The notes under the pieces are model-generated. The model made no database searches and was not told where the DNA came from. It saw only the letters and a list, made by a program, of their open reading frames with translations. Of a stretch of 64,000 nucleotides of DNA, positions 1 to 64,000 are shown one piece after another (position 1 is the stretch's first letter; every line of letters starts with the position of its first letter). Source of the stretch: Aquimarina acroporae (lineage in GTDB: Bacteria > Bacteroidota > Bacteroidia > Flavobacteriales > Flavobacteriaceae); NCBI RefSeq assembly GCF_023195925.1, contig NZ_JALPRE010000003.1, positions 496,001 through 560,000 on the forward strand. The letters run 5' to 3'. The position numbers and the translations under genes are program-made.

Positions 1-646
1 GAAGCCAACGAAAATCATTTTCGGTTTGATTTCCATAAACGAATAGTGTAATGATTGTTGCTAGTAGAATAGGAGTAAAAAATAACATTGAAATTCCAAA
101 AAGCCCAAGAGATTTTCCGAAGAGAATTTCTTTCCAGGTAGCTCCTTGAGACAATAGCATTTTTAGCGTTCCATTTTGTTTGTCTGCAGCAACACTTGAA
201 AATCCTATAAAAAATAGAATCAATGGTAATACTAGTTGTAGTAACAAGGCTAAACTTAGTTCTCCAAATCGTAAAGTCCCGTTAGAAAACGTAGCTTCAG
301 AAAAGTTAACACTATTTTGGCGGTGGGCTTCTAAGAAAACGGTATTCCCCGTGAAGCTTTCTAATCCAGAATCAAAAGCTCCTAGAATAGGATTTGTTCG
401 AAAGGCGAAAGTTCCAAAATGAGCCATTCTATGCGGGTGTTTATCTGGGTTAGCTTCCCAACTTTGCCTAGCCTTAACCTGATGTTCTAATCGAATATCA
501 TTTTGGGTAGCATAATTACTTATACCACTAACAGCCGAATAGGCTGTTAGTAGTAAAAAAATAAAAAATAACAGATAAAAAGTTTTGGGCGTTGTTGCAT
601 TCTTCCAAAAGTTAAATGCAAATAACTTAACGTTAGTCCATTTCAT
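1..646 (-). CDS. ABC-2 type transporter permease, DUF3526-like (3' end beyond window)
   Basis: Translating the minus strand from the ATG at 646 gives an open frame of about 215 residues that runs off the left edge. It starts MKWTNVKLFAFNFWKNATTP, has a hydrophobic segment at about residues 24-40, a soluble extracytoplasmic region with PHRMAHFGTFAFRTNP, then a second hydrophobic stretch followed by ADKQNGTLKMLLSQG. That last motif, in which a returning helix meets a D-G-T-L-K loop, is typical of ABC-2 permeases of the DUF3526 type. An in-frame TAA lies two codons upstream, which fixes the start. It follows the TonB receptor gene by 16 bases on the same strand, and the matching ATPase precedes the receptor, so the three are probably co-transcribed. 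Substrate unknown. Confidence 0.8.
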   Translation of the reverse strand, partial: MKWTNVKLFAFNFWKNATTPKTFYLLFFIFLLLTAYSAVSGISNYATQNDIRLEHQVKARQSWEANPDKHPHRMAHFGTFAFRTNPILGAFDSGLESFTGNTVFLEAHRQNSVNFSEATFSNGTLRFGELSLALLLQLVLPLILFFIGFSSVAADKQNGTLKMLLSQGATWKEILFGKSLGLFGISMLFFTPILLATIITLFVYGNQTENDFRWL

Positions 647-662
647 TTGTTACTATTTAGCG

Positions 663-3161
663 TTAAAATGTATAAGTGGCATTCAACAAAAAGTTTCTTG
701 GCGCTCCTGGTCCCAATCTGTTAGGGTTAAGACCTCCTAACCAATACGTTTCATCAAATATGTTATTTATTTTTAATGTTAACTGCATATTTACAAAGTT
801 TGGCTTATAATAAACTGCCCCATCAAATACCGTGTAGTCTGGCAATAGTACTCTGTCAGGTAAGTAAGTAGGGTTATACCAAGTGTATCTCTCATCAACA
901 TATTGAGCGCCTAAACCGATTCCTATTCCCTTTAATAAAGAGTTTGAATTAAAATCGTATCTCCCCCAAATATTTGCATTATGCTCTGGAGCTCCTCCTA
1001 TTCGTTCTCCAACAAACTCGGCAATAGCATCTTCTTCGATGGTTGCATCTGTATAGCCATAAGAAGCTATTATTTGTAAATTAGGTAAAATATAACCAGA
1101 AATATCCATTTCAAAACCTCTACTGCGCTGCTCACCGATGGTTGTTAAATTGTCTATATCAAAGGTATCACCAAGTAATATGTTTTTTTGAGTAATGCTA
1201 AAAACAGCTATGTTGGCAAATATTTTTCCATTTAGAAATTCTCCTTTGGCACCTATTTCTATTAAACTACTTTCAAGAGGATCAAATCTACCTGGTGATG
1301 CTGTCCAAAAGAAACCTTCTGCAGATGGAGATAACGAAATTGTATTGGTATGTGGTTGAAAACCTTCTAGATAGGTGGCGTATGCACTGATGTCATTAGT
1401 AACTTCATAAGTTACACCTATCCTAGGTACAAAAGCATTGGTTTCAAACTCTTGTTCATCTCCTTCATAATCAAAAATATCGGTAAACCACTCATACCTT
1501 AAGTTTACCAAAGCTGAAAATTTTCCGATCTTAAATTGATTTTGAAGATAAACCCCACTAGAGGTGGTTAAGTTTGCAGGAATCTCAAATCTTGAAAACA
1601 CATAATCGTTGGTATTTCTAATTCCATTAAAAGGATTAGTTAAATCTAAATGAGGCACGGCAGGAACTAATAATCCATCGGCGGTTTGTTGAAAGTCATT
1701 GGGGTCACTGGTTCCAGGTCTGAATCTGGCAGTGGTACCATCATTTAACAAGTAATCTCTAGAGCTGTTTGCTCCACCGATACTTCTCTCCCAACGGGTT
1801 CCATCATAACCTACTAATATTTTATTCGTAAAGCTCTCTTTTTTGATGTCATAATTAAAAAATGCACTTATATTATCGGTGCTCCAATTTTGTTGTCTTT
1901 CAGCATATCTCATAGCAATAAGATTAGGAACAATATTCCCATCGGCGTCATAAGCTTGGCGGAATGCATCGGCTCTATGTTCTTGTAGATCTTCATCCCA
2001 AGTTTGTTTCATATACTGGGCATTGAAACCAAAATTTTCAGTAAACTTTTTACTAAAACTGGTCATGAATATGAATTCTTTGGTTTTGTAAAAGTCGTTA
2101 ATTGCACCTGGGTTTAAGGTAATGGGTGTACTATTTGGATCGTAAGTATCATCGACAGCACCAAAAATTGGCTGACCTCTATCGATATTTCCATCTGCAG
2201 TATTGTAGATCATTTCTACATTTAATGATGTATTTTCATCGGGGATATAGCTTAACGATGGTGAGACTAATATTGCATTATTATTTACTATATCTCTAAA
2301 AGAATCTGCTTCCTGAATCGCTGCATTTAAACGGTATAATAAGGTTTTAGAATCGTTTAAAGGACCTGTAAAATCTGCGGTCGCTCTTAGAGTCCCAAAA
2401 CTACCAGCAGATACCGAAACTTCATTACGTTTTTCAGTCAATGGTTTTTTAGTTACCATATTTACAGTTCCACCTGGATCAGCACTAGAAAATGTAACTG
2501 ATGAAGGACCTTTAATAACTTCAACCCGTTCAAGGTGAGAGGTAATAGGCTGTAAAAAGTAAAACTGACGAGTACGCATACCGTTAAGTACTTGTCCATC
2601 ATCTGCTTGGGTTATACCACGTATGTTGTAATGATTATACAGACCTGTAATTGCTACATTACTCACTGTTTTTACAGCATCGGGTAATTGAAATGCTTGG
2701 CGGTCTGCGATAAGCTCTTTGGTAACGGCAGCTACCACTTGTGGTAATTCTTTGTTTTTGATAGCTACTTTGGTTGCAGAAAACGAATAATCACTATTGT
2801 AATCTTTTCGTACACGACCTAGTATTTCTACACTTTGTAACTGTTCGGTGCCTTCATCTAAGGTGACAGTTCCTATATCATATGGAGTTCCTTCAGTAGC
2901 TTCAAAAGTATCTTTGAAAGATTGAAATCCTAAATATCGAATTTCAATATTGTAGCTTCCTGCTGGAGCATTGATCTCGAATTGACCAGAAGCATCTGTG
3001 AGTTTGCCAAAAGTATTCTCAGTGCTTATTAGGGATACGGTTGCTCCAACAATAGGTGTGTTTTGATTATCGACGATGGTTCCCGTTATTTTTACCTGTG
3101 CAAATGATATCGAACCTATAAGCACTAGTAATAGGGTAGTTAATGATTTAAAAATATTCAT
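663..3161 (-). CDS. TonB-dependent siderophore-type outer-membrane receptor
   Basis: The 832-residue protein has a signal peptide ending at SFAQ, a carboxypeptidase-regulatory-like beta-sandwich (about residues 22-100, ITGTIVDNQNTPIVGATV), a plug domain (about 140-245, with NIRGI and VEVIKGPSSVTFSSADPGG) and a C-terminal barrel ending in the aromatic TYTF. The plug motif KGPSSVTFSSADPGGTVN and the barrel length resemble the ferric-siderophore (FpvA/FhuE-like) branch rather than SusC. It imports a chelate or small molecule across the outer membrane using TonB energy. It sits between an ABC ATPase (21 bases upstream) and a DUF3526 permease (16 bases downstream) on the same strand, an unusual interleaving suggesting linked function. 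The metal or ligand cannot be read from sequence. Confidence 0.9.
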   Translation of the reverse strand: MNIFKSLTTLLLVLIGSISFAQVKITGTIVDNQNTPIVGATVSLISTENTFGKLTDASGQFEINAPAGSYNIEIRYLGFQSFKDTFEATEGTPYDIGTVTLDEGTEQLQSVEILGRVRKDYNSDYSFSATKVAIKNKELPQVVAAVTKELIADRQAFQLPDAVKTVSNVAITGLYNHYNIRGITQADDGQVLNGMRTRQFYFLQPITSHLERVEVIKGPSSVTFSSADPGGTVNMVTKKPLTEKRNEVSVSAGSFGTLRATADFTGPLNDSKTLLYRLNAAIQEADSFRDIVNNNAILVSPSLSYIPDENTSLNVEMIYNTADGNIDRGQPIFGAVDDTYDPNSTPITLNPGAINDFYKTKEFIFMTSFSKKFTENFGFNAQYMKQTWDEDLQEHRADAFRQAYDADGNIVPNLIAMRYAERQQNWSTDNISAFFNYDIKKESFTNKILVGYDGTRWERSIGGANSSRDYLLNDGTTARFRPGTSDPNDFQQTADGLLVPAVPHLDLTNPFNGIRNTNDYVFSRFEIPANLTTSSGVYLQNQFKIGKFSALVNLRYEWFTDIFDYEGDEQEFETNAFVPRIGVTYEVTNDISAYATYLEGFQPHTNTISLSPSAEGFFWTASPGRFDPLESSLIEIGAKGEFLNGKIFANIAVFSITQKNILLGDTFDIDNLTTIGEQRSRGFEMDISGYILPNLQIIASYGYTDATIEEDAIAEFVGERIGGAPEHNANIWGRYDFNSNSLLKGIGIGLGAQYVDERYTWYNPTYLPDRVLLPDYTVFDGAVYYKPNFVNMQLTLKINNIFDETYWLGGLNPNRLGPGAPRNFLLNATYTF

Positions 3162-3181
3162 TGTGTGAATTTTAATTGAGT

Positions 3182-3877
3182 TTAGATAGTTTTTAAATAT
3201 AGATTTTGTAGTTCTGTTGCGTTGATGTCTTTGGTGTCTGAGGTATGTACAAGTTTCCCTTCTTTCATAATGCCAATTTTGGTTCCCACGTTTACAGCAT
3301 TAAAAATGTCATGAGTCGCCATGAAGATGGCTTTACCTTCGCTACTTAGTTCTTTGCATATATTGGTAAATTCTAACGTGGCTTTGGGGTCTAAACCAGA
3401 AATAGGTTCATCCATAAAAATGTAATCGGCATTTTTAGAAAGTGCAATAGCAATACCTACTTTTTGGCGCATCCCTTTTGAATAAGAAGACAGGTTATTA
3501 TGGTGTGCTTCTTCCTGAAGCCCAGCTTTCATTAGAAAGTTTGATAGTTCGGTATTGGTGTATCTGAACCCAGCTAATCTACTAAAGAAGTTGAGGTTTT
3601 CGATTCCAGATAGATTTCCATATAATTGAACAACCTCAGGGATGTAGGCAATCATTTTAGTAGTCTTATTGTTGTTTGGGACTACCATTACGCCATTAAT
3701 TGATGCTTCTCCACTTGTGGGTTCAATAAGACCTAAGAAAAGATTAATAGTTGTAGTTTTACCTGCACCGTTTTGACCTAATAAACAAAAAATTTCTCCT
3801 TTATCTACTGATAAATTCAATTGACTAAGTGCTTGGTGCTTACCATATGTTTTGGAAAGGTTTGTTGCTTTAAGCAT
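3182..3877 (-). CDS. ABC transporter ATP-binding protein
   Basis: This 231-residue cytoplasmic ATPase has a Walker A GQNGAGKTT (about residues 34-42), a Q-loop region, a signature that reads SSYSKGMRQK in place of LSGGQ, a Walker B YIFMDEPISGLDP and the switch histidine in ATHD. The signature with YSKGMRQ is common in ABC-2 exporter ATPases of the NosF/CcmA-like branch. It is first in a minus-strand group followed by the TonB receptor and the DUF3526 permease, so it probably energises that permease. The start ATG at 3877 gives a typical N-terminus (MLKATNLSKTYG). Confidence 0.9.
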   Translation of the reverse strand: MLKATNLSKTYGKHQALSQLNLSVDKGEIFCLLGQNGAGKTTTINLFLGLIEPTSGEASINGVMVVPNNNKTTKMIAYIPEVVQLYGNLSGIENLNFFSRLAGFRYTNTELSNFLMKAGLQEEAHHNNLSSYSKGMRQKVGIAIALSKNADYIFMDEPISGLDPKATLEFTNICKELSSEGKAIFMATHDIFNAVNVGTKIGIMKEGKLVHTSDTKDINATELQNLYLKTI

Positions 3878-4046
3878 ATGTGTATGTTAAAAATTTGTTT
3901 GACGACTTGTATGTTTGGATTCGAATAGAATCTCTAACGAACAGAGACTGAAGGAAACTTTAGTGAAGAAAGTATAAATGAGTTTTTTGTGATTTAGAAA
4001 CTCTTTAATTAAAGTGTCTTCTTACTAACTATGCATAGTATCTAAT

Positions 4047-4074
4047 TATGTATCCACCGACTGAGCTATACATA
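4047..4074 (-). other. Hairpin with tRNA D-arm-like loop
   Basis: On the minus strand a 7-bp perfect stem (TATGTAT / ATACATA) encloses AGCTCAGTCGGTGG, which matches the conserved D-arm of many bacterial tRNAs (TAGCTCAGTNGGT). No anticodon arm, T-arm (GTTCGA) or acceptor stem is visible at the expected distance, so it is not a full tRNA gene. It may be a tRNA remnant or coincidence. Confidence 0.3.
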
Positions 4075-4083
4075 AATAGGTAT

Positions 4084-4105
4084 GCCGACACAAATTTGTG
4101 TAGGC
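4084..4105. promoter_or_regulatory. 22-bp near-perfect palindrome upstream of the ABC/TonB group
   Basis: The core ACACAAATTTGTGT (4088-4101) is a perfect 14-bp palindrome, extended by GCC and GGC one base further out on each side. No T-run follows on either strand, which argues against a plain terminator. It lies between the small Cys/His gene and the ABC ATPase, both on the minus strand, so it could be an operator for the downstream group or a transcript end of the upstream gene. Confidence 0.4.
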
Positions 4106-4132
4106 AAATAATCATAATATAAAATGTTTCCT

Positions 4133-4438
4133 TTATGAGATTGGTGGGGGTTTGTTATAAATAAACCCTGGCGTAACAATTTTACCTTGTGGAGTGCGAT
4201 AATACCTTAAGATCACAAGGGTGTTGGGGATGTTTTGTAATTTCCCTTGTTCGTAAGAATTGTCGTTTGCAATTAATAGTGGTTCTTCAGAATTAATAAC
4301 AAGGTCACAAAGCTCACAAGTAATAGAAATATCATCATCTAAGAGGTGATCCAATTCATGCAGATTAAAAATCCTGGGAATCAGTATGGTCAATAGAAAT
4401 AAAAAAGAGACGATATGTGTGCGTACACTTGGGTACAT
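4133..4438 (-). CDS. Small secreted Cys/His protein (CELC...YNKPPP family), copy 1
   Basis: The 101-residue protein begins with a hydrophobic signal or membrane segment (IVSFLFLLTILIP), followed by HELDHLLDDD, a CELC pair (about residues 41-44) and a proline-rich C-terminus YNKPPP. The same layout (H, acidic run, CELC, YNKPPP) is found in the protein at 13915-14226, so the two are paralogues. The layout recalls small Bacteroidota proteins near metal-uptake TonB receptors, some grouped with DUF2946-like proteins. A role in metal binding is inferred from the Cys/His content and context; no function is established. Confidence 0.7.
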   Translation of the reverse strand: MYPSVRTHIVSFLFLLTILIPRIFNLHELDHLLDDDISITCELCDLVINSEEPLLIANDNSYEQGKLQNIPNTLVILRYYRTPQGKIVTPGFIYNKPPPIS

Positions 4439-4555
4439 AAATGCAATTTCAGAAATATTGAGAACGTATTTTATATTTTAACAAAATTTTAATGATTTAT
4501 CCATTAATACATGAAATACTCCTAACGCTCCCTTATTCATTGAGTTTTAAGTGTT

Positions 4556-5224
4556 TTACCCTTCGCCCTTTTCTAGAATACTTAAAAATTCATTTCGGAA
4601 TGCAGATTCATTAAACCGCCCTCCGTATTCTATTGTTGTAGTAAAACTACTTTTATCTTTAATCCCTCTAGATGAAACACATAAATGTTTTGCGTTCACT
4701 ACAACAATTACATCTTCTGTGTCTAAAGTTTGCTGTAAATCTTTTAGTATCTGCAAGCAAAGTCGTTCTTGAACCTGAGGACGGTGAGAATAATAGTCTA
4801 CCAATCTATTAATTTTTGATAGGCCTACCACTTTATCTTTTGGTATGTAACCTACATGGGCATTACCTACAATAGGTAAAAAATGGTGTTCGCAAGCAGA
4901 ATCGATATTGATATTTTGCTCTACCAACATCTTTTGATAACCATACTTATTCTCGAAAGTCGAAATTTTGGGTCGATTCTCTGGATTAAGACCATAAAAC
5001 AATTCTTTCACATACATTTTGGCAACTCGGTAAGGAGTTCCCGAAAGACTGTCATCGGTTAAATCGAGCCCCAGTTCTTTCATAATCTCTGAGAAGTGAT
5101 ATTGTATTTTTTCGATTTTTGTATCGTCAGGTTTGTCGAAGGCATCACTTCGTAAAGGAGTCTCTACAGCTCCCGAAATATGTGCGTCTCCAGCAGATTC
5201 TATTTCCTCTTTCGTCATTTTCAT
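4556..5224 (-). CDS. folE: GTP cyclohydrolase I
   Basis: The 222-residue enzyme converts GTP to 7,8-dihydroneopterin triphosphate, the first step of folate and pterin synthesis. The zinc ligands of the classical type IA enzyme are present: CEHH at about residues 111-114 and the Cys in HLCVSSRG at about 182. GTP-binding motifs VGLSKINRLV and SHRPQVQERL are also present. The length fits the family. It ends one operon with the MerC-like gene, which starts upstream on the same strand with only 10 bases between them. folE copies are often under zinc-responsive (Zur) control in bacteria. Whether this is the only folE of the genome cannot be known here. Confidence 0.95.
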   Translation of the reverse strand: MKMTKEEIESAGDAHISGAVETPLRSDAFDKPDDTKIEKIQYHFSEIMKELGLDLTDDSLSGTPYRVAKMYVKELFYGLNPENRPKISTFENKYGYQKMLVEQNINIDSACEHHFLPIVGNAHVGYIPKDKVVGLSKINRLVDYYSHRPQVQERLCLQILKDLQQTLDTEDVIVVVNAKHLCVSSRGIKDKSSFTTTIEYGGRFNESAFRNEFLSILEKGEG

Positions 5225-5234
5225 AAAGCTCTAT

Positions 5235-5636
5235 TTAGTTTTTACAACATTCCTGTTGGCATTGACAATACTTTTGATTGTAAAAATGTAAGCCTACCAA
5301 TAAGGAAGATATCAGGTATATTGTTGCTTCAGGTATAGGTAATATTGATAATTTTTCGTTAATAATTATGATAAATAATAGTGACCAACTAATCCAAAAA
5401 GCATACTTCATTTTTGGCTCCGCAGTAGTTTTTGCAGATTTTCTGATAGCCATAAAAGAAAGTGCTAGAAAAATAATGTCTAACGTTTTCCACCAGGTAG
5501 GATGTACATCTCGTAGTATAGTAGTTCCCGAATGAGCTATAAAGAGAAAAGGTGTAGCGATGCAATGTGCGAGACACAAAGTGCTAGCTATCATTCCTAG
5601 GGTATCGGAGTTATTTCGTATATTAGCTATATTCAC
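5235..5636 (-). CDS. MerC-domain integral membrane protein
   Basis: This 133-residue protein has an N-terminal CLAHCIATP motif (about residues 21-29) inside the first membrane helix, four predicted hydrophobic segments and a Cys-rich tail (YCQCQQECC). The C-x-x-x-C in helix 1 and the overall size match MerC-domain proteins, which move or bind metal ions such as mercury, and in marine bacteria are linked to zinc. It is the first gene of the minus-strand pair with folE and is divergent from the LolD-like ABC gene across a 100-base shared promoter. Confidence 0.8.
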   Translation of the reverse strand: MNIANIRNNSDTLGMIASTLCLAHCIATPFLFIAHSGTTILRDVHPTWWKTLDIIFLALSFMAIRKSAKTTAEPKMKYAFWISWSLLFIIIINEKLSILPIPEATIYLISSLLVGLHFYNQKYCQCQQECCKN

Positions 5637-5662
5637 TATAAAAATGCTTTTGTTTTGATGCG

Positions 5663-5690
5663 CAAAGATAACATTATTTTATAAATGCAA
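5663..5690 (-). promoter_or_regulatory. Promoter for the MerC-like/folE pair
   Basis: On the minus strand TTG (5690-5688), a 17-base spacer and TATCTTTG (5670-5663) match the Bacteroidota promoter consensus TTG/TAnnTTTG. The TTG lies inside the left arm of the shared inverted repeat. The start codon is at 5636. Confidence 0.5.
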
Positions 5691-5703
5691 CTTTGTTGCG
5701 TTT
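5683..5703. promoter_or_regulatory. Shared operator-like inverted repeat, candidate Zur-type box
   Basis: GCAAC-TTT-GTTGC (5687-5699) is a perfect inverted repeat, and one base further out AAA and TTT extend the symmetry. It covers the -33 TTG elements of both divergent promoters, so a bound repressor would block both. The size and spacing fit a Fur-family operator, and a Fur-family gene lies at 16000-16386. The identity of the regulator is inferred. Confidence 0.5.
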
Positions 5704-5723
5704 GTAATATTTATTTATTTTTG
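5696..5723 (+). promoter_or_regulatory. Promoter for the LolD/FtsX-type ABC operon
   Basis: TTG (5696-5698), a 17-base spacer and TATTTTTG (5716-5723) match the Bacteroidota consensus. The TTG lies in the right arm of the shared inverted repeat. The leader to the ATG at 5737 would be very short. Confidence 0.5.
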
Positions 5724-5736
5724 ACAAAACATTTTT

Positions 5737-6369
5737 ATGATCCAAACAAGTGCGCTCCAGTTTGCTTATGATTCCTCAGGAATTGATGCTTTTTCTTTTC
5801 CTGATATTGATTTGCCTCCCAAAGAAAATTTGTTAATATTAGGGCCGTCTGGAGTAGGTAAAACCACGTTTTTACATCTTTTGGCGGGGTTGATACCTCC
5901 TAAAACTGGTGATGTTTTTATAGCTGATAATTGTTTGAATAGATTAACCAGAAAACAACTCGATCGTTTTAGGGGACAACATATCGGGCTAATCTTCCAA
6001 AATACACATTTTATTAGATCGTTGACCTTACTTGAGAATTTAATCCTTCGTGAGCGAATTTCTGTCAAGAAAAATGATCGTTATAGAAGGGAAGAACTAT
6101 TAATGCATTTGGGGCTTTCTAATCTTCTAAATAAAAAGGTGTATCACTTAAGTGAAGGGCAGCGGCAGCGACTTTCTATTGCTTTAGGAGTTGTGCATAA
6201 ACCTAAAGTTATACTGGCAGATGAACCTACATCAAACCTTGATGATGCAAATTGTGAAAAGGTAATTTCTTTGCTCAAAAAGGAAGCCGAAATTTGCAAA
6301 AGTAATTTGGTGATTATAACACATGATCAAAGAGTGAAATCACATTTTAAGAATCACATAAATTTATAG
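5737..6369 (+). CDS. ABC transporter ATP-binding protein, LolD/MacB-like
   Basis: The 210-residue ATPase shows Walker A GPSGVGKTT (about residues 37-45), the Q-loop LIFQNTHFI, signature LSEGQRQRL, Walker B VILADEPTSNLD and the switch His in ITHD. This arrangement belongs to the LolD/MacB branch, which partners with FtsX-fold permeases rather than transporting a solute through a channel. The permease gene follows after 3 bases. In Vibrio, a comparable LolD/FtsX set (ZrgABCDE) works in zinc uptake; that parallel, together with the His-rich permease, is the basis for a zinc assignment, which remains inference. Confidence 0.9.
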   Translation: MIQTSALQFAYDSSGIDAFSFPDIDLPPKENLLILGPSGVGKTTFLHLLAGLIPPKTGDVFIADNCLNRLTRKQLDRFRGQHIGLIFQNTHFIRSLTLLENLILRERISVKKNDRYRREELLMHLGLSNLLNKKVYHLSEGQRQRLSIALGVVHKPKVILADEPTSNLDDANCEKVISLLKKEAEICKSNLVIITHDQRVKSHFKNHINL

Positions 6370-6372
6370 AAA

Positions 6373-7746
6373 TTGTTATATCTGGCCTATAAGAACCTGG
6401 TTTCTAAACCGCTAAATACTATTTTGAGCGTTTTGTTACTCATGATAAGTATCGCATTGGCGACTTTTGTTTTACAAATTAGAAGTCAACTTAACCGGCA
6501 TTTAGAAAGTAATATCAAACCATTTGATATGGTTGTTGGGGCCAAAGGGAGCCCTTTACAACTTGTTTTATCATCGGTACTACATATTGATAATCCTACA
6601 GGGAATATATCGTTCGAAAAAGCTAGAAATCTTGTTAGGGGCCGAATGGTTAAAGAAAAGATTCCCGTTGCTTATGGCGATAATTATAAGGGAATTAGAA
6701 TTTTAGGTACGACAAAAAGATATTTAACGGTATATAGTGCAAGAATAAATCGGGGTAGGCTCAACGAAAAACCATTTGAAGTTGTTCTGGGAGATCAAGC
6801 AGCCAAAAAAATAGGTCTACAAATAGGAGATACTTTTGTTAGTTCTCATGGTCTTGCCGAAAGCGGATTCGAAACCCATGATGAAAAGCCATTTACAGTT
6901 ACAGGAATTTTAAAACCCAGTGGAACAGTTGTTGATCATCTTATTATAACTACTTTAGAAAGTATTTGGCAGGTACATGAGCACGAGGATGATCATAGCG
7001 CTAATGAAGATGAACATGAAGGTACTCATGAAGAAGAAGAAGAACATAAAGAGGTACATGGTATCCATGATGGAGCTAAACATGGAGAAGAACAAGCAGA
7101 TATGCCCAGTATCTTTACAGAAGATTATAAAGAGGAGCATAATGAGGGTCATGGCAAACATGAAGAAGAGCGTCATGTAGATCATGATCTGCATAAAGAA
7201 GAAAAGGAAATTACCTCAGTGTTGGTGAAATTTAGAAACCCGGTCGGAGCATTGCAACGATCCAGATTTATTAATGAGGAAACTGCGATGCAAGCAGCAC
7301 TTCCAAAATTTGAAATCGAACGATTGATGAAATTTCTGGGAGTAGGTTTTCAAACGATTAATATTATGGCAATAGTCATACTTTTGTTTGCCGGGCTAAG
7401 TATATTTATCAACTTGGTAAAAACGGTTAGGGAGCGTAAACAAGAGTTGGCATTGCTACGAACCTATGGAGCAAATACTTTACAGTTAATGCTGTTAGTA
7501 TTTATGGAAGCACTTTTTTTATCTTTAATAGGATTTGTTTTAGGCTGGGTATTCGGAAGATTAGGTGTCTTGGCTTTCTCAAAGTTCTCTACAAATTCTT
7601 ATGGGTATCATTTTGCGTTTGGAACTCCAGATAGCAACGAATTATTTGTTTTTATTATAGTGATTTTAACTACTTTGTTAGCAGCAATTTTAGCCTCCTT
7701 ATCCATATTTAAATTAAATGTTTCTAAAATAATAACCGATGCATAA
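6373..7746 (+). CDS. FtsX-like ABC permease with His-rich insertion
   Basis: The 457-residue protein has an N-terminal helix (about residues 14-35), a periplasmic MacB-like domain (about 40-310) and three C-terminal helices with the FtsX motif RKQELALLRTYGA. Between about residues 197 and 278 there is an insertion very rich in His, Glu and Asp (for example HEHEDDH, DEHEGTHEE, HDLHKEE), a likely metal-ion-binding arm in the periplasm. It starts with TTG at 6373: an in-frame stop closes the frame just upstream, and the next Met would remove part of the first helix. It ends 8 bases inside the next gene, indicating translational coupling. Probably works with the ATPase upstream in divalent-metal handling. 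Confidence 0.85.
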   Translation: MLYLAYKNLVSKPLNTILSVLLLMISIALATFVLQIRSQLNRHLESNIKPFDMVVGAKGSPLQLVLSSVLHIDNPTGNISFEKARNLVRGRMVKEKIPVAYGDNYKGIRILGTTKRYLTVYSARINRGRLNEKPFEVVLGDQAAKKIGLQIGDTFVSSHGLAESGFETHDEKPFTVTGILKPSGTVVDHLIITTLESIWQVHEHEDDHSANEDEHEGTHEEEEEHKEVHGIHDGAKHGEEQADMPSIFTEDYKEEHNEGHGKHEEERHVDHDLHKEEKEITSVLVKFRNPVGALQRSRFINEETAMQAALPKFEIERLMKFLGVGFQTINIMAIVILLFAGLSIFINLVKTVRERKQELALLRTYGANTLQLMLLVFMEALFLSLIGFVLGWVFGRLGVLAFSKFSTNSYGYHFAFGTPDSNELFVFIIVILTTLLAAILASLSIFKLNVSKIITDA

Positions 7747-8182
7747 AATAGTCTTTTGTATAACGTTTTTTATAGTATTTAAGTTTAATCTGTTTTCACA
7801 GCAAAACTTGAGTTGGAATGACTTTGCCGATGTAAAATTTTATAATGTCTACAGCGCTAAGTATGATGATATCTTTTTAAAACCGAAATTTGGACCTATT
7901 ATAAAGTCCTACCAAGGTGCTAAAATTCGTGTTAAAGGTTATTTTTTAGATTTTTCTATTGATGATGATGGGTTTTATTTGCTTTCTAAAAACCCGAGGT
8001 CTTCATGTTTCTTTTGTGGAGGAGCAGGTCCAGAAAGTGTCGTTGAAGTTGTTTTTAAGAAGAAACCGAATTTTAAAACAGATCAAATTGTAGAGGTTAC
8101 CGGTGTTTTGATACTCAATGTAGAAGATGTTGATCACTGTAATTATATATTGAAAGATGCTGTAGGAAAACTAATAGAATAG
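7739..8182 (+). CDS. Small secreted Cys-containing protein of the ABC operon
   Basis: This 147-residue protein has a signal peptide (FCITFFIVFKFNLFS) and a predicted beta-rich domain with VKGYFLDF, the motif SSCFFCGGAGPESVVEV (about residues 85-101), VTGVLILN and a DHCNYIL tail. The layout (strand with xxVxGYfl, a glycine- and Cys-containing loop, then a second strand pair) recalls the small DUF3299-type proteins often encoded beside LolD/FtsX systems, but the motif differs, so the family name is not certain. It overlaps the permease gene by 8 bases (ATGCATAA) and is last in the operon before a strong terminator. A metal-binding partner role is inferred. Confidence 0.7.
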   Translation: MHKIVFCITFFIVFKFNLFSQQNLSWNDFADVKFYNVYSAKYDDIFLKPKFGPIIKSYQGAKIRVKGYFLDFSIDDDGFYLLSKNPRSSCFFCGGAGPESVVEVVFKKKPNFKTDQIVEVTGVLILNVEDVDHCNYILKDAVGKLIE

Positions 8183-8250
8183 TGGATTAACTTAATTGCT
8201 GATCAAAGTGTTGTAACCATAAATTAACTGCCGAGAAGGATTATAATATT

Positions 8251-8286
8251 AAGGCCTATTATCGTATTTGATAATAGGCCTTTCTA
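8251..8286 (+). terminator. Rho-independent terminator
   Basis: A 13-bp perfect stem (AAGGCCTATTATC, 8251-8263, with its complement 8270-8282) around a 6-base loop is followed by T residues. It ends the ABC operon and faces the convergent lipoprotein gene. Confidence 0.85.
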
Positions 8287-8305
8287 AAAGTGCTGTTATA
8301 TTATC

Positions 8306-9133
8306 TTATTCTTTTAGTGATACGGTTCGAGTAACTTTATTAAACGGGCCAGGAATTAAATTTCCAGCTTCATCCAGTAATTCGAGTTGTATAGTTACTT
8401 CTCCCATTGGAAGACCTTTAATAGTATGAGGAACCCATTCTGTAATCATGAATTCTTCACCATTAATGGTAGCACGTACTTTATGCCCGCTTGGTGAAAG
8501 GGTAGTGTTGAGAACAAAAAAGTCTAATAAGATTTGTTCCGTGTCTTTTCCTTTATACTCTCCTTTTGGTCTACTGTAAATTAAAGTAGGTGTCTTCATA
8601 TCTAACCCAAAAGTATCTTCAGGGTTTTCTCCTACCACAAGTTTTCTAACTACTACAGAATTTTCATTTTTCACTGATTCATGAAATGAGCGACTCAAAA
8701 AAGCCACCAAATGATGTACACCCGCCGGAACTTCTTTTTTAAAGTTTGGTTCGTAGTGAGCTGAATAAGGTTGGTTGTCTAAAATAAAATGTATGTGTTG
8801 TCCTTTTCCTGAATTGGCGAGTTTTTCTGCATTTGGTCCCTCGGTTTGAGCTCCTAATTCGTAATTTTCTACTTTAAACGAAAAATCCATTTCTCCAGCT
8901 TTTGCAACTTCAATATTTTCTGGAGTATCTAATACTAGAGCTGCATCAGCATATGCAGGAGATCCTTCTAATTTTTCAAGAGTAATTTTAGGTGCAGCAG
9001 GTTCTTCTACTTTCTCTACCGTATTTTCTGCATTTTCTTCTTGATCTTCAGCTTTTTTTTCCTGTTTACAGGCTGTAGTGACCAAAAACAAAAGGGATAA
9101 AGCAATAACTAGGTGATGTGTGTTCTTATTCAT
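8306..9133 (-). CDS. Hypothetical lipoprotein with His-rich central domain
   Basis: The 275-residue protein has a lipoprotein signal (LFLVTTAC, Cys at about residue 22), an acidic linker (EEPAAPK) and two apparent beta-sandwich halves. The first half includes GKGQHIHFILDNQPYSAHYEP and GVHHLVAFLSRSFHES, with several closely placed His residues that could bind a metal; the second contains GHKVRATINGEEF and VTIQLELLD. I do not recognise a named family. It is the last gene of a minus-strand series with the HupE/UreJ-type protein, which suggests it belongs to the same metal-related set. Confidence 0.7.
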   Translation of the reverse strand: MNKNTHHLVIALSLLFLVTTACKQEKKAEDQEENAENTVEKVEEPAAPKITLEKLEGSPAYADAALVLDTPENIEVAKAGEMDFSFKVENYELGAQTEGPNAEKLANSGKGQHIHFILDNQPYSAHYEPNFKKEVPAGVHHLVAFLSRSFHESVKNENSVVVRKLVVGENPEDTFGLDMKTPTLIYSRPKGEYKGKDTEQILLDFFVLNTTLSPSGHKVRATINGEEFMITEWVPHTIKGLPMGEVTIQLELLDEAGNLIPGPFNKVTRTVSLKE

Positions 9134-9323
9134 TTCATTTTAGTTTTAGGTATTATTCGATTACTAAATTAAGCATTGTTTTGTATAGTTTATTAAAGTT
9201 TGAGATAGATTCTTTATCTTAATTTGTAATAACTATATTTTTAATGTTTTATGCTGTTGTGATTTTGTTCTATCTGGAATTGTTTGATATATTCTGTCGT
9301 TTATACATTATTATAAATAGTAT

Positions 9324-9911
9324 TTATGCCCCACCATTAATTGCGTTTAAAAAAATAGTAGCTGCTATCCCAAAACCGGCCCCTGAAACAAACAGATTCC
9401 ATTTAAAGTGCTCACCTCTTATCATCTTTGTGTACACCCATAAGGAAAACATAAAGAGCAATACTATAAAAATTTGCCCCATTTCTATACCAATGTTAAA
9501 TGCTAATAATGGCATAAGTATACTATCGCCAAACAGCATGAATTTGAAATTACTTGCAAACGCTAATCCATGTATTAAACCAAAAATAAGGGCAATTCCA
9601 TATTTTAGTTTTGTATCAGAAAATTTTCCGTGTTTATTGTAATTAATGATGTTGGCTATTGCAGTAATCATTATGGTAAATGGGATGAGCATGTCTATTA
9701 ACTTGGAGTTTGCGGGAATAATATCTAAAGCACTTAGAATGAGTGTGCCACTATGTCCTATAGTAAACGCTGTTATTATAACTAATATTTGCTTCCATTG
9801 TTCTAGTTTAAAAGCAGCACATAATGTCATTACAAATAATAAATGGTCATAAGCGTTTATATCTACGATATGTTCCCATCCGTTAATAAAAAAAGAAGTT
9901 AAGTTATCCAT
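9324..9911 (-). CDS. HupE/UreJ-type integral membrane protein
   Basis: This 195-residue protein has about six membrane helices and the motifs AYDHLLFVMTLC, ITAFTIGHSGTL, FGLIHGLAFASN and NIGIEMGQ, which define the HupE/UreJ (type 2) family. Members are suspected nickel, cobalt or zinc permeases; His residues within helices (DHLLF, GHS, IHG) are the likely ion ligands. It is 12 bases downstream of the DUF6702 protein on the same strand. Together with the CxxC lipoprotein and His-rich lipoprotein around it, this suggests metal import across the inner membrane. The ion itself cannot be decided from sequence. Confidence 0.85.
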   Translation of the reverse strand: MDNLTSFFINGWEHIVDINAYDHLLFVMTLCAAFKLEQWKQILVIITAFTIGHSGTLILSALDIIPANSKLIDMLIPFTIMITAIANIINYNKHGKFSDTKLKYGIALIFGLIHGLAFASNFKFMLFGDSILMPLLAFNIGIEMGQIFIVLLFMFSLWVYTKMIRGEHFKWNLFVSGAGFGIAATIFLNAINGGA

Positions 9912-9923
9912 TGAATATAAATA

Positions 9924-10454
9924 TTATAAATTAAGTGGTATAGGTTCGTCTACTGTTGTTATTTCAAAATGATCTTCTGCAATAAAAGGAGGAACACGCA
10001 CGGTAATCCTGTTAGATTGGAGAATTCCAAAATCTTCAAAAAAGAGCGTATTGTCAATACAAATTTGATCACCTTCTTTTATGGGAGGGACATCTTTTAT
10101 AAACTTAAAAGAAACAACATTGTGTTCTTCAAAAACTTCAGACGATGAGTATTCGAGTGAATATAAAATATCATTGATATATATTTTATAGTATCTTTTA
10201 AAGTACTTTTCGATAGCGGTTTTATCTTCTTCAGATAGATTAGATACATTAAGGTTTTTTGTAAATGTATCATTCATACTGAAGGTGAAATCATCGATAA
10301 ACACTCTACATTCAACATCGACCATATTTGTTTTGGGATTAAACTCTATTAATGATGATGATATTTTAATAGGGTGTACACTATTAAATGAGGTAGAAAC
10401 AAATAGTAAACATACTGCATATATAATCTTGTAGAATTTGTTTTTTGTTTTCAT
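9924..10454 (-). CDS. DUF6702-family secreted protein
   Basis: The 176-residue protein begins with a signal peptide ending near FVSTSFN and continues HPIKISSSLIEFNPKTNMVDVECRVFIDDF, the pattern of the DUF6702 family (HPxxxSxxEIxYN, ExxxRIFxDD). The domain is probably a periplasmic or outer-membrane-attached beta-sandwich. In Bacteroidota such genes commonly stand directly upstream of HupE/UreJ-like genes, as here (12 bases). Function unknown; a partner of the membrane protein is the natural inference. Confidence 0.75.
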   Translation of the reverse strand: MKTKNKFYKIIYAVCLLFVSTSFNSVHPIKISSSLIEFNPKTNMVDVECRVFIDDFTFSMNDTFTKNLNVSNLSEEDKTAIEKYFKRYYKIYINDILYSLEYSSSEVFEEHNVVSFKFIKDVPPIKEGDQICIDNTLFFEDFGILQSNRITVRVPPFIAEDHFEITTVDEPIPLNL

Positions 10455-10465
10455 AGTTGCGTATT

Positions 10466-10771
10466 TTATTTACATGGTATTTGCTGGGCTAACTGTTCTA
10501 TAGCTACCTCCAAAATTTCTGGTGTTGTTTTCTCAGGAGTATATACCACCGATAGATTTTTAGATTGTAGATCTAAAATAGACTGGTGTACGCCATTTTC
10601 ATTTTGAAGTCCTCCTTCTATTATTTTTTGGCATTTTTTACAAGCTGCTTTAGGGGTATTAATTACTAGCGTGGCATCGCCTTCTTTTTGCACTAGAATT
10701 CTTTCTTCTTTTTCTATTCTATTACATGAAGTTATGAACAGTAGAAGTGCTATTAAGATTGCATTTTTCAT
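10466..10771 (-). CDS. HMA-like CxxC lipoprotein
   Basis: The 101-residue protein has a lipoprotein signal (LLLFITSC, Cys at about residue 16) followed by a small domain that reads like a heavy-metal-associated (HMA) ferredoxin-like fold: ATLVINTPKAACKKCQKIIEGGL, then NLSVVYTPEKTTPEILEVAIEQL, ending in PCK. The CKKC pair (about residues 44-47) would be the metal-binding loop. It lies 11 bases upstream of the DUF6702 gene in the same orientation. A metal-capturing or metal-relay role at the membrane is inferred from the fold pattern. Confidence 0.75.
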   Translation of the reverse strand: MKNAILIALLLFITSCNRIEKEERILVQKEGDATLVINTPKAACKKCQKIIEGGLQNENGVHQSILDLQSKNLSVVYTPEKTTPEILEVAIEQLAQQIPCK

Positions 10772-10844
10772 GTTCTGTTATTTAATTGTTTTTTTAGTGT
10801 TTTTGTTTTTAAACCTCGATAAAGAGCCTGTTGGGTATTGCATA

Positions 10845-13052
10845 TTAAAACTGTTTTAAAAAAGTGATTTTACTTATAAATTGGGTGTTCTGTTGCATGG
10901 GATCAAACACATCGGTTTGCGTATCGTTAAAAACCAGATAAATGAATGACAGAGGCATATATTCCCAGCTAAATCGAGCATTCCAACGTCCCTGTTCATT
11001 GAAGCTGTTGTATTGATAAAACGTAGATAATTGAATTCGAGGGTTAAGTGCTAATCGTAAATTTGCAGTATAAAGATTTGTCTCTAGGTCTTCTTCTGCA
11101 ATACCAACATTCCTAATATCATTATATTCGTAGTTAAGAGAAAAGGTGGTTTGAGGGATAGGAGCAAAACGTGCCGCAGCATTTATAGTTGTTCTTGTTC
11201 CATTATAAAAGTTACCAAAGTTAACACCAACATCTGCAGACCATTTTTTGGATAAGTCGGTGTTGTATTGCATTAAATATCTAGTGTAAAAATAATTATC
11301 CTGTTCAATTTCTAGTCCTAGGGGAGTAAAATCAAAATTGATATTTTGCCAGGTTGGAGTTGCAGAAATTTCCAAAAAACTGTTGTCCTTGAACCATGTG
11401 AATACCGGAAAAATATAAAGACTAGCTTGTTGAAATTTACTCGGATCCCTCGCATCGTGATTGTAGTTAATAAACATTCCTGGGTCCCATCTTCTAATCC
11501 AATTTATTTTTTTAGGTCTCCAAATGAAATACCCTCCTGGATTATGTCTAATCACATCTTTTTGTCTAACAAAACCTATTCTTGGGTTATAATTCTCATC
11601 GGTATATTCTGTGACCCATCCATAATAGTATTTGTTTGAATCGTTTCCTATAAAAATTCTACCTGCAAAACCGGTTTCCCCGGTAAGTTCATCCAGTGAT
11701 GTGGATAGTAAATATTGTATGTCCCATTGACTGGTAGGACGAATTTGCCCATCAATTGTAATCGTTGTGTTGTTGTTGCGGTCCAGGTTTAGATCGTTAT
11801 TACTATCATCTAATCTATGTGTGAGCATTACACCAATGTTGTTTTCCCTTCCATAATTTTTCAGATATCTAAATACGCCAAAATTGGTTCCAGGAGAATT
11901 ATCTGTTTCACGTTGGCGAACTAGTAAACCGGCAAGGGCATTTTTTTCTGTACGCTGAGTAAATCGGATACCTGCATCAATTGGAGCGGGAGTGGCATTA
12001 AATTCTCCTTGAAGTCCAATTTGTCGACTAAAAAATGGACGTATAGATTGTTGTAATCCACCTGCCCATATTCCGGAATTTTCCAAAAAGAATTGCCTTC
12101 GTTCAGGAAAGAAAATATTGAAACGTTCCAAGTTGTTTACTGCGCGATCTACATCGGCTTGTGCAAAATCTGTATTTACCGTAAGATCTAAAACTGTTTT
12201 AGGATTTATAGCCCATTTTGCATCAAAACCAATTTTTGGATCGTTTAGTTTATCGGTAAGTTCATCTCCGATTTTTGTTTCATCATATTGGTACAATGCA
12301 TAAGGTTCTACTCTAATATTGGTAGAAGGAGGAGGGGCTTCGATACCTGTTAGTTTAGCGGCATAGGTCATTCGATATGGCGTAAAAGACTGTGGGATAG
12401 CAGGAAAAGAAGATACTTCTATATCTCTTCTAGCATATCTCACTAATGTAAATCCTATTTCTATAGTAGCGCCTTCTTTGGGGAGATTGTATCGTAATGA
12501 CTTAAATGGTATTGCCATTTCTACAGAATATCCATCCTTGGTTCGTTGTGTGCGAACTCTCCAAAGTGTATTCCATCCTGTATCGAAATTATTTCCATTA
12601 AAATTCTGGAAATCACGTTGATTACCATAGGGTGTTGTTTGAAAACCTTGAGCATATTGCTTTAAATTTTGAGGGTCAAGAGCGATTCCGAAAATATCGT
12701 TTTCTCCCCAACTAAAATCTCGACGAAGATCTTGAATACGAATTCCTTTTATTCCAACTGAGTCCTTACAGAAAGCTCCGATATAGAGGTTTTTGTCATC
12801 ATAAAGAAAACGAACCTCGGTTTTATAGCGTACTTTACCTCCTTGTCTGGGTTCTCTTCTAAAGAAATCTTCAGTGATAGAAGTACTATTCCAATCAATT
12901 TCATTTAATATTCCATCTAATTTTATTTTTTTTTCAACCTTTGAAACGGTAACCTCTATAGGAGTTTCAGAAGGAGGGAAGTTCTCGTTCTTATTTTGAG
13001 ACCAACCATTCAATTGGTACATAAGAAATAATATGAGAATAAGTCGGAACAT
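10845..13052 (-). CDS. DUF5916 outer-membrane barrel with CBM9-like N-terminus
   Basis: The 735-residue protein has a signal peptide (LFLMYQLNGWSQ), an N-terminal carbohydrate-binding-family-9-like domain (KKIKLDGILNEIDWNSTSITEDFFRREP, about residues 41-240) and a C-terminal beta-barrel of the DUF5916 type with FNIFFPERRQFFLENS and many alternating aromatic strands, ending in a Phe (FLKQF). This architecture is widespread in Bacteroidota and is thought to sit in the outer membrane; no substrate is established. It is 11 bases downstream of the carbonic-anhydrase-like gene on the same strand. Confidence 0.85.
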   Translation of the reverse strand: MFRLILILFLMYQLNGWSQNKNENFPPSETPIEVTVSKVEKKIKLDGILNEIDWNSTSITEDFFRREPRQGGKVRYKTEVRFLYDDKNLYIGAFCKDSVGIKGIRIQDLRRDFSWGENDIFGIALDPQNLKQYAQGFQTTPYGNQRDFQNFNGNNFDTGWNTLWRVRTQRTKDGYSVEMAIPFKSLRYNLPKEGATIEIGFTLVRYARRDIEVSSFPAIPQSFTPYRMTYAAKLTGIEAPPPSTNIRVEPYALYQYDETKIGDELTDKLNDPKIGFDAKWAINPKTVLDLTVNTDFAQADVDRAVNNLERFNIFFPERRQFFLENSGIWAGGLQQSIRPFFSRQIGLQGEFNATPAPIDAGIRFTQRTEKNALAGLLVRQRETDNSPGTNFGVFRYLKNYGRENNIGVMLTHRLDDSNNDLNLDRNNNTTITIDGQIRPTSQWDIQYLLSTSLDELTGETGFAGRIFIGNDSNKYYYGWVTEYTDENYNPRIGFVRQKDVIRHNPGGYFIWRPKKINWIRRWDPGMFINYNHDARDPSKFQQASLYIFPVFTWFKDNSFLEISATPTWQNINFDFTPLGLEIEQDNYFYTRYLMQYNTDLSKKWSADVGVNFGNFYNGTRTTINAAARFAPIPQTTFSLNYEYNDIRNVGIAEEDLETNLYTANLRLALNPRIQLSTFYQYNSFNEQGRWNARFSWEYMPLSFIYLVFNDTQTDVFDPMQQNTQFISKITFLKQF

Positions 13053-13063
13053 ACGTATAGCAT

Positions 13064-13600
13064 TTAATTAAGAGACACTTTACCGTGTATTAATACTTTT
13101 TCCTCAATTATTCGTGGACTATAGAAAGCTTCGTTTTCAGGATGATAGACAAAACTTTTAATATGAATACCATGCTCTTTAAGTGTTTTGCCTAAAGATG
13201 TCGTTTCTAGTAGCTGTTTTTTTTGACTTCCAAGATGTCTTGATGCCAGTAACATATTTCGTAAGATAGGATGGCTCTCATTTAAAAAGTAATTTGGTAA
13301 TGTTCTTTCTAAACTTGATAAGTTGCGATGTACTTTTAAAATAGTGTTGTTTTTAGTCCCGATATTTTTTTTGTAGAAATGATTAGTATACTTGGTAACA
13401 AAGACTATTTGAAGAATGTTTCGACTTTCAATAAAATTAATAAGGTTCTTTTGAGTAGTATCATCCCAGTTAAAATTAGCTCCTAGTGCCGTGTAGAAAT
13501 ATGCTTTTGCATCACAAATTTGATGCAAAACAGGTTCCATATGGTCCGACGGGCATATAAGAAATAAATAATTTCCTGATTCTGATTTATAAAGATTCAT
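13064..13600 (-). CDS. Beta-carbonic-anhydrase-like protein, apparently lacking zinc ligands
   Basis: The 178-residue cytoplasmic protein reads like a degenerate beta-carbonic anhydrase. It has a strand with LFLICPSDHMEP (position of CxDSR), then AKAYFYTALGANFNWDDTTQKNLINFIESRNILQIVFVTKYTNHF, which lines up with the family pattern of an (F)xxRNAGN turn, a helix and IxVxGHxxCG. The His-x-x-Cys zinc ligands expected after the second strand are replaced (VTKYTNHF). If the fold is right, this copy is probably inactive as an anhydrase or binds metal differently. It is the first gene of the minus-strand series that includes the DUF5916 barrel. The assignment rests on pattern only. Confidence 0.45.
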   Translation of the reverse strand: MNLYKSESGNYLFLICPSDHMEPVLHQICDAKAYFYTALGANFNWDDTTQKNLINFIESRNILQIVFVTKYTNHFYKKNIGTKNNTILKVHRNLSSLERTLPNYFLNESHPILRNMLLASRHLGSQKKQLLETTSLGKTLKEHGIHIKSFVYHPENEAFYSPRIIEEKVLIHGKVSLN

Positions 13601-13914
13601 ATACTAGTTGCAATATTTAATGGTAAAAACAAATGATGTGAGGCATTTGTTAAACCTACATCTAAGTGATTAGATTAATTTTGATGGAATTCGTTCTAGA
13701 GACATTTATGGCCTAGTATTCAAAACTCAAGAATTGTCTATTTTGAATTTTTTAGGTTCTAATTCTAGAAGGTGATCTTAAATAGCGTTTTAAATCGAAA
13801 AGAAATAATTGTGTCTATTGTGCTAGAAGCCCTAAAAATCTATAATGATCTATTAATGCTTTCATGTTTTTCAACACAACAGCGGACATTCTCAACTTTT
13901 CTACAATTTTTATC
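13601..13914. other. Intergenic region without recognised feature
   Basis: About 314 bases of AT-rich DNA between two minus-strand genes. It should hold the promoter of the carbonic-anhydrase-like gene, but I find no clear TTG/TAnnTTTG pair, hairpin with a T-run or RNA gene in it. The short frames present have no supporting context. Confidence 0.4.
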
Positions 13915-14226
13915 TTAATAAAAAAAGGGAGGAGGTTTATTATAAACACTTTTTGGTAATGTAGCACTATATTTTGAAGTGTTGTAGGTAAAGTCAATAT
14001 TGTATGTTGGAAAAACCGTGATTGATTTTTGATCTTCCTCAACAAATACATCTCCGGAAAACAGTGTTAACTTATGTGATGTAGTAATGATTTCACATAA
14101 TTCACAATCTATTTGATGATCATCATCAGAAAAATGGGAAAATGCATGAATATCAGCAATTCTAAGAAAAAGAAAAGCTGTCATAAAAAATATGCAGATT
14201 ATATTTTTTTTGTAATGCGTACTCAC
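13915..14226 (-). CDS. Small secreted Cys/His protein (CELC...YNKPPP family), copy 2
   Basis: The 103-residue protein starts with a hydrophobic segment (NIICIFFMTAFLFLRI), then HAFSHFSDDDHQIDCELCEI and, at the C-terminus, YNKPPPFFY. The order of His, acidic run, CELC pair and YNKPPP tail repeats that of the gene at 4133-4438, although the middle sequences differ considerably. It stands alone on the minus strand, upstream of nothing obvious. The pair marks both ends of the metal-related block. A metal-binding or sensing role is inferred. Confidence 0.65.
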   Translation of the reverse strand: MSTHYKKNIICIFFMTAFLFLRIADIHAFSHFSDDDHQIDCELCEIITTSHKLTLFSGDVFVEEDQKSITVFPTYNIDFTYNTSKYSATLPKSVYNKPPPFFY

Positions 14227-14646
14227 ATGCTAAATATAGGAATTTATTGGACTTTTAAATCTTAAGATAGTGATAAGAATTTTTTTCGCGATAAATTTAG
14301 TACCACAACGCCGGTTTGTTTAATAGAATACTAGACTATGTTGAACACATTATTTGTGTTTCGCAAGTCTAATTTGTTAAATATTTGCTAATTATTGTTA
14401 AATTAAGTTAATTTTTAGATTTACGTAAATCGTTGTTTTCTTACAAATTCTATTTGAAAGATTTTTCCTGTTAAATTCTTTTTGAGTAGTTGATTTTGCT
14501 AAAGCAACTATATTGCATTAACATGTTATTTTGATTGCCTATAGCTTCTTAATTCCTGCTTTTAAAGGGGTTTCGCTACGGTTTTGCCATATATGATTTT
14601 TGAATTGAATTTATATTTTTGGGGCCTAACACAAATTTAACTCAAT
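14227..14646. promoter_or_regulatory. AT-rich upstream region of the subtilase gene
   Basis: This 420-base gap holds the divergent starts of the small Cys/His gene and the subtilase. TATTTTTG at 14614-14621 fits the -7 box TAnnTTTG about 25 bases before the ATG, but no TTG lies at the usual distance upstream. Nothing else is recognised. Confidence 0.3.
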
Positions 14647-15918
14647 ATGAAAAAATTTAGTAATCTAGCCGTGGGTGCTTTACTCATGGCTTTGGCAGTT
14701 ACTTCTTGTCAGGACGATGTCGTTTCTGGTGGAGAAGTAGAATCAGTAGTAGAACCAACTAGTTTAGAAGGAAAAATTATTTCTGGACAGTACATCATTG
14801 TTTTCCATGATTCTAAAATCTTACCAGCCTCAAAAGTCTTGGCAAAATCTAATTTTACAGATAGAGACGAAAAGGCTAAAGCGGTAAGAGAGATTTCAGA
14901 AGTGTCTATTAACAAGATGAACACCATTTTGTTGGAGCATGATGTAGATCAATCTAAAGTTTTAGATTATTACACTACCAAAATCTCGGGAATGGCGGTT
15001 AAGTTGGATAACGATGAATTTCAAAAATTATCTAAAGATCCTAACGTAGCAGCTATTGAGTATGACAGAGTAGTGGAATTGCCAAAATTTGAAGTAGAAG
15101 AAATCATTCCTGGTGGTGACGCTTCTCAAAAAATGGCACAGCAAACTCCATGTGGTATTTCAAGAGCTGGAGGTGCTGCAAACGGCGCTGGTAAAGATCA
15201 GTGGATTTGGGTAATCGATAGTGGTATCGATTTAGATCACCCAGACTTAAATGTTGTAACCAATACTACGTATTCAAGATCTTTCGTAGGAGGATCTGCA
15301 AATGACTGTAACGGACATGGAACTCACGTTGCTGGAACAGCAGCAGCTATCAATAATAGCATAGGTGTTGTAGGTGTTTCTGCAGGAGCTTCTGTAGTGT
15401 CTGTTAGAGTTTTTGGTTGTAATGGAAGTAGTAGTACATCTACTATACTTTCTGGAATTAATCACGTAGGTCAGTATGACATTGCTGGAGATGTAGCTAA
15501 TTTAAGCCTTGGTGGTTTCTTTGGTTCTGGTTGTTCAAGTAACTCTTCATACCGTAATGCTTTATTAGCATTAGGAAATGCAGGAACCTTAGTAGCAATT
15601 GCTGCAGGTAATAGTAGTGCAAATGCAGCTAGTTACCAACCAGCTTGTGTAAATGGAAATAATATATACACCGTAGCTTCTATGACTTGTAACCGAGGCT
15701 TTTCTTCTTTCTCAAACTATAACATGAATCCTATCGATGTTATAGCTACAGGAAGCAGTGTAAGAAGTACATATCTAAATGGAGGATATGCTACTTTAAG
15801 CGGTACTTCAATGGCTTCACCGCACGTTGCTGGTATCATGCATGCTAGAGGAAGTGGGCCAAGAACTTCTGGTTCAGTAAGTAATAGAGGAGAAAATTAT
15901 CCCATCGCCGTAAGATAA
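14647..15918 (+). CDS. Subtilisin-like serine protease (S8) lipoprotein
   Basis: The 423-residue protease has a lipoprotein-type signal (LMALAVTSC, Cys21), an I9-type inhibitory propeptide (about residues 47-145, GQYIIVFHDSKI ... AAIEYDRVVEL) and a proteinase-K-like catalytic domain with the triad Asp191 (VIDSGID), His224 (NGHGTHVAG) and Ser near 390 (GTSMASPHVAG). Four or more Cys in the catalytic domain may form disulfides. There is no type IX secretion tail; the chain ends shortly after the catalytic Ser helix with a Gly/Ser-rich end. It stands alone, with a strong bidirectional terminator behind it. It is likely anchored at a membrane and degrades extracellular or envelope proteins. Confidence 0.93.
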   Translation: MKKFSNLAVGALLMALAVTSCQDDVVSGGEVESVVEPTSLEGKIISGQYIIVFHDSKILPASKVLAKSNFTDRDEKAKAVREISEVSINKMNTILLEHDVDQSKVLDYYTTKISGMAVKLDNDEFQKLSKDPNVAAIEYDRVVELPKFEVEEIIPGGDASQKMAQQTPCGISRAGGAANGAGKDQWIWVIDSGIDLDHPDLNVVTNTTYSRSFVGGSANDCNGHGTHVAGTAAAINNSIGVVGVSAGASVVSVRVFGCNGSSSTSTILSGINHVGQYDIAGDVANLSLGGFFGSGCSSNSSYRNALLALGNAGTLVAIAAGNSSANAASYQPACVNGNNIYTVASMTCNRGFSSFSNYNMNPIDVIATGSSVRSTYLNGGYATLSGTSMASPHVAGIMHARGSGPRTSGSVSNRGENYPIAVR

Positions 15919-15970
15919 AATAACGAGATTTTAATCATTATTGTTTTACGTTGGGTACGTGTCGTTACGA

Positions 15971-16002
15971 AACCACTTGTTGGAGAACAAGTGGTTTTTT
16001 TA
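15971..16002. terminator. Bidirectional rho-independent terminator
   Basis: An 11-bp perfect stem AACCACTTGTT / AACAAGTGGTT with a GGAG loop (15971-15996) is followed by Ts on the plus strand. It separates the subtilase from the convergent Fur-family gene, whose stop codon (16000-16002) lies next to it. Confidence 0.85.
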
Positions 16003-16386
16003 TTTTTTACATTTATTACAAATTCCAATTACTAGAAATTGGGTTTCCTGGATAGTGAAACCTTCTAGATTGGGTATGTTTAAGGTATTTGGTTGACAGG
16101 TTACTTCTTCGCATACCTGGCATTCAAAATGAATATGGTTATGAATTTTATGCGATACACCACAGCCATTGCATAACGCATAATACGCTTTTCCGTTTTT
16201 ACCTGTAACAAAATGAACTTCTCCTTTTTCTGCAAATCTATCTAAGATTCGATACACGGTAGTTTTATTTACTTTGATAGGCATGGCAGCCATAATGTCT
16301 TCGGCAGACATTGTATGTTCACTTTTAGATAGGATTTCTCTAACTAGGTTTTGCTTTTCGGTATTTCTGCTTTTTTTTATTTCCAT
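16000..16386 (-). CDS. Fur-family metalloregulator (Zur-like)
   Basis: The 128-residue protein has the N-terminal winged helix of Fur proteins (VREILSKSEHTMSAEDIMAAM, KVNKTTVYRILDRFAEKGEV) and a C-terminal metal-binding domain with HNHIHFECQVCEEVTC and a final CNKC pair, the two CxxC pairs of the structural zinc site. The H-x-H-x-x-C arrangement fits Fur/Zur/PerR. The neighbours (His/Met-rich lipoprotein divergent, and the metal block upstream) favour a zinc regulator, but sequence alone cannot separate Zur from Fur or PerR. Confidence 0.85.
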   Translation of the reverse strand: MEIKKSRNTEKQNLVREILSKSEHTMSAEDIMAAMPIKVNKTTVYRILDRFAEKGEVHFVTGKNGKAYYALCNGCGVSHKIHNHIHFECQVCEEVTCQPNTLNIPNLEGFTIQETQFLVIGICNKCKK

Positions 16387-16453
16387 AGCGTAAATATTCG
16401 ACCTTCTTTATAATATCGAAATTAATGATTTTTTACCATTAGCATATTTTTTG

Positions 16454-16465
16454 TAAGAATTCTTA
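16454..16465. promoter_or_regulatory. 12-bp palindrome between Fur-family gene and His-rich lipoprotein gene
   Basis: TAAGAATTCTTA is a perfect palindrome in the divergent promoter region, 68 bases from the Fur-family start and 76 from the lipoprotein start. It could be an autoregulatory Fur-type site. It does not resemble the GCAAC repeat at 5687, so both being sites of the same regulator is doubtful. Confidence 0.3.
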
Positions 16466-16540
16466 AGGATATATTAGAAAATAATAACGCAAAATAGTAG
16501 TTTTATATAGATTCGAACTATTAACAAATTAACCAAAATC

Positions 16541-17050
16541 ATGAAAACACTCAGTAAATTAACATTAATTGCAACTGTTCTTTTCTTTGTTTCTTGTAAA
16601 CAGAATCCTGCCGAAGCACCAGAGCATAAGGCAATGGTAGAAAATCATAAGTCGATGGAAGCATCTCATGAAACCATGGCAAAAGAACATAACACAATGA
16701 AAGATGATCATCAACAAATGGTAGATGCTCATAAGGCTATAGAGAATGATTCTATTCATTTAGTAACAGAAAAGAACCATACGGCTTTATTAGCAAAGCA
16801 TGGTGAATTAATTTCTGCACATCAGGCGTTAATAGAAAAGCATGCAGAATTGGAGACAAAACATGCGTCAGGAGAGATAACACTTGAACAAATGACAACG
16901 GAGCATGAGTCTATGAAAGCTGAGCACGAATCTATGGAAAAAGAACACCAAAGTATTGCAGCTGAACACCAAAAAATAACAGAAGAAGATCAAAAAATGA
17001 TTAAAGAAGATCAGGAGAAGGCAAAGGAAGAAGAGGCTGATCAAAAATAA
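16541..17050 (+). CDS. His/Met-rich coiled-coil lipoprotein
   Basis: The 169-residue protein has a lipoprotein signal (ATVLFFVSC, Cys near 19) and then an almost uninterrupted helix of 7-residue units, each with His (and often Met) at fixed places: ENHKSMEASHETM, KEHNTMKDDHQQM, AEHESMEKEHQSI and so on. About 18 His occur on a strongly acidic coiled coil. Such a rod could bind Zn, Cu or other ions in the periplasm. It is transcribed divergently from the Fur-family gene and ends at a strong hairpin. No named family recognised. Confidence 0.8.
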   Translation: MKTLSKLTLIATVLFFVSCKQNPAEAPEHKAMVENHKSMEASHETMAKEHNTMKDDHQQMVDAHKAIENDSIHLVTEKNHTALLAKHGELISAHQALIEKHAELETKHASGEITLEQMTTEHESMKAEHESMEKEHQSIAAEHQKITEEDQKMIKEDQEKAKEEEADQK

Positions 17051-17071
17051 TTAAGAGCATATTAGATATAG

Positions 17072-17112
17072 AAAAGCCAAATTGAAATTATTTTCAATTT
17101 GGCTTTTTGTTA
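17072..17112. terminator. Terminator, bidirectional
   Basis: A perfect stem with AAAAGCCAAATTGAAA (17072-17087) pairing with 17092-17107 around TTAT is followed by Ts, and by As on the other side. It lies between the convergent lipoprotein and isocitrate lyase genes. Confidence 0.85.
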
Positions 17113-17133
17113 ATAATACCCCGACTTAAAAAT

Positions 17134-18735
17134 TTATTTATCTAGAACCAATTCTGGTGTTTCTGCGGTTTCAAATTGATTACTAGTGTTTTTGGCACCT
17201 CCAGCTTTCAAAGCTTTATCTCCTGCGAAGAATGTTTTGTGATCATCTCCAAGGTCAGAACCAGCCATTCTTTGGTGTTTTACACAGGATACACCTTTAC
17301 GTATTTCCTGACGTTGAACAGAACCCACATAGGCCAACATTCCTTGATCTCCAAAATAACCTTCAACCAAATCATTCATATGCAACGCAGTAGTGTGATA
17401 AGTTGGTAATGTTATTAAGTGGTGAAATACTCCAGCTTCTCTAGAAGCATCGGCTTGGAAATTTCTGATCATTTCGTCTGCTCTGTTTGATAATTCAGTA
17501 CCATCATATTTAGCATCCATTAATTCTTCACGGTTGTAAGCAGAAGTGTCTTCTCCAGCTTCTGCCATAAGGTCATAAGCTTGTTGACGGAAATTAATTG
17601 TCCAGTTGAAAGATGGTGAGTTGTTATACACCAACTTTGCATTAGGAACTTGTTCCTTAACCCTGTTTACCATATGTGCAATTTGTTTCACGTTTGGTGT
17701 AGGAGTTTCAATCCATAGCAAGTCTGCTCCGTTTTCAAGACTGGTAATACAATCTAATACAACACGATCAATGTTTGATCCTTCTTTAAATTTGTATAAA
17801 CCATTAGGTAGTCTTACAGGACGAACTAGCTTACCGTCTCTCTTAAATAATACGTCGTTTTCACTTACGTTATCAAGAGTTACCTCTTCAGCTTCTACAA
17901 AATCCATGTATTGTGAAGCTAAATCGCCTTCTTCTTGAGATACAGGCAGTTTTTGTGTTAATCCGGCTCCTTCAGAATCTGTTCTCGCTACTATAATACC
18001 ATCGTCTACTCCTAATTCTAAGAAAGCATATCTAAGTGCATTTAGTTTAGCTATAAAATCTTCATGTGGCACAGTTACCTTACCGTCTTGGTGTCCACAT
18101 TGCTTAGCGTCAGATACTTGGTTTTCAATTTGAAGAGCACATGCTCCAGCTTCAATCATTTTTTTAGCTAAAAGGTAAGTAGCTTCTTCATTACCAAAAC
18201 CTGCATCTATATCGGCAATAATTGGTACAACATGGGTTTCAAAATTGTCTATTTCATCTTGCACATCTTCTCCAGCATCTAGTCTTCTAAAAAGATCATT
18301 TAATTCTACAGCATCTGCCTGGCGTAAAAACGTATATATTTCTTCTATTAATTTAGGTACGGCAGTTTTTTCATGCATAGATTGATCTGGTAAAGGACCT
18401 AACTCAGAACGCAGGGCTGCTACCATCCAACCTGAAAGATATAGGTATGTTTTGTTAGTGGTTTTTTTGTGTTTTTTTACCGCAATCATTTTTTGCTGTG
18501 CTACAAAACCATGCCAGCAACCAAGAGATTGAGTATAGTTTACATTATTTGCATCATACTCTGCCATATCTTTACGCATTATAGATGCCGTGTATTTAGC
18601 AATATCTAACCCTGTTTTAAATCTGTTTTGAGCTGCAACCCGAGCAGCGTTTTCTGGTCTGATAGTTGCCCAAGTGTTACCATGTTTAGCTTTTAGTTTA
18701 CGAACTGTATCAAGAGCTGAATTATAAGTAGTCAT
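17134..18735 (-). CDS. aceA: Isocitrate lyase
   Basis: The 533-residue enzyme cleaves isocitrate to succinate and glyoxylate in the glyoxylate bypass. Clear motifs are DIDAGFGN (about residues 175-182, Mg binding), the active-site loop KQCGH (211-215, catalytic Cys213) and the NNSPSFNW stretch near 367-374. Length fits the long eukaryote-like or flavobacterial isocitrate lyases. In many flavobacteria malate synthase is adjacent, but none is encoded here. The upstream gap contains a 34-codon frame and a 14-bp palindrome. The gene is likely used for growth on acetate or fatty acids. Confidence 0.95.
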   Translation of the reverse strand: MTTYNSALDTVRKLKAKHGNTWATIRPENAARVAAQNRFKTGLDIAKYTASIMRKDMAEYDANNVNYTQSLGCWHGFVAQQKMIAVKKHKKTTNKTYLYLSGWMVAALRSELGPLPDQSMHEKTAVPKLIEEIYTFLRQADAVELNDLFRRLDAGEDVQDEIDNFETHVVPIIADIDAGFGNEEATYLLAKKMIEAGACALQIENQVSDAKQCGHQDGKVTVPHEDFIAKLNALRYAFLELGVDDGIIVARTDSEGAGLTQKLPVSQEEGDLASQYMDFVEAEEVTLDNVSENDVLFKRDGKLVRPVRLPNGLYKFKEGSNIDRVVLDCITSLENGADLLWIETPTPNVKQIAHMVNRVKEQVPNAKLVYNNSPSFNWTINFRQQAYDLMAEAGEDTSAYNREELMDAKYDGTELSNRADEMIRNFQADASREAGVFHHLITLPTYHTTALHMNDLVEGYFGDQGMLAYVGSVQRQEIRKGVSCVKHQRMAGSDLGDDHKTFFAGDKALKAGGAKNTSNQFETAETPELVLDK

Positions 18736-18763
18736 AATTTAGTTTTTTAAATTTTATTAAGGG

Positions 18764-18868
18764 TTATTGTTTTTGTTTTACGGTATTGGTTTTTTCTGCA
18801 TTGTAATCAATGGTATTATTAATAGCCCAATTTGTAACCAGTGATTTAGTTTTTACTTGAGATTTCAT
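18764..18868 (-). CDS. Possible 34-residue leader peptide upstream of aceA
   Basis: An ATG at 18868 opens a frame reading MKSQVKTKSLVTNWAIN and ending KQKQ before TAA at 18766-18764, 28 bases ahead of the aceA start. An AAAGG stretch stands close before the ATG. It has no recognised family and no codon evidence beyond being open, so it may be noncoding. If translated, it would be a leader or small regulator of aceA. Confidence 0.3.
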   Translation of the reverse strand: MKSQVKTKSLVTNWAINNTIDYNAEKTNTVKQKQ

Positions 18869-19404
18869 CCTTTAGATTTTTGTTTGTATTAATAATTTGA
18901 ATTCCAATATCTACTCGACAGCGTCTACCAGATTCTTTTTTTAGTAAGCTGTTCACTATTTGTAGTAGTGAATTAATTACAGGACAATATTATAAAAAAG
19001 TTTTTAATAAAAAAAGCGAACGTTCGCTAAAAATATTAAATCACACAAAAAATTGTTGTTCGCAAATAGCGATTTGTTTTAATAAGAAAGGTAAATAAGA
19101 AGTTATTGGAAATAGATTTAAAACACTGTAAAACAGGATATTGCTTGTTGTTTTTGTAGCCTTTTAGGAAAGCTGTTCACTCATTTGTAGTATGTTAATG
19201 GGTGTTTCTTTTTGATGTCAAAAAAACTATAAAATAATTTTGAAATAGTAAAAAACAGATAATTTTTGAATTGTAGTTTTATTTATTCAATAATCGATTA
19301 TGATAAAAAGTCGGGGAAAAACACTGTCATTTTATAACGAAAATCAAAAATAGACAGAAGTGATTTTAACCTATTTTAAAAATACCTGAGTTTTTTTATG
19401 TTAT
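18869..19404. other. Regulatory gap between aceA and the LacI-type gene
   Basis: 536 bases without a supported gene. It contains the perfect palindromes at 19015-19028 (AGCGAACGTTCGCT) and 19290-19301 (ATAATCGATTAT), and a further TTCGCAAATAGCGA at about 19058-19071. No clear terminator with a T-run was found after the LacI-type gene. Confidence 0.5.
19015..19028. promoter_or_regulatory. 14-bp perfect palindrome upstream of aceA, LacI-like operator candidate
   Basis: AGCGAACGTTCGCT is perfectly symmetric around a central CG, the hallmark of LacI-family operators, and resembles the half-site sequences at 20463-20486 in front of the LacI-type gene. It is about 280 bases upstream of aceA. Confidence 0.45.
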
Positions 19405-20436
19405 TTATGATGCTTTGAAAGTAGAAGCTCTAACGATTAATTCAGTTTTTATTTCTACAGTTTTTTTCATAATTAAATCAGCTTCATTGTCATTCTCTAT
19501 TTCATTTATTAGATACTTAATAGCTGTTTTTCCTATGGCATTTCCTGGTTGATTTACTGTAGTGAGTTTAGGTTCTATGATAGTAGAATGTTTAGAGTTG
19601 CTGAATCCGACAACAGCGATTTCTTCGGGAATTTCAATATTGAATTTGTTTAATGTTTGTATCACTCCAATAGCAGCCGTATCTGTGATGGCAAAAATAG
19701 CATCTGGCCTTTTTTTGATACTTAATAAGATATTTGCCATTCTTTTACCTTGCATCAGAGAGATATCATCTACACTAAGAATAATCTTTTCATCAATTTC
19801 TATATTGTGTTCCTTAAGAGCTCTAAGATAGCCTGCGTATCTTTTTTCTGATGTATATGAAAACTCTCTTTCTTTAATGATAGCAATTCTTTTTTTACCA
19901 ATATTGATAAGATGTTCAACAGCATTAAAAGCGGCTTCTTCATCGTTAATAGTGATTTGTGTACATGGAATTTTATCTGAGACTTTGTCAAATAAAATCA
20001 AGGGCAATGTATCAACAATAGGTAGTATATTATCTATGTCTCTAGTCATTTTTGTTAGAGAAGCCAGTATTCCATCTACTCCAAATTGAATCATAGTGTG
20101 TAGCATTTCGTTTTGTTTTATGACATCATTATCAGATTCTGAGATAATAACACGATATCCCTGGATAGAAGCTTGTTCAAGTATACCTCGTACTATAGTG
20201 GCAGTAAAATAATGTGTGATATTTGGAACAATAACTCCAATAATATTTGATTTATGTTTCCTGAAACCTTTAGCAAAAATATTAGGTGTATAATTCATCG
20301 ATTTTGCCAGTTGTTTCACCTTGGTTTTAGTATTCTCATTAATATCAGGGTGATCATTTAACGCTCTGGAAACTGTAGATACCGACAGATTTAAATGTTG
20401 AGCCAACATTTTTAAAGTAGTTACGCCTTTTTTCAT
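19405..20436 (-). CDS. LacI-family transcriptional regulator of the mannosylglycerate locus
   Basis: The protein has the LacI helix-turn-helix and hinge at the N-terminus (TTLKMLAQHLNLSVSTVSRALNDHPDINENTKTKVKQLA) and a periplasmic-binding-protein-like effector domain (NIIGVIVPNITHYF ... AVVGFSNSKHSTIIEPKLTTVNQP). I place the start at the ATG at 20436 (MKKGVTTLKM), not the earlier one at 20466, because the earlier ATG would read through the probable operator and adds residues outside the domain. It is divergent from the TonB receptor that begins the catabolic operon, so it very likely controls that operon and itself. The effector is unknown; mannosylglycerate, or a product of it, is the inference. 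Confidence 0.9.
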   Translation of the reverse strand: MKKGVTTLKMLAQHLNLSVSTVSRALNDHPDINENTKTKVKQLAKSMNYTPNIFAKGFRKHKSNIIGVIVPNITHYFTATIVRGILEQASIQGYRVIISESDNDVIKQNEMLHTMIQFGVDGILASLTKMTRDIDNILPIVDTLPLILFDKVSDKIPCTQITINDEEAAFNAVEHLINIGKKRIAIIKEREFSYTSEKRYAGYLRALKEHNIEIDEKIILSVDDISLMQGKRMANILLSIKKRPDAIFAITDTAAIGVIQTLNKFNIEIPEEIAVVGFSNSKHSTIIEPKLTTVNQPGNAIGKTAIKYLINEIENDNEADLIMKKTVEIKTELIVRASTFKAS

Positions 20437-20462
20437 AAACCTAATTCTATATAAATCAAATT

Positions 20463-20486
20463 GCAAACGATTGCGGGAACGTTTGC
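20463..20486. promoter_or_regulatory. Two adjacent LacI-type operator half-palindromes
   Basis: GCAAACGATTGC (20463-20474) and GGGAACGTTTGC (20475-20486) directly abut. Each is a near-palindrome with a central CG, as in LacI-family operators. They lie just upstream of the LacI-type start and about 20 bases ahead of the promoter of the TonB receptor operon. Confidence 0.55.
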
Positions 20487-20505
20487 GTAAAAATATGCTA
20501 ATATT

Positions 20506-20540
20506 TTGGCATTTTCATTATGAATACGTTAATAAATTTG
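20506..20540 (+). promoter_or_regulatory. Candidate promoter of the mannosylglycerate operon
   Basis: TTG at 20506-20508, a 24-base spacer and TAAATTTG at 20533-20540 approximate the Bacteroidota consensus (spacing slightly long). The ATG of the receptor gene is at 20569. Confidence 0.35.
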
Positions 20541-20568
20541 AAATAATTATCACATAAATACATTCAAA

Positions 20569-23232
20569 ATGAAAAAAGGTATAATCGCGTTATTATGTGT
20601 ATTTAGCACATGTATAGCGTTCTCGCAAACTGAAATTTCAGGGACGGTTAAAGATAACACAGGGGTTCCTATACCTGGTGCAAATGTTTCGATAGTAGGA
20701 AGTAATACTGGAACAATAACCGATTTTGATGGAAATTTTAGTTTTTCATCAGATCTTACAGGTTCAAGAACAGTGCAGATTTCATATATAGGGTATAAAA
20801 CACATCTAGAAGCGGTTGAACTTACTGCATCCCCGATAAGTCTACAAATTGTACTGCAAGAAGGAAACAGTTTAGACGAAGTGGTACTTACTGCATCTTC
20901 CACGTTTAGATCTCAAAAGCAGGCTCCTTTATCCATTAGTTCAAAAGGAATAGGAGAAATCACTAAGCTATCAGCCAATAGCCAGGCAGATATTTTGCGC
21001 GATGTCCCCGGAATTACTGCTGAAGGTGGTGGTGGTGAGACTGCGACAAATTTATTTGTAAGAGGTCTCCCTTCTGGAGGTCAATATGTGTTTAATCCTT
21101 TACAATATGACGGGATGCCTTTGATGAGTACATTTGGTCTTAACTCCTCGGCTCATGATGTATATGCTCGTCCAGATATAGGGTTTAAAGGAGTCGAGTT
21201 CGTACGAGGTGGAGCAGCCGTACTTTATGGTGCTGGATCTGTAGCAGGTATTATAAATTATACTAGTAAAACAGGTGATACCAACGATGAGAATATAATT
21301 AATATGGAATATGGAAGTAGAGGAAGGTTAAAAACAGATTTTTATACTGGAGGTAGATTAGGTGGTGAAAATTCCAATACATATTATGCATTAACAGGTT
21401 TTGTTAGAAAAGATAACGGGCCAATTGAAACAGGTTTAGATACCAGAGGTGTTCAGTTTAGAGCTAATATCAAAAAGAAATTTGAAAATGGTTCGTTGAC
21501 GGTACATGGGCAGTTCATAAACGATAGAGCACAATTCTTTCTTCCACTTCCTTTACAAGGCGGATCAAGAGAACGTATTAATGGAAATGATGGTGATGAG
21601 GTAGAGCAGTTATTATCTGGTGAGTTGGCTAATACATCTTTTTTAACCCCGGGCGGAGTTTATGAAAGCCCTATAGATGACGGAGTTTTTACCAGAGGAG
21701 GATATCTATTGGCAGATTTTAATTATGACATTACCGACAATTTAAGATTTAAGGCTAAAACGAAATATGCGAATTATGAACATAATTTTGCGCTTTATGT
21801 AGGAGGAAATGGTGATTTTGGTAACCCGATAACATTGGCAGATTACATTGATGAAGTGGCGCCCGGAAATACTGGTTTCAGTGCTACATATCAAGGAGGG
21901 TCAGGAGAGCAAATCAATACCAGTGATTTAGTAGTTGAAAATCTTCATGTAGATCGGTTAAGACCCATGACAGATTATTCTGGAGAAGTAAACCTTATTC
22001 TGAAATCGGGAGACGGGAACCATACATTTACCTTGGGGTCGTACCTAGCCCGAACTGAAGCCGAAGATGTAAATTACCAATATAGAGTGTTATCTGAATT
22101 TAATAATAATCCTCGCTTGGTAAACTTAAGTTACACCGATGGAGGAGGGGGTAATGTGATCTATTCTGAAGGAGGATTGTATAATAGAATAGGTATGACC
22201 GCCAACAACTTTTTGACACAAAGTAGGACAGCATTTTACCTTACCGACGAAATGGTATTTGATAAATGGCGATTTGATATCGGTATTCGTATAGAAAATA
22301 CCAAAGGAACGTTTAGAAGAGGAGGATTAGAAGAAACCCAAGTATATTCTAATCCTGAGCTAACTGCAGAGTTACAAAATGTAAGTTTTTCAGACGGTAG
22401 TTTTGTTACTGGTGAGATTGATGATACAGCATGGGCCGTTTCTCTGGCAGGGTTATATGAGTTAACAGAGTCTACTAATTTGTACGCTAACTTTTCAAGA
22501 GGGTTTTTCTTTCCACAATTAAGAGGATTTGCACCAACTCCGGGAATTAGAGATACCAATTATGAAGCAGAAACTATTCTTCAAGGAGAGCTGGGAGCTA
22601 AGTTTGGTACTGCAACTTTCTCAGGATCGGTAGCGGGTTACTTTGTGAATTTAAGTGACCGTATTCGTATTGATCAGGCAATATCTGGTGGACAATTGGT
22701 AGATCAAGCCAGAAGTGAACAGACTACAAGAACGTTCGGACTCGAAGCCACAGGTAGATATCGTTTTTCTGATGCATTAAGTGTAAACGCTACTGTTACC
22801 TATCAAGATCATGAAATCACCAAAAATGAAACGACCGATTTAGTAAACAATACCACTTCAACAATAAACGAAGGAAATGAGATTGGGAGACAGCCTAATT
22901 TGTTAGGGAGTTTAGGTGTGAATTATGATGATAAAAAATTTGATGCTGGTTTAACAGTAAACCATACTGGAGAAAAATTTACAGATGATTCTAACAACGT
23001 AGAACTAGATGCTATTACTATTGTGAGACTTGGTGGAGGATATACATTTAAAACGTTAACCGATAATTCGATCAGGTTTGGAGTATCTGTGTTTAACTTA
23101 TTCGATAGTGATGGACTTACCGAAGGAAACCCACGAGCAGGTATCGCAGGCCAATCTGCAGATGGAGAGTTTTTCTTTGGAAGACCAATATTACCCCGTA
23201 GAATTTTTGTAACAGCCACTTTCAATTTTTAA
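20569..23232 (+). CDS. TonB-dependent receptor for the mannosylglycerate locus
   Basis: The 887-residue outer-membrane receptor has a signal peptide (CIAFSQ), a carboxypeptidase-like N-terminal domain (ISGTVKDNTGVPIPGANVSI, about residues 22-100), a plug domain (DVPGITAEGGGGETATNLFVRGLPSG, FVRGGAAVLYGAGSVAGIINY, about 135-240) and a large barrel ending in Phe (FVTATFNF). It is of the siderophore/Fe-citrate-like (FecA) branch in length, and no SusD partner follows, which is usual for receptors of small solutes. It leads an operon with the GH63 hydrolase, symporter, glycerate kinase and phosphomannose isomerase. Uptake of a small glycoside such as mannosylglycerate is inferred from those neighbours. 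Confidence 0.9.
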   Translation: MKKGIIALLCVFSTCIAFSQTEISGTVKDNTGVPIPGANVSIVGSNTGTITDFDGNFSFSSDLTGSRTVQISYIGYKTHLEAVELTASPISLQIVLQEGNSLDEVVLTASSTFRSQKQAPLSISSKGIGEITKLSANSQADILRDVPGITAEGGGGETATNLFVRGLPSGGQYVFNPLQYDGMPLMSTFGLNSSAHDVYARPDIGFKGVEFVRGGAAVLYGAGSVAGIINYTSKTGDTNDENIINMEYGSRGRLKTDFYTGGRLGGENSNTYYALTGFVRKDNGPIETGLDTRGVQFRANIKKKFENGSLTVHGQFINDRAQFFLPLPLQGGSRERINGNDGDEVEQLLSGELANTSFLTPGGVYESPIDDGVFTRGGYLLADFNYDITDNLRFKAKTKYANYEHNFALYVGGNGDFGNPITLADYIDEVAPGNTGFSATYQGGSGEQINTSDLVVENLHVDRLRPMTDYSGEVNLILKSGDGNHTFTLGSYLARTEAEDVNYQYRVLSEFNNNPRLVNLSYTDGGGGNVIYSEGGLYNRIGMTANNFLTQSRTAFYLTDEMVFDKWRFDIGIRIENTKGTFRRGGLEETQVYSNPELTAELQNVSFSDGSFVTGEIDDTAWAVSLAGLYELTESTNLYANFSRGFFFPQLRGFAPTPGIRDTNYEAETILQGELGAKFGTATFSGSVAGYFVNLSDRIRIDQAISGGQLVDQARSEQTTRTFGLEATGRYRFSDALSVNATVTYQDHEITKNETTDLVNNTTSTINEGNEIGRQPNLLGSLGVNYDDKKFDAGLTVNHTGEKFTDDSNNVELDAITIVRLGGGYTFKTLTDNSIRFGVSVFNLFDSDGLTEGNPRAGIAGQSADGEFFFGRPILPRRIFVTATFNF

Positions 23233-23246
23233 GTTTTTGATTGAGA

Positions 23247-23285
23247 CTTGTCGCTTATCTCAATTGTGATAAGCGATAAGTTTTT
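23247..23285 (+). terminator. Hairpin after the TonB receptor gene, attenuator-like
   Basis: A stem of 13 bp with CTTGTCGCTTATC pairing with 23268-23280 (one G-T pair), loop of 8 bases, then TTTTT. It separates the receptor gene from the downstream enzymes in the same direction, so it probably lowers rather than ends transcription. Confidence 0.75.
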
Positions 23286-23305
23286 ATGAATTATAAAAAC
23301 ATTCC

Positions 23306-24610
23306 ATGAATTTACTAGAAAAAAAAGCAATAGAAGTTTTAAATAAAAACTGGAAAGGAAGTTTTAGTATACCTTGTGAAAACTTATATCCTTTTCAATG
23401 GTTTTGGGACTCTGGGTTAATAGCAATTGGATTTGCACATTTTGATATGTCTAAAGCCGAAAAAGAAATAGAAACCTTATTAGATGCGCAGTGGGAAAAT
23501 GGATTTATTCCGCATATTATTTTTCATACTGAAACAGATTCCTATTTTCCGGGCGCAGATTTTCATCTTTCAAAGTTACATCCGCAAGCTTCAAAAAAAT
23601 ATAAAACTACCGGAATGACGCAACCTCCTGTTACTGGCTTTGTGTTGCAAGAAATATATAGAATTAGCAAGGACAAGAAAGCAACATTGCAGTTTATAGA
23701 AGGAGTTATTGATAAGGTTTATTTTAATCACGAATATTTTTATGCTAACAGAGATCCTAAAGATGAAGGACTAGTTTATATTTATCATAACTGGGAATCT
23801 GGAACCGATAACTCTCCTATTTGGGATGATATTTGGGAGACCATGAACCCTCCAGAATATACTTTTGAAAGAAGAGATACAACACATGTAGATGCTTCAG
23901 AAAGGCCTACAAAAAGAGAATATGATCATTATTTGCATATCATTGAGATCGCCAAAAAGCATAACTATAATGATAAAAAGATCGCAGAGTTTTCTCCATT
24001 TTTGATTCAAGATCCTTTGTTTAATGCGATGTTGATCAAGTCGAATGAATCTTTAATTGAACTTTATCAACTTCTAGGTAATAATGAAGATAAAATTAGG
24101 ACTCTTAAACACTGGCAGAATAAGAGTATAAAATCTTTCAATGATAAACTATTTGATTCAGATGTTGGGGTGTATACTCACTATGATTTAAGAAATGAAA
24201 GAGTATTAAGCTATATCTCGTCCTCTTCTTTCTCACCATTATTTGCGGGAATTCCAAATAAAGATAGAGCTGCAGGTATTATTAAAGTGATGATGGATAA
24301 ATTTGGTAAAGATGATCAATATTTATGTGCTTCTTTTGATCCTTCAAATGAACGATTTAATCCAAAAAAATATTGGAGAGGTCCTGTTTGGGTGAACTTA
24401 AATTGGATGTTGTGTAAAGGCCTTTATAGATATGAGAAGAATGATCTGGCAAATCGTATGAAAAACGATACTGTAGAGATTGTAGAGAAAAATGGTTTCT
24501 ATGAGTATTTTGATTCGAGAAGAGAGATTCATGAAGAAGGTAAAGCAGGATACGGAGGGAATAATTTTTCTTGGAGTGCGGCATTACTTATCGATCTAAT
24601 GAATTCGTAG
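23306..24610 (+). CDS. GH63-type mannosylglycerate (or glucosylglycerate) hydrolase
   Basis: The 434-residue cytoplasmic protein is an (alpha/alpha)6-barrel glycoside hydrolase of the GH63 (MGH1-like) type. Motifs include YPFQWFWDSG (about residues 28-37), GMTQPPV (103-109), NWESGTDNSPIWD (162-174), YWRGPVWVNLNW (356-367) and GGNNFSWSAAL (417-427). The short length without extra domains matches the bacterial 2-O-alpha-mannosylglycerate hydrolases (about 420-450 residues) rather than processing glucosidase I. There is no signal peptide, so the substrate is hydrolysed inside the cell. The genes downstream for glycerate kinase and mannose-6-phosphate isomerase handle exactly the two products expected, glycerate and (after phosphorylation) mannose. 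Glucosylglycerate is the alternative substrate. Confidence 0.8.
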   Translation: MNLLEKKAIEVLNKNWKGSFSIPCENLYPFQWFWDSGLIAIGFAHFDMSKAEKEIETLLDAQWENGFIPHIIFHTETDSYFPGADFHLSKLHPQASKKYKTTGMTQPPVTGFVLQEIYRISKDKKATLQFIEGVIDKVYFNHEYFYANRDPKDEGLVYIYHNWESGTDNSPIWDDIWETMNPPEYTFERRDTTHVDASERPTKREYDHYLHIIEIAKKHNYNDKKIAEFSPFLIQDPLFNAMLIKSNESLIELYQLLGNNEDKIRTLKHWQNKSIKSFNDKLFDSDVGVYTHYDLRNERVLSYISSSSFSPLFAGIPNKDRAAGIIKVMMDKFGKDDQYLCASFDPSNERFNPKKYWRGPVWVNLNWMLCKGLYRYEKNDLANRMKNDTVEIVEKNGFYEYFDSRREIHEEGKAGYGGNNFSWSAALLIDLMNS

Positions 24611-24630
24611 TTATATATAAATCACAACAG

Positions 24631-25239
24631 GTGAATATTTTAGATTTTACAAAAGACTATACACTAGAAAATGAGAAAGTAAAACTAATACCGCTTACTC
24701 TAGAACATGTTGAGTACCTTTTACTACAATCTGATGATTCAGATATCTGGTATTATTTGCTTGAGGAGGGGAGAGATAGAATTCGGTTACATGAATATGT
24801 TTCTCATGCAATAGAAAATCGTAGTATTAGTAAAGAATATCCTTTTGTGGTTTATGATAAAATTAAAAATATGTACGCCGGAACAACCAGATTTTATGAT
24901 TATTCTGAAGTGCTAAAAGTTGTTAAACTAGGGCATACCTGGTATGGTAAAAACTTCAGAGGGACACATATAAATAAGAATTGCAAGTACCTTTTACTAG
25001 AATTTGCTTTTGAGTATTTAGAATTAGAGCGTGTTGGATTTGGAGTACATATGAACAATAAAATTAGTATTGCAGCAATGAAAAGTATAGGTTGTACAAA
25101 AGAGGGAGTATTACGAAATTTTATACCTTCAATAGATGGAACTGGAAGGGTAGATATAGTGTTGTTAAGTATGTTGAGACAGGAATGGTACACTTCTGCA
25201 GAACCTCGGTTAAGGGATAAATTAAGTAGTAAAGCATAG
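24631..25239 (+). CDS. GNAT-family acetyltransferase (RimJ/RimL-like)
   Basis: About 202 residues from a GTG at 24631. An ATG 60 bases earlier would overlap the hydrolase gene by 40 bases and adds an unrelated stretch, so GTG is preferred. The domain reads VKLIPLTLEHVEYLLL, VYDKIKNMYAGTTRFYDY, GHTWYGKNFRGTHINKNCKYLLLEFAF and VGFGVHMNNKISIAAMKSIGCTKEG, the acetyl-CoA-binding and core strands of RimJ/RimL-type GNAT enzymes. It lies between the hydrolase and the symporter, in the operon. Its target is unknown; it may be incidental or modify a locus product. Confidence 0.75.
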   Translation: MNILDFTKDYTLENEKVKLIPLTLEHVEYLLLQSDDSDIWYYLLEEGRDRIRLHEYVSHAIENRSISKEYPFVVYDKIKNMYAGTTRFYDYSEVLKVVKLGHTWYGKNFRGTHINKNCKYLLLEFAFEYLELERVGFGVHMNNKISIAAMKSIGCTKEGVLRNFIPSIDGTGRVDIVLLSMLRQEWYTSAEPRLRDKLSSKA

Positions 25240-25243
25240 CCTT

Positions 25244-26851
25244 ATGAATTATATAGATTATATTATTATTGTAGTTTATTTACTAGCATTTCTGGGGATA
25301 GGGTATTTTTTTAAGGAAAATAAAAATTCTAAAGATTATTTCTTAGGAGGTCAGTCTTTAGGTTGGTTTCCCCTTAGTTTATCTACAATGGCAACCCAAT
25401 TGTCTGCCATAAGTTTTATATCTGCACCTGCCTTTGTTGGCCTTAAAGATGGAGGAGGATTGCAATGGCTAACCTATGAATTTGGAGTGCCATTGGCAAT
25501 GGCTTTTTTATTAATAGCTATTATACCAACCCTTTATAATTCTGGTGTGGTAAGCGTTTATGAATATCTTGAAAAACGCTTTGATGCTTCATCAAGATTA
25601 CTTATAAGTTTTGTATTTCAAATAAGTCGTTCGGTGGCCACGGGAGTAATGGTATATACAATGGCATTAATTTTACAGGCCACTATCGGTATCGATTTTT
25701 GGATATCAATATTGCTAATAGGAATTATAACCATGATCTATTCCTTTCAAGGAGGTATGAAGGCCGTAATTTGGGGAGATGTTATACAAATGTGCATACT
25801 TTTCTTTGGGATAGTAATTTGCTTGGTCTACGGAATAAGTGAACTCGGAGGCTTCGAAAATTTTCTTACCCAGGTAGATCAAGATAGATTAACCGCGGTA
25901 GATTTTTCCAAATGGGGGTTCAATAATGCGCATAAAAATGATGAGTTTGGGTTTTGGCCAATGGTGATAGGAGGAGTGTTTCTGTATGCTTCCTACTATG
26001 GTACCGATCAAACGCAATCCCAACGTTTATTATCGGCCAACGGCATGCCAACAATTAAAAAATTACTGCTAGCAAATGGACTGTTTCGTTTCCCTATTAC
26101 ACTTACATACTGTATTATGGGATTAGTATTAGGAACTCTTTTATTTCAAGATGCCGGATTTCAAGCTATGATGGAAAGTGTGTACCAGAGTAATATAGGC
26201 AGTTTAGAAGGTAAAAAAGCCGATTTAATGGTGCCCGTTTTTATTATAAAATACCTTCCAAATGGTATCATAGGAATTTTGATAGTAGCGATAATGTCGG
26301 CGGCCATGTCTTCCTTGAGTTCAACTGTAAATTCTTTGTCTGCTGTTACTTTAGAAGATTTTATAAAAAGATTTAAACCAGAAATATCAGATCAGAAATA
26401 TGTAACCTACTCAAGATTATTGTCTGTGTTTTGGGGTTTGGTATGTTTGTTTTTTGCATTCTTTGCAGGGAATATAGAAGGCACAGTTATAGAGGTGATT
26501 AATAAGATTAGTTCTATATTTTATGGTCCTATCTTGGCAGCCTTTATCCTGGCAATTCTAACAAAGAAAACACACGCCCTTGGAGCCAATATTGGTATCG
26601 TGGCTGGAGTGGCCTTTAATATGTATTTATGGTTATATGTGCCCGATGTGTTCTGGTTTTGGTGGAATGCTATTGGCTGTCTGGTGACTATGATATTTGG
26701 ATACACCATTAGTTTGTTAATCAATCGTGAAACAAAAAAAGGTCTCGAAGTCATATTTTATACCCAGGGAAAGCGCGAGGTGGTTATACTATTGAGTTAT
26801 TTTGTAGTCATATGTTTTTTGGCAATATCAATGGTTTCGATATTAGGTTAA
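25244..26851 (+). CDS. Sodium/solute symporter (SSS/SLC5 family)
   Basis: The 535-residue protein is an inner-membrane symporter with about 13-14 helices. Family features are NSKDYFLGGQSLGWFPLSLS in the first loop, SAISFISAPAFV, GGMKAVIWGDVIQ and SAAMSSLSSTVNSLSAVTLEDF (Na-site serines). It starts 4 bases after the GNAT gene. In this operon it is the only inner-membrane carrier, so it is the natural candidate for taking mannosylglycerate, or mannose, from the periplasm into the cytoplasm. Confidence 0.9.
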   Translation: MNYIDYIIIVVYLLAFLGIGYFFKENKNSKDYFLGGQSLGWFPLSLSTMATQLSAISFISAPAFVGLKDGGGLQWLTYEFGVPLAMAFLLIAIIPTLYNSGVVSVYEYLEKRFDASSRLLISFVFQISRSVATGVMVYTMALILQATIGIDFWISILLIGIITMIYSFQGGMKAVIWGDVIQMCILFFGIVICLVYGISELGGFENFLTQVDQDRLTAVDFSKWGFNNAHKNDEFGFWPMVIGGVFLYASYYGTDQTQSQRLLSANGMPTIKKLLLANGLFRFPITLTYCIMGLVLGTLLFQDAGFQAMMESVYQSNIGSLEGKKADLMVPVFIIKYLPNGIIGILIVAIMSAAMSSLSSTVNSLSAVTLEDFIKRFKPEISDQKYVTYSRLLSVFWGLVCLFFAFFAGNIEGTVIEVINKISSIFYGPILAAFILAILTKKTHALGANIGIVAGVAFNMYLWLYVPDVFWFWWNAIGCLVTMIFGYTISLLINRETKKGLEVIFYTQGKREVVILLSYFVVICFLAISMVSILG

Positions 26852-26863
26852 ACTTTATTAGCT

Positions 26864-27991
26864 ATGAAAATAGTCTTAGCTCCAGATAAATTTAAAAATT
26901 CATTATCAGGTATAGAATTTTGTGAAGCTGTAGAAGCTGGTATAAAAAAAATAAGTCCTGATGCTGAAATTGTTCAGTTACCACTTGCCGATGGTGGAGA
27001 CGGAACTATTGAAGTAATAAATTACTATTTGAAAGGAAACTTCATAAGTGTTGAGGTTCATAATCCGCATTTTAAAACTATAAAAGCTTCATATCTATAT
27101 TCAGAATCTTCCCAAACAGCCTTTATTGAAATGGCAGAAGCTTCTGGTGTAAAACTATTAGAAAACGAGCAATTAAATTGTAAAAATGCAACTACTTATG
27201 GAACTGGTGAAATGATTTTGGATGCCATTAACAATGGTGCAGCCAAAATTATTTTAGGCCTGGGAGGTAGTGCAACAAATGATTGTGGTATCGGAATGGC
27301 TTCTGCTCTTGGATATGAGTTTTTAGACAAGAATAATAAACCCGTAATACCCATTGGAGCCAATTTGTCAAAAATTGTATCGATCAATTCAACTCATGTA
27401 AATTCAAAATTGAGGAATGTTTTATTCGAAATTGCTTGCGATGTAAGTAATCCTTTGTATGGTAAGAACGGGGCAGCTCACGTGTATGCAGCTCAAAAAG
27501 GAGCAACTCCTGAAGATATTGAGATGTTAGATCAAGGTCTGCAGGATTTTTCTGTGGTGTTAGGTAGCGTGTTTCAGATTGATGTACAGCAAATAAAGGG
27601 AGCTGGAGCCGCAGGGGGTATGGGAATAGCTTCAAAAGTCTTTTTGAATGGAACTCTTGAACCAGGAATTCAATTGATTAAAAAGCTATCAAATTTTAGT
27701 GAAAAGATTGAAGGGGCACAATGGGTGATCTCGGGAGAAGGAAAGCTTGATAGTCAAACACTCTCCGGGAAAACGATTCAAGGAGTTGTTACTACAGCTA
27801 AACAAAAAGATATAGCTGTCGCATTGTTTTGTGGGGCTATCGATTTACCAGAAACCACAGTCAAAGATTTTGGAGTTTCGTATACAGCATCCATTATGGA
27901 GCAAGCTGTAGATTTTGATGACGCCATGCGCAATACTAATGAGTACTTACAACAGATAGCCTCTTCATTCGCTCAAAAAAAAATGAAATAA
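26864..27991 (+). CDS. Glycerate kinase (GarK/GlxK family)
   Basis: The 375-residue kinase starts MKIVLAPDKFKNSLSG and has LPLADGGDGTIEV, IILGLGGSATNDCGIGMASALG, GAGAAGGMGIASKVF and ISGEGKLDSQTLSGKT, the characteristic glycine-rich motifs of the type-I (GarK) glycerate kinases that phosphorylate D-glycerate, usually to 2-phosphoglycerate. It is 12 bases after the symporter gene and directly abuts the phosphomannose isomerase gene, which suits a pathway whose hydrolase releases glycerate. Confidence 0.92.
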   Translation: MKIVLAPDKFKNSLSGIEFCEAVEAGIKKISPDAEIVQLPLADGGDGTIEVINYYLKGNFISVEVHNPHFKTIKASYLYSESSQTAFIEMAEASGVKLLENEQLNCKNATTYGTGEMILDAINNGAAKIILGLGGSATNDCGIGMASALGYEFLDKNNKPVIPIGANLSKIVSINSTHVNSKLRNVLFEIACDVSNPLYGKNGAAHVYAAQKGATPEDIEMLDQGLQDFSVVLGSVFQIDVQQIKGAGAAGGMGIASKVFLNGTLEPGIQLIKKLSNFSEKIEGAQWVISGEGKLDSQTLSGKTIQGVVTTAKQKDIAVALFCGAIDLPETTVKDFGVSYTASIMEQAVDFDDAMRNTNEYLQQIASSFAQKKMK

Positions 27992-28963
27992 ATGAAGTTA
28001 TACCCCTTAAAGTTCACCCCTCGTTTTAGTTATCGTATATGGGGTGGAAACAACCTGAAATCAATACTCAACAAAAAGTATGACCAAGAGTCAATTGGAG
28101 AATCTTGGGAAATATCAGACGTCGAAAACAATGAGAGCTGTGTGAGTGAAGGCGAGCTAAAAGGAAAGACATTAAAAGAATTAATCCATAGATTTAAAGA
28201 GGAGTTAGTAGGAAATCGCGTGTATGATATTTTTGGGGAAAATTTTCCGTTGTTGATTAAATTTATCGATGCAAAAAAACCTTTATCAATTCAAGTTCAC
28301 CCAGGAGATGAATTAGCAAAACAACGTCATAGCTCTTTTGGTAAAAATGAAATGTGGTATGTCATGCATGCGGATAAGAATTCTGAATTGATCGTTGGCT
28401 TTAACCAAGAAGTTAATCAAGAAATGTATCAGGATCACCTTGCGAATGCTACCTTAGATAAGATCCTAAATGTAGAAAAAGTTGAAGAAGGGGATACTTT
28501 TTATATTCCTGCTGGTCGGGTTCATGCTATAGGAGCCGGAGTGCTATTGGCAGAAATTCAACAAACATCAGATATAACGTATCGTATTTATGATTATGAT
28601 AGAGTAGATAAGACTACAGGACAGAAAAGAGAACTACATACTAATTTGGCTATGGATGCCATTGATTTCAATACTTCTAAAAACTATAGGACCATTTACG
28701 CAAAAAGACAGAACGAGATTAATAAATTAGTGACTTCTCCCTATTTTCAGACCAACTTCCTTCATATAACAAATGAAGTTTTACGAGATCTTAATGAGAT
28801 AGATTCCTTTGTTATTTATATATGTGTAGATGGAGAGGTAGAAGGGGATTGCAAAAACCAAACATTTAATCTCAAAAAGGGAGAAACGATTTTGGTGCCT
28901 GCGCAAATTGATACATTAGAACTTAATGCCTTTGATGCAAAATTACTAGAAGTGTTTATTTGA
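27992..28963 (+). CDS. manA: Mannose-6-phosphate isomerase, type I
   Basis: The 323-residue enzyme interconverts mannose-6-phosphate and fructose-6-phosphate. The zinc-site motifs are seen: KPLSIQVHPGDELA (about residues 95-108), KNEMWYVMHA and the PAGRVHAIGAGVLLAEIQQTSD block (about 173-195). It starts immediately after the stop of the glycerate kinase gene. A hexokinase or mannokinase, needed to make its substrate, is not in the operon and would have to be supplied from elsewhere. Confidence 0.93.
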   Translation: MKLYPLKFTPRFSYRIWGGNNLKSILNKKYDQESIGESWEISDVENNESCVSEGELKGKTLKELIHRFKEELVGNRVYDIFGENFPLLIKFIDAKKPLSIQVHPGDELAKQRHSSFGKNEMWYVMHADKNSELIVGFNQEVNQEMYQDHLANATLDKILNVEKVEEGDTFYIPAGRVHAIGAGVLLAEIQQTSDITYRIYDYDRVDKTTGQKRELHTNLAMDAIDFNTSKNYRTIYAKRQNEINKLVTSPYFQTNFLHITNEVLRDLNEIDSFVIYICVDGEVEGDCKNQTFNLKKGETILVPAQIDTLELNAFDAKLLEVFI

Positions 28964-29070
28964 AATTTTTGAACTTTTACAATAGTTGATTTGTGAAAAA
29001 GACATGTCTCTAAAAAGAAAGTATGGTGTTTTTGTAAGGTTATTGTTCTTATGCGACTAATTGCTAAAAA

Positions 29071-30201
29071 GTGATTAAAGTTCCTTTTCGACTTACCTTA
29101 ATTTTTTTCATATCTCTAAGTTGTTCTACAGACGATCAAAGTTTATTTGATCCTAATGCCGAAAGAAACCCTCTGCAAATTAATCACGGTGGTATTTTTG
29201 CAGATGCAAATCTATGTCAAGAAGCTAGAGATTTACATTCAAAACTTTTAGAGTTAACACAACGCGGTATTGCATTTGGTCAACAAGCACCTTTTGGTAC
29301 TGGTAACAACTTTCCGATGCCCGATAAACTAGATCCAGATTTTAAAGATGTGGCAATGGATTATCCTGCTATTGTAGGTTTTGATCTGGAGCTTATTGGC
29401 CGCCAACCCGATGTTGATCCTTTTATTGAAAAATTCACTAAAGCTGTAATAGATGCACATGAAAACGGAAGTATTATTACCATGAGTTGGCATGCCACAA
29501 ATCCTAATAATTTGGGTTTCGGAAATTTTGGTGATATGAATAATGTAGTTCCTAAAATGCTCGAGAATGGTGAGTTTAGAGACCTGTTTTTAATGTTTCT
29601 TGAGCGTGTAGCTCGCGTTTTTAATGGGCTGAAAGATGCCGAAGGTAAGCCAATACCTGTGCTTTTTAGGCCGTGGCATGAGATGAATGGTGATTTTTTC
29701 TATTGGGGAGAAGGATTTAGAACGACCGAAGAATACATACAATTATATCGAGACACGGTTAGGATTTTATCTGAAGAATTAGATGTACATAATGTATTGT
29801 ATATGTATGCACCAAATTGGTTGTCTAGTCCCGAAGAGTATTTAAGAAATTACCCTGGAGATCAATACGTAGATATGCTAGGCATAGATGTCTACGATTT
29901 TAAAAATGGTAGATTTCTTGAAAATGCATTAAATAATCTTCGAATTGTAGAAAGCATTGCAAATGAAAAGAATATGCTTTTTGCACTCTCAGAAACCGGA
30001 TTAGAAAATGTTACACAAAATAATTGGTGGACAGAAAACCTGTATAAAGCGATTAGAAGCAGCAGTATTACCTATGCTTTAATATGGCGTAATGATTCCT
30101 CTTCTTTTTTTCATGCTCCTTTTTTAGGGCATCCTGCGGTAGATGATTTTCGAACTTTTTTGGATAAAGACATTATTTTATTAAGTGAAGGTATTAGATA
30201 A
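29071..30201 (+). CDS. GH26 glycoside hydrolase lipoprotein (endo-mannanase-like)
   Basis: The 376-residue protein has a lipoprotein signal (LIFFISLSC, Cys18) and a GH26 barrel with MSWHATNP (about residues 138-145), the acid/base motif RPWHEMNGDFFYW (200-212, Glu204) and the nucleophile in ALSETG (Glu308). GH26 enzymes mostly cut beta-1,4-mannan. The start is GTG at 29071; the nearby ATG at 29051 is out of frame and stops at once. It comes 107 bases after manA at the operon's end. Its presence suggests the locus also meets polymeric mannan, or that it hydrolyses another mannose-containing substrate. Confidence 0.9.
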   Translation: MIKVPFRLTLIFFISLSCSTDDQSLFDPNAERNPLQINHGGIFADANLCQEARDLHSKLLELTQRGIAFGQQAPFGTGNNFPMPDKLDPDFKDVAMDYPAIVGFDLELIGRQPDVDPFIEKFTKAVIDAHENGSIITMSWHATNPNNLGFGNFGDMNNVVPKMLENGEFRDLFLMFLERVARVFNGLKDAEGKPIPVLFRPWHEMNGDFFYWGEGFRTTEEYIQLYRDTVRILSEELDVHNVLYMYAPNWLSSPEEYLRNYPGDQYVDMLGIDVYDFKNGRFLENALNNLRIVESIANEKNMLFALSETGLENVTQNNWWTENLYKAIRSSSITYALIWRNDSSSFFHAPFLGHPAVDDFRTFLDKDIILLSEGIR

Positions 30202-30221
30202 ATGATGTCAAATTATGAGTA

Positions 30222-30255
30222 TAAAAAAGGTGCCAAGCCCTAGGAACCTGGCACC
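30222..30255 (-). terminator. Rho-independent terminator for the DUF4249/TonB pair
   Basis: On the minus strand GGTGCCA pairs with TGGCACC (7 bp stem with a 13-base loop, extended further out by GATGTC/GACATC) and is followed by TTTTTT. It ends the minus-strand DUF4249 gene (stop at 30276). Confidence 0.8.
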
Positions 30256-30275
30256 CGACATCAAACCAACCAAAT

Positions 30276-31124
30276 TTAATCTTCTACAAAAGTGTAACTA
30301 GTTCTAACCACCTCTGTTAATCTGAAATACCCAAATGGGTAGTTGTCTGGGTTTGTTTCATTAATGCAATTTCCTTTTACAGAAGTAGGAGTTGTTTCAA
30401 ACAGTCCAACTCCTCCTAATTGAGAAATTAAGATTTTTATATAATCATAATAAGGCCTGGATATACCAAACAATTCGATATCAACTACATCTCCTGGTTT
30501 AAATGGTGTTTGGTTTTCATCCTCATCTTCTTCAAGTTCATACCACCAATCGATTTCATTTCCATTTACAAATTCGTCTTCTGCCACTTCAAGATCGGGG
30601 AGTAAATCTCCTCTACGTTGAAATTTAAAAAGATAGTTGTTTTCTTCTTCGGGAGGGTCTGTAAATACTAAGTGAACTTCTAATTCGTCTTCATCGAACC
30701 CCTCTTCTCGAGATTGAAAAACATTGGTAATTTCGGGAACGGGTGTCATCGTTTCTGTAGCTGTGTATACCTCACCATTATAATCAATACGAAGGGTATA
30801 GGATTGACCAATAATGGGTACAAAGTCTGACGTGGTATAGGAACCATTATTCTGATCGGCAAAGATATATTGCTCGTTATTGGTTGTATTTGTAATCATA
30901 ACAGAAGCTCCCGTTACTTCGGTAGTTGTATTGGTATCAAAAAAAGGAGTAGATGTTCGCAATTGAATGGTTTGTTCATTTCCGGCAGTACCTTTCTCCC
31001 AATTTATAGATGCTTCTACTACAAGTCGTTCGGGACCTTTTTGAACTTCAACATCGATCACATCTTCACAAGAAGCAGAAAAAGCTAGTATATAGATTAA
31101 AATGAGTTTATTAATTGTTTTCAT
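30276..31124 (-). CDS. DUF4249-family lipoprotein
   Basis: The 282-residue protein has a lipoprotein signal (ILAFSASC, Cys19) followed by EDVIDVEVQKGPERLVVEASI, the DUF4249 signature, and an immunoglobulin-like beta domain with GQSYTLRIDYNGEVYTATETM. DUF4249 proteins are Bacteroidota outer-membrane lipoproteins that pair with a TonB receptor, here the gene 3 bases upstream on the same strand. It is very acidic in the middle (EEDEDENQ). Probably part of the receptor complex; ligand unknown. Confidence 0.88.
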   Translation of the reverse strand: MKTINKLILIYILAFSASCEDVIDVEVQKGPERLVVEASINWEKGTAGNEQTIQLRTSTPFFDTNTTTEVTGASVMITNTTNNEQYIFADQNNGSYTTSDFVPIIGQSYTLRIDYNGEVYTATETMTPVPEITNVFQSREEGFDEDELEVHLVFTDPPEEENNYLFKFQRRGDLLPDLEVAEDEFVNGNEIDWWYELEEDEDENQTPFKPGDVVDIELFGISRPYYDYIKILISQLGGVGLFETTPTSVKGNCINETNPDNYPFGYFRLTEVVRTSYTFVED

Positions 31125-31127
31125 GAT

Positions 31128-33533
31128 TTAGAATTTGAAGTTGTAAGTTAAAGAGGGCACAATACCAAAGATGGCGGTTCTTGTAGCTTGGTTAGCTCCG
31201 GTTTCAAGATTTTGTCCAAATGAAATAGAAGCTGCATTTTTTCTATGGTACAAGTTATATACACTTAATACCCACTCTCCCTTAAAACGTTTGTTTTTAT
31301 ATTTTTTTGGTTTGTAGTTTAAAGAAACATCCATTCTGTGATAGGCAGGTAATCGATCTGAGTTTCTGTCAGCATAGCTCGCAATCGACAAACCTTCATA
31401 CTCATATTGACCATTGGGGTAGGTTACAGGTCTTCCTGTTTGAAATACCATATTAGCACCAAAACTCCATTGATCATTCAATCGATAGGAACCTGAAATA
31501 GAAATGTCGTGGGTTCTGTCGAAAACCGCATTGTACCATTCACCATTATTAATGCCAGGTCCTCCTGCGCTTCCTCCTAAAGTGCGTTGTTCAGATTTAG
31601 ACAGAGTATAGGCAATCCAACCTTTTAGGTTACCTTTGTTTTTACGAAGCAAAAACTCTAAACCATAGGCACGCATTTCACCGTTTAGAATTTCAGTTTC
31701 TATATTGTTTTGCCCAATCAATTCTGATCCGTCAATATAATCGATACGGTTATCTACAGTTTTGTAATACGTTTCAACTTCTAAAGAGTATTTTTTATCG
31801 GCAAAGTTTTGAAAATATCCAACCGCATATTGATTAGATAATTGTGGTTTTATAAAAGGGCCACTTGGTGTCCACACATCCAAAGGGGTGACCGATGAGG
31901 TGTTTGATAATAAATGAATATACTGTGCGGTTCTTGAAAACCCAGCCTTAACAGAGGAGTTTTCATTTAATAGATAGGCTAGAGAAACTCTAGGTTCAAA
32001 ATTCGTAAAGGTTTTAATAGCGTCACTCTTCGAGAAATTGGTTTCTCCTATTTCCTCCCCACGTTCATAAATGCCTAATCTAGAATTATAGACTACGGGT
32101 TGCCCGTTTGCATATTCAGAGATAGGCTGCCCTCCTAAGCGTGAAAAAGCACTATACCTTAGGCCTAATTGGGTAGTTAATTTATCAGTGATTTTGTATT
32201 CAGCATTAAGATAAACCCCTCCTTCTAGAGCCCTTTTGGGGTCGAGTTTTAAGGCGTTGATCGGAGAAGTTTCTGCGGTAGGTTTAATTTGGCCTGGGTC
32301 AAAATCGTAAAACAATCCATTGGCACCAAAATCCAACGTTAAAGCATCACTGAAATAATATTTGAAGTCATATTTCAGGTTGTAATTGGTAATAGAAGAT
32401 ACCCACTCAAATTCATCTTGAGCAAATTCTAAATCGTAGTCATATGTACTCCATATTGCAGAGAGATTAGAGAATAGACGATCATTAAAAATATGATTCC
32501 ATCGTAGGTTTCCAGAAGTATTACCATAACTACTATCAAAACTATTTCCAAGTTTGAAGGCATCTCTTCCAAAATATCCGCTCAAAAACAATTTATTGTT
32601 TTGATTGATGTTGTAGTTTGTTTTTAGATTGAGATCATAGAATGAAACACTATTTTCTTCTCCAGCTGCTTTTAGAATTAAATCGACATATGACCGTCTT
32701 CCAGATACTAAGAAAGATCCTTTATCTCCAAAAACTGGTCCTTCTGCGGTTAATCGACTAGAAATTAATCCGATTCCTCCTGTTAGTCCAAAGTTTTTAC
32801 TATTTCCATCTTTTTGACGAATATCTAAAACCGAAGAAACTCGACCTCCAAAACGGGCCGGGATACCACCTTTATATAGTTTTACGTCTTTGATTGCATC
32901 GGCATTAAATACCGAGAAGAAACCGAACATATGAGAGGTATTGTATATTATGGCTTCATCGAGTAATACCAGGTTCTGATCCTGAGCTCCTCCCCGAACG
33001 TGAAACCCTCCTGTGCCTTCACCATTATTGGTTACCCCAGGTAACATTTGTAGTGATTTAAGCACATCAACCTCACCTAGAACGACGGGCATTTGCTTTA
33101 CGGTACCAATATTCAATTTTGCAACACTCATTTGAGGTTTTCTCAAAATAGCCCGCTCGACACCTTCGGCTTTCACAATAACTTCATCGAGTTCTGCGGT
33201 AAATTCTGTAAGTTCTACATCTCGCTTGGTGTCTTGGTTTAGATTGATCTGAAGATTTACATCTTTATACCCCATATAGGATATGTTAAGGGTATATTCT
33301 CCTGCAGGAGCGGTGATAGAATAAAACCCATATTCATTGGTAACTCCTCCAATACTGGTGCCTTTAAGAAATACCGTAGCTCCAAAAATGGTTTCCCCAT
33401 TGTTTTGATCGGTTATGGTACCGCTTATGGTGTGATTTGTTTGACCAAACACGGTCGAATACCCTAAAAAGAAAAGCCACAACAACCAAAGGTTGGTTTT
33501 GGATGCTGGGTTTAATTTTGATTGACTGTTCAT
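31128..33533 (-). CDS. TonB-dependent receptor paired with DUF4249
   Basis: The 801-residue outer-membrane protein carries an N-terminal signal (LFFLGYSTVFGQ), a carboxypeptidase-like domain (ISGTITDQNNGETIFGATVFLKG, about residues 36-120), a plug with GTGGFHVRGGAQDQNLVLLDEAI, VKLYKGGIPARFGGRVSSVLDI (about 175-270) and a barrel with a final Phe (TYNFKF). The motif GGIPARFGGRVSSV is typical of receptors that pair with DUF4249. The gene is divergent from an ECF sigma factor, but an N-terminal sigma-signalling (STN) domain is not evident. Ligand unknown. Confidence 0.9.
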   Translation of the reverse strand: MNSQSKLNPASKTNLWLLWLFFLGYSTVFGQTNHTISGTITDQNNGETIFGATVFLKGTSIGGVTNEYGFYSITAPAGEYTLNISYMGYKDVNLQINLNQDTKRDVELTEFTAELDEVIVKAEGVERAILRKPQMSVAKLNIGTVKQMPVVLGEVDVLKSLQMLPGVTNNGEGTGGFHVRGGAQDQNLVLLDEAIIYNTSHMFGFFSVFNADAIKDVKLYKGGIPARFGGRVSSVLDIRQKDGNSKNFGLTGGIGLISSRLTAEGPVFGDKGSFLVSGRRSYVDLILKAAGEENSVSFYDLNLKTNYNINQNNKLFLSGYFGRDAFKLGNSFDSSYGNTSGNLRWNHIFNDRLFSNLSAIWSTYDYDLEFAQDEFEWVSSITNYNLKYDFKYYFSDALTLDFGANGLFYDFDPGQIKPTAETSPINALKLDPKRALEGGVYLNAEYKITDKLTTQLGLRYSAFSRLGGQPISEYANGQPVVYNSRLGIYERGEEIGETNFSKSDAIKTFTNFEPRVSLAYLLNENSSVKAGFSRTAQYIHLLSNTSSVTPLDVWTPSGPFIKPQLSNQYAVGYFQNFADKKYSLEVETYYKTVDNRIDYIDGSELIGQNNIETEILNGEMRAYGLEFLLRKNKGNLKGWIAYTLSKSEQRTLGGSAGGPGINNGEWYNAVFDRTHDISISGSYRLNDQWSFGANMVFQTGRPVTYPNGQYEYEGLSIASYADRNSDRLPAYHRMDVSLNYKPKKYKNKRFKGEWVLSVYNLYHRKNAASISFGQNLETGANQATRTAIFGIVPSLTYNFKF

Positions 33534-33594
33534 TTTTTGATTTTTTTAAAAGGTTGTTGAATTTTTTTCACCTCTATTGACAAACCAAAAAATG

Positions 33595-33649
33595 AAGGGT
33601 TGCACGATGGCAAAATTTTCACTTTTTTTTATCAGGATATGCAACCCTT
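33595..33649. promoter_or_regulatory. Spaced 10-bp inverted repeat in the divergent promoter region
   Basis: AAGGGTTGCA (33595-33604) and TGCAACCCTT (33640-33649) are perfect complements separated by 35 bases, between the TonB receptor and the sigma-factor gene. Could be a looped operator or a transcript hairpin; no T-run follows. Confidence 0.4.
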
Positions 33650-33697
33650 TATTTCTTACCTTGTCTTTAGCTACATAAATGACATCAACCCAAACCT

Positions 33698-34240
33698 TTG
33701 GAAACCGACATCCGTTTTACACATAAAGCACTGGTTGAGCAATGCAAAGCCGGTAATGCTAGTTCACAATATGAGCTGTATGGGCTTTATGTAGATGCTA
33801 TGTATAATGTTGGAATCCGGTTTTTAGGGAATAAAGAAGAGGCAGAAGATATCGTACAGGATAGTTTTGTAGATGCTTTCAAAAAACTACATAGTTTTAA
33901 ATATGATAGCAGTTTTGGAGCCTGGTTAAAACGAATTGTGATCAACAAAAGTATTAATCGTCTAAAAGCTAAAAAAATTCCTGTAGTATCGATGGAAATG
34001 CATGAGTTTTATCTGGCCGATGAAGAGCCTGCGCATGTTTCTGAAACTGTTGATATTAAAAAGGTTAAGCTCGGTATTGCAAAACTGCCAGAAGGATATC
34101 GCCAGATTATCAATTTGTATTTAATAGAGGGGTATGATCATGTAGAAATAGGAGAAATACTTGGCATTTCTACAAATACTTCTAAATCACAATATCATAG
34201 AGCGAAGAAAAAACTATTAGAAATTATAAACGAAATGTAA
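33698..34240 (+). CDS. RNA polymerase ECF-type sigma factor
   Basis: The 180-residue sigma-70-family protein has region 2 (AMYNVGIRFLGNKEEAEDIVQDSFVDAFKKLHSFKYDSSFGAWLKRI) and region 4 (LPEGYRQIINLYLIEGYDHVEIGEILGISTNTSKSQYHRAKKKL). It begins with TTG at 33698, because an in-frame TGA lies directly upstream and the nearby ATG (33679) is out of frame and short. Its stop overlaps the next start (TAATG). It likely directs RNA polymerase to envelope genes; the following membrane protein is a candidate anti-sigma factor. Confidence 0.9.
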   Translation: METDIRFTHKALVEQCKAGNASSQYELYGLYVDAMYNVGIRFLGNKEEAEDIVQDSFVDAFKKLHSFKYDSSFGAWLKRIVINKSINRLKAKKIPVVSMEMHEFYLADEEPAHVSETVDIKKVKLGIAKLPEGYRQIINLYLIEGYDHVEIGEILGISTNTSKSQYHRAKKKLLEIINEM

Positions 34241-34779
34241 TGGACAATTTCGAAAAACATATTAGAGAGAATGCAACTCAGTTTAATGAGCATAAAGCCG
34301 ATCGAGATAAAATGTGGGCGCATATTTCTTCTGAACTTCAAAAGAAAGAGACTAGGATAATCCCACTTTGGGTTTGGCCAGTGGTGAGAGTAGCTTGTTT
34401 TGCGATTCTTTTTCTTGGGATAGGTGGCTTTGTAGGTTTTTCTATTTATAAAAGCACTACCCCAGAACAACAATATGTATCAAAAGAACTACAAGAAATT
34501 AATATGCATTACAAAGATGTGCTGGCATATCAAATTTCATTAGTTGAGAAAAACCCAAACCTTTCTAGTGAAGATAAAACAGAGTTTTTGTCTTTTATGG
34601 ATGAACTTGATGCCGAATACGAACTTCTGCGTTTAGAGTTGCAAAACAATTTGGATAATGAACGTATCCTGGAAGCAATTGTAGCCAACTATCAAAAAAG
34701 AATTGAGTTGATTCGCAACTTGTTACAAAAAATTAATGATTCTAAAAACCTAGACAATGATTATGGATACACCTTATAA
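34240..34779 (+). CDS. Membrane protein, candidate anti-sigma factor
   Basis: The 179-residue protein has an N-terminal cytoplasmic part (MDNFEKHIRENATQFNEH), one membrane helix (about residues 46-68, WPVVRVACFAILFLGIGGF) and a helical, coiled-coil-rich periplasmic C-terminus (LRLELQNNLDNERILEAIVANYQKR). Its ATG overlaps the sigma stop (TAATG), so the two are translationally coupled, and the topology fits anti-sigma factors. No ZAS zinc motif (HxxxCxxC) is present, so the family is unassigned. Confidence 0.75.
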   Translation: MDNFEKHIRENATQFNEHKADRDKMWAHISSELQKKETRIIPLWVWPVVRVACFAILFLGIGGFVGFSIYKSTTPEQQYVSKELQEINMHYKDVLAYQISLVEKNPNLSSEDKTEFLSFMDELDAEYELLRLELQNNLDNERILEAIVANYQKRIELIRNLLQKINDSKNLDNDYGYTL

Positions 34780-35851
34780 ATTTGTCCTTTTGATGACTTT
34801 GTCCCTGTTCTTGATAACAGTGGGTACCGCTCAGGAGAGGGTATCTAAAACCATTGAAAAGACTTTTTCCTTAGCCAATGGAGGAGAGCTAAATTTGGAG
34901 AATAAATACGGTAATGTTACCATGACAGGTTGGGATCAAGATAAAGTCGCCGTTACAATACAGATAAAAGTAAACCATCGAAAAAAAGAAAATGCCAAAG
35001 ATTTACTAAGTAGAATACAACCTGAAATCACTTCTACCAATGGTTATATTTCAATTGTTTCCCAAATAACTAATAAGAATACAGGTTGGTTTGCAGATTT
35101 TTTTAATCGCAATAATCCAATCGACTTTGATCGAAGTCACGTAAAAATAGATTATGAGGTATTCTTGCCTAAAAAAGTTAAGCTTCGAATAACTAATCGT
35201 TTTGGAGATGTTTTTATCGAAGATTGGAATGGTTTATTGAATGCGGTCATAGAACATGGTGATCTTTGGTTGGGAGAAGATTTGAATAAAGCAGATATCA
35301 AATTAAAATTCGGAAAAATAAGAGCAAATAATCTTGACTATGCTTCTGTTACATTGAAGAATGGTGAACTGGATATGGAAAATTCAGAAAACCTACGCCT
35401 GAGTAGTGATGGGTCTGATATTAAGATTAATGAGGTGAGCACTTTGGAAATTTATTCTAATAAGGACGATATTATTATTGAACAATTAGATGTAATATCG
35501 GGTGACCTAAAGTTTAGTACATTGAATTTAAATCGTCTGTCCAGCAATGTGAATCTGAGCATGAAAATAGTAGATTTTCGAATAAAAGAAATTCTTAACC
35601 CGGGTATTAAAATAGAAATAGAGCAGGAGTCATCAGACATTAACCTCAATGTTACCAATTTTCCGCATCGCTTTTCCGCCAGATTAGAACAAGGTGTAGT
35701 TCGATTACCCAAGTCGTTTGAACATGTTAGTTCTAATATGATTAATAAGCTAAAAAAGCTTCGTGAAATAGAAGCCTCCTATGGTAAAAGTCCAAAAGGT
35801 ATTATATCTATCAGTGGTATGAAAGGCATAGTAACTCTAAATGATCTTTAA
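34757..35851 (+). CDS. DUF4097-like secreted beta-helix protein
   Basis: The 364-residue protein has a signal peptide (FLITVGTAQ) followed by KTFSLANGGELNLENKYGNVTMTGW and repeated short beta segments (SVTLKNGELDMENSENLRLSSDGSDIKIN), the pattern of DUF4097 (putative auto-transporter adhesin head-like) proteins. The ATG at 34757 lies 23 bases inside the previous gene; another ATG at 34763 would serve equally. Often found after ECF sigma/anti-sigma pairs in Bacteroidota. Location would be periplasm or outer membrane; function unknown. Confidence 0.75.
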   Translation: MIMDTPYKFVLLMTLSLFLITVGTAQERVSKTIEKTFSLANGGELNLENKYGNVTMTGWDQDKVAVTIQIKVNHRKKENAKDLLSRIQPEITSTNGYISIVSQITNKNTGWFADFFNRNNPIDFDRSHVKIDYEVFLPKKVKLRITNRFGDVFIEDWNGLLNAVIEHGDLWLGEDLNKADIKLKFGKIRANNLDYASVTLKNGELDMENSENLRLSSDGSDIKINEVSTLEIYSNKDDIIIEQLDVISGDLKFSTLNLNRLSSNVNLSMKIVDFRIKEILNPGIKIEIEQESSDINLNVTNFPHRFSARLEQGVVRLPKSFEHVSSNMINKLKKLREIEASYGKSPKGIISISGMKGIVTLNDL

Positions 35852-35901
35852 GCATAAAATAAAAGATATTATCATCAATTAAAATCAGTAAAACCAACAA
35901 A

Positions 35902-36567
35902 ATGAACAATCAAAAAACTATTATTTTTTTAGTGCTATCGATGATTTTTTTCGGTGCTTTTGCACAAGATGAAGATGACAAGTATATTACTTTTAATGAT
36001 CGAAGAAATGTAGTACATGGTGTATATGTGGGATTAAGTCTTGGATATGGTGAAATTGAGGGTGAAGATACATATGTAAGTGGATTAAAGATTGCTTATG
36101 TGGCAAATCGACAATTTGAAGTGGGGTTTTTAATGAAAGGTTTGTATTCTAGACAAAATATTTTTAATCCGAGATCAATGGAAAACGACGATCTATTTGC
36201 TGGGTACGCAGGTTTTCACTTTGAGCCTATATTTTTTGGTACTTCCAGGGTGAGTTTAGCCTTTCCTCTTTTTATTGGAGGAGGAGTTGCAGGGTACGTA
36301 GATCGGAAGACAGTAGAACGTGATGAAGATATCGATATTGGCGATGATGATCTAGACGCGATTTTTGTTGTGGAACCTGGTGTTAGTGCACTTTTTAATA
36401 TTTCGAGATATGCACAGATAGAAGCGGGAATTAAATACAGGTTTTCTAGCAAAATAGAATTGGTAGATAGTCCAATAGATCGCATTAATGGCTTTACTGG
36501 TGAGGTAGGAATAAAACTGGGGATATTCAATATGGGACGAAATCGTTACAAAAAGAAGTTAGACTAA
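35902..36567 (+). CDS. Small outer-membrane beta-barrel protein
   Basis: The 221-residue protein has a signal peptide (FGAFAQ) and alternating hydrophobic strands (VVHGVYVGLSLGYGEIEGED, FEVGFLMKGLYS, VSLAFPLFIGGGVAGYV, AQIEAGIKYRFSS, GFTGEVGIKLGIF) typical of a small barrel. It carries an acidic loop DEDIDIGDDDLD. It is last of the sigma-factor group. No family name recognised. Confidence 0.7.
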   Translation: MNNQKTIIFLVLSMIFFGAFAQDEDDKYITFNDRRNVVHGVYVGLSLGYGEIEGEDTYVSGLKIAYVANRQFEVGFLMKGLYSRQNIFNPRSMENDDLFAGYAGFHFEPIFFGTSRVSLAFPLFIGGGVAGYVDRKTVERDEDIDIGDDDLDAIFVVEPGVSALFNISRYAQIEAGIKYRFSSKIELVDSPIDRINGFTGEVGIKLGIFNMGRNRYKKKLD

Positions 36568-36710
36568 TGAATAGTAATATAAACATTCAACGAGAAATTA
36601 TTGAGACGGTTAAGGTGTATTCAAAGAATGAACAAGTGTTTATAAAAACACGCAACAAAAATTGGCTTCCTATTTCTTTTCGTTGGGTACATCATCAAAA
36701 ACTACTCTAG
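36567..36710 (+). CDS. Possible 47-residue protein overlapping the barrel gene stop
   Basis: An ATG at 36567 overlaps the TAA stop of the preceding gene (TAATG) and opens 47 codons: MNSNINIQREIIETVKVYSK to the stop at 36708-36710. Its middle (KNWLPISFRWV) lies inside the 35-bp repeat that recurs at 42425, where it is again read in an open frame. It could be a translationally coupled peptide or a remnant of a repeated coding sequence. Confidence 0.35.
   Translation: MNSNINIQREIIETVKVYSKNEQVFIKTRNKNWLPISFRWVHHQKLL
36656..36690 (+). repeat. 35-bp direct repeat, left copy
   Basis: This stretch is identical over 35 bases to 42425-42459, same orientation. Both read KNWLPISFRWV in one frame. They bracket a 5.7-kb block of accessory genes. 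Confidence 0.85.
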
Positions 36711-36739
36711 CTCCTATAATTTTTTCCACTAAATATTAG

Positions 36740-36985
36740 TTGGCACTATCAAAATTTGAAGTAAAAAAGCTAGATGTTGCTGCTCAACTATCTGATACTA
36801 TGGCAGAACTACTTGCCAAAGCCAATGGTGCCGCCCAAGAGAACTCGGTATCTAAGTCGCTACGCGATAAAGCGTTTACACACCTTAAAGAAGCCGTAGA
36901 CGAGGTGCGGGCTGCTGGCAAATATGCGTTTAAAGCAGACCCAGATCGTTTTAAAGGGTATGTGAGTAGGTACAAAAGGCAATAA
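36740..36985 (+). pseudogene. Probable C-terminal gene fragment (helical, unknown family)
   Basis: An 81-residue open frame starts only with TTG at 36740, directly after an in-frame TAG, and ends RFKGYVSRYKRQ. It is predicted all-helical (VAAQLSDTMAELLAKANGAAQ) and its end resembles the last residues of longer Bacteroidota proteins with a GKYAF...KGYxSxYxR tail. That and the missing ATG suggest a truncated 3' remnant. The reading frame continues, beyond its TAA at 36983, exactly in phase with the 21-nt array. Base composition is richer in G+C than the neighbours. Confidence 0.4.
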
Positions 36986-37003
36986 ACCCACAGTATTGCT
37001 ATC

Positions 37004-37137
37004 CCCCGCAGCAGCATCAAGGCTCCCCGTAGCTACATAACTGCTCCCCGCAGTGGTTTACCCTTTCCCCGCTGGTAAAAGAGCCGCCCTCGCAATTGTT
37101 TTATACATCCCCGCAGTATACAGACTCTCCCCCGCAG
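37004..37137 (+). repeat. Array of seven CCCCGCAG cores with exact 21-nt period
   Basis: Cores start at 37004, 37025, 37046, 37067, 37088, 37109 and 37130: CCCCGCAG, CCCCGTAG, CCCCGCAG, CCCCGCTG, CCTCGCAA, CCCCGCAG and CCCCGCAG. The 13 bases between cores are not conserved. An inverted CTGCGGGG follows at 37156-37163 and can pair with the last core. 21 bp is two helical turns, so all cores face the same side of the DNA. In the plus-1 frame the array reads as heptads containing PRS, but with a stop at 37076. Confidence 0.85.
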
Positions 37138-37310
37138 CTGGGACAAGCTTTGTTACTGCGGGGATTGTGTTTTTAAATGCGAGGAAGCGTAGTGATACTG
37201 TTGTGAAGAACTGCGAAGCTGAGGGGCGCAGTAAACGTATGCGAGAGGCAATGACAGATGGTGTATTTAATGAAAATTAAATACGCTTGTGTGTTATCTG
37301 CTATTAATGT

Positions 37311-37342
37311 AGCAAGGCAAATTGTTACCTTGCTTTTCGATT
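37311..37342 (+). terminator. Hairpin terminator after the array
   Basis: AGCAAGG (37311-37317) pairs with CCTTGCT (37328-37334), with extra AA/TT pairs inside, followed by TTTCGATTTTT. It would end a plus-strand transcript through the gene fragment and array. Confidence 0.6.
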
Positions 37343-37449
37343 TTTCTGGGCAGTGGTTGTTAACTTTTACTTTCTGCAGGCATTACGCCTTTATAAATAT
37401 ACAATAACCAATCGATTGATCACTTTGTTGCTATGATCACATATATGTT

Positions 37450-37460
37450 GTTGTACAACG
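37450..37460. repeat. Second boundary copy (TGTACAACG) with 10-bp palindrome
   Basis: GTTGTACAAC (37450-37459) is a perfect palindrome overlapping TGTACAACG, the same short sequence found at 38143-38151 in the same orientation. It lies directly after the disrupted gene. Confidence 0.4.
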
Positions 37461-37463
37461 TTT

Positions 37464-37841
37464 TTATTTTTTCATTATTTGCTCTACGTACTTTCTGTGG
37501 TTTTGGTATCCGTTATTCTCTGGGTTATCCAAATCAATCATTCCGTCAATTCCGGAGTCATAAATCTGCCAATTTTACTTTTTAGCTAATACAATCAATT
37601 CGAAAAGTCCATTTTCTCCATACAACGAAAGCATAAAATTACTTGAATGCTCATTAGAGGAAAAGAAGTCAATTGCGAAGTTTTTTCCGATTATTTCTCT
37701 ATGATTATCATCCTTTTTTACTCTTTCAAATAAGTTTTCTAAAATTCCACTAAAGTCAGTCGGTTCAAGTTGAGTATCGTCTAATTCTGCAACCGATTCT
37801 ATTTTTTGTTTTAAATAAAAAAGCACAATATCCCAACTCAT
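37464..37841 (-). pseudogene. Disrupted gene: small cytoplasmic protein with in-frame stop
   Basis: The frame begins MSWDIVLFYLKQKI at 37841, runs 88 codons to AKK and stops at TAA (37575-37577). The same frame then continues without interruption for 36 codons, NWQIYDSGIDGMIDLDNPE to MKK, to a second TAA at 37464. The combined 125-codon protein matches my recollection of a common Bacteroidota family that starts MSWDIV and ends with a (N)WQI-DxG-M-DL-NP-NG-Y motif. A single codon change therefore split a formerly complete gene. Function unknown; members are often seen among cassette-like or immunity-type small genes. Confidence 0.6.
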
Positions 37842-37844
37842 AAT

Positions 37845-38126
37845 TTAAAAATTAAATTCACAAATATTTTGATGAATACTAACTATTTTTAAACATTCAT
37901 CTATTAATTCTGAAACTCTCGAAGTCGGAATTAAAGTGTAATTGTAGACAGTTCCGATTTCATTCTTTTTTGAGGAACCCCATTCGTATTCAGTTCCATT
38001 TTCATCAATAATAATGGATTTTCCTTCAAAAACGTCTTGCCATTCAACTCTTTGAGTTAAATCAGTAATGCTCTTGTAGACTATTACTTGGTGTTCGAAA
38101 TCTATTTTATCAATTAAGAATATCAT
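37845..38126 (-). CDS. Hypothetical small cytoplasmic protein
   Basis: 93 residues from the ATG at 38126 (MIFLIDKIDFEHQVIVYK ... HQNICEFNF). A longer frame extends upstream to 38267, but those residues come from the palindromic boundary element, so the internal ATG is favoured. It ends 3 bases before the MSWDIV gene and together they form a two-gene unit flanked by TGTACAACG repeats. No family recognised. Confidence 0.55.
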   Translation of the reverse strand: MIFLIDKIDFEHQVIVYKSITDLTQRVEWQDVFEGKSIIIDENGTEYEWGSSKKNEIGTVYNYTLIPTSRVSELIDECLKIVSIHQNICEFNF

Positions 38127-38138
38127 TAGTTTTGTCAA

Positions 38139-38269
38139 ATGGTGTACAACGGTCTCGTGTATGAGCTGTAGTGGATTTAACGCCACTAGGCTGTCGGTTA
38201 GCAAGTTACTTGTTAAAATGCAAAAACGGCTCAAGTACGCACTTGAACCGCTATTGCTTATACACAATG
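38139..38269. repeat. Imperfect palindromic boundary element (cassette-like)
   Basis: The segment carries nested inverted repeats: GTGTATAAGC pairs with GCTCATACAC (9 of 10), CGGTTCAAGT with ACTTGAGCCG (9 of 10), and TAGTGG with CCACTA. One end contains TGTACAACG (38143-38151), which recurs in the same orientation at 37452-37460 after the two-gene unit. The layout resembles an attC site of gene cassettes in shape, but the canonical GTTRRRY core is not met. Confidence 0.5.
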
Positions 38270-38482
38270 TTAGCTGCTGTTCTTTGTTCTAATTAATGAA
38301 ACTACTTTACTCCAAAAAGGAATTAAAATATAAACCATTAACGGCACCAGTACAACAGTCAGAACAAAAGTTCTAAGCAGAACTGGCAAATGGTTTAGGT
38401 ATTCTCCAAATGATAACAATATTCCTGTTATAGCTGGATATATTGCTATCCAAACGATAAATGCTGATTTTAATTTTTTCAT
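38270..38482 (-). CDS. Small integral membrane protein
   Basis: 70 residues from ATG 38482 (MKKLKSAFIVWIAIYPAITG); an ATG 24 bases upstream is possible. Two membrane helices (SAFIVWIAIYPAITGILLSF and LLRTFVLTVVLVPLMVYILI). The pattern, P-x-x-T in helix 1 and LRTxxLTxxLVPLMVY in helix 2, recalls the membrane tail found in some Bacteroidota monooxygenase-like proteins. Its stop adjoins the boundary element. Function unknown. Confidence 0.6.
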   Translation of the reverse strand: MKKLKSAFIVWIAIYPAITGILLSFGEYLNHLPVLLRTFVLTVVLVPLMVYILIPFWSKVVSLIRTKNSS

Positions 38483-38647
38483 CACTTTATAATTTTTAAT
38501 GATCACTGATTTACATTACAAATGTACTTGCAACTATAAAACTGTGCTAAACCTAAATCATAGCAATTATGACCAAAATCGAAATGACAGTAAAAGCAAA
38601 AACCATAGCATAAGACTTGCTATGGCTTGTAGTAAACATGTAAGATT

Positions 38648-39619
38648 TCATCCTGTAGTTGTAATATCATTAATGTTTTCTAAAACATCATTTGTTAGCA
38701 ATGGAATTACGTCCAGAGCCTTTAAATTCTGAATAAGTTGTTCTTCTTTAGTAGCTCCTAAAATAGTAGAACTTACATTGGGATTTTTAAGCGTCCAAGC
38801 GATAGCTAATGATGCAAGGCTAACACTTAATTCATCTGCTATATTCTGAAGTTTTTGTACTTGTTGCATTTTTTCTTCCTTCAACCATTGGCTGGACAGC
38901 CAATCCATTCCTTTTATGGAAAATCTTGAACCTTCAGGAACACCGCTTAAGTATTTTCCTGTAAGAAATCCTGCAGCCAAAGGACTCCAAACCGTAGTGC
39001 CTAATCCTATATTTTTGTATATGTCCTTAAACTCATTTTCAATTTTATCTCTTTTTAAAAGGTTGTATTGAGACTGTTCCACTTTTGGGCCAATGAGGTT
39101 ATATTGTTGTGCAACTCTACGCGCTTCCATTATTTGAACACCACTCCATTCACTAGTGCCCCAATATAAAATCTTACCCTGTTGTATGAGCATATTCATT
39201 GTCCATACCACTTCTTCAATTGGTGTGTTTTCATCGGGTCTATGACAAAAGTAAAGGTCTAGATACTCTACCTGTAACCTCTGTAATGCTTCATTACAAG
39301 CTTCAATCAGATGTTTTCTGCTTAAACCAACCTGATTAGGTTTGTTATCTTTTCCGTGCCATCCAAAAAATGCTTTTGACGATACAACGAAAGAGCTTCT
39401 TTCCCAGTTTTTATTTTTGATAACTCTTCCCATCATTTTCTCACTTTCGCCCAATGCATAGGTTTCGGCATTGTCAAAAAAATTCACACCGTTATCATAT
39501 GCAATGCCCATAAGTCTATCGGCAAGCTTGCCATCTATTTGTTTATGAAAGCTTACCCAGCTTCCAAAGGAAAGGGCACTTAACTGTAACCCAGTATTCC
39601 CCATTCTTCTATATTGCAT
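38648..39619 (-). CDS. Aldo/keto reductase (YghZ/Kv-beta-like)
   Basis: The 323-residue NADPH-dependent oxidoreductase has MQYRRMGNTGLQLSALSFGSW at the N-terminus, the catalytic Tyr in NFFDNAETYALGESEKMMG, and the lysine region SSFVVSSKAF. The barrel ends with LAIAWTLKNPNVSSTILGATKEEQL. The LxYxxxH element (CHRPDENTPIEE) matches the voltage-gated-channel-beta-like branch that reduces methylglyoxal and other carbonyls. It is in a minus-strand run with the SDR and second aldo/keto reductase. Confidence 0.9.
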   Translation of the reverse strand: MQYRRMGNTGLQLSALSFGSWVSFHKQIDGKLADRLMGIAYDNGVNFFDNAETYALGESEKMMGRVIKNKNWERSSFVVSSKAFFGWHGKDNKPNQVGLSRKHLIEACNEALQRLQVEYLDLYFCHRPDENTPIEEVVWTMNMLIQQGKILYWGTSEWSGVQIMEARRVAQQYNLIGPKVEQSQYNLLKRDKIENEFKDIYKNIGLGTTVWSPLAAGFLTGKYLSGVPEGSRFSIKGMDWLSSQWLKEEKMQQVQKLQNIADELSVSLASLAIAWTLKNPNVSSTILGATKEEQLIQNLKALDVIPLLTNDVLENINDITTTG

Positions 39620-39662
39620 AATTGATTATTTTAAAGTTTTGATTTATATTTTGAAACAGACA

Positions 39663-40427
39663 TTAAAGATTCATACCTCCAGAAGCTTCAATTCGTTGTC
39701 CGGTTATCCATTCACTTTCTTGAGAACACAAAAATGCTACAATACCACCAATATCTTGAGGTTGACCAACTCTGCCAAGTGCTGATTTTGAGGAAAGCAC
39801 TTCATTAATTTTCTGATTGTCTCTAACCATCCCTCCATTAAAATCTGTTTCAACTGGTCCTGGCGCAATAACATTAGCTGTTATTCCTCTAGCACCTATT
39901 TCTTGAGCAAGATATTTAGTAAATGTTTCTATACTTCCCTTGATAGTTGCATAAAGCGCATAACCAGGGATGTAATAACGCGTAGTAGCCGAAGAAACAT
40001 TGATGATTCGCCCTCCGTTTTGAATAAGAGGTAATAAGTGCTGTGTCAAGAAAAAGACTCCTTTAAGGTGAATATTTGTAAACTGGTCAAAGGTTGTCAT
40101 ATCTACTTGTTCAAATGGTATTGAAACACCTATTCCAGCATTATTAATGAGGAAATCAAAATGTTCAGATTTAAAATGATTCAATAATGTTTGTTTGAAG
40201 TTTTCTTTGAAGTCTTCTAAACTTGATAACTCACCAATATCCAATGGTAAAGCAACACTTTTTTGCCCCAAACTTTCAATTGCCTTAACGACTTCTGATG
40301 CTTCTTCTTTTTTGCTTCGATATGTAATGATTACATCGTGACCTTTTTTCGCCAGCATTAAGGCAATACTTCTACCGAGACCTCGACTGCCACCAGTTAT
40401 CAAAGCTATTTTTACTTCTGGTTTCAT
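39663..40427 (-). CDS. Short-chain dehydrogenase/reductase (SDR)
   Basis: The 254-residue protein has the NAD(P) motif TGGSRGLGRSIA (about residues 11-22), NNAGIGV, the catalytic Ser (NVSSATTRY) and the YxxxK motif as YALYATIKG (Tyr and Lys preserved). The C-terminus GRVGQPQDIGGIVAFLCSQESEWITGQ is typical of FabG-like classical SDRs. It sits between the two aldo/keto reductases on the same strand. Substrate unknown. Confidence 0.92.
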   Translation of the reverse strand: MKPEVKIALITGGSRGLGRSIALMLAKKGHDVIITYRSKKEEASEVVKAIESLGQKSVALPLDIGELSSLEDFKENFKQTLLNHFKSEHFDFLINNAGIGVSIPFEQVDMTTFDQFTNIHLKGVFFLTQHLLPLIQNGGRIINVSSATTRYYIPGYALYATIKGSIETFTKYLAQEIGARGITANVIAPGPVETDFNGGMVRDNQKINEVLSSKSALGRVGQPQDIGGIVAFLCSQESEWITGQRIEASGGMNL

Positions 40428-40439
40428 GATATTTATTTT

Positions 40440-41279
40440 TTAGTTTAAGAAATCTAAATCTTCTTGTGTCAATGGAATACTACCAGCGACTACATTTTCT
40501 TCTAAATGCTTTGGATTTGATGTTCCTGGTATAACAACAATATTATGGGAGTGATGCAACAACCAAGCAAGTGCTATTTGATGAGAAGTAAAACCATATT
40601 TTTTTGCGATGGTTTCTAACTTTTGCTTGCCGTAAATATTGCCTGAATCTAAAGGATACCAAGGCAAAAATGCTATGCTATGTTCAGCTGTAAACTCTAA
40701 AACATCTTCCCATTTTCTATTACCATAACTGTATTGATTTTGTACACTTGCTATCGGTGCATATGTCATCGCCTCTTGTAGTTGTTGAAGACTAACTTCT
40801 GATAGTCCAATATGCTTGATAAGTCCTTCTTTTTGAGCCTCCGCTAAAAACTCAATCTGTTCTGATAGAGGAATTGCAGTGTCTACACGATGTAATTGAT
40901 AAAGGTCAATCTGCTCAACTTTTAATCGCTTTAAACTTCCTTCTAGTGCTTGACGCATGCGCTTTGGGTTGTTATTGATAACCCAACTCCCATTAGGTCT
41001 TTCGTAACCTACCTTGGTAGCAACAACAGTTTGAAGATTATAAGGATGCAACGCTTCTGCTATCAACTCTTCTGAAATATATGGACCGTAACTATCAGCC
41101 GTATCAATAAAATTAATGCCAAGGCCCTTTGTTTTCTTCAAAAGATTTATAACTTCTCCTTTATCATCCGGATGTCCATATCCGCCATTACCAGTTGTCT
41201 TTAAGGCACCGAATCCAAGGCGCTTCACTTCTAAATCTCCTCCTATTTTGAAGGTGCTATTTTGTGCTATAGTTTTCAT
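40440..41279 (-). CDS. Aldo/keto reductase, second family member
   Basis: The 279-residue protein contains VKRLGFGALKTTG, FIDTADSYGPYISEE (catalytic Tyr and preceding Asp), the lysine in VVATKVGYERPNG and the His in LYQLHRVDTAIPLSEQ, with the NADPH-binding C-terminus VVIPGTSNPKHLEENV. It is the first gene after the divergent-like AraC gene in the minus-strand run (12 bases before the SDR gene), so the three reductases may be co-expressed in stress detoxification. Substrate unknown. Confidence 0.9.
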   Translation of the reverse strand: MKTIAQNSTFKIGGDLEVKRLGFGALKTTGNGGYGHPDDKGEVINLLKKTKGLGINFIDTADSYGPYISEELIAEALHPYNLQTVVATKVGYERPNGSWVINNNPKRMRQALEGSLKRLKVEQIDLYQLHRVDTAIPLSEQIEFLAEAQKEGLIKHIGLSEVSLQQLQEAMTYAPIASVQNQYSYGNRKWEDVLEFTAEHSIAFLPWYPLDSGNIYGKQKLETIAKKYGFTSHQIALAWLLHHSHNIVVIPGTSNPKHLEENVVAGSIPLTQEDLDFLN

Positions 41280-41377
41280 TTTCTTGATTTTTATAGTATT
41301 AATAATTAATTACACTACAAATTTACCTGTGAAGTCCCTTACAGATTAAACCAAAAAACAAGAAGAAATGACCAATT

Positions 41378-42283
41378 TTAAGTATTGCGCAATTGAAGCG
41401 GTGTTTTGCCTGTTTTTTTCTTTACAAAACGCACAAAATGGGTAGGGTTATCAAAGTGTAAATCATATGCAATTTCACTTACGGTTTTTGAAGTTTGCAG
41501 TAATAAAGATTTTGCTTCTTGCAGTTTTCTATTATGAATAAGCTGCAAAGCTGTATTACCAGTTAAGCTTTTAATCACATAGTTTAAATGGGTAGGGTGA
41601 AGGGATAAAGAATTTGCAAATTCTTTGACTGATTTTAGTACTTCTTCTTTATCCGTTCCATATTGTTGTTCAATTAATAGGTTATAATTATTTAGGATAC
41701 GTTTATCGGAATCTTCAATAATAGAATTTGTCCCTATTTTTTCTTTATAAAGATTTTTAGATTCCAGTAACAAGATATTGAGGTATGACCTAAAGATATC
41801 TTCTTTGTTTGATAAGTCTTGATTAGATAATGAGATAATATTTTCACACGTTCGCTGTAAATGATTGCTCTCCTCAGGGCTTATCTTTATACTCATTGAA
41901 GCATTTTGAGTAAAAAACGGAAAATCTGAATGCAATTTATTCTTTTTATGAACTATCGAATAGAAGTCAGAAGTAAAGTATAGGACATAGCCAGTCATTG
42001 GTGCAATACTCTCCCAGGACTGAATATGTCCTTCTCCAGAGAAAAAAAGTGTATTATTTTGAAGCTGTGCAGTGTTCTGGTTGTTATGCATATCTATTTC
42101 TCCACTTAATATCAGCATTATTTTAAAGAAACGCTTACGATATGGAGGCATACTTTCTGGAATTACTTTCGCTGTCTCTTCTAGTCGAGCAATGGAAAAT
42201 CCGTTATAAATGATTCCTTCAAAATTTATAAAATCCTGATAGGCTTTGATGGTTGAAAAGGTATGTATGCCGTCTATTTTCAA
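41378..42283 (-). CDS. AraC-family transcriptional regulator
   Basis: The 301-residue protein ends in an AraC double helix-turn-helix ([76 protein letters not shown]). The N-terminal half is a cupin-like sensor ([24 protein letters not shown]). It lies immediately upstream of the reductase run on the same strand, so it may control those genes. Confidence 0.9.
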
Positions 42284-42424
42284 ATCTATTAATTATCTTT
42301 TTTGCAATTGCAGCTAACGTATATAGTTATCTTTTGTAAATATATTTTCTATAAAAATAACAGTATTGGTGATAAGAAAATATATGATTTTTATGTTTTT
42401 AGTTATCTATAAAGGAGAAACAAG

Positions 42425-42459
42425 CAAAAATTGGCTTCCTATTTCTTTTCGTTGGGTAC
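42425..42459 (+). repeat. 35-bp direct repeat, right copy
   Basis: Identical to 36656-36690. It is read within a short open frame (about 42375 to the stop near 42488) as KNWLPISFRWV, just as in the left copy. Confidence 0.85.
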
Positions 42460-42522
42460 GATCAGGAACATCATTTCATAAAGTGTAGTTAATTGTATGA
42501 AGAGGAAAATGGGTGACGCAAT

Positions 42523-42572
42523 AAATAGGGTAATCCTTTAGCAAAATATATCGCTAGGAGATTACCCTATTT
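42523..42572. terminator. Long inverted repeat before the subtilase stop
   Basis: AAATAGGGTAATC (42523-42535) is perfectly complementary to 42560-42572, separated by 24 bases. It lies just beyond the 3' end of the minus-strand subtilase gene, with a modest T-run on both outer sides. Transcript end or 3' stabilising hairpin. Confidence 0.6.
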
Positions 42573-42576
42573 CATT

Positions 42577-44037
42577 TTATTGTTTCACGGCTTTTAAAAC
42601 ATCTATTTTTCCATAACCATATCTATTACTTCTATTGGGGTAGTACTCACCAGCTTTCTGCATCTTTTCTAGAACTTGTTCACGGGTCATTTCTGGATTT
42701 GTAGCCCAAACCAATGCTGCTATACCTGCGGTGGTAGCCGTGGCGATTGAAGATCCTCCAACGACATTTCTAACATCTGATCTATACCCTAAAACTGGCA
42801 TTGTTCGGTCTGAATCTTCATCTCTTTGCATCATTACGGTAAAATCAATTTTTCTTCCATCATGACATATATTACAACGTTTCCCATTTTCTCTAATACC
42901 AGTAACAGCAACAGTCTCTTTCATACTTGCAGGGAAAATCACGGCGTACCAGTTGGTAAAGGTGGTAGACGTGCCTCCCGCAGCGATAATCATTTTTCCT
43001 TTGGAATGAGCATATTTTACGGCATCTTTTATGTTGCCTACAGTCCATACCCATCCTATAGACATTGAAATTACCTTAACATCGGATCTATCTGCTAACT
43101 CCATTAGTGCTTTACTCACAGATCTTCTTTCTTTCCTGCTGTCCAATAGAACATCTCCCGTTCCTCTATACGATACTAGGTTACAATTATAAGCTACACC
43201 AACGGGCATCGCGTCATCGTTTCTTGGGCCTGCAATTGCAGCAGACATAGCTGTACCATGACCACAATCATCTACAACCGAACTATCAAAAGTACCTAAT
43301 TTTTCAACTGTTCTTCCTGTAGAAAATCCATCATTAAAATTACTCCCTAGAAACTTTTGACTATCAGAAATTCCAGAATCAATAATTCCCACTGTTATTC
43401 CAGCACCCGTGCTATATTGCCATGCCTGAGGAATGTTATGTATATCAAACGTCCAGGGAATCCAGCTACCAGGATTAGTAACTCTATAATCATTTGGGTT
43501 TACAGGTCTTCCATCTCTTGCACAACCAAAGTTCTTTTGAATTTCTTCATTTTTAAGGAAAAAGGTATATGAGCTGGGTTCCATATACCTTATTTTATCC
43601 ATTTTTTGAAGCTCTTTGATCGTTTTGAGGCTTGAAACTTTGACTTCAATATACTGCAAAACCTCTTGTTCCTCTGTAACCAAGGCTGATTTTGCTTTAT
43701 TTTCATTAGCCTCTAAGATGGAAAGTATGTTTTCTTTTATTGTTTCGACTTCAGAAGACTTTTGGCCAGAAAAATTTACTTGTGTTCCATATCCTATATT
43801 TAGATATCCGCCTCCATGTTTTACCGCGCTCCATAGTATATTGGCTGGAGTCTTAAGCCATAGTACATCTCCTTTTTCTTTTAATTGTTTTTCTATGTAT
43901 GAATTCACCTCTTCAATTGATAAGAGTTCTTGGGTTTCTTCAACTAGTTCTCCATTTGGGATGTTTTCATTTACTTTTTCTTTTGTACAGGATACAATAA
44001 GAACTAAACCAATGATTAAAAATTGAATTTTTTTCAT
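42577..44037 (-). CDS. Subtilisin-like serine protease (S8) lipoprotein
   Basis: The 486-residue protease has a lipoprotein signal (GLVLIVSC, Cys17), a long N-terminal region (about residues 30-165) acting as propeptide, and a catalytic domain with Asp in VGIIDSGIS, His in DDCGHGTAM and Ser in VGGSSIATATTAG. The Ser motif is GSSIAT instead of the usual GTSMA, an unusual variant. No type IX secretion tail is visible. Its transcript probably ends at the hairpin downstream. Confidence 0.88.
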   Translation of the reverse strand: MKKIQFLIIGLVLIVSCTKEKVNENIPNGELVEETQELLSIEEVNSYIEKQLKEKGDVLWLKTPANILWSAVKHGGGYLNIGYGTQVNFSGQKSSEVETIKENILSILEANENKAKSALVTEEQEVLQYIEVKVSSLKTIKELQKMDKIRYMEPSSYTFFLKNEEIQKNFGCARDGRPVNPNDYRVTNPGSWIPWTFDIHNIPQAWQYSTGAGITVGIIDSGISDSQKFLGSNFNDGFSTGRTVEKLGTFDSSVVDDCGHGTAMSAAIAGPRNDDAMPVGVAYNCNLVSYRGTGDVLLDSRKERRSVSKALMELADRSDVKVISMSIGWVWTVGNIKDAVKYAHSKGKMIIAAGGTSTTFTNWYAVIFPASMKETVAVTGIRENGKRCNICHDGRKIDFTVMMQRDEDSDRTMPVLGYRSDVRNVVGGSSIATATTAGIAALVWATNPEMTREQVLEKMQKAGEYYPNRSNRYGYGKIDVLKAVKQ

Positions 44038-44206
44038 TTAATAAGATTTTCGAGTTTGTGTTATTTTGTGTGAGGTTTTTAGTTGGTTGAGTTTTTTGGT
44101 TATCTCCTCCTTTCTTTTTTGGCTTTTTAATACTATTCAAACCCAGTCAAAACCTTACTTAATTCAGGTTTTGACTGGTTTATTTTCTATTCTAAGTGTT
44201 TATTTA

Positions 44207-46039
44207 CTACTGTTTAATAATTCGGGTAGTATTAATTTGAGTACCATTATTAATTTTGAGTAAGTAAGTGCCATTGGGAATTTTATGTACCATATCACTT
44301 ATTTCTATATTTCCTTGATTGAGCTTGTTAGACTTATCAAGTTTTTGATGTATTAGTTTACCAGTAATATCAAATAAGGATATTGTTATTTCTGATGTTT
44401 TAGAACTGTTATATGTAAGCATGAGTTTTTTTCCATCAGTTGGATTGGGATATACTACCACAGTATTGGTAAGAAAAGTATCATCTAGTATAGTATTGTT
44501 TTGTTTGGATAAACTGCTAATAGTTACATCTAAATTTCCTGGTGTTGACCAGTTTCCTGCGGCGTCTCTTACCAAACTTTTTACTTTACCATTTCTTCTT
44601 CTCATATCTTTGGTTACTGCACTACCAGCTGTTATAGTTTGGCTGCTACCAGCTCTAAATTTGTACACTTTAAGATCATCAAATTCTACTACGGTTTTAT
44701 TTGTTCTTAAAGAGATCGAACTACCATTTTTGATGGGTGATGTATCTGTCCATTTCAATACTGATTTGTTATTCTTGAAGACTTCTAATACTCCAAAAGC
44801 AGGACTATAGGTAATCTTATAATTTGCCCACTTATTATCTTGAGGTGTATCGCCAATGGCTCTTGTATTAAGTACATTGTTTACGGTTTCATAAATACGC
44901 ACTTTATTATCTTCACCACTAAACCATATAAGATAGGAGTTCCCTCGTTGTGATAAATTGCTATCACTTGCCATGATATGTATTCCAAACTTCCTAGGGC
45001 CAGAGGTAGATTCGACTTTGGCAGCAAACTCGTATAAGTAGGGTAACCCAGAGTTTTGAGATAGGAATGAACTAAGTTGCGTATTATCAGAACTGGTATT
45101 AGATTGTCTAAGATGTTTGTTGTTAATAGACCAGTTTCCTGCTCCTATGGTATACCCAGAATAGAGCACGTTGCAGTTATCATTAAAGAAACCGTTCCCT
45201 CGGTTGGCATACCAGTTATCTCCGTATTTCTCCAAAGCCTGATAGAACCTTCTTGTTACTTCAATATTATCATTATCGGTAAAGTTTGCGGTAAAATCTC
45301 CCGCTTGGGTAGTTCCGCCACTAGCACCAATACTAGTAGTAGGAGCAGTGGTATCTCCAGAAGGCGGAGGGGGTGGAGTTCCTCCTCCAGAACAGTTGCC
45401 CAAGCTATTTTTGAGTGCTGTTACATAAGCATCAGCAAACCGATCTCTCCAGGTATCATTAAGTAACTTATTTCTATCGGCAGAGTCTACAAAGCCAATC
45501 TCGTTTAATATACCTATTGCATTGTTTTGGTTTAATACACCTAGTGTAAATCCTAAATAAGGACGATCTTCAGAAGACCTGCGATCTACCCATTGCCCTT
45601 CAGCAACCATTTGATCTTGAATTTCTCTAGAAAAACGACTGTTGCTTGCGTTGGGTGAATTACTAGATCTGGACCAGAAGGTCTCCGTCCCAGTGCCTCC
45701 ACCACCATTACAATGTATACTAATAAATCGGTCTGCATTCCAGTTATTAGACATCGTTCTACGTTGCGTAAGAGAGACCCAACCATTCCTTGTGGTTCTT
45801 GTCATTCTTACTGTCCAATTACCACAACTATTTTGCAGTTTTGCACGAAGTTTTAATCCCACAGCAAGTGCTGTGGCATGTTCAGTTTCTGTCCTTCCAT
45901 CGGGGTCGGCACCAGTAGATGTATATCCGTGTCCTGGATCAATAACAACGACTTGAGCACGACTTGTTTTTGAAAATAGCATTACCGCCAATAAGACCAT
46001 AATGCCAATAGTATGATTTAAATATTTATATATGTTCAT
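44207..46039 (-). CDS. N-acetylmuramoyl-L-alanine amidase with type IX secretion tail
   Basis: The 610-residue secreted enzyme has an Amidase_3 catalytic domain (about residues 29-215) with the zinc ligands in VVIDPGHG, the Glu in GRTETEHA, SIHCNGG and the catalytic Glu in ILNEIGFV. A PPPPPSGDTTAPTTSI linker leads to a long beta-sandwich module (about 235-500) and a Por-secretion C-terminal domain (VYPNPTDGKKLMLTYNSS ... INTTRIIKQ). The module occurs in Bacteroidota wall amidases. It cuts the lactoyl-alanine bond in peptidoglycan; a secreted form may attack other bacteria or remodel the host's wall. Followed by the TolB-like gene 3 bases upstream in the same direction. Confidence 0.92.
   Translation of the reverse strand: MNIYKYLNHTIGIMVLLAVMLFSKTSRAQVVVIDPGHGYTSTGADPDGRTETEHATALAVGLKLRAKLQNSCGNWTVRMTRTTRNGWVSLTQRRTMSNNWNADRFISIHCNGGGGTGTETFWSRSSNSPNASNSRFSREIQDQMVAEGQWVDRRSSEDRPYLGFTLGVLNQNNAIGILNEIGFVDSADRNKLLNDTWRDRFADAYVTALKNSLGNCSGGGTPPPPPSGDTTAPTTSIGASGGTTQAGDFTANFTDNDNIEVTRRFYQALEKYGDNWYANRGNGFFNDNCNVLYSGYTIGAGNWSINNKHLRQSNTSSDNTQLSSFLSQNSGLPYLYEFAAKVESTSGPRKFGIHIMASDSNLSQRGNSYLIWFSGEDNKVRIYETVNNVLNTRAIGDTPQDNKWANYKITYSPAFGVLEVFKNNKSVLKWTDTSPIKNGSSISLRTNKTVVEFDDLKVYKFRAGSSQTITAGSAVTKDMRRRNGKVKSLVRDAAGNWSTPGNLDVTISSLSKQNNTILDDTFLTNTVVVYPNPTDGKKLMLTYNSSKTSEITISLFDITGKLIHQKLDKSNKLNQGNIEISDMVHKIPNGTYLLKINNGTQINTTRIIKQ
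44431..45380. repeat. 950-bp duplicated module, copy in the amidase
   Basis: This segment aligns without gaps to 47248-48197 (constant offset 2817). The encoded proteins differ at only four positions by eye over about 300 residues (F/I, T/A, V/L, V/I). It spans the linker, the beta-sandwich module and the start of the secretion tail. Confidence 0.93.
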
Positions 46040-46042
46040 GGT

Positions 46043-46921
46043 TTACTTGTTTAGATTAAAATCTGCGATAAATATGGCTCCGGTTTTTTCATCAGAAAAC
46101 GCAATTTGCTTTCCATTTGGAGATATATCTCCCCACATTTCGACGGTATCTGGTGTGGCCGTTAGTTGTATCTTTTTTGAAGATCTTGCGGATATATAAA
46201 ATAAATCTGAAGCAGATACAGTATGACCATCTTCACTCTTATCCTCAAAAGTGACTACCCCGCTACTATCTGGAAGCCAACTACTTGCTAAACCTATCCC
46301 CAGATCTTTTCTTTGGTCTTTTCCTGAAATACGGTAACTATACATATTAGCACCTTGATGCACCACAACGTATTCTTGATTTGGAGAAACGATAGGGTGA
46401 TAAAATTGACCATCCTCCTTAGTAATTACCCAGGGTTTGCCATTTACTCCTTTTTTTGCTTCAAGTTTTAAGGTTTTCTGGTTAATGTATACTAGCAGAT
46501 TATCACCAGATTTTGTTTGAGCTACCATTTTGGTATTATCAGGATGTACACCTGCTAATACTTTTTCCTTTTTAGATACGAGATTAATGCTCTTTACCTC
46601 AAGGTTAGAAAAAGTTCCTCCTATGGGTTTTTCTCTGAATATGATATTGTTGCTGTCAATTGACCAATTAGCTAAATACCCGATTCCTTCTCCACTTTTT
46701 ACTTTTTCTACTTTATTACTTTTTTTGAGATCTATAAAAAATAAAGTACTGTTTTCATGATTTGTAAAAAGTATTTTTTCCCCATCTGGCGACCATATTG
46801 GTGTGCTAAAATCTCCTCCAGAAGTAATAGGCGTTACATTGGTTAGATAAGATTGTGAATACCCTATTACACTGATTAAACAGCATAGTATTCTTAAAGT
46901 TATTAGTTTAAAAGTTTTCAT
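46043..46921 (-). CDS. TolB/WD40-like beta-propeller protein
   Basis: The 292-residue secreted protein has a signal peptide (LISVIGYSQ) and repeated PD40-type units (PIWSPDGEKILFTN, WSIDSNNIIFREK, PIVSPNQEYVVVHQG, SSWLPDSSGVVTFED, GDISPNGKQIAFSDE). The first gene of the amidase/TolB pair on the minus strand, ending 3 bases before the amidase. Related propeller sequence forms the N-terminal half of the M23 protein upstream, so the two may share a binding role at wall fragments. Function unknown. Confidence 0.85.
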   Translation of the reverse strand: MKTFKLITLRILCCLISVIGYSQSYLTNVTPITSGGDFSTPIWSPDGEKILFTNHENSTLFFIDLKKSNKVEKVKSGEGIGYLANWSIDSNNIIFREKPIGGTFSNLEVKSINLVSKKEKVLAGVHPDNTKMVAQTKSGDNLLVYINQKTLKLEAKKGVNGKPWVITKEDGQFYHPIVSPNQEYVVVHQGANMYSYRISGKDQRKDLGIGLASSWLPDSSGVVTFEDKSEDGHTVSASDLFYISARSSKKIQLTATPDTVEMWGDISPNGKQIAFSDEKTGAIFIADFNLNK

Positions 46922-47023
46922 AAAGTTGAGGTTTCGATTAATTATTCTGAAATAACTTAGAGTTATTCAGTTGTATTGAGGTGTATATTGTTTGAGATCA
47001 CATTATTGTAGATAAGTGAGACT

Positions 47024-49468
47024 CTATTGTTTTGTGATTTTTATAGTATTGGTTATGTGGTCAAGAGATACCTTAATTATATATTGTCCTTTTTGAAGAT
47101 CAGCTATAAAACCACTAAGATCCATAGTTCTTTCATTTATGCCCTTGTAGTAATCTTGAGTGGATTTAAGTTTTCTTCCTAGCATATCATAAATAGAAAC
47201 ATATGCTGTATTCTTGGATGAAGAATGATAATTCATTCGCAGTTTCTTTCCATCAGTTGGATTGGGATATACTATTACAGTATTGGTAAGAAAAGTATCA
47301 TCTAGTATAGTATTGTTCTGCTTTGATAAGCTACTAATAGTTACATCTAAATTTCCTGGTGTTGACCAGTTTCCTGCGGCGTCTCTTACCAAACTTTTTA
47401 CTTTACCATTTCTTCTTCTCATATCTTTGGTTACCGCACTACCAGCTGTTATAGTTTGGCTGCTGCCTGCTCTAAATTTGTACACTTTAAGATCATCAAA
47501 TTCTACTAAGGTTTTATTTGTTCTTAAAGAGATCGAACTACCATTTTTGATGGGTGATGTATCTGTCCATTTCAATACTGATTTGTTATTCTTGAAGACT
47601 TCTAATACTCCAAAAGCAGGGCTATAGGTAATCTTATAATTTGCCCACTTATTGTCTTGAGGAGCATCGCCAATGGCTCTGGTATTAAGTACATTGTTTA
47701 CGGTTTCATAAATACGCACCTTATTGTCTTCACCACTAAACCATATAAGATAGGAGTTCCCACGTTGTGATAAATTGCTATCGCTTGCCATGATATGTAT
47801 TCCAAACTTTCTAGGACCAGAGGTAGATTCGACTTTGGCAGCAAACTCGTATAAGTAGGGTAACCCAGAGTTTTGAGATAGGAATGAACTAAGTTGCGTA
47901 TTATCAGAACTGGTATTAGATTGTCTAAGATGTTTGTTGTTAATAGACCAGTTTCCTGCTCCAATGGTATACCCAGAATAGAGCACGTTGCAATTATCAT
48001 TAAAGAAACCGTTACCTCGGTTGGCATACCAGTTATCTCCGTATTTCTCTAAAGCCTGGTAGAATCTTCTTGTTACTTCAATATTATCATTATCGGTAAT
48101 GTTTGCGGTAAAATCTCCAGCTTGGGTAGTTCCGCCACTAGCACCAATACTAGTAGTAGGAGCAGTGGTGTCTCCGGAAGGTGGAGGGGGTGGGGTTACT
48201 ACACTATTATTAGAGCGATAACGATAATCTTGTCTTGGCTCTCCAATCCCAGTGAAACGTCCTTTGGTAGAAGCATTACCTCCAGCAGCTCGCCACTCAA
48301 AATGAATATGATCTCCTGTGGATCCCCCAGTGGTTCCTTCCTTTGCAATTACTTGTCCTCTGCTAACGGTTTGACCTTGATTGACCAAGTTGACCTTGTT
48401 GTGAGCGTAATAGGTTCTTGTACCATCACTATGCCTTATAATCACTAACCTACCATATCCACTGGTTAGGCTACCACTTATCCCTGAAAAAGAAACGACT
48501 CCGCTGGCTGAAGCTCTAACATTTTGATCACTAGATAAGGATGTGGCAAAATCAATGGCAGGATATGAGTGATGTCCACCTGGACCAAAAATGTTACATC
48601 TGCCAACGTGGGTATGAGAACCAACAGGTCCCGGAGTACCGTGTCTAGAAACGCATAGATCTACTCCTGCATCCCAAGGCAAATAGTAGTTTAAGTTAGA
48701 AAATTTTAGTTGTTGTGTTTTCTGGTTTTTATAAATTTGGTTTTTCCATCCAATGATTTGAAGGTACTCGCCCTTTTCTTTAAGTATAGTTTTTACTTTT
48801 TTACTTTTTATGTTGTATTCTAAGATAACATCGGTGTTACCATGTAAATTATCGACTTTGTTATCTAATGAACCTACAAAATAAAAACGATCTCTCGTCG
48901 GTGAAAGCAAAGGGGTTTTCATGTAATCGAATGAGACATCAAGGTTTTCAAGCTGCTTAGATTCGAGATCAAGTATCCAAATTCCTTGATGTTCCTCGGC
49001 AGCATCCAAAAAAATACCTTCAACATAAATTTTATTTGGATTTTGAGTCCATGCGATTGGTTTAAAAGCAATCTCCGATCTATTCGTATTTTTTTTATAG
49101 ATCAGATTACTTTGCTGTCCATGAGAAGTATTTATTTTTTTTAATCTAAAAGCTCCCCCTATTTGTTCTCTTTCAAGAAAAACCCATATGTTGGGATCAA
49201 AAGGGCTTTGCAATCCTTGGAAAAAATCATAAGATTTAGATAGGATCAAATCCTTAGAGATTTGATCGGCATAATAAGTTATTCGATCTAACGAAATGGG
49301 TCGGTGGCTTACAGTTGTACTTTTGTTGACTTTACCTATTTTAGGTATTGGTTCTACAAGATTAGTAATTAAAAAATCCTGGTTTTTTTTGATGATAAGT
49401 TCCTGAGAATGTACAAGTGTCGAATGGATAAGAAGAAACAATATCCATTTTAGGGTAAAAGTTTTCAT
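47024..49468 (-). CDS. M23 (LytM-type) metallopeptidase with propeller and type IX secretion tail
   Basis: The 814-residue secreted protein has a signal peptide (LLIHSTLVHSQ), a TolB-like propeller region (about residues 60-260), an M23 endopeptidase domain (about 270-410) with HHSYPAIDFA (His and Asp zinc ligands) and DHIHFEW (the HxH motif), then the same PPPPPSGDTTAPTTSI linker, module and secretion tail as the amidase (VYPNPTDGKKLRMNYHSS ... TNTIKITKQ). M23 enzymes cut peptide cross-links in peptidoglycan, complementing the amidase. The module is near identical to that of the amidase. Confidence 0.92.
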   Translation of the reverse strand: MKTFTLKWILFLLIHSTLVHSQELIIKKNQDFLITNLVEPIPKIGKVNKSTTVSHRPISLDRITYYADQISKDLILSKSYDFFQGLQSPFDPNIWVFLEREQIGGAFRLKKINTSHGQQSNLIYKKNTNRSEIAFKPIAWTQNPNKIYVEGIFLDAAEEHQGIWILDLESKQLENLDVSFDYMKTPLLSPTRDRFYFVGSLDNKVDNLHGNTDVILEYNIKSKKVKTILKEKGEYLQIIGWKNQIYKNQKTQQLKFSNLNYYLPWDAGVDLCVSRHGTPGPVGSHTHVGRCNIFGPGGHHSYPAIDFATSLSSDQNVRASASGVVSFSGISGSLTSGYGRLVIIRHSDGTRTYYAHNKVNLVNQGQTVSRGQVIAKEGTTGGSTGDHIHFEWRAAGGNASTKGRFTGIGEPRQDYRYRSNNSVVTPPPPPSGDTTAPTTSIGASGGTTQAGDFTANITDNDNIEVTRRFYQALEKYGDNWYANRGNGFFNDNCNVLYSGYTIGAGNWSINNKHLRQSNTSSDNTQLSSFLSQNSGLPYLYEFAAKVESTSGPRKFGIHIMASDSNLSQRGNSYLIWFSGEDNKVRIYETVNNVLNTRAIGDAPQDNKWANYKITYSPAFGVLEVFKNNKSVLKWTDTSPIKNGSSISLRTNKTLVEFDDLKVYKFRAGSSQTITAGSAVTKDMRRRNGKVKSLVRDAAGNWSTPGNLDVTISSLSKQNNTILDDTFLTNTVIVYPNPTDGKKLRMNYHSSSKNTAYVSIYDMLGRKLKSTQDYYKGINERTMDLSGFIADLQKGQYIIKVSLDHITNTIKITKQ
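47248..48197. repeat. 950-bp duplicated module, copy in the M23 protein
   Basis: Partner of 44431-45380; see that entry for the alignment. The copies are in direct orientation, 2.8 kb apart. Confidence 0.93.
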
Positions 49469-49783
49469 TACGAGTGAGTTTGTCGTTAAGATTATTCAAT
49501 AATTAGGTGAGCCTATTTTGAGTATATAAGCTTCGATAAAATGCTGTAATGGTATTTTTATGATATTACAGGAAGTAAGGTTTGTCTAATGTTTGGTTAA
49601 GTGCTCATTACTATAATACATGTTTTCATAGTTTAGGTTTTAAGTTTGATGCATCAGAGTATACGCTGCTAAAGTACTCATACTCATTCCTAAAAAAAAT
49701 AGGTACATGTTCTTATTTCTATGAAAGGATAGAATTAATAGATGAATAACATAGTTGATAAAAAGATCAAAATAAACAGATTC
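49469..49783. other. Intergenic region without recognised feature
   Basis: 315 AT-rich bases between the M23 gene and the LuxR response regulator gene, both on the minus strand. It must contain the promoter of the M23 gene, but I find no convincing -33/-7 pair and no hairpin with a T-run. Confidence 0.4.
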
Positions 49784-50467
49784 TTAGAATGTTGAAATTC
49801 CGGGAAAAGTAGTAGTGTTTTTTAGCTCCAAAGCATATTTTAGAAGAGCATTACTACCTTGTAAGTTTAATTTGTTACAGATATTTTGGCGATGATTTTT
49901 TATGGTCTTTACACTTTTGAAAAACTCCAAGGCAATTTCTTTATTTGTTTTTCCTTTAGCCACTTGTTGTAAAATTTTAATTTCTGTTTTTGAAAGCTTT
50001 TCAAGTGGATTGTTCCAATTTTCGTTTACCGTTTTAGAATACCATTTATCCCTGAACTTTTTACTTATATAGGGTTTGTCATGTATAGCTCTCCAAGCAC
50101 ATTTTTTCATGCTTTCTACGGTATCTGCTTTATACAAAACCCAACTAATTTCAAGATGTTTTAATATGCTTTTAAGATGAGGATCCAAATCAAAAGTCAT
50201 GATTACTATTTTAGTTTTTTTAGCATGGAGCTTGGTAAATTGAGCTAATTCTATACCGGAATTATTGGAATTTAGGGTTGCGTCAATAATTATAAAGTCA
50301 GGTTGTAGTTCAATTATTTTTTTTCTCAGTTTATTCAAGTCACTTATGTCGTCATGCAGCCTAAAAACTAACTCTTTTGGGGCTTCTAGCATTGCTTTTA
50401 TTCCAAGTCTTTTTAGAGGATCCTCATAAGCAACAATCACGTCAAATGCTCTCATAATTAAATTCAA
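49784..50467 (-). CDS. LuxR-family response regulator
   Basis: The 227-residue protein has a CheY-like receiver (VIVAYEDPLKRLGIKAM, phosphoacceptor Asp in DFIIIDATL, Lys in VLYKAD) and a C-terminal LuxR helix-turn-helix (LSKTEIKILQQVAKGKTNKEIALEFFKSVKTIKNHRQNICNKL). No histidine kinase gene is adjacent. The start at 50467 or the next Met at 50455 are both possible. It is transcribed away from the laminarin locus, so its target is not indicated by position. Confidence 0.9.
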   Translation of the reverse strand: MNLIMRAFDVIVAYEDPLKRLGIKAMLEAPKELVFRLHDDISDLNKLRKKIIELQPDFIIIDATLNSNNSGIELAQFTKLHAKKTKIVIMTFDLDPHLKSILKHLEISWVLYKADTVESMKKCAWRAIHDKPYISKKFRDKWYSKTVNENWNNPLEKLSKTEIKILQQVAKGKTNKEIALEFFKSVKTIKNHRQNICNKLNLQGSNALLKYALELKNTTTFPGISTF

Positions 50468-50847
50468 TTAGTTCGATTTGTGGAGAACTATTTTTAGAAA
50501 ATAGTTTTGTTAATATAATAATATTTGATTGAAAAAATCACTAAAATCGAATTTATGAAGCCTAGTTTTCAATAAAAATTTAAAAAATATAGATATAATA
50601 TGTTTTAGTTTTACTGCTATAAAAGATGGATAAAAATGATAAGAATAGAGATAAATTTAGTTGAATTTGATTTAAACTCTTGAGGATTGATTCTTAACAA
50701 TAACCTGAATTTGTTTAGAAATGAATCTTGTTTAAATAGGAAAACCTATACAAAAACTATACAGCATAGTTATTAGCACAAAAAACCTGACAAGTTTATC
50801 ATAATATCTGATATTTTTAGCAGTTTATGAATCTCTAAAATTTTAAC
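50468..50847. other. Upstream region of the laminarin locus
   Basis: 380 AT-rich bases between divergent genes. A plausible promoter is described separately at 50479-50510. No RNA gene or hairpin recognised. The stretch at 50750-50850 has short repeats such as TATACAAAAACTATAC. Confidence 0.4.
50479..50510 (+). promoter_or_regulatory. Candidate promoter of the laminarin symporter/regulator genes
   Basis: TTG (50479-50481), a 21-base spacer and TAGTTTTG (50503-50510) fit TTG/TAnnTTTG. It would give a leader of about 330 bases before the symporter ATG at 50848, which is long. Confidence 0.35.
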
Positions 50848-52425
50848 ATGGGCATTATTTTATTTTTAGGTTTTACCCTTTTGGTTGCGATTATTTCTTA
50901 TTTGGCCACAAAAAAAACCGATGAAACTTCATCAGAAGGGTATTTTCTTGGTGGACGTAGTTTAACTGCGGTAGTAATTGCAGGATCTCTATTGCTTACC
51001 AACTTATCAACAGAGCAAATTGTTGGTCTCAATGGTCAGGCTTTCACCGAAGGAATTTTAGTAATGGCTTGGGAAACATTGGCAGCAATTGCAATGGTGG
51101 TAACATCTATTTTTTTACTGCCAAGATATTTGAAGGGAGGAATAACCACAGTGCCTCAGTTTTTGGAAAGACGCTACAATACCACAACAAAAGCTTTAAC
51201 TTCTGGGTTATTTCTAACTGGATATGTAGTAGTCTTTTTGCCTGTAGTGCTATATACTGGATCTTTGGCTCTAACGACCATGTTTAATATTCCAGAATTA
51301 CTAGAGGTTTCAAAAACTACTTCTATTTGGATATGTGTTTTTGGAATTGGAATTACAGGTTCTATTTATGCAATTTTTGGAGGTTTAAAAGCGGTTGCGG
51401 TTTCTGATACAATTAATGCCGTTGGTTTGTTAATAGGAGGATTAATGATTCCGGTTTTTGGTCTTGCCGAAATAGGAGATGGAAGTGTCTTTGAAGGAGT
51501 TACTATCTTAATGAATGATAATCCCCAAAAATTTAATGCCGTAGGTTCGTCAGAATCTTCAATCCCCTTTGCAACTATTTTTACAGGTATGATGTTGGTA
51601 CAATTATTTTATTGGGGGACAAATCAAGCCATAATACAAAGAGCTTTAGGAGCAAAAAATTTGCAAGAAGGTCAAAAAGGATTATTACTTGGTGCTTTTG
51701 TCAAAATATTAGGACCCTTAATTGTGGTTTTACCAGGTATTATTGCATTTCATATATTTAAAGGAGAGCTTTCTAGTCCAGATGAGGCCTATCCTAGATT
51801 GGTAAGTAAAGTTTTACCTGTTTCATTGGTTGGGTTCTTTGCGGCTGTTTTGTTTGGAGCTATTTTAAGTTCTTTTAATAGTGCATTAAATAGTTCTGTA
51901 ACCCTGTTCGGTATAGATATTTACAAAGAATATTTCAATAAAAAAGCTTCTGAAAAACAAGTAGTGAAAGCAGGAAAGAGCTTTGGAGTTATTCTCGCTA
52001 TACTAGCTATGTTTGTAGCACCATTTTTAGAACAGGTAAGTAGCATTTTTGAATATTTACAGAAAGTAAACGGGTGTTATAGCATTCCTATACTTACTAT
52101 TATTGTAGTGGGGTATTTAACTAAAAAAGTACCTGCAATCGCTGCAAATATTGCCATTATTTCGGGAGCATTATTATATCTTATTTATGTGGTATTAGAT
52201 AGTTCTATTATGAAAGGAGACTTTCCACATTTCCTTCATGTAATGGCCATACTTTTTATTTTTAATATCGCGATAATGCTAATTATTGGTAAATTGTATC
52301 CTCAAAAGAAAGCTTATATACAAGAGTATACTAAAGATGTAGATATTACTCCGTGGAGATATACAAAGTTAGTAGGAGTTGGAATATGTTTAATAGTAGT
52401 GGCTACTTATATCTTTTTTAGATAA
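50848..52425 (+). CDS. Sodium/solute symporter (SLC5-type), likely glucose carrier
   Basis: The 525-residue inner-membrane symporter has about 14 helices with TSSEGYFLGGRSLTAVVIAGSL, LSTEQIVGLNGQAF, GGLKAVAVSDTINAVGLLIG and ILSSFNSALNSSVTLFGIDIY (Na-binding region). The QIVGLNGQ motif resembles galactose/glucose symporters (SglT). It abuts the regulator gene directly and leads into the beta-glucan locus, so transport of glucose or short glucans is the inference. Confidence 0.9.
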   Translation: MGIILFLGFTLLVAIISYLATKKTDETSSEGYFLGGRSLTAVVIAGSLLLTNLSTEQIVGLNGQAFTEGILVMAWETLAAIAMVVTSIFLLPRYLKGGITTVPQFLERRYNTTTKALTSGLFLTGYVVVFLPVVLYTGSLALTTMFNIPELLEVSKTTSIWICVFGIGITGSIYAIFGGLKAVAVSDTINAVGLLIGGLMIPVFGLAEIGDGSVFEGVTILMNDNPQKFNAVGSSESSIPFATIFTGMMLVQLFYWGTNQAIIQRALGAKNLQEGQKGLLLGAFVKILGPLIVVLPGIIAFHIFKGELSSPDEAYPRLVSKVLPVSLVGFFAAVLFGAILSSFNSALNSSVTLFGIDIYKEYFNKKASEKQVVKAGKSFGVILAILAMFVAPFLEQVSSIFEYLQKVNGCYSIPILTIIVVGYLTKKVPAIAANIAIISGALLYLIYVVLDSSIMKGDFPHFLHVMAILFIFNIAIMLIIGKLYPQKKAYIQEYTKDVDITPWRYTKLVGVGICLIVVATYIFFR

Positions 52426-55233
52426 TTGAAATATTATAACTACATAATTTTATTTTATTCATTTCTGTACGCGAATATTCTTTCGTCACAGGAATTACCA
52501 CCAATATTGACCTTTCTGCCTGAGACTTATAATGCTGGAACTCAAAACTGGGCTATTACTCAATCTGACTCAAAATACATTTATGTGGCAAATGAAGGAG
52601 GGTTACTAGAATATAATGGAACAAATTGGAAACTATATTCTACTCCTAATGGAACTAACACCAGATCTGTAAATGTTGTAGGTGATCGAGTTTACACAGG
52701 CTCTTACATGAATTTCGGATATTGGAAGAAGAACAATTTTGGTAATCTTAAGTATACCTCTTTGAGTGATATTGTTAAGGATAAACTGATAGAGGATGAG
52801 CAGTTTTGGAAAATAGTTCACCTGCAAAATTGGGTGCTTTTTCAATCGCTCAATAGAATATACATTTATAATGATGAGACAGAGGCAATCAATTTTGTGG
52901 AATCTAACACAGGTATTGTTGGGTTATACAATGTTAATGGAGTAATATATTTTCAGGACCCTGTTAAAGGAATCTATAAGATTGAAGAAGGAAAACCACG
53001 ATTAGTTACAGATTTTGCGATTGCACAAAATGATAAGGTAGTGAGTATATCCAAGATTTCTAATGGTATTTTGGTACTTACCAGTAGTAACGGGTTTTTT
53101 ACTGTTTCAAAGAAGGGCGTACAAAAATGGAATATACCGGCAGATGATTCATTAGAAGGGATAAGCATTTTTAGTAGTATACGCCTTATAGATGGGAGCT
53201 TCATTCTTGGTACCATTTCTGAAGGTGTAATATACCTTTCAGAAGAGGGAACTATAAATTATAAGATCAATCAAAGTCAAGGATTGAGCAATAATACGGT
53301 TTTATCTATGTTTGAAGATGCCGATAATAATATTTGGCTTGGACTCGACAATGGGATCAATTGTATTAATATTAAATCTCCAATAGAGCTTTTTGATGAT
53401 GTAGATGGCACTATTGGTACGGTTTATACTTCGGTTATTTTTAACAATGTCTTATACCTAGGAACCAACCAGGGGCTATTTTATAAATCAATAGGTTTAA
53501 ATGAAGAATTCAAGTTTGTTAAGGGCACCAATGGGCAGGTTTGGAGTCTTTATGTTTATGATGATTCTCTTTTTTGTGGACACGATTCAGGAACATTTCT
53601 AATTGATTATGATAATGCTCAATTAATATCAAATTTAAATGGAGGCTGGGTTTTTAAACCAATTGCCAAACACCCCGATAAGCTGTTACAGGGAACCTAT
53701 ACTGGCCTTTGTGTTTTGCACAAGAATGAAGGGAAATGGGAATTGCGACATAAGATAGAGGGGTTTGAGTATTCTGCTAGGTTCATAGAGTTATTTGAGG
53801 ATTCGGTTTGGGTAAATCATGAAAATAAAGGAGTGTTTAAAATCAAGTTAGATGAAGATTTTAAGACTATTGTTGAGATTGAAACGCCTTCACTTGTAGA
53901 AAGAGGAAAAAACTCAAATGTCATAGAATATAAAGGAGATATTTTATACTCACATGAACAAGGCTTGTATGTATACAATGCTTCTACTGGTAAATTTGAA
54001 AAGGGGGGTGTCACAAGTCAGTTTTCAAATAATGAAAATCATGAAATAGGAAAGCTTATTAAAGATAATAATGGAAAACTCTGGAGTTTCTCCAAAAACA
54101 ATATCAGTTATATTGAAAAAAGTCAGTTTTCTAAGGATTTCAAAATCACAAGGATTCCGATACCAAGGTCATTGAGAAAAGAGATGTTTGGTTTCGAGAA
54201 TATTATGTTTTTAGGAAAAGATAAATATTTAATAGGCACTACAAGGGGGTATTTGATATTAAATACTTCAAAAAATCATAACGAAACGCATCAGATTATT
54301 TTAGATAAAATATGGGTAAAAGACAAAAAAACGGCATTTAAAGAGGTTTCTAGATTTGAAAAAAATCCTGTTTTTGCGCCCAATTTTAATACTTTTTCCT
54401 TCGCGTATACGATTCCTGAATATGATAAATATATGGTTTCCAAGTTTGAATATAAACTGGAGGGGTTCTATGATTTTTGGAGCAATTGGACCACAAATTC
54501 GAAAGTAGTATTTGAGAATTTACCTTACGGAGAGTATTCATTTCTGGTAAGGGCAAAAACAGGCAATATACCTACTAATAACGTTGCTCGATTTGACTTT
54601 ACAATTAAAAGACCTTGGTACGTTTCAGTTTGGGCTATTATAATTTATGCATTGCTGTTTTTGTTTATATTATTCCTCATGCATAAACTGTATAAACGAT
54701 ATTATACACGACAAAAGCAAAAACTTATTGAGGAAAATAGAAAACAACTGGAACTAAAACGACTTGAGTCTGAAAAAGAAATTATGAAGTTGAATAATGA
54801 AAAGTTAACTCAAGACATAGAGAATAAAAACCGGGAGTTAGCTACTTCTACCATGAATATTATTAAGAAAAATGAAATTCTTAATACTATAAAAAAAGAA
54901 CTTCAAAAATCTGAGATGAATGTTGGAGGAGTCAAAAATGTAGAACGAATTATTAATAGGAATTTGAATAATGAAGACGATTGGAAACACTTTGAAGAGG
55001 CTTTCAACAATGTGGATAAAGATTTTTTGAAAAAACTAAAAGCAAAGCACAATGATTTAACGCCTCATGACCTTAGATTTTGTACCTATTTAAGGCTTAA
55101 TTTATCCTCCAAAGAAATTGCTCCTTTGTTAAATATTTCTGTAAGAAGTGTTGAGATAAAAAGATATCGTTTAAGAAAAAAGTTAAAATTAGAACACTCT
55201 GATAACTTAGTGAACTACATTCTTGAGATTTAG
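52426..55233 (+). CDS. Membrane-spanning Y_Y_Y/LuxR one-component regulator of the glucan locus
   Basis: The 935-residue protein has a signal anchor (IILFYSFLYANILSSQ), a sensor beta-propeller of Reg_prop repeats (about residues 35-640, NNTVLSMFEDADNNIWLGLDNGI), a Y_Y_Y domain (about 655-730), one membrane helix (about 735-757), a coiled coil and a LuxR-type helix-turn-helix (about 865-930, RLNLSSKEIAPLLNISVRSVEIKRYRLRKKL). No kinase or receiver domain is present, unlike hybrid two-component PUL regulators. It starts with TTG at 52426 directly after the stop of the symporter gene, with no ATG option. It likely binds a glucan in the periplasm and activates the susCD operon. Confidence 0.88.
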   Translation: MKYYNYIILFYSFLYANILSSQELPPILTFLPETYNAGTQNWAITQSDSKYIYVANEGGLLEYNGTNWKLYSTPNGTNTRSVNVVGDRVYTGSYMNFGYWKKNNFGNLKYTSLSDIVKDKLIEDEQFWKIVHLQNWVLFQSLNRIYIYNDETEAINFVESNTGIVGLYNVNGVIYFQDPVKGIYKIEEGKPRLVTDFAIAQNDKVVSISKISNGILVLTSSNGFFTVSKKGVQKWNIPADDSLEGISIFSSIRLIDGSFILGTISEGVIYLSEEGTINYKINQSQGLSNNTVLSMFEDADNNIWLGLDNGINCINIKSPIELFDDVDGTIGTVYTSVIFNNVLYLGTNQGLFYKSIGLNEEFKFVKGTNGQVWSLYVYDDSLFCGHDSGTFLIDYDNAQLISNLNGGWVFKPIAKHPDKLLQGTYTGLCVLHKNEGKWELRHKIEGFEYSARFIELFEDSVWVNHENKGVFKIKLDEDFKTIVEIETPSLVERGKNSNVIEYKGDILYSHEQGLYVYNASTGKFEKGGVTSQFSNNENHEIGKLIKDNNGKLWSFSKNNISYIEKSQFSKDFKITRIPIPRSLRKEMFGFENIMFLGKDKYLIGTTRGYLILNTSKNHNETHQIILDKIWVKDKKTAFKEVSRFEKNPVFAPNFNTFSFAYTIPEYDKYMVSKFEYKLEGFYDFWSNWTTNSKVVFENLPYGEYSFLVRAKTGNIPTNNVARFDFTIKRPWYVSVWAIIIYALLFLFILFLMHKLYKRYYTRQKQKLIEENRKQLELKRLESEKEIMKLNNEKLTQDIENKNRELATSTMNIIKKNEILNTIKKELQKSEMNVGGVKNVERIINRNLNNEDDWKHFEEAFNNVDKDFLKKLKAKHNDLTPHDLRFCTYLRLNLSSKEIAPLLNISVRSVEIKRYRLRKKLKLEHSDNLVNYILEI

Positions 55234-55255
55234 CACTACAACAACTTTAAAATAC

Positions 55256-55287
55256 ACCTCAACATTACCTCAACTCCAACGTTAGAG
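55256..55287 (+). promoter_or_regulatory. Direct repeat ACCTCAAC and AACGTT-centred near-palindrome upstream of susC
   Basis: ACCTCAAC occurs at 55256-55263 and 55267-55274 (11-bp spacing, one helical turn), followed by the near-palindrome CTCCAACGTTAGAG (55274-55287); an inverted copy GTTGAGGT lies at 55419-55426. The larger match ATACACCTCAA also occurs in reverse orientation upstream of the TolB-like gene. Candidate activator sites. Confidence 0.35.
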
Positions 55288-55432
55288 CTTTCCTTTATTT
55301 AATATTTTTTTACAATTATTTAATAAAACGAAAACATTATAAGAGTCTTATTTTTAATGGGTTTGCTGCGGAATCCTCGTAAATAATCCTTTTTTCCTTC
55401 CTACAATGTATGTTTTTTGTTGAGGTTGCTCA

Positions 55433-55465
55433 TTGAGAATTTGTTAACAATACTGTTTAAGTTTG
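55433..55465 (+). promoter_or_regulatory. Candidate susC promoter
   Basis: TTG at 55433-55435, a 22-base spacer and TAAGTTTG at 55458-55465 fit the Bacteroidota consensus. The predicted start lies about 17 bases before the ATG at 55488. Confidence 0.45.
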
Positions 55466-55487
55466 AGAAAATCAAACAAAAATATTT

Positions 55488-58400
55488 ATGAAAATTGCAT
55501 ATTTCGCAATAGCCATGTTTTTAACATCGTTGATACATGCGCAAGAAATTCAGATTACAGGAAAGGTAATTGCCCCCGATGGATTACCTCTTCCGGGGGT
55601 AAATGTATTGGTAAAAAACACGTCAAATGGAACAGTAACAAATTTTGATGGGGATTATGTGTTAGATAAAGTACCTATCGGTAGTGCGATCACATTTTCT
55701 TATGTGGGATTTATAACTAAGGAAATTGTAGTTGGTCAAGATTTAGAGATCAATGTTACCTTAGAGGAGGACAGTCAAGCCTTAGAGCAAGTAGTAATTA
55801 TTGGATACGGAACACAAACCAAAAAAGAGGTTACTGGAGCCGTATCTATAGTAGGAGCCGAAACCATTGAAGAACTCAATGTGGTTAGAGTAGAACAAGC
55901 ATTACAGGGCCAAGTAGCTGGGGTGAATATTACTTCACAATCAGGTGCCCCAGGAAGTGCTTCCACTATTTCCATTAGGGGTATAAGTACAAATGGAGAT
56001 AATAGACCTTTAATTTTGGTAGATGGAAATGTAATTGAAGATCTCAGTGTAATTAATCCAAATGATATAGAAAGTATTAATATACTTAAGGATGCCACAG
56101 CTGGTATTTATGGAGTTCGAGCTGCAAATGGGGTTATATTAATTACAACCAAAACAGGAAGAAAAAACCAAGAATTAAAGTTTGAGCTCGATTCTTATAC
56201 TGGATTTCAGGAAACTTCTAGAAAAATACCTGTGCTCAATGCAACAGAATATGGAGCTATAATAAACGAAGCGTTTGTTAATGGAGGAAATACTCCTCCT
56301 TTTTTAAACCTTTCTGAACTTGGTGAAGGAACCAATTGGCAGGATGAAATATTTAGAGTTGCAGCTATTTCTAATGTGAATTTTAATGTAAGTGGAGGAG
56401 GAAGTAAATCTAATTATTCTGCAGGGACTTCATATTTAAGTCAAGACGGAATTGTAGGTGGCAGTAACTCCAACTTCGAGAGATTCACAGGTAGAGCAAA
56501 TTATAATCTTGAATTTTTTGAAAACTTCAAATTATCTACCTCAGCCATATATACTTATACAGATAGAAATAGGTTATTGGAGAATGCATTGGGGTCAGTT
56601 TTATTTAATGCATTAAATATGGCCCCCACTTTATCTGTACTTGATCAAAATGGAGATTTTACTTTGGCAGAAGGATTGGGAAATGAAGTAATTAACCCTG
56701 TTGCACAAATTGCAAATACCTTTAATGAATCCAGAGTGCATAAGATAAGTGGAGTTGCAGGTCTTAGCTATAAGTTTTTAGAGAATTTTAAAGCAGAGTC
56801 TAGATTTCAGTTTAATTATGCAGAAGTGTCTGAGAAAATGTTTGCACCAGAAGTATTCTATGGTTCAGGAAAAGTTTTTAACGTAGACAGAAGTAGTGTT
56901 ACCGAAGATGAAGATATCTTCAGAGACTTTACATGGGACAATTTCCTTACCTACTCAAAGGTATTCGCAGAAGATCATGACCTTAAATTGCTATTAGGAA
57001 TGTCGGTTTTTAAATCAACCGGTGAGTTCACGAGTTTTACCGGATTTGATATCCCAGGGAATTCATTTGAAAATGCAGAGTTATCACAGGCTTCAGATAT
57101 AAGAGATAATTTCCTTAACGGTGGAAATACTTTCGATGCTAGGTTACTATCCTATTTCTCCAGATTACAGTATGGATTTAAAGGCAAGTATCTACTTTCA
57201 GCGGTAATAAGACGTGATGGTTCTTCCAAATTCGGACCTAAGAATAAATTCGGATATTTTCCATCTGCTTCTTTAGGTTGGGTCGTATCTGACGAATCTT
57301 TTTTAGCAGATAGTAATTGGTTAGATTTTTTAAAACTTAGAGCAAGTTACGGTATCATCGGAAACGATAGAATTCCTGATTTCAGATTTATTTCTTTGCT
57401 CAATGGAGAAGGAACGTATGTCATAAATAACGAATTGGTTTTTGGAGAAGCTATAGGCGCCTTATCTAATCCTGAAATAAAATGGGAAAAACAAAAAACC
57501 TTAGATATAGGTCTTGATACCAGATTTTGGAAAAACAAAATTGATATCACCTTCGATTATTTCCAGAAAAAAACCGAGGACTTATTGGTAATCTCACCTG
57601 TATCAGGAATTCTAGGGGCCGGTGCTCCGGGGTCTTCTCCTCCGGTTATTAATGCTGGTATTGTAGAGAATAAAGGGTTTGAGTTTAGAATTAGTTATGC
57701 AGACAAGCTATCGGATAATTTAAATATCAATATCAGCTATAACTTTACAACATTAGATAACGAGGTATTATTTGTAAATAGTGATAGTGGTTTTATACCA
57801 GGAGGTTCTTTTGGCGTGGGGCAGGATTCTCCAGCTAGAATGGAAGTTGGAAAACCAATAGGATACTTTTATGGTTTACAAACCAATGGCGTCTTTCAAA
57901 ACCAAGCCGAAGTCGATGCTCATGCTACCCAAGCAAACGCTGCTCCAGGGGATCTAAGATATGTCGATATGAATAATGATGGTCAAATCGATTCTGATGA
58001 TAGAACCGATATAGGAAACCCTATACCAGACGTAACCATGGGACTTAATATAGGGTTTAACTATAAGAATTTTGACTTTTCTTCTTATGCCTTTGCTTCC
58101 TTAGGAAATGATATTGTTAGGAATTATGAACGAGATCAACCATTAGTGAACAGAAGAAATGGCTTTTTAAATCGATGGACAGGTGAGGGTACTACCAATG
58201 CTTTTCCTAGGGTGACCAATGGAGCCAATTCAAATAGTTTGTTTTCTAGTTTTTATGTAGAAGATGGCTCATATGTTCGAATTCAAAATATACAACTTGG
58301 CTACACCTTTAATGAAGCCGATATGGAGACTCTTGGAATCGATAAACTTAGAATATATGCAACGGTAAACAATCTCTATACTTTCACAGAGTACAATGGG

Positions 58401-58505
58401 TATGACCCTTCTGCATCTTCTGGAGAACCGATTGGTGGAGGAATTGATCAAGGATTTTACCCAGTGCCAAGAACATATTTATTAGGAGTAAATCTCAAAT
58501 TTTAA
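55488..58505 (+). CDS. susC: SusC-like TonB-dependent transporter of the glucan locus
   Basis: The 1005-residue outer-membrane protein has a signal peptide (SLIHAQ), a carboxypeptidase-like domain (about residues 20-110, ITGKVIAPDGLPLPGVNVLVKN), the TonB-box region VVIIGYGTQTKKEVTGAVS, a plug (RVEQALQGQVAGVNITSQSG, ISIRGIST, ILKDATAGIYGVRAANGVILI) and a barrel ending in the aromatic LGVNLKF. These are the hallmarks of the SusC family that imports oligosaccharides with SusD. The susD gene follows after 4 bases. Confidence 0.95.
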   Translation: MKIAYFAIAMFLTSLIHAQEIQITGKVIAPDGLPLPGVNVLVKNTSNGTVTNFDGDYVLDKVPIGSAITFSYVGFITKEIVVGQDLEINVTLEEDSQALEQVVIIGYGTQTKKEVTGAVSIVGAETIEELNVVRVEQALQGQVAGVNITSQSGAPGSASTISIRGISTNGDNRPLILVDGNVIEDLSVINPNDIESINILKDATAGIYGVRAANGVILITTKTGRKNQELKFELDSYTGFQETSRKIPVLNATEYGAIINEAFVNGGNTPPFLNLSELGEGTNWQDEIFRVAAISNVNFNVSGGGSKSNYSAGTSYLSQDGIVGGSNSNFERFTGRANYNLEFFENFKLSTSAIYTYTDRNRLLENALGSVLFNALNMAPTLSVLDQNGDFTLAEGLGNEVINPVAQIANTFNESRVHKISGVAGLSYKFLENFKAESRFQFNYAEVSEKMFAPEVFYGSGKVFNVDRSSVTEDEDIFRDFTWDNFLTYSKVFAEDHDLKLLLGMSVFKSTGEFTSFTGFDIPGNSFENAELSQASDIRDNFLNGGNTFDARLLSYFSRLQYGFKGKYLLSAVIRRDGSSKFGPKNKFGYFPSASLGWVVSDESFLADSNWLDFLKLRASYGIIGNDRIPDFRFISLLNGEGTYVINNELVFGEAIGALSNPEIKWEKQKTLDIGLDTRFWKNKIDITFDYFQKKTEDLLVISPVSGILGAGAPGSSPPVINAGIVENKGFEFRISYADKLSDNLNINISYNFTTLDNEVLFVNSDSGFIPGGSFGVGQDSPARMEVGKPIGYFYGLQTNGVFQNQAEVDAHATQANAAPGDLRYVDMNNDGQIDSDDRTDIGNPIPDVTMGLNIGFNYKNFDFSSYAFASLGNDIVRNYERDQPLVNRRNGFLNRWTGEGTTNAFPRVTNGANSNSLFSSFYVEDGSYVRIQNIQLGYTFNEADMETLGIDKLRIYATVNNLYTFTEYNGYDPSASSGEPIGGGIDQGFYPVPRTYLLGVNLKF

Positions 58506-58509
58506 ACAA

Positions 58510-59976
58510 ATGAAAAAGAGTAAACAATATATAGTACCAATAATCCTTTTGGCGACAATGTTACTGATAACTTCATGTAGTGATGATTTTGTCGATGTGG
58601 AGTCGGTCGACCCCAATTCTGAGGACTTTTTTAATACAGAGCAAGAATATCAAGATGCCTTAATAGCTGCTTATGACCCTCTTCAATCTACATACATAAA
58701 TGTGATGTTGGGAGAAATTGCATCAGATAATACATTGGCAGGTGGTGAGAGTGCTACTGATGTCCCAGGTATTCAGGAAATAGATGATATGATGCACACA
58801 CCGGTTAATGCTCAACTTAGAGATATCTGGTCTTGGATGTATGGAGGAGTAAACAGAACCAATTACATTATGGAATTTCAAAACAAAATTGATTTTCCTG
58901 GTAAAAATGAGGTGATAGCACAAACAAGATTTTTAAGAGCATATTATTATTTTGAATTGGTAAAGTGGTTTGGAGATGTGCCTTTGGCAATTGACAAAAG
59001 AATTTTATTTGGTGAAGAAACTAGTTTTGATAGAGCACCAAAAGAAGACGTATATGCACTAATTGAAGAAGACTTACAGTTTGCAGCAGATAACCTGCCC
59101 GATACTCAGTCTGAAATAGGAAGAGTAACTCGAGGAGCTGCTCAGGCGTTACTTGGGAAAGTTTATCTTTTTCAAGATAAATTTTCGGAAGCTGCTACCA
59201 TTTTAGAGCAAGTCGTAGCTGGACCATATGATTTGGTGTCTGATTATGAATCAATTTTTGAGCAAGCAGGAGAAAATAACATAGAATCGGTTTTTGAAAT
59301 ACAATATTCTGATGAAGAAGGAGCAGGATTTGGTTGTTTGCAATGTAGCGAAGGTAATGTTGCTGTTGGTTTTAATGGTATTCGAAATTATTCAGGGCCG
59401 TTGTTCGAATCAGGTTTCAGTTTCAACATCCCTACCCAAGAAGTATTTGACGCCTTTGAACCAGGAGATATTAGAAGAGATGTAGCGATTTTAGATATCA
59501 ATTCTTGGGCATCACAAACGGGGGCAACATTCTCAACAGGTTTTGAACACACAGGTTTTTATAATCGAAAATATATTGCGCGTGTGGGTGACCTAAATAC
59601 GGGAGATGCAAATCTTACCAATCCAAACAATTATAGAGCTATACGATTTGCCGATGTACTGCTTATGGCAGCCGAAGCTCATAACAGAAAGTCTCCAAGT
59701 GATGATAATAGAGCACTGGTATACCTTAATAGAGTTAGAACAAGAGCTCAATTACCTGATGTTACAGTTACCGGAGTAGCATTGACCAACGCAATCTATT
59801 CAGAAAGACGAGTGGAGCTTGTTGGTGAAGGGCATCATTTTTTTGATTTAGTACGAACAGGAAGAGCTGCAGACGAGATAAATGGATTTGTAGTAGGAAA
59901 ACACGAATTGTTTCCTATTCCATTGATTGAAATTCAATTAGCAGGAGGTATATGGCAACAAAACCCAGGGTATTAA
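58510..59976 (+). CDS. susD: SusD/RagB-family glycan-binding lipoprotein
   Basis: The 488-residue lipoprotein (LLITSC, Cys23) has the SusD N-terminal SusD-like motif PNSEDFFNTEQEYQDALIAAYDPL, TPR-rich helices (RFLRAYYYFELVKWFGDVPL, RGAAQALLGKVYLFQDKFSEAATIL) and the C-terminal RagB/SusD module (RVRTRAQLP, AIYSERRVELVGEGHHFFDLVRTG, ELFPIPLIEIQLA). It caps the SusC barrel and binds the glucan on the cell surface. It ends 21 bases before the next lipoprotein gene. Confidence 0.95.
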   Translation: MKKSKQYIVPIILLATMLLITSCSDDFVDVESVDPNSEDFFNTEQEYQDALIAAYDPLQSTYINVMLGEIASDNTLAGGESATDVPGIQEIDDMMHTPVNAQLRDIWSWMYGGVNRTNYIMEFQNKIDFPGKNEVIAQTRFLRAYYYFELVKWFGDVPLAIDKRILFGEETSFDRAPKEDVYALIEEDLQFAADNLPDTQSEIGRVTRGAAQALLGKVYLFQDKFSEAATILEQVVAGPYDLVSDYESIFEQAGENNIESVFEIQYSDEEGAGFGCLQCSEGNVAVGFNGIRNYSGPLFESGFSFNIPTQEVFDAFEPGDIRRDVAILDINSWASQTGATFSTGFEHTGFYNRKYIARVGDLNTGDANLTNPNNYRAIRFADVLLMAAEAHNRKSPSDDNRALVYLNRVRTRAQLPDVTVTGVALTNAIYSERRVELVGEGHHFFDLVRTGRAADEINGFVVGKHELFPIPLIEIQLAGGIWQQNPGY

Positions 59977-59997
59977 AGGGAACAAAAAAGAAAAACG

Positions 59998-61791
59998 ATG
60001 AAAATTTTTAAGTCATTATTATTAATAGTTTTAATCATATTTACATTTAATAGATGTAATGAAGATGATAGCTTAGAAGAATTACAAGCGAGTGCTCCTA
60101 CCGATATAGCGGTTGATATTAACATTACACAGGATAATACGGGGCAAGTGACCATAATACCAAGTGGAATCTCTGTTTCATCTTTTCAAGTTTTTTTTGG
60201 AGATGTAGAGAATGAAGAACCTACCGTGGTGTTACCAGGTTTTTCGGTTAAGCATGTCTACGCTGCAGGAACATATGAAGTTAAAATTATAGGAGTTGGC
60301 CCTACTGGTCTTACCAATGAATACACACAAAGTATTGTAGTCTCAGGGAATGATCCGATTCAATTCCCTATCGATTTTGAATCTTTCATTATTTATGAGT
60401 TTGTAGATTTTGGAGGTACAAATAGTTCTGTTATCGATAATCCAAATGCTTCAGGAACAAATTCAAGTTCTAAGGTCGGGAGATCAATCAAAAACAATGG
60501 AGCAGAAACATTTGCAGGTAGCACATTGGTGCTAGAAGAACCTATTGATTTCTCTTCTAATAAATTAATTCAATTAAAGATAAACTCTCCAAAAAGCGGG
60601 ATAACTGTTAAATTAAAAGTTGAAAATGGGTCAAACGAGAATATAAGTCATGAAGTAGATGTCGTAAATTCAGTATCCAATGATTGGGAGGAATTGAGTT
60701 TTGATTTTGGTAGTATTGATACTTCACAAGAATATCAAAAATTGACAATTTTCTTTGATTTTGGAAATACCGGGGACGATACAGAATATTTGTTTGATGA
60801 TATCATACTCACTACCTCTGTGGTCGCTAGCATTGAAGGAGTTTGGAAGTTGGCCCCAGAGGCGGGTGCTTTAGGAGTAGGACCTGCACGTGGAGATATA
60901 AGTTGGTTTAATTGCGACGAAGCCTGTGTTAGTGCCCGAGCATGTTTCTATGATGATCTATATGTTTTTGATACCGATGGGACTTTTAGTAATATTCTTG
61001 GAGGCGAAACTTGGGTTGAAGCTTGGCAAGGAGGTGGAGACTCTTGTGGTACCCCAGTTGCTCCTCACAACGGATCTAATCCGGCGACGTATACCTACGA
61101 TCAAGTGGCAGGTACTGTTACGTTAACTGGTGAAGGGGCGTATATAGGATTAGCAAAAGCTAATAATGAGGGTGAACTTCCCAATGTCGCAGTACCAAAC
61201 TCAATAACCTATGAAGTTTCTTTTATAGATGATAATACCCTAAGTGTGATTATAGAAACAGGTTCTGGGTCTGGAGTATTTTGGCAATTTAGATTAATTC
61301 GAGAAAATCCTACTATACCAATTCAAGGTGTTTGGAAGTTGGCTCCAGAGGCGGGTTCGCTGGGTGTGGGCCCTGCACCTGGTGATGTAAGCTGGTTTAA
61401 TTGTGATGATGCTTGTGTAGAAGCAAGAGCTTGTTATTACAATGATTTATATGTTTTTGGAGCCGATGGAAGCTTTAGCAATGTAATGGGAGGAGAAACA
61501 TGGGTAGAAGCTTGGCAAGGAGGTACCGATGCTTGTGGTACTCCAGTTGCTCCTCATAATGGCACTAATGCAGGAACGTATCTCTATGATGAAGCTGCTG
61601 GGACTTTAACTATAAATGGAGAAGGTAGTTTTGTGGGATTAGCAAAGGCAAGTAATGCAGGAGAATTACCTGGAGTACCGGTTCCTAGCTCTATCACGTA
61701 TAACGTGACTTCTTTGAATGATGATTCTTTAAGTTTGGTTATAGAAACAGGGTCGGGAGTATTTTGGCAGTTTAGATTAGTAAAACTATAA
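59998..61791 (+). CDS. Surface glycan-binding lipoprotein with tandem duplicated module
   Basis: The 597-residue lipoprotein-like protein (signal LIIFTFNRCNEDD, Cys near 20) has a PKD-like domain (about residues 30-115), a carbohydrate-binding-module-like domain (about 125-275, FPIDFESFIIYEFVDFGGTNSSV) and then two tandem copies of a 163-residue module (about 280-440 and 443-597). Each copy starts VWKLAPEAG and carries paired Cys (NCDEACVSARAC / NCDDACVEARAC), a DLYVF strand and GGETWVEAWQGG. A related module stands before the GH16 domain of the next protein. Position after susD is that of surface glycan-binding proteins. It lacks a catalytic motif I recognise. Confidence 0.8.
   Translation: MKIFKSLLLIVLIIFTFNRCNEDDSLEELQASAPTDIAVDINITQDNTGQVTIIPSGISVSSFQVFFGDVENEEPTVVLPGFSVKHVYAAGTYEVKIIGVGPTGLTNEYTQSIVVSGNDPIQFPIDFESFIIYEFVDFGGTNSSVIDNPNASGTNSSSKVGRSIKNNGAETFAGSTLVLEEPIDFSSNKLIQLKINSPKSGITVKLKVENGSNENISHEVDVVNSVSNDWEELSFDFGSIDTSQEYQKLTIFFDFGNTGDDTEYLFDDIILTTSVVASIEGVWKLAPEAGALGVGPARGDISWFNCDEACVSARACFYDDLYVFDTDGTFSNILGGETWVEAWQGGGDSCGTPVAPHNGSNPATYTYDQVAGTVTLTGEGAYIGLAKANNEGELPNVAVPNSITYEVSFIDDNTLSVIIETGSGSGVFWQFRLIRENPTIPIQGVWKLAPEAGSLGVGPAPGDVSWFNCDDACVEARACYYNDLYVFGADGSFSNVMGGETWVEAWQGGTDACGTPVAPHNGTNAGTYLYDEAAGTLTINGEGSFVGLAKASNAGELPGVPVPSSITYNVTSLNDDSLSLVIETGSGVFWQFRLVKL
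60838..61791 (+). repeat. Tandem 489-nt module duplication inside the lipoprotein gene
   Basis: The module beginning at about 60838 (VWKLAPEAGALGVGPA) is repeated at about 61327 (VWKLAPEAGSLGVGPA), unit length 489 nt (163 codons). The two are related at both DNA and protein level but clearly diverged, so this is an older duplication than that at 44-48 kb. Confidence 0.85.
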
Positions 61792-61883
61792 ATAAGAAAA
61801 ACTACTTATAAATAATAAAAAATAATAAAACATACTGTATTTGATCATTGAACAAATGAAATGTATAAAATGAAAATAAGGTT

Positions 61884-63527
61884 ATGGTAACACATATTTT
61901 TAAAAGAATGGTAGCCCTCACATTACTCATAGTAGTAAATCTGAGTTGCCAAGAAGATGATGCACAATTGGGAGAGTTAAAGGCTCCTACAAACCTAACG
62001 GTAGATATTAATATAGTTGGCGCCGATACAGATAATCCATACGGAGATGGAAGCGGTGTAGTAGTATTTACAGCAAATGCAGATAATGCTGTGTCATATT
62101 CCTACGTGTACAATGAAAATATTAATTCTTCTCCATCAGGTATTAATGAATTTAGTTTTTCTCAAACAGGAGTAAATATTTATACGGTTACTGTTATTGC
62201 GAACGGAACGGGTGGGGTTTCTTCTAGTAAAACTTTTAAAGTTGAGGTATTAGTTAACTATGAACCACCTCAGGCGCTCATAGACTTATTAACTTCTGGA
62301 AGATGGAGAATAAAAAATGAAGTAGGTGGACATTTTGGTTTGGGCCCTGTAGGAGGAGATGTCTTTGGAGAATGGTTCTCTGCACCTGCAAATGACAAAG
62401 CGGGTACCGGAATGTACGATGATAGATATGTCTTTAACGCAGATGGAACCTTTACACATATTACCGATAGTACCAATGATGATCCAAATGAGAATACTGA
62501 TGGCACGGTATTCGGCAGGGTCGGTCTTATTGATGAATTAGGTTCACATACAATTACTCCAGATGGGGCAGATATTTTGAATTACCCATTATCTGACTAT
62601 ACAGGGTCTTGGACTATTACAGCGCCAGATGATAGAGTAATGATTAATCTCACAGGAACCTCATTTATAGGGTATTATACTGGGGGTAACCATTCCTATG
62701 AATTAGTTGGTTATGATCCTAATAATCCAGGTAATGATCTTTCTCTAAGAACTACAGATGGGAATAGTGAATTTGACTGGTGGTTTTTGATTACTCCAGA
62801 GGGATCTGATAATACTAGTGGTTCTGCATTTAATACTTTGGTTTGGTCTGATGAATTTGAAACCAATGGTAGTTTAGATAATACCAAGTGGACATATGAT
62901 TTAGGTGATGGTTGTCCAAGCTTGTGTGGTTGGGGGAACAATGAATCCCAGTCATATACTAATGATCCAGAAAATGTAATAATAGATGAGGGGCTCCTTA
63001 AGATAACCGCTAAATCAGAAGCTGGAGGATATACATCGGCAAGAATTAAAACACAAGATTTATTTGAGTTTACACATGGTAGAGTAGAAGTAAGAGCAAA
63101 GTTACCAGCAGGAGGAGGTACCTGGCCCGCAATATGGATGCTGGGAGCAAATATTGATGAGGTAGGATGGCCAGCTTGCGGAGAAATAGATATAATGGAA
63201 CATGTAGGGAATAATATAGATGAAGTTTCTAGTGCGTTACATTTTCCAGAAAATTCAGGAGGTAATGCTGTAGTAGATCGTACAACAATTTCGGGTGCAA
63301 CAACAGATTTCCATATATACGAAGTAGAGTGGACATCTACTCAGATTGTATTTTCTATAGATGGAACCTCTTATCACACATTTTCGTACGGAAGCGATGT
63401 GCCATTTTCAAGTAATAGTTTCTTCTTAATACTCAATGTAGCCATGGGAGGAACCTTGGGAGGAACCATTGATCCTGCATTTACTGAATCCACCATGGAA
63501 ATAGATTATGTAAGAGTATACCAATAA
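61884..63527 (+). CDS. GH16 laminarinase (endo-beta-1,3-glucanase) lipoprotein
   Basis: The 547-residue lipoprotein (VVNLSC, Cys near 21) has an N-terminal PKD-like region (about 30-125), a module related to those in the preceding lipoprotein (about 140-310, GRWRIKNEVGGHFGLGPVGGD and MYDDRYVFNADGTFTHI) and a C-terminal GH16 domain (about 315-547). The catalytic motif is GEIDIMEHVG (nucleophile and acid/base Glu), with HGRVEVRAKLPAGGGTWPAIWML and the final YVRVYQ of laminarinase-type (GH16_3) enzymes. It cleaves laminarin, the brown-algal and diatom beta-1,3-glucan. Confidence 0.93.
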   Translation: MVTHIFKRMVALTLLIVVNLSCQEDDAQLGELKAPTNLTVDINIVGADTDNPYGDGSGVVVFTANADNAVSYSYVYNENINSSPSGINEFSFSQTGVNIYTVTVIANGTGGVSSSKTFKVEVLVNYEPPQALIDLLTSGRWRIKNEVGGHFGLGPVGGDVFGEWFSAPANDKAGTGMYDDRYVFNADGTFTHITDSTNDDPNENTDGTVFGRVGLIDELGSHTITPDGADILNYPLSDYTGSWTITAPDDRVMINLTGTSFIGYYTGGNHSYELVGYDPNNPGNDLSLRTTDGNSEFDWWFLITPEGSDNTSGSAFNTLVWSDEFETNGSLDNTKWTYDLGDGCPSLCGWGNNESQSYTNDPENVIIDEGLLKITAKSEAGGYTSARIKTQDLFEFTHGRVEVRAKLPAGGGTWPAIWMLGANIDEVGWPACGEIDIMEHVGNNIDEVSSALHFPENSGGNAVVDRTTISGATTDFHIYEVEWTSTQIVFSIDGTSYHTFSYGSDVPFSSNSFFLILNVAMGGTLGGTIDPAFTESTMEIDYVRVYQ

Positions 63528-63556
63528 AGAGCAGAATTAGTTTCATTTCATTTTAG

Positions 63557-63596
63557 ATTGGAGGATTATTAACCCCAGATAATCTTCCAATTTTTA
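63557..63596 (+). terminator. Hairpin between GH16 and GH3 genes
   Basis: ATTGGAGGATTAT (63557-63569) pairs with ATAATCTTCCAAT (63579-63591, one G-T pair), followed by TTTTT. As the next gene continues in the same direction, it probably attenuates transcription. Confidence 0.7.
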
Positions 63597-63623
63597 TAAA
63601 TCAGTAAATATTTAATACCCTAG

Positions 63624-64000
63624 ATGAGAAATAGTATTATCATTTTTATGATTACTCTAACCACGCTTTTGACGAGTTGTGGTAAATCCGGTGATATAAA
63701 AATAGAGCAAGAAAACCATAAAAAGATGCAGCTTGACCCTATTGAGGCCAAAGTAGATTCTTTATTATCAATTATGACACTTGAGGAAAAGATAGGCCAG
63801 ATGAACCAGTATAATGGTTTTTGGGACCTAACCGGTCCTGAACCTGAAGAAGGTGTTGCTGCCAAAAAATATGAACATCTTCGTAAAGGATGGGTGGGAT
63901 CTATGCTTAATGTGAGAGGAGTTTATAATGTAAGGGCAGTGCAAAAAATTGCAGTTGAGGAATCTCGATTGGGAATACCACTAATTATTGGTTTTGATGT
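63624..64000 (+). CDS. GH3 beta-glucosidase, N-terminal part (cut by window end)
   Basis: From the ATG at 63624 the frame is open to the window edge (125 codons). It has a lipoprotein signal (LLTSCGKSG, Cys near 19) and VDSLLSIMTLEEKIGQMNQY, then GWVGSMLNVRG, VQKIAVEESRLGIPLIIGFDV, which are the first motifs of BglX-type GH3 beta-glucosidases. It would finish the breakdown of laminarin oligosaccharides to glucose. The catalytic Asp lies beyond the window. Confidence 0.85.
   Translation, partial: MRNSIIIFMITLTTLLTSCGKSGDIKIEQENHKKMQLDPIEAKVDSLLSIMTLEEKIGQMNQYNGFWDLTGPEPEEGVAAKKYEHLRKGWVGSMLNVRGVYNVRAVQKIAVEESRLGIPLIIGFD

Follow-up and report, generated by a model that had tools for sequence, protein, structure and literature searches.

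A helically phased 21-nt array in Aquimarina acroporae and its relatives: a possible dispersing two-part element with a small all-helical protein

We report that a short array of phased 8-nt cores in Aquimarina acroporae belongs to a larger group of arrays lying beside genes for one family of small all-helical proteins, and that the relatives of this array conserve its 21-nt lattice, not the word written on it. The array lies in a stretch of 64,000 nt (hereafter the window, to which positions refer; L and G numbers designate our loci and genomes). We tentatively read it as the decayed form of an element that disperses and has two parts, a phased half-site lattice and a helical protein matched to it that works in trans, an explanation that we favor while stopping short of calling it probable. 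The combination of 21-nt array and helical protein is apparently undescribed so far and widespread in bacteria; among the matches listed from the open-licence literature, the accessible portions of the papers held no description of it.

The forward half of the window array (37004..37137, + strand) comprises seven cores that start at 37004 + 21k (k = 0–6), with a spacing of 21 throughout and zero slip. B-DNA makes a turn every ~10.5 bp, hence 21 bp correspond to two turns. The first-pass annotation had described seven CCCCGCAG cores at an exact 21-nt period: the period holds, but only four of the cores are exact (37004, 37046, 37109 and 37130), the other three being near copies, namely CCCCGTAG at 37025 (one mismatch), CCCCGCTG at 37067 (one) and CCTCGCAA at 37088 (two). 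Cores of 8 nt alternate with spacers of 13 nt, and here as in relatives the spacers vary while the cores are kept. When periods 10–40 were scanned over 36985–37270, the top block of seven cells by eight columns was the one with period 21 from 37004, in which 52/56 positions match the column majority, against a maximum of 36 (mean 33.3, sd 1.1) in 60 dinucleotide shuffles. Local G+C was said to be raised, and it is: 0.49 (36750–37249) and 0.43 (37000–37499) versus 0.30–0.38 in adjacent intervals clear of the array.

The array is two-sided. An exact inverted core, CTGCGGGG, stands at 37156 as previously noted, and further inverted cores that had been missed follow on the same 21-nt grid: ATGCGAGG at 37177 (two mismatches), CTGTTGTG at 37198 (three), CTGAGGGG at 37219 (one) and possibly a fifth, with a 1-base slip, at 37239. 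This inverted half (37156..37226, − strand) is more decayed, whereas the forward half is well preserved. Read in the CCCCGC/GCGGGG register, forward and inverted cores are offset by 7 mod 21, the same as in relatives. At the junction (37130..37174, + strand), CCCCGCAG and CTGCGGGG followed by TTTTT could form a putative terminator-like hairpin, equivalent to one in the leader of the Aquimarina GCGGGG group, where both-sided changes in 4/20 pairs (17 sequences) amount to modest covariation. A search of 36500–38300 against Rfam for known structured RNAs returned nothing up to E = 1.

Immediately before the array lies an 81-aa ORF with its stop codon (36740..36985, + strand), which tblastn and profile alignment identify as the C-terminal third of a ~233-aa helical protein family. 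It aligns to profile positions 152–232, leaving the first ~150 residues absent, and inspection by eye of the three forward frames of 36561–36990 revealed no N-terminal part upstream, so that the gene appears 5′-truncated. The first core starts 21 nt past the first base of the stop codon, a distance also found in L030, L031, L035, L043, L062, L066 and L080. Searching with the 81-aa ORF (tblastn) gave 28 matches, the window included, across 17/56 genomes, the own genome included. Because the gene is truncated, the inverted half is eroding and the exact two-core pattern has no second copy in its own genome, this copy is probably a leftover that is no longer autonomous. Broken or truncated family genes beside surviving arrays are also seen at L067 and L094–L099; at L067:6001-6700 the gene is split over two frames, and array and leader are well preserved.

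A Pfam scan of the eight proteins encoded in 33698–38267 returned one ECF sigma factor above cut-off and nothing else; neither a replication initiator nor a ParA/ParM-like or other partition ATPase or filament partner was found among them. The earlier description of an iteron-like array is borne out in part: phased DNA sites are supported in kind, since relatives conserve the lattice and most arrays with both orientations keep the offset fixed, but with no replication initiator found among these eight proteins, iterons in the strict sense are not supported. Further downstream, 37309–37474 and ~38140–38275 hold a ~160-bp repeat that ends in GTTGTACAACG and a second, different stretch; Aquimarina genomes contain the repeat in many copies and clusters, C23 and C1 of G000 among them. 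By eye, the two look like integron attC sites around reverse-strand cassette ORFs (37575–37841 and 37845–38267). An array unit carried as an integron cassette was considered and rejected, the attC-like repeat lying ~60 bp behind the window array and not consistently near other copies.

The protein family itself resembles little that is catalogued. An AlphaFold (AF2) model from 44 family sequences consists entirely of helices (pLDDT 91.5, pTM 0.69). For four full-length members, Pfam and NCBIfam gave nothing above cut-off, PHROGs no convincing E-value and PADLOC no match; searches of the PDB by sequence with family members yielded nothing significant, and Foldseek of the model against the PDB yielded no match at E ≤ 0.001. 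The best VIA-align row reached Z 8.3 (2rld, S23 family, rmsd 2.7, 92 aligned), which is within the helical-bundle background, and we claim no fold kinship from these rows. No DNA-binding domain was found in the family proteins or the neighbors scanned, and no catalytic domain or enzyme of movement was recognized. The pI is acidic to neutral (4.6–6.8) in seven of eight sampled proteins and 9.2 in one.

The distribution of the family is patchy. Only 2/395 genomes of an order sample carry the gene, one of them the window's own; plasmid and phage records gave no family match, and none of 121 pattern matches in viral contigs was confirmed. A scan of contigs recovered 70 loci, mostly from Aquimarina, the others coming from Joostella, Microscilla, Draconibacterium and Sunxiuqinia records and from metagenome-assembled genomes (MAGs) labeled, as recorded, Flammeovirgaceae, Aminicenantes, Gammaproteobacteria, Deltaproteobacteria, Spirochaetes and Pseudomonadales. 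A palindrome, CAGTTCCGAAAAATGAAACTGG, precedes the start of the family gene (L030 ~5880–5930 and relatives), and short matches to it are dispersed over many Aquimarina genomes, G000 included. At L039, the array is cut short just past the family stop codon and is followed by an ORF resembling, by eye, an IS200-type (Y1) transposase, which adjoins CCCCCGCTCCCGCTAGCG palindromes.

Arrays with a 21-nt period are found directly behind the family gene in 58/71 loci including the window (p < 0.01, 200 shuffles each), from which we discount L045, a 7-nt tandem repeat, and L088, which is mostly N. This leaves 56/69 usable loci, made up of 39/46 in the Aquimarina-type set (window included) and 17/23 elsewhere, with 13/69 lacking a downstream array at this threshold; control stretches from the same loci scored in 17/505 cases (p < 0.01, 100 shuffles each). 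Many of the loci are closely related, and the counts are not to be read as independent events. Over 70 loci (L088 left out), exact 6-mers recurring behind the gene at 21, 42, 63 and 84 nt total 3137, against 72–189 for each of the other periods between 15 and 30 (21 and 28 excepted); the 14- and 28-nt series, which share multiples with 21, gave 1454 and 917. The family arrays begin behind the stop codon, outside the gene. Their spacers share higher-order duplications of 42, 63 or 126 nt. In L053, L065 and L095 (Aquimarina aquimarini and A. longa), strong repeats of 42, 84 and 126 nt would fit an expansion, by duplication, of two cell types that take turns. In arrays of the GCGGGG group (e.g., L030:6800-7000), the 21-nt grid that carries the TGCGGGG cells has cells of another type, TGCCGATGGTCGATAAAA, alternating with them. 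Two loci of an Aminicenantes MAG, L078 and L082, have 22-nt arrays upstream of the gene and no downstream array.

What changes from branch to branch is the word. Core words include CCCCGC, CCCGGC/TCCCGG, CCGCGC, CACCAT, TCCTGTA, TCCCCA, AGACCC, AAGAAT, CTACAG, CTTACG and TAGGAA. Among locus pairs, a phased 6-mer is shared by 53/76 at ≥ 70% protein identity versus 98/665 below; among 26 same-genome pairs with arrays, 17 have no phased 6-mer in common and nine have at least one, and in A. mytili five of six such pairs have none. The group L060–L063 carries TCCCGG or CCCGGC; L182, with a protein 84% identical to that of L061, carries TCCCGT/ACGGGA, and L181, with a protein 77% identical to that of L062, carries TCCCCGC/GCGGGGA. 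With about seven forward and about seven inverted cores (by eye), L181 resembles an unbroken version of the window array. Forward copies followed by inverted ones are a frequent layout in relatives, and the offset between them is 7 mod 21 for words as different as CCCCGC, CCCGGC, CCGCGC, CTGCGC, CACCAT, AGACCC, AAGAAT and CCCCAC; shifting the 6-mer by 1–2 bases to either side turns it into 5, 9 or 11. Other or mixed offsets occur in L041, L042, L051, L052, L064, L069, L083, L094 and L098, and by their commonest phased 6-mer L053, L068, L084, L086 and L089 are direct-only.

A second association comes from proteins matching NF052641 ("PQLLE family protein"), which were searched in a 395-genome sample of the phylum, the order search having covered another 395 genomes. 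Matches were present in 14/395 genomes, five over the cut-off, and in 0/14 control genomes. In the 30 loci analyzed, out of 32 matches listed, a 21-nt array stands upstream of the gene in 22 (p < 0.01; 6/8 above the curated cut-off and 16/22 below), and a downstream one in 7/29. Upstream 6-mer recurrence totals 2689 at period 21 versus 53–105 for periods other than 14, 21 and 28. The scanned proteins of the window's family, hereafter family A, score at best 30.7 bits against NF052641 (L018), where the curated cut-off is 80, while hhalign of family A against the PQLLE subgroups gave E values of 7e-5 and 1.3e-3 (probabilities 63% and 18%) for two of them and 0.018 for a third. On these alignments PQLLE proteins are probable distant relatives of family A, with two subgroups supported and the third unconfirmed, and we grade the link between the two protein groups as moderate. 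We regard it as likely that protein and lattice are functionally connected, because genes that are probably related carry arrays of the same exact period, though on their other side. The term "PQLLE" was searched in the open-licence literature and no paper was found.

The lattice also exists without the gene. Aquimarina genomes contain 14 solo arrays at nine separate sites, where tblastn over the 2.9–5.8 kb read found no family gene, and every genome with a solo array also carries the family gene elsewhere. In the first nine solo loci, L140, L141, L142, L144, L146 and L147 share flanks and represent one site, L143, L145 and L148 being separate; in most copies the shared site is adjoined by what is presumably a polysaccharide-lyase-like ORF, and L147 is counted with this "PL6" site because its right flank is common, which gives nine sites in total. 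The further loci are two in G032 and three of the TCCCGG type. The left flank of L172 contains 368–417 bp that recur in opposite orientation in the right flanks of L142 and L146, and the L172 site may not be fully independent. In 6/9 of the first solo loci, the start of the leader is the sequence found right behind the family stop codon. Part of a ~160-bp insert in the array leader of L034 (~6718–6880) also adjoins, by eye, the solo array L145, which suggests that L145 may have been copied from an L034-like array.

Strict TCCCGG triplets spaced by 21 nt number 22, spread over 5/52 Aquimarina genomes, with zero in the control; the TCCCGG-type solo arrays of G017, G019 and G032 carry the word of the resident gene's array, while G777 and G788, which have a related gene, lack the triplet because their word differs. 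An array can insert alone. The flanks of L171 lie ≤ 15 nt apart in G012, G016, G022, G023, G025 and G788, that is in 6/12 other genomes searched, ~50 nt apart in G003, and around longer, other DNA in the remaining five. The flanks being contiguous elsewhere, ~315 bp consisting of the array alone were inserted here between two convergent genes. Its borders show a near repeat of 5–6 nt and no exact target duplication. Flank searches for L147 and L148, and for L060 as a gene unit, returned no empty site.

Gene units behave differently. Similar units are homologous in DNA from ~140–170 bp before the start codon to the end of the array, and for many of them at least 400 bp of further flank is common between species (e.g., L038/L039, L070/L071/L092, L062/L066 and L030–L033). 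L031 and L034, from one genome and 88% identical over the gene, have no common flank. Given the flanks shared between species, gene units are largely inherited at fixed sites and do not move freely, and the claim of mobility rests on the solo arrays.

In the two-part element that we favor, the lattice would consist of short half-sites on one helix face, arranged in 21-bp cells with a forward half-site, an inverted one or both, often with the forward cells first and the inverted ones after. A cell with both half-sites would form a palindrome of 15–17 bp, and we read the 21-bp cells from their sequence as fitting such a palindrome, of which often one half-site is kept. The second part would be the small all-helical protein encoded beside the lattice, which, by itself or in a complex, might assemble on it as a regular oligomer and recognize the local core word, the word turning over while the 21-bp geometry stays. 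Acting in trans, it would also serve gene-less copies of the same array, and these would spread within the genome. Exact helical phasing, the palindromic register, unrelated words, the lack of a general RNA structure and arrays on either side of the gene all argue that the arrays work as double-stranded DNA. The simplest model on these grounds is an oligomer of the adjacent protein on the lattice. Coating DNA would be unusual for acidic-to-neutral proteins, which counts against the binding model, as does the failure to recognize a DNA-binding or catalytic domain. The two-part reading is further weakened by the inexact borders of L171, the three flank searches that gave no empty site, the fixed inheritance of many gene units, the 13/69 loci lacking a downstream array, the nine same-genome pairs with a common phased 6-mer, the single occurrence of the exact two-core pattern in the window's own genome and the moderate link between the two protein groups. 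In a wider sense, these pairs might represent a new class of element in which the fixed 21-bp geometry is the address and the word is replaceable, where the protein drives or exploits the spread, to selfish rather than housekeeping benefit, and paralogues are kept apart by word; we consider this possible and hold it with clear reserve. The same guarded reading would place the class in Bacteroidota and in MAGs labeled as several other phyla.

The strongest competitor, unlikely in our judgment and still to be taken seriously, is a centromere-like or chromosome-organizing site, coated by the protein to anchor, segregate or fold the chromosome, with solo arrays as extra anchors. Helically phased, partly inverted arrays with paralogue-specific words resemble plasmid partition sites, at which families that coexist have to avoid cross-reaction (compare the accessible part of PMC9426499), and it would suit an anchor that one solo array is held at a common site in six Aquimarina genomes and that many gene units share flanks between species. 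However, the eight proteins around the window array include no ParA/ParM-like partner, there are no plasmid or phage matches, and a gene present in 2/395 genomes of the order sample and 17/56 near relatives is not a general housekeeping function. Somewhat further down, and improbable, is an operator array, in which a regulator would bind its own 3′ or 5′ region together with the solo arrays of a regulon. Arrays do sit at gene borders, and the TCCCGG solo arrays match the word of the resident gene, but those of family A lie behind the gene and several of the solo ones fall between genes that converge or after stop codons, which are poor promoter positions; since the PQLLE arrays are upstream, the relation to a promoter is not fixed.

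A guide-RNA array of the TIGR-Tas kind, with the core as repeat, the ~13 nt as spacer and the protein as a small RNA-guided effector, strikes us as very improbable. Here too an array adjoins a small single protein, with repeats constant per locus and differing between loci (compare the part of PMC12045711 available to us), and Nop5 figures among the VIA-align rows at Z 6.3. That score is within the usual helical-bundle range, though, and none of the four full-length proteins scanned has a Pfam Nop match. Many arrays switch orientation midway and could not be used alike by one guide transcript, their spacers share the higher-order duplications described above, and TIGR arrays as published are built of dual repeats from which 36-nt RNAs are processed (PMC12045711, same part). 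Nor is there any general RNA structure in the arrays: the median fold z is −0.75 in one set of 44 and +0.64 in another of 14. The most negative values belong to L077 (−10.6), L045 (−8.3, the 7-nt tandem repeat), L059 (−6.1) and L087 (−5.5); in L077, L059 and L087 forward and inverted halves are able to pair.

Tandem-repeat noise, or a slippage by-product without function, has hardly better than a slight chance: the higher-order duplications do indicate that arrays grow by duplication, but the recurrence of a single exact period under unrelated words, next to members of one protein superfamily and on different sides of the gene in two of its subfamilies, an offset fixed in most two-sided arrays, spacers that diverge while cores stay, and a local control of 17/505 at p < 0.01 speak against it. 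We practically dismiss the decayed heptapeptide repeat that the first-pass annotation offered as its alternative, even though 21 nt equal seven codons, the upstream arrays of the PQLLE loci L105 and L112 read by eye as heptads in one frame, and 31/45 arrays tested have at least one open frame (a weak test where a frame is found, since 21 is a multiple of 3 and open frames arise easily), because the window is closed in all six frames, 14/45 arrays have none open, forward and inverted copies of one word stand in the same array, family-A arrays start behind a stop codon, and the loci examined held no intact heptad gene, the finding named beforehand as decisive for coding.

If the two-part reading is right, anonymous intergenic arrays of Bacteroidota belong to one protein superfamily of unassigned function, and nature has supplied a protein series with a constant frame and different site words, on which rules of DNA specificity are directly testable. 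It would also add a class of mobile repeat that uses neither a Y1 transposase nor another recognized enzyme.

By analogy, phased array and protein may work in the manner of a REPIN-RAYT pair, or of a centromere array, while built from other parts, and they depart from each in a defining feature. REPINs are small inverted intergenic elements dispersed in one genome and linked to a specific protein gene (PMC3116915, in the part available). The likeness lies in gene-less copies dispersed in a genome that holds the gene (14 solo loci, nine sites). In contrast, the adjacent protein is all-helical and no Y1/HUH transposase (nothing above the Pfam cut-off for four full-length proteins), the unit is several to many 21-bp cells rather than an inverted pair of 20–40 bp palindromic REPs, and few solo copies were seen per genome. 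MITEs have terminal inverted repeats and a target-site duplication; the one defined pair of borders here, at L171, bears the near and not exact 5–6 nt repeat.

ParR/parC and iteron-type centromeres are clusters of short, phased, partly inverted sites. The phased arrays share this arrangement, together with a word that differs between coexisting systems, but have no motor or partition ATPase beside the window array, occur also without the gene and appear in none of the plasmid records; from replication-origin iterons they differ in that no cognate initiator is near the window array (eight proteins, Pfam). ParR specificity and incompatibility are treated in PMC9426499, again as far as that text was accessible.

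TIGR arrays have repeats that are constant within a locus and variable between loci, with dual repeats giving 36-nt guides (PMC12045711, in the portion available). Both kinds consist of short repeats next to the gene for one small protein and can lie on either side of that gene. TIGR arrays are unidirectional, whereas the 21-nt arrays often switch orientation, the window included; four full-length phased-array proteins gave no Pfam Nop match, with Nop5 among the VIA-align rows at Z 6.3, and gene-less dispersed arrays are present. CRISPR arrays combine direct repeats of ~23–50 nt with unique spacers and Cas genes. The window has 8-nt cores and 13-nt spacers, and four family proteins gave no PADLOC match.

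Among repeats of Bacteroidota, heptamer direct repeats of TAACTGA, reported also in five Bacteroidetes (PMC4679880, available part), were rejected as the same element, being 7-nt tandem units with a single word. Closer is the BrickBuilt MITE of Porphyromonas gingivalis, dispersed intergenic tandem units with leader and tail (PMC4596501, in the part available). It resembles the phased arrays as a Bacteroidota intergenic repeat of this build, but its units are 23 nt without spacers and form one sequence family, and the accessible part of PMC4596501 mentions no protein partner, whereas phased arrays have many words. Also comparable are the NF052641 PQLLE proteins, probable distant homologues that have 21-nt arrays as well, from which family A differs in that its scanned members score below the cut-off and in that its array lies behind the gene instead of upstream.
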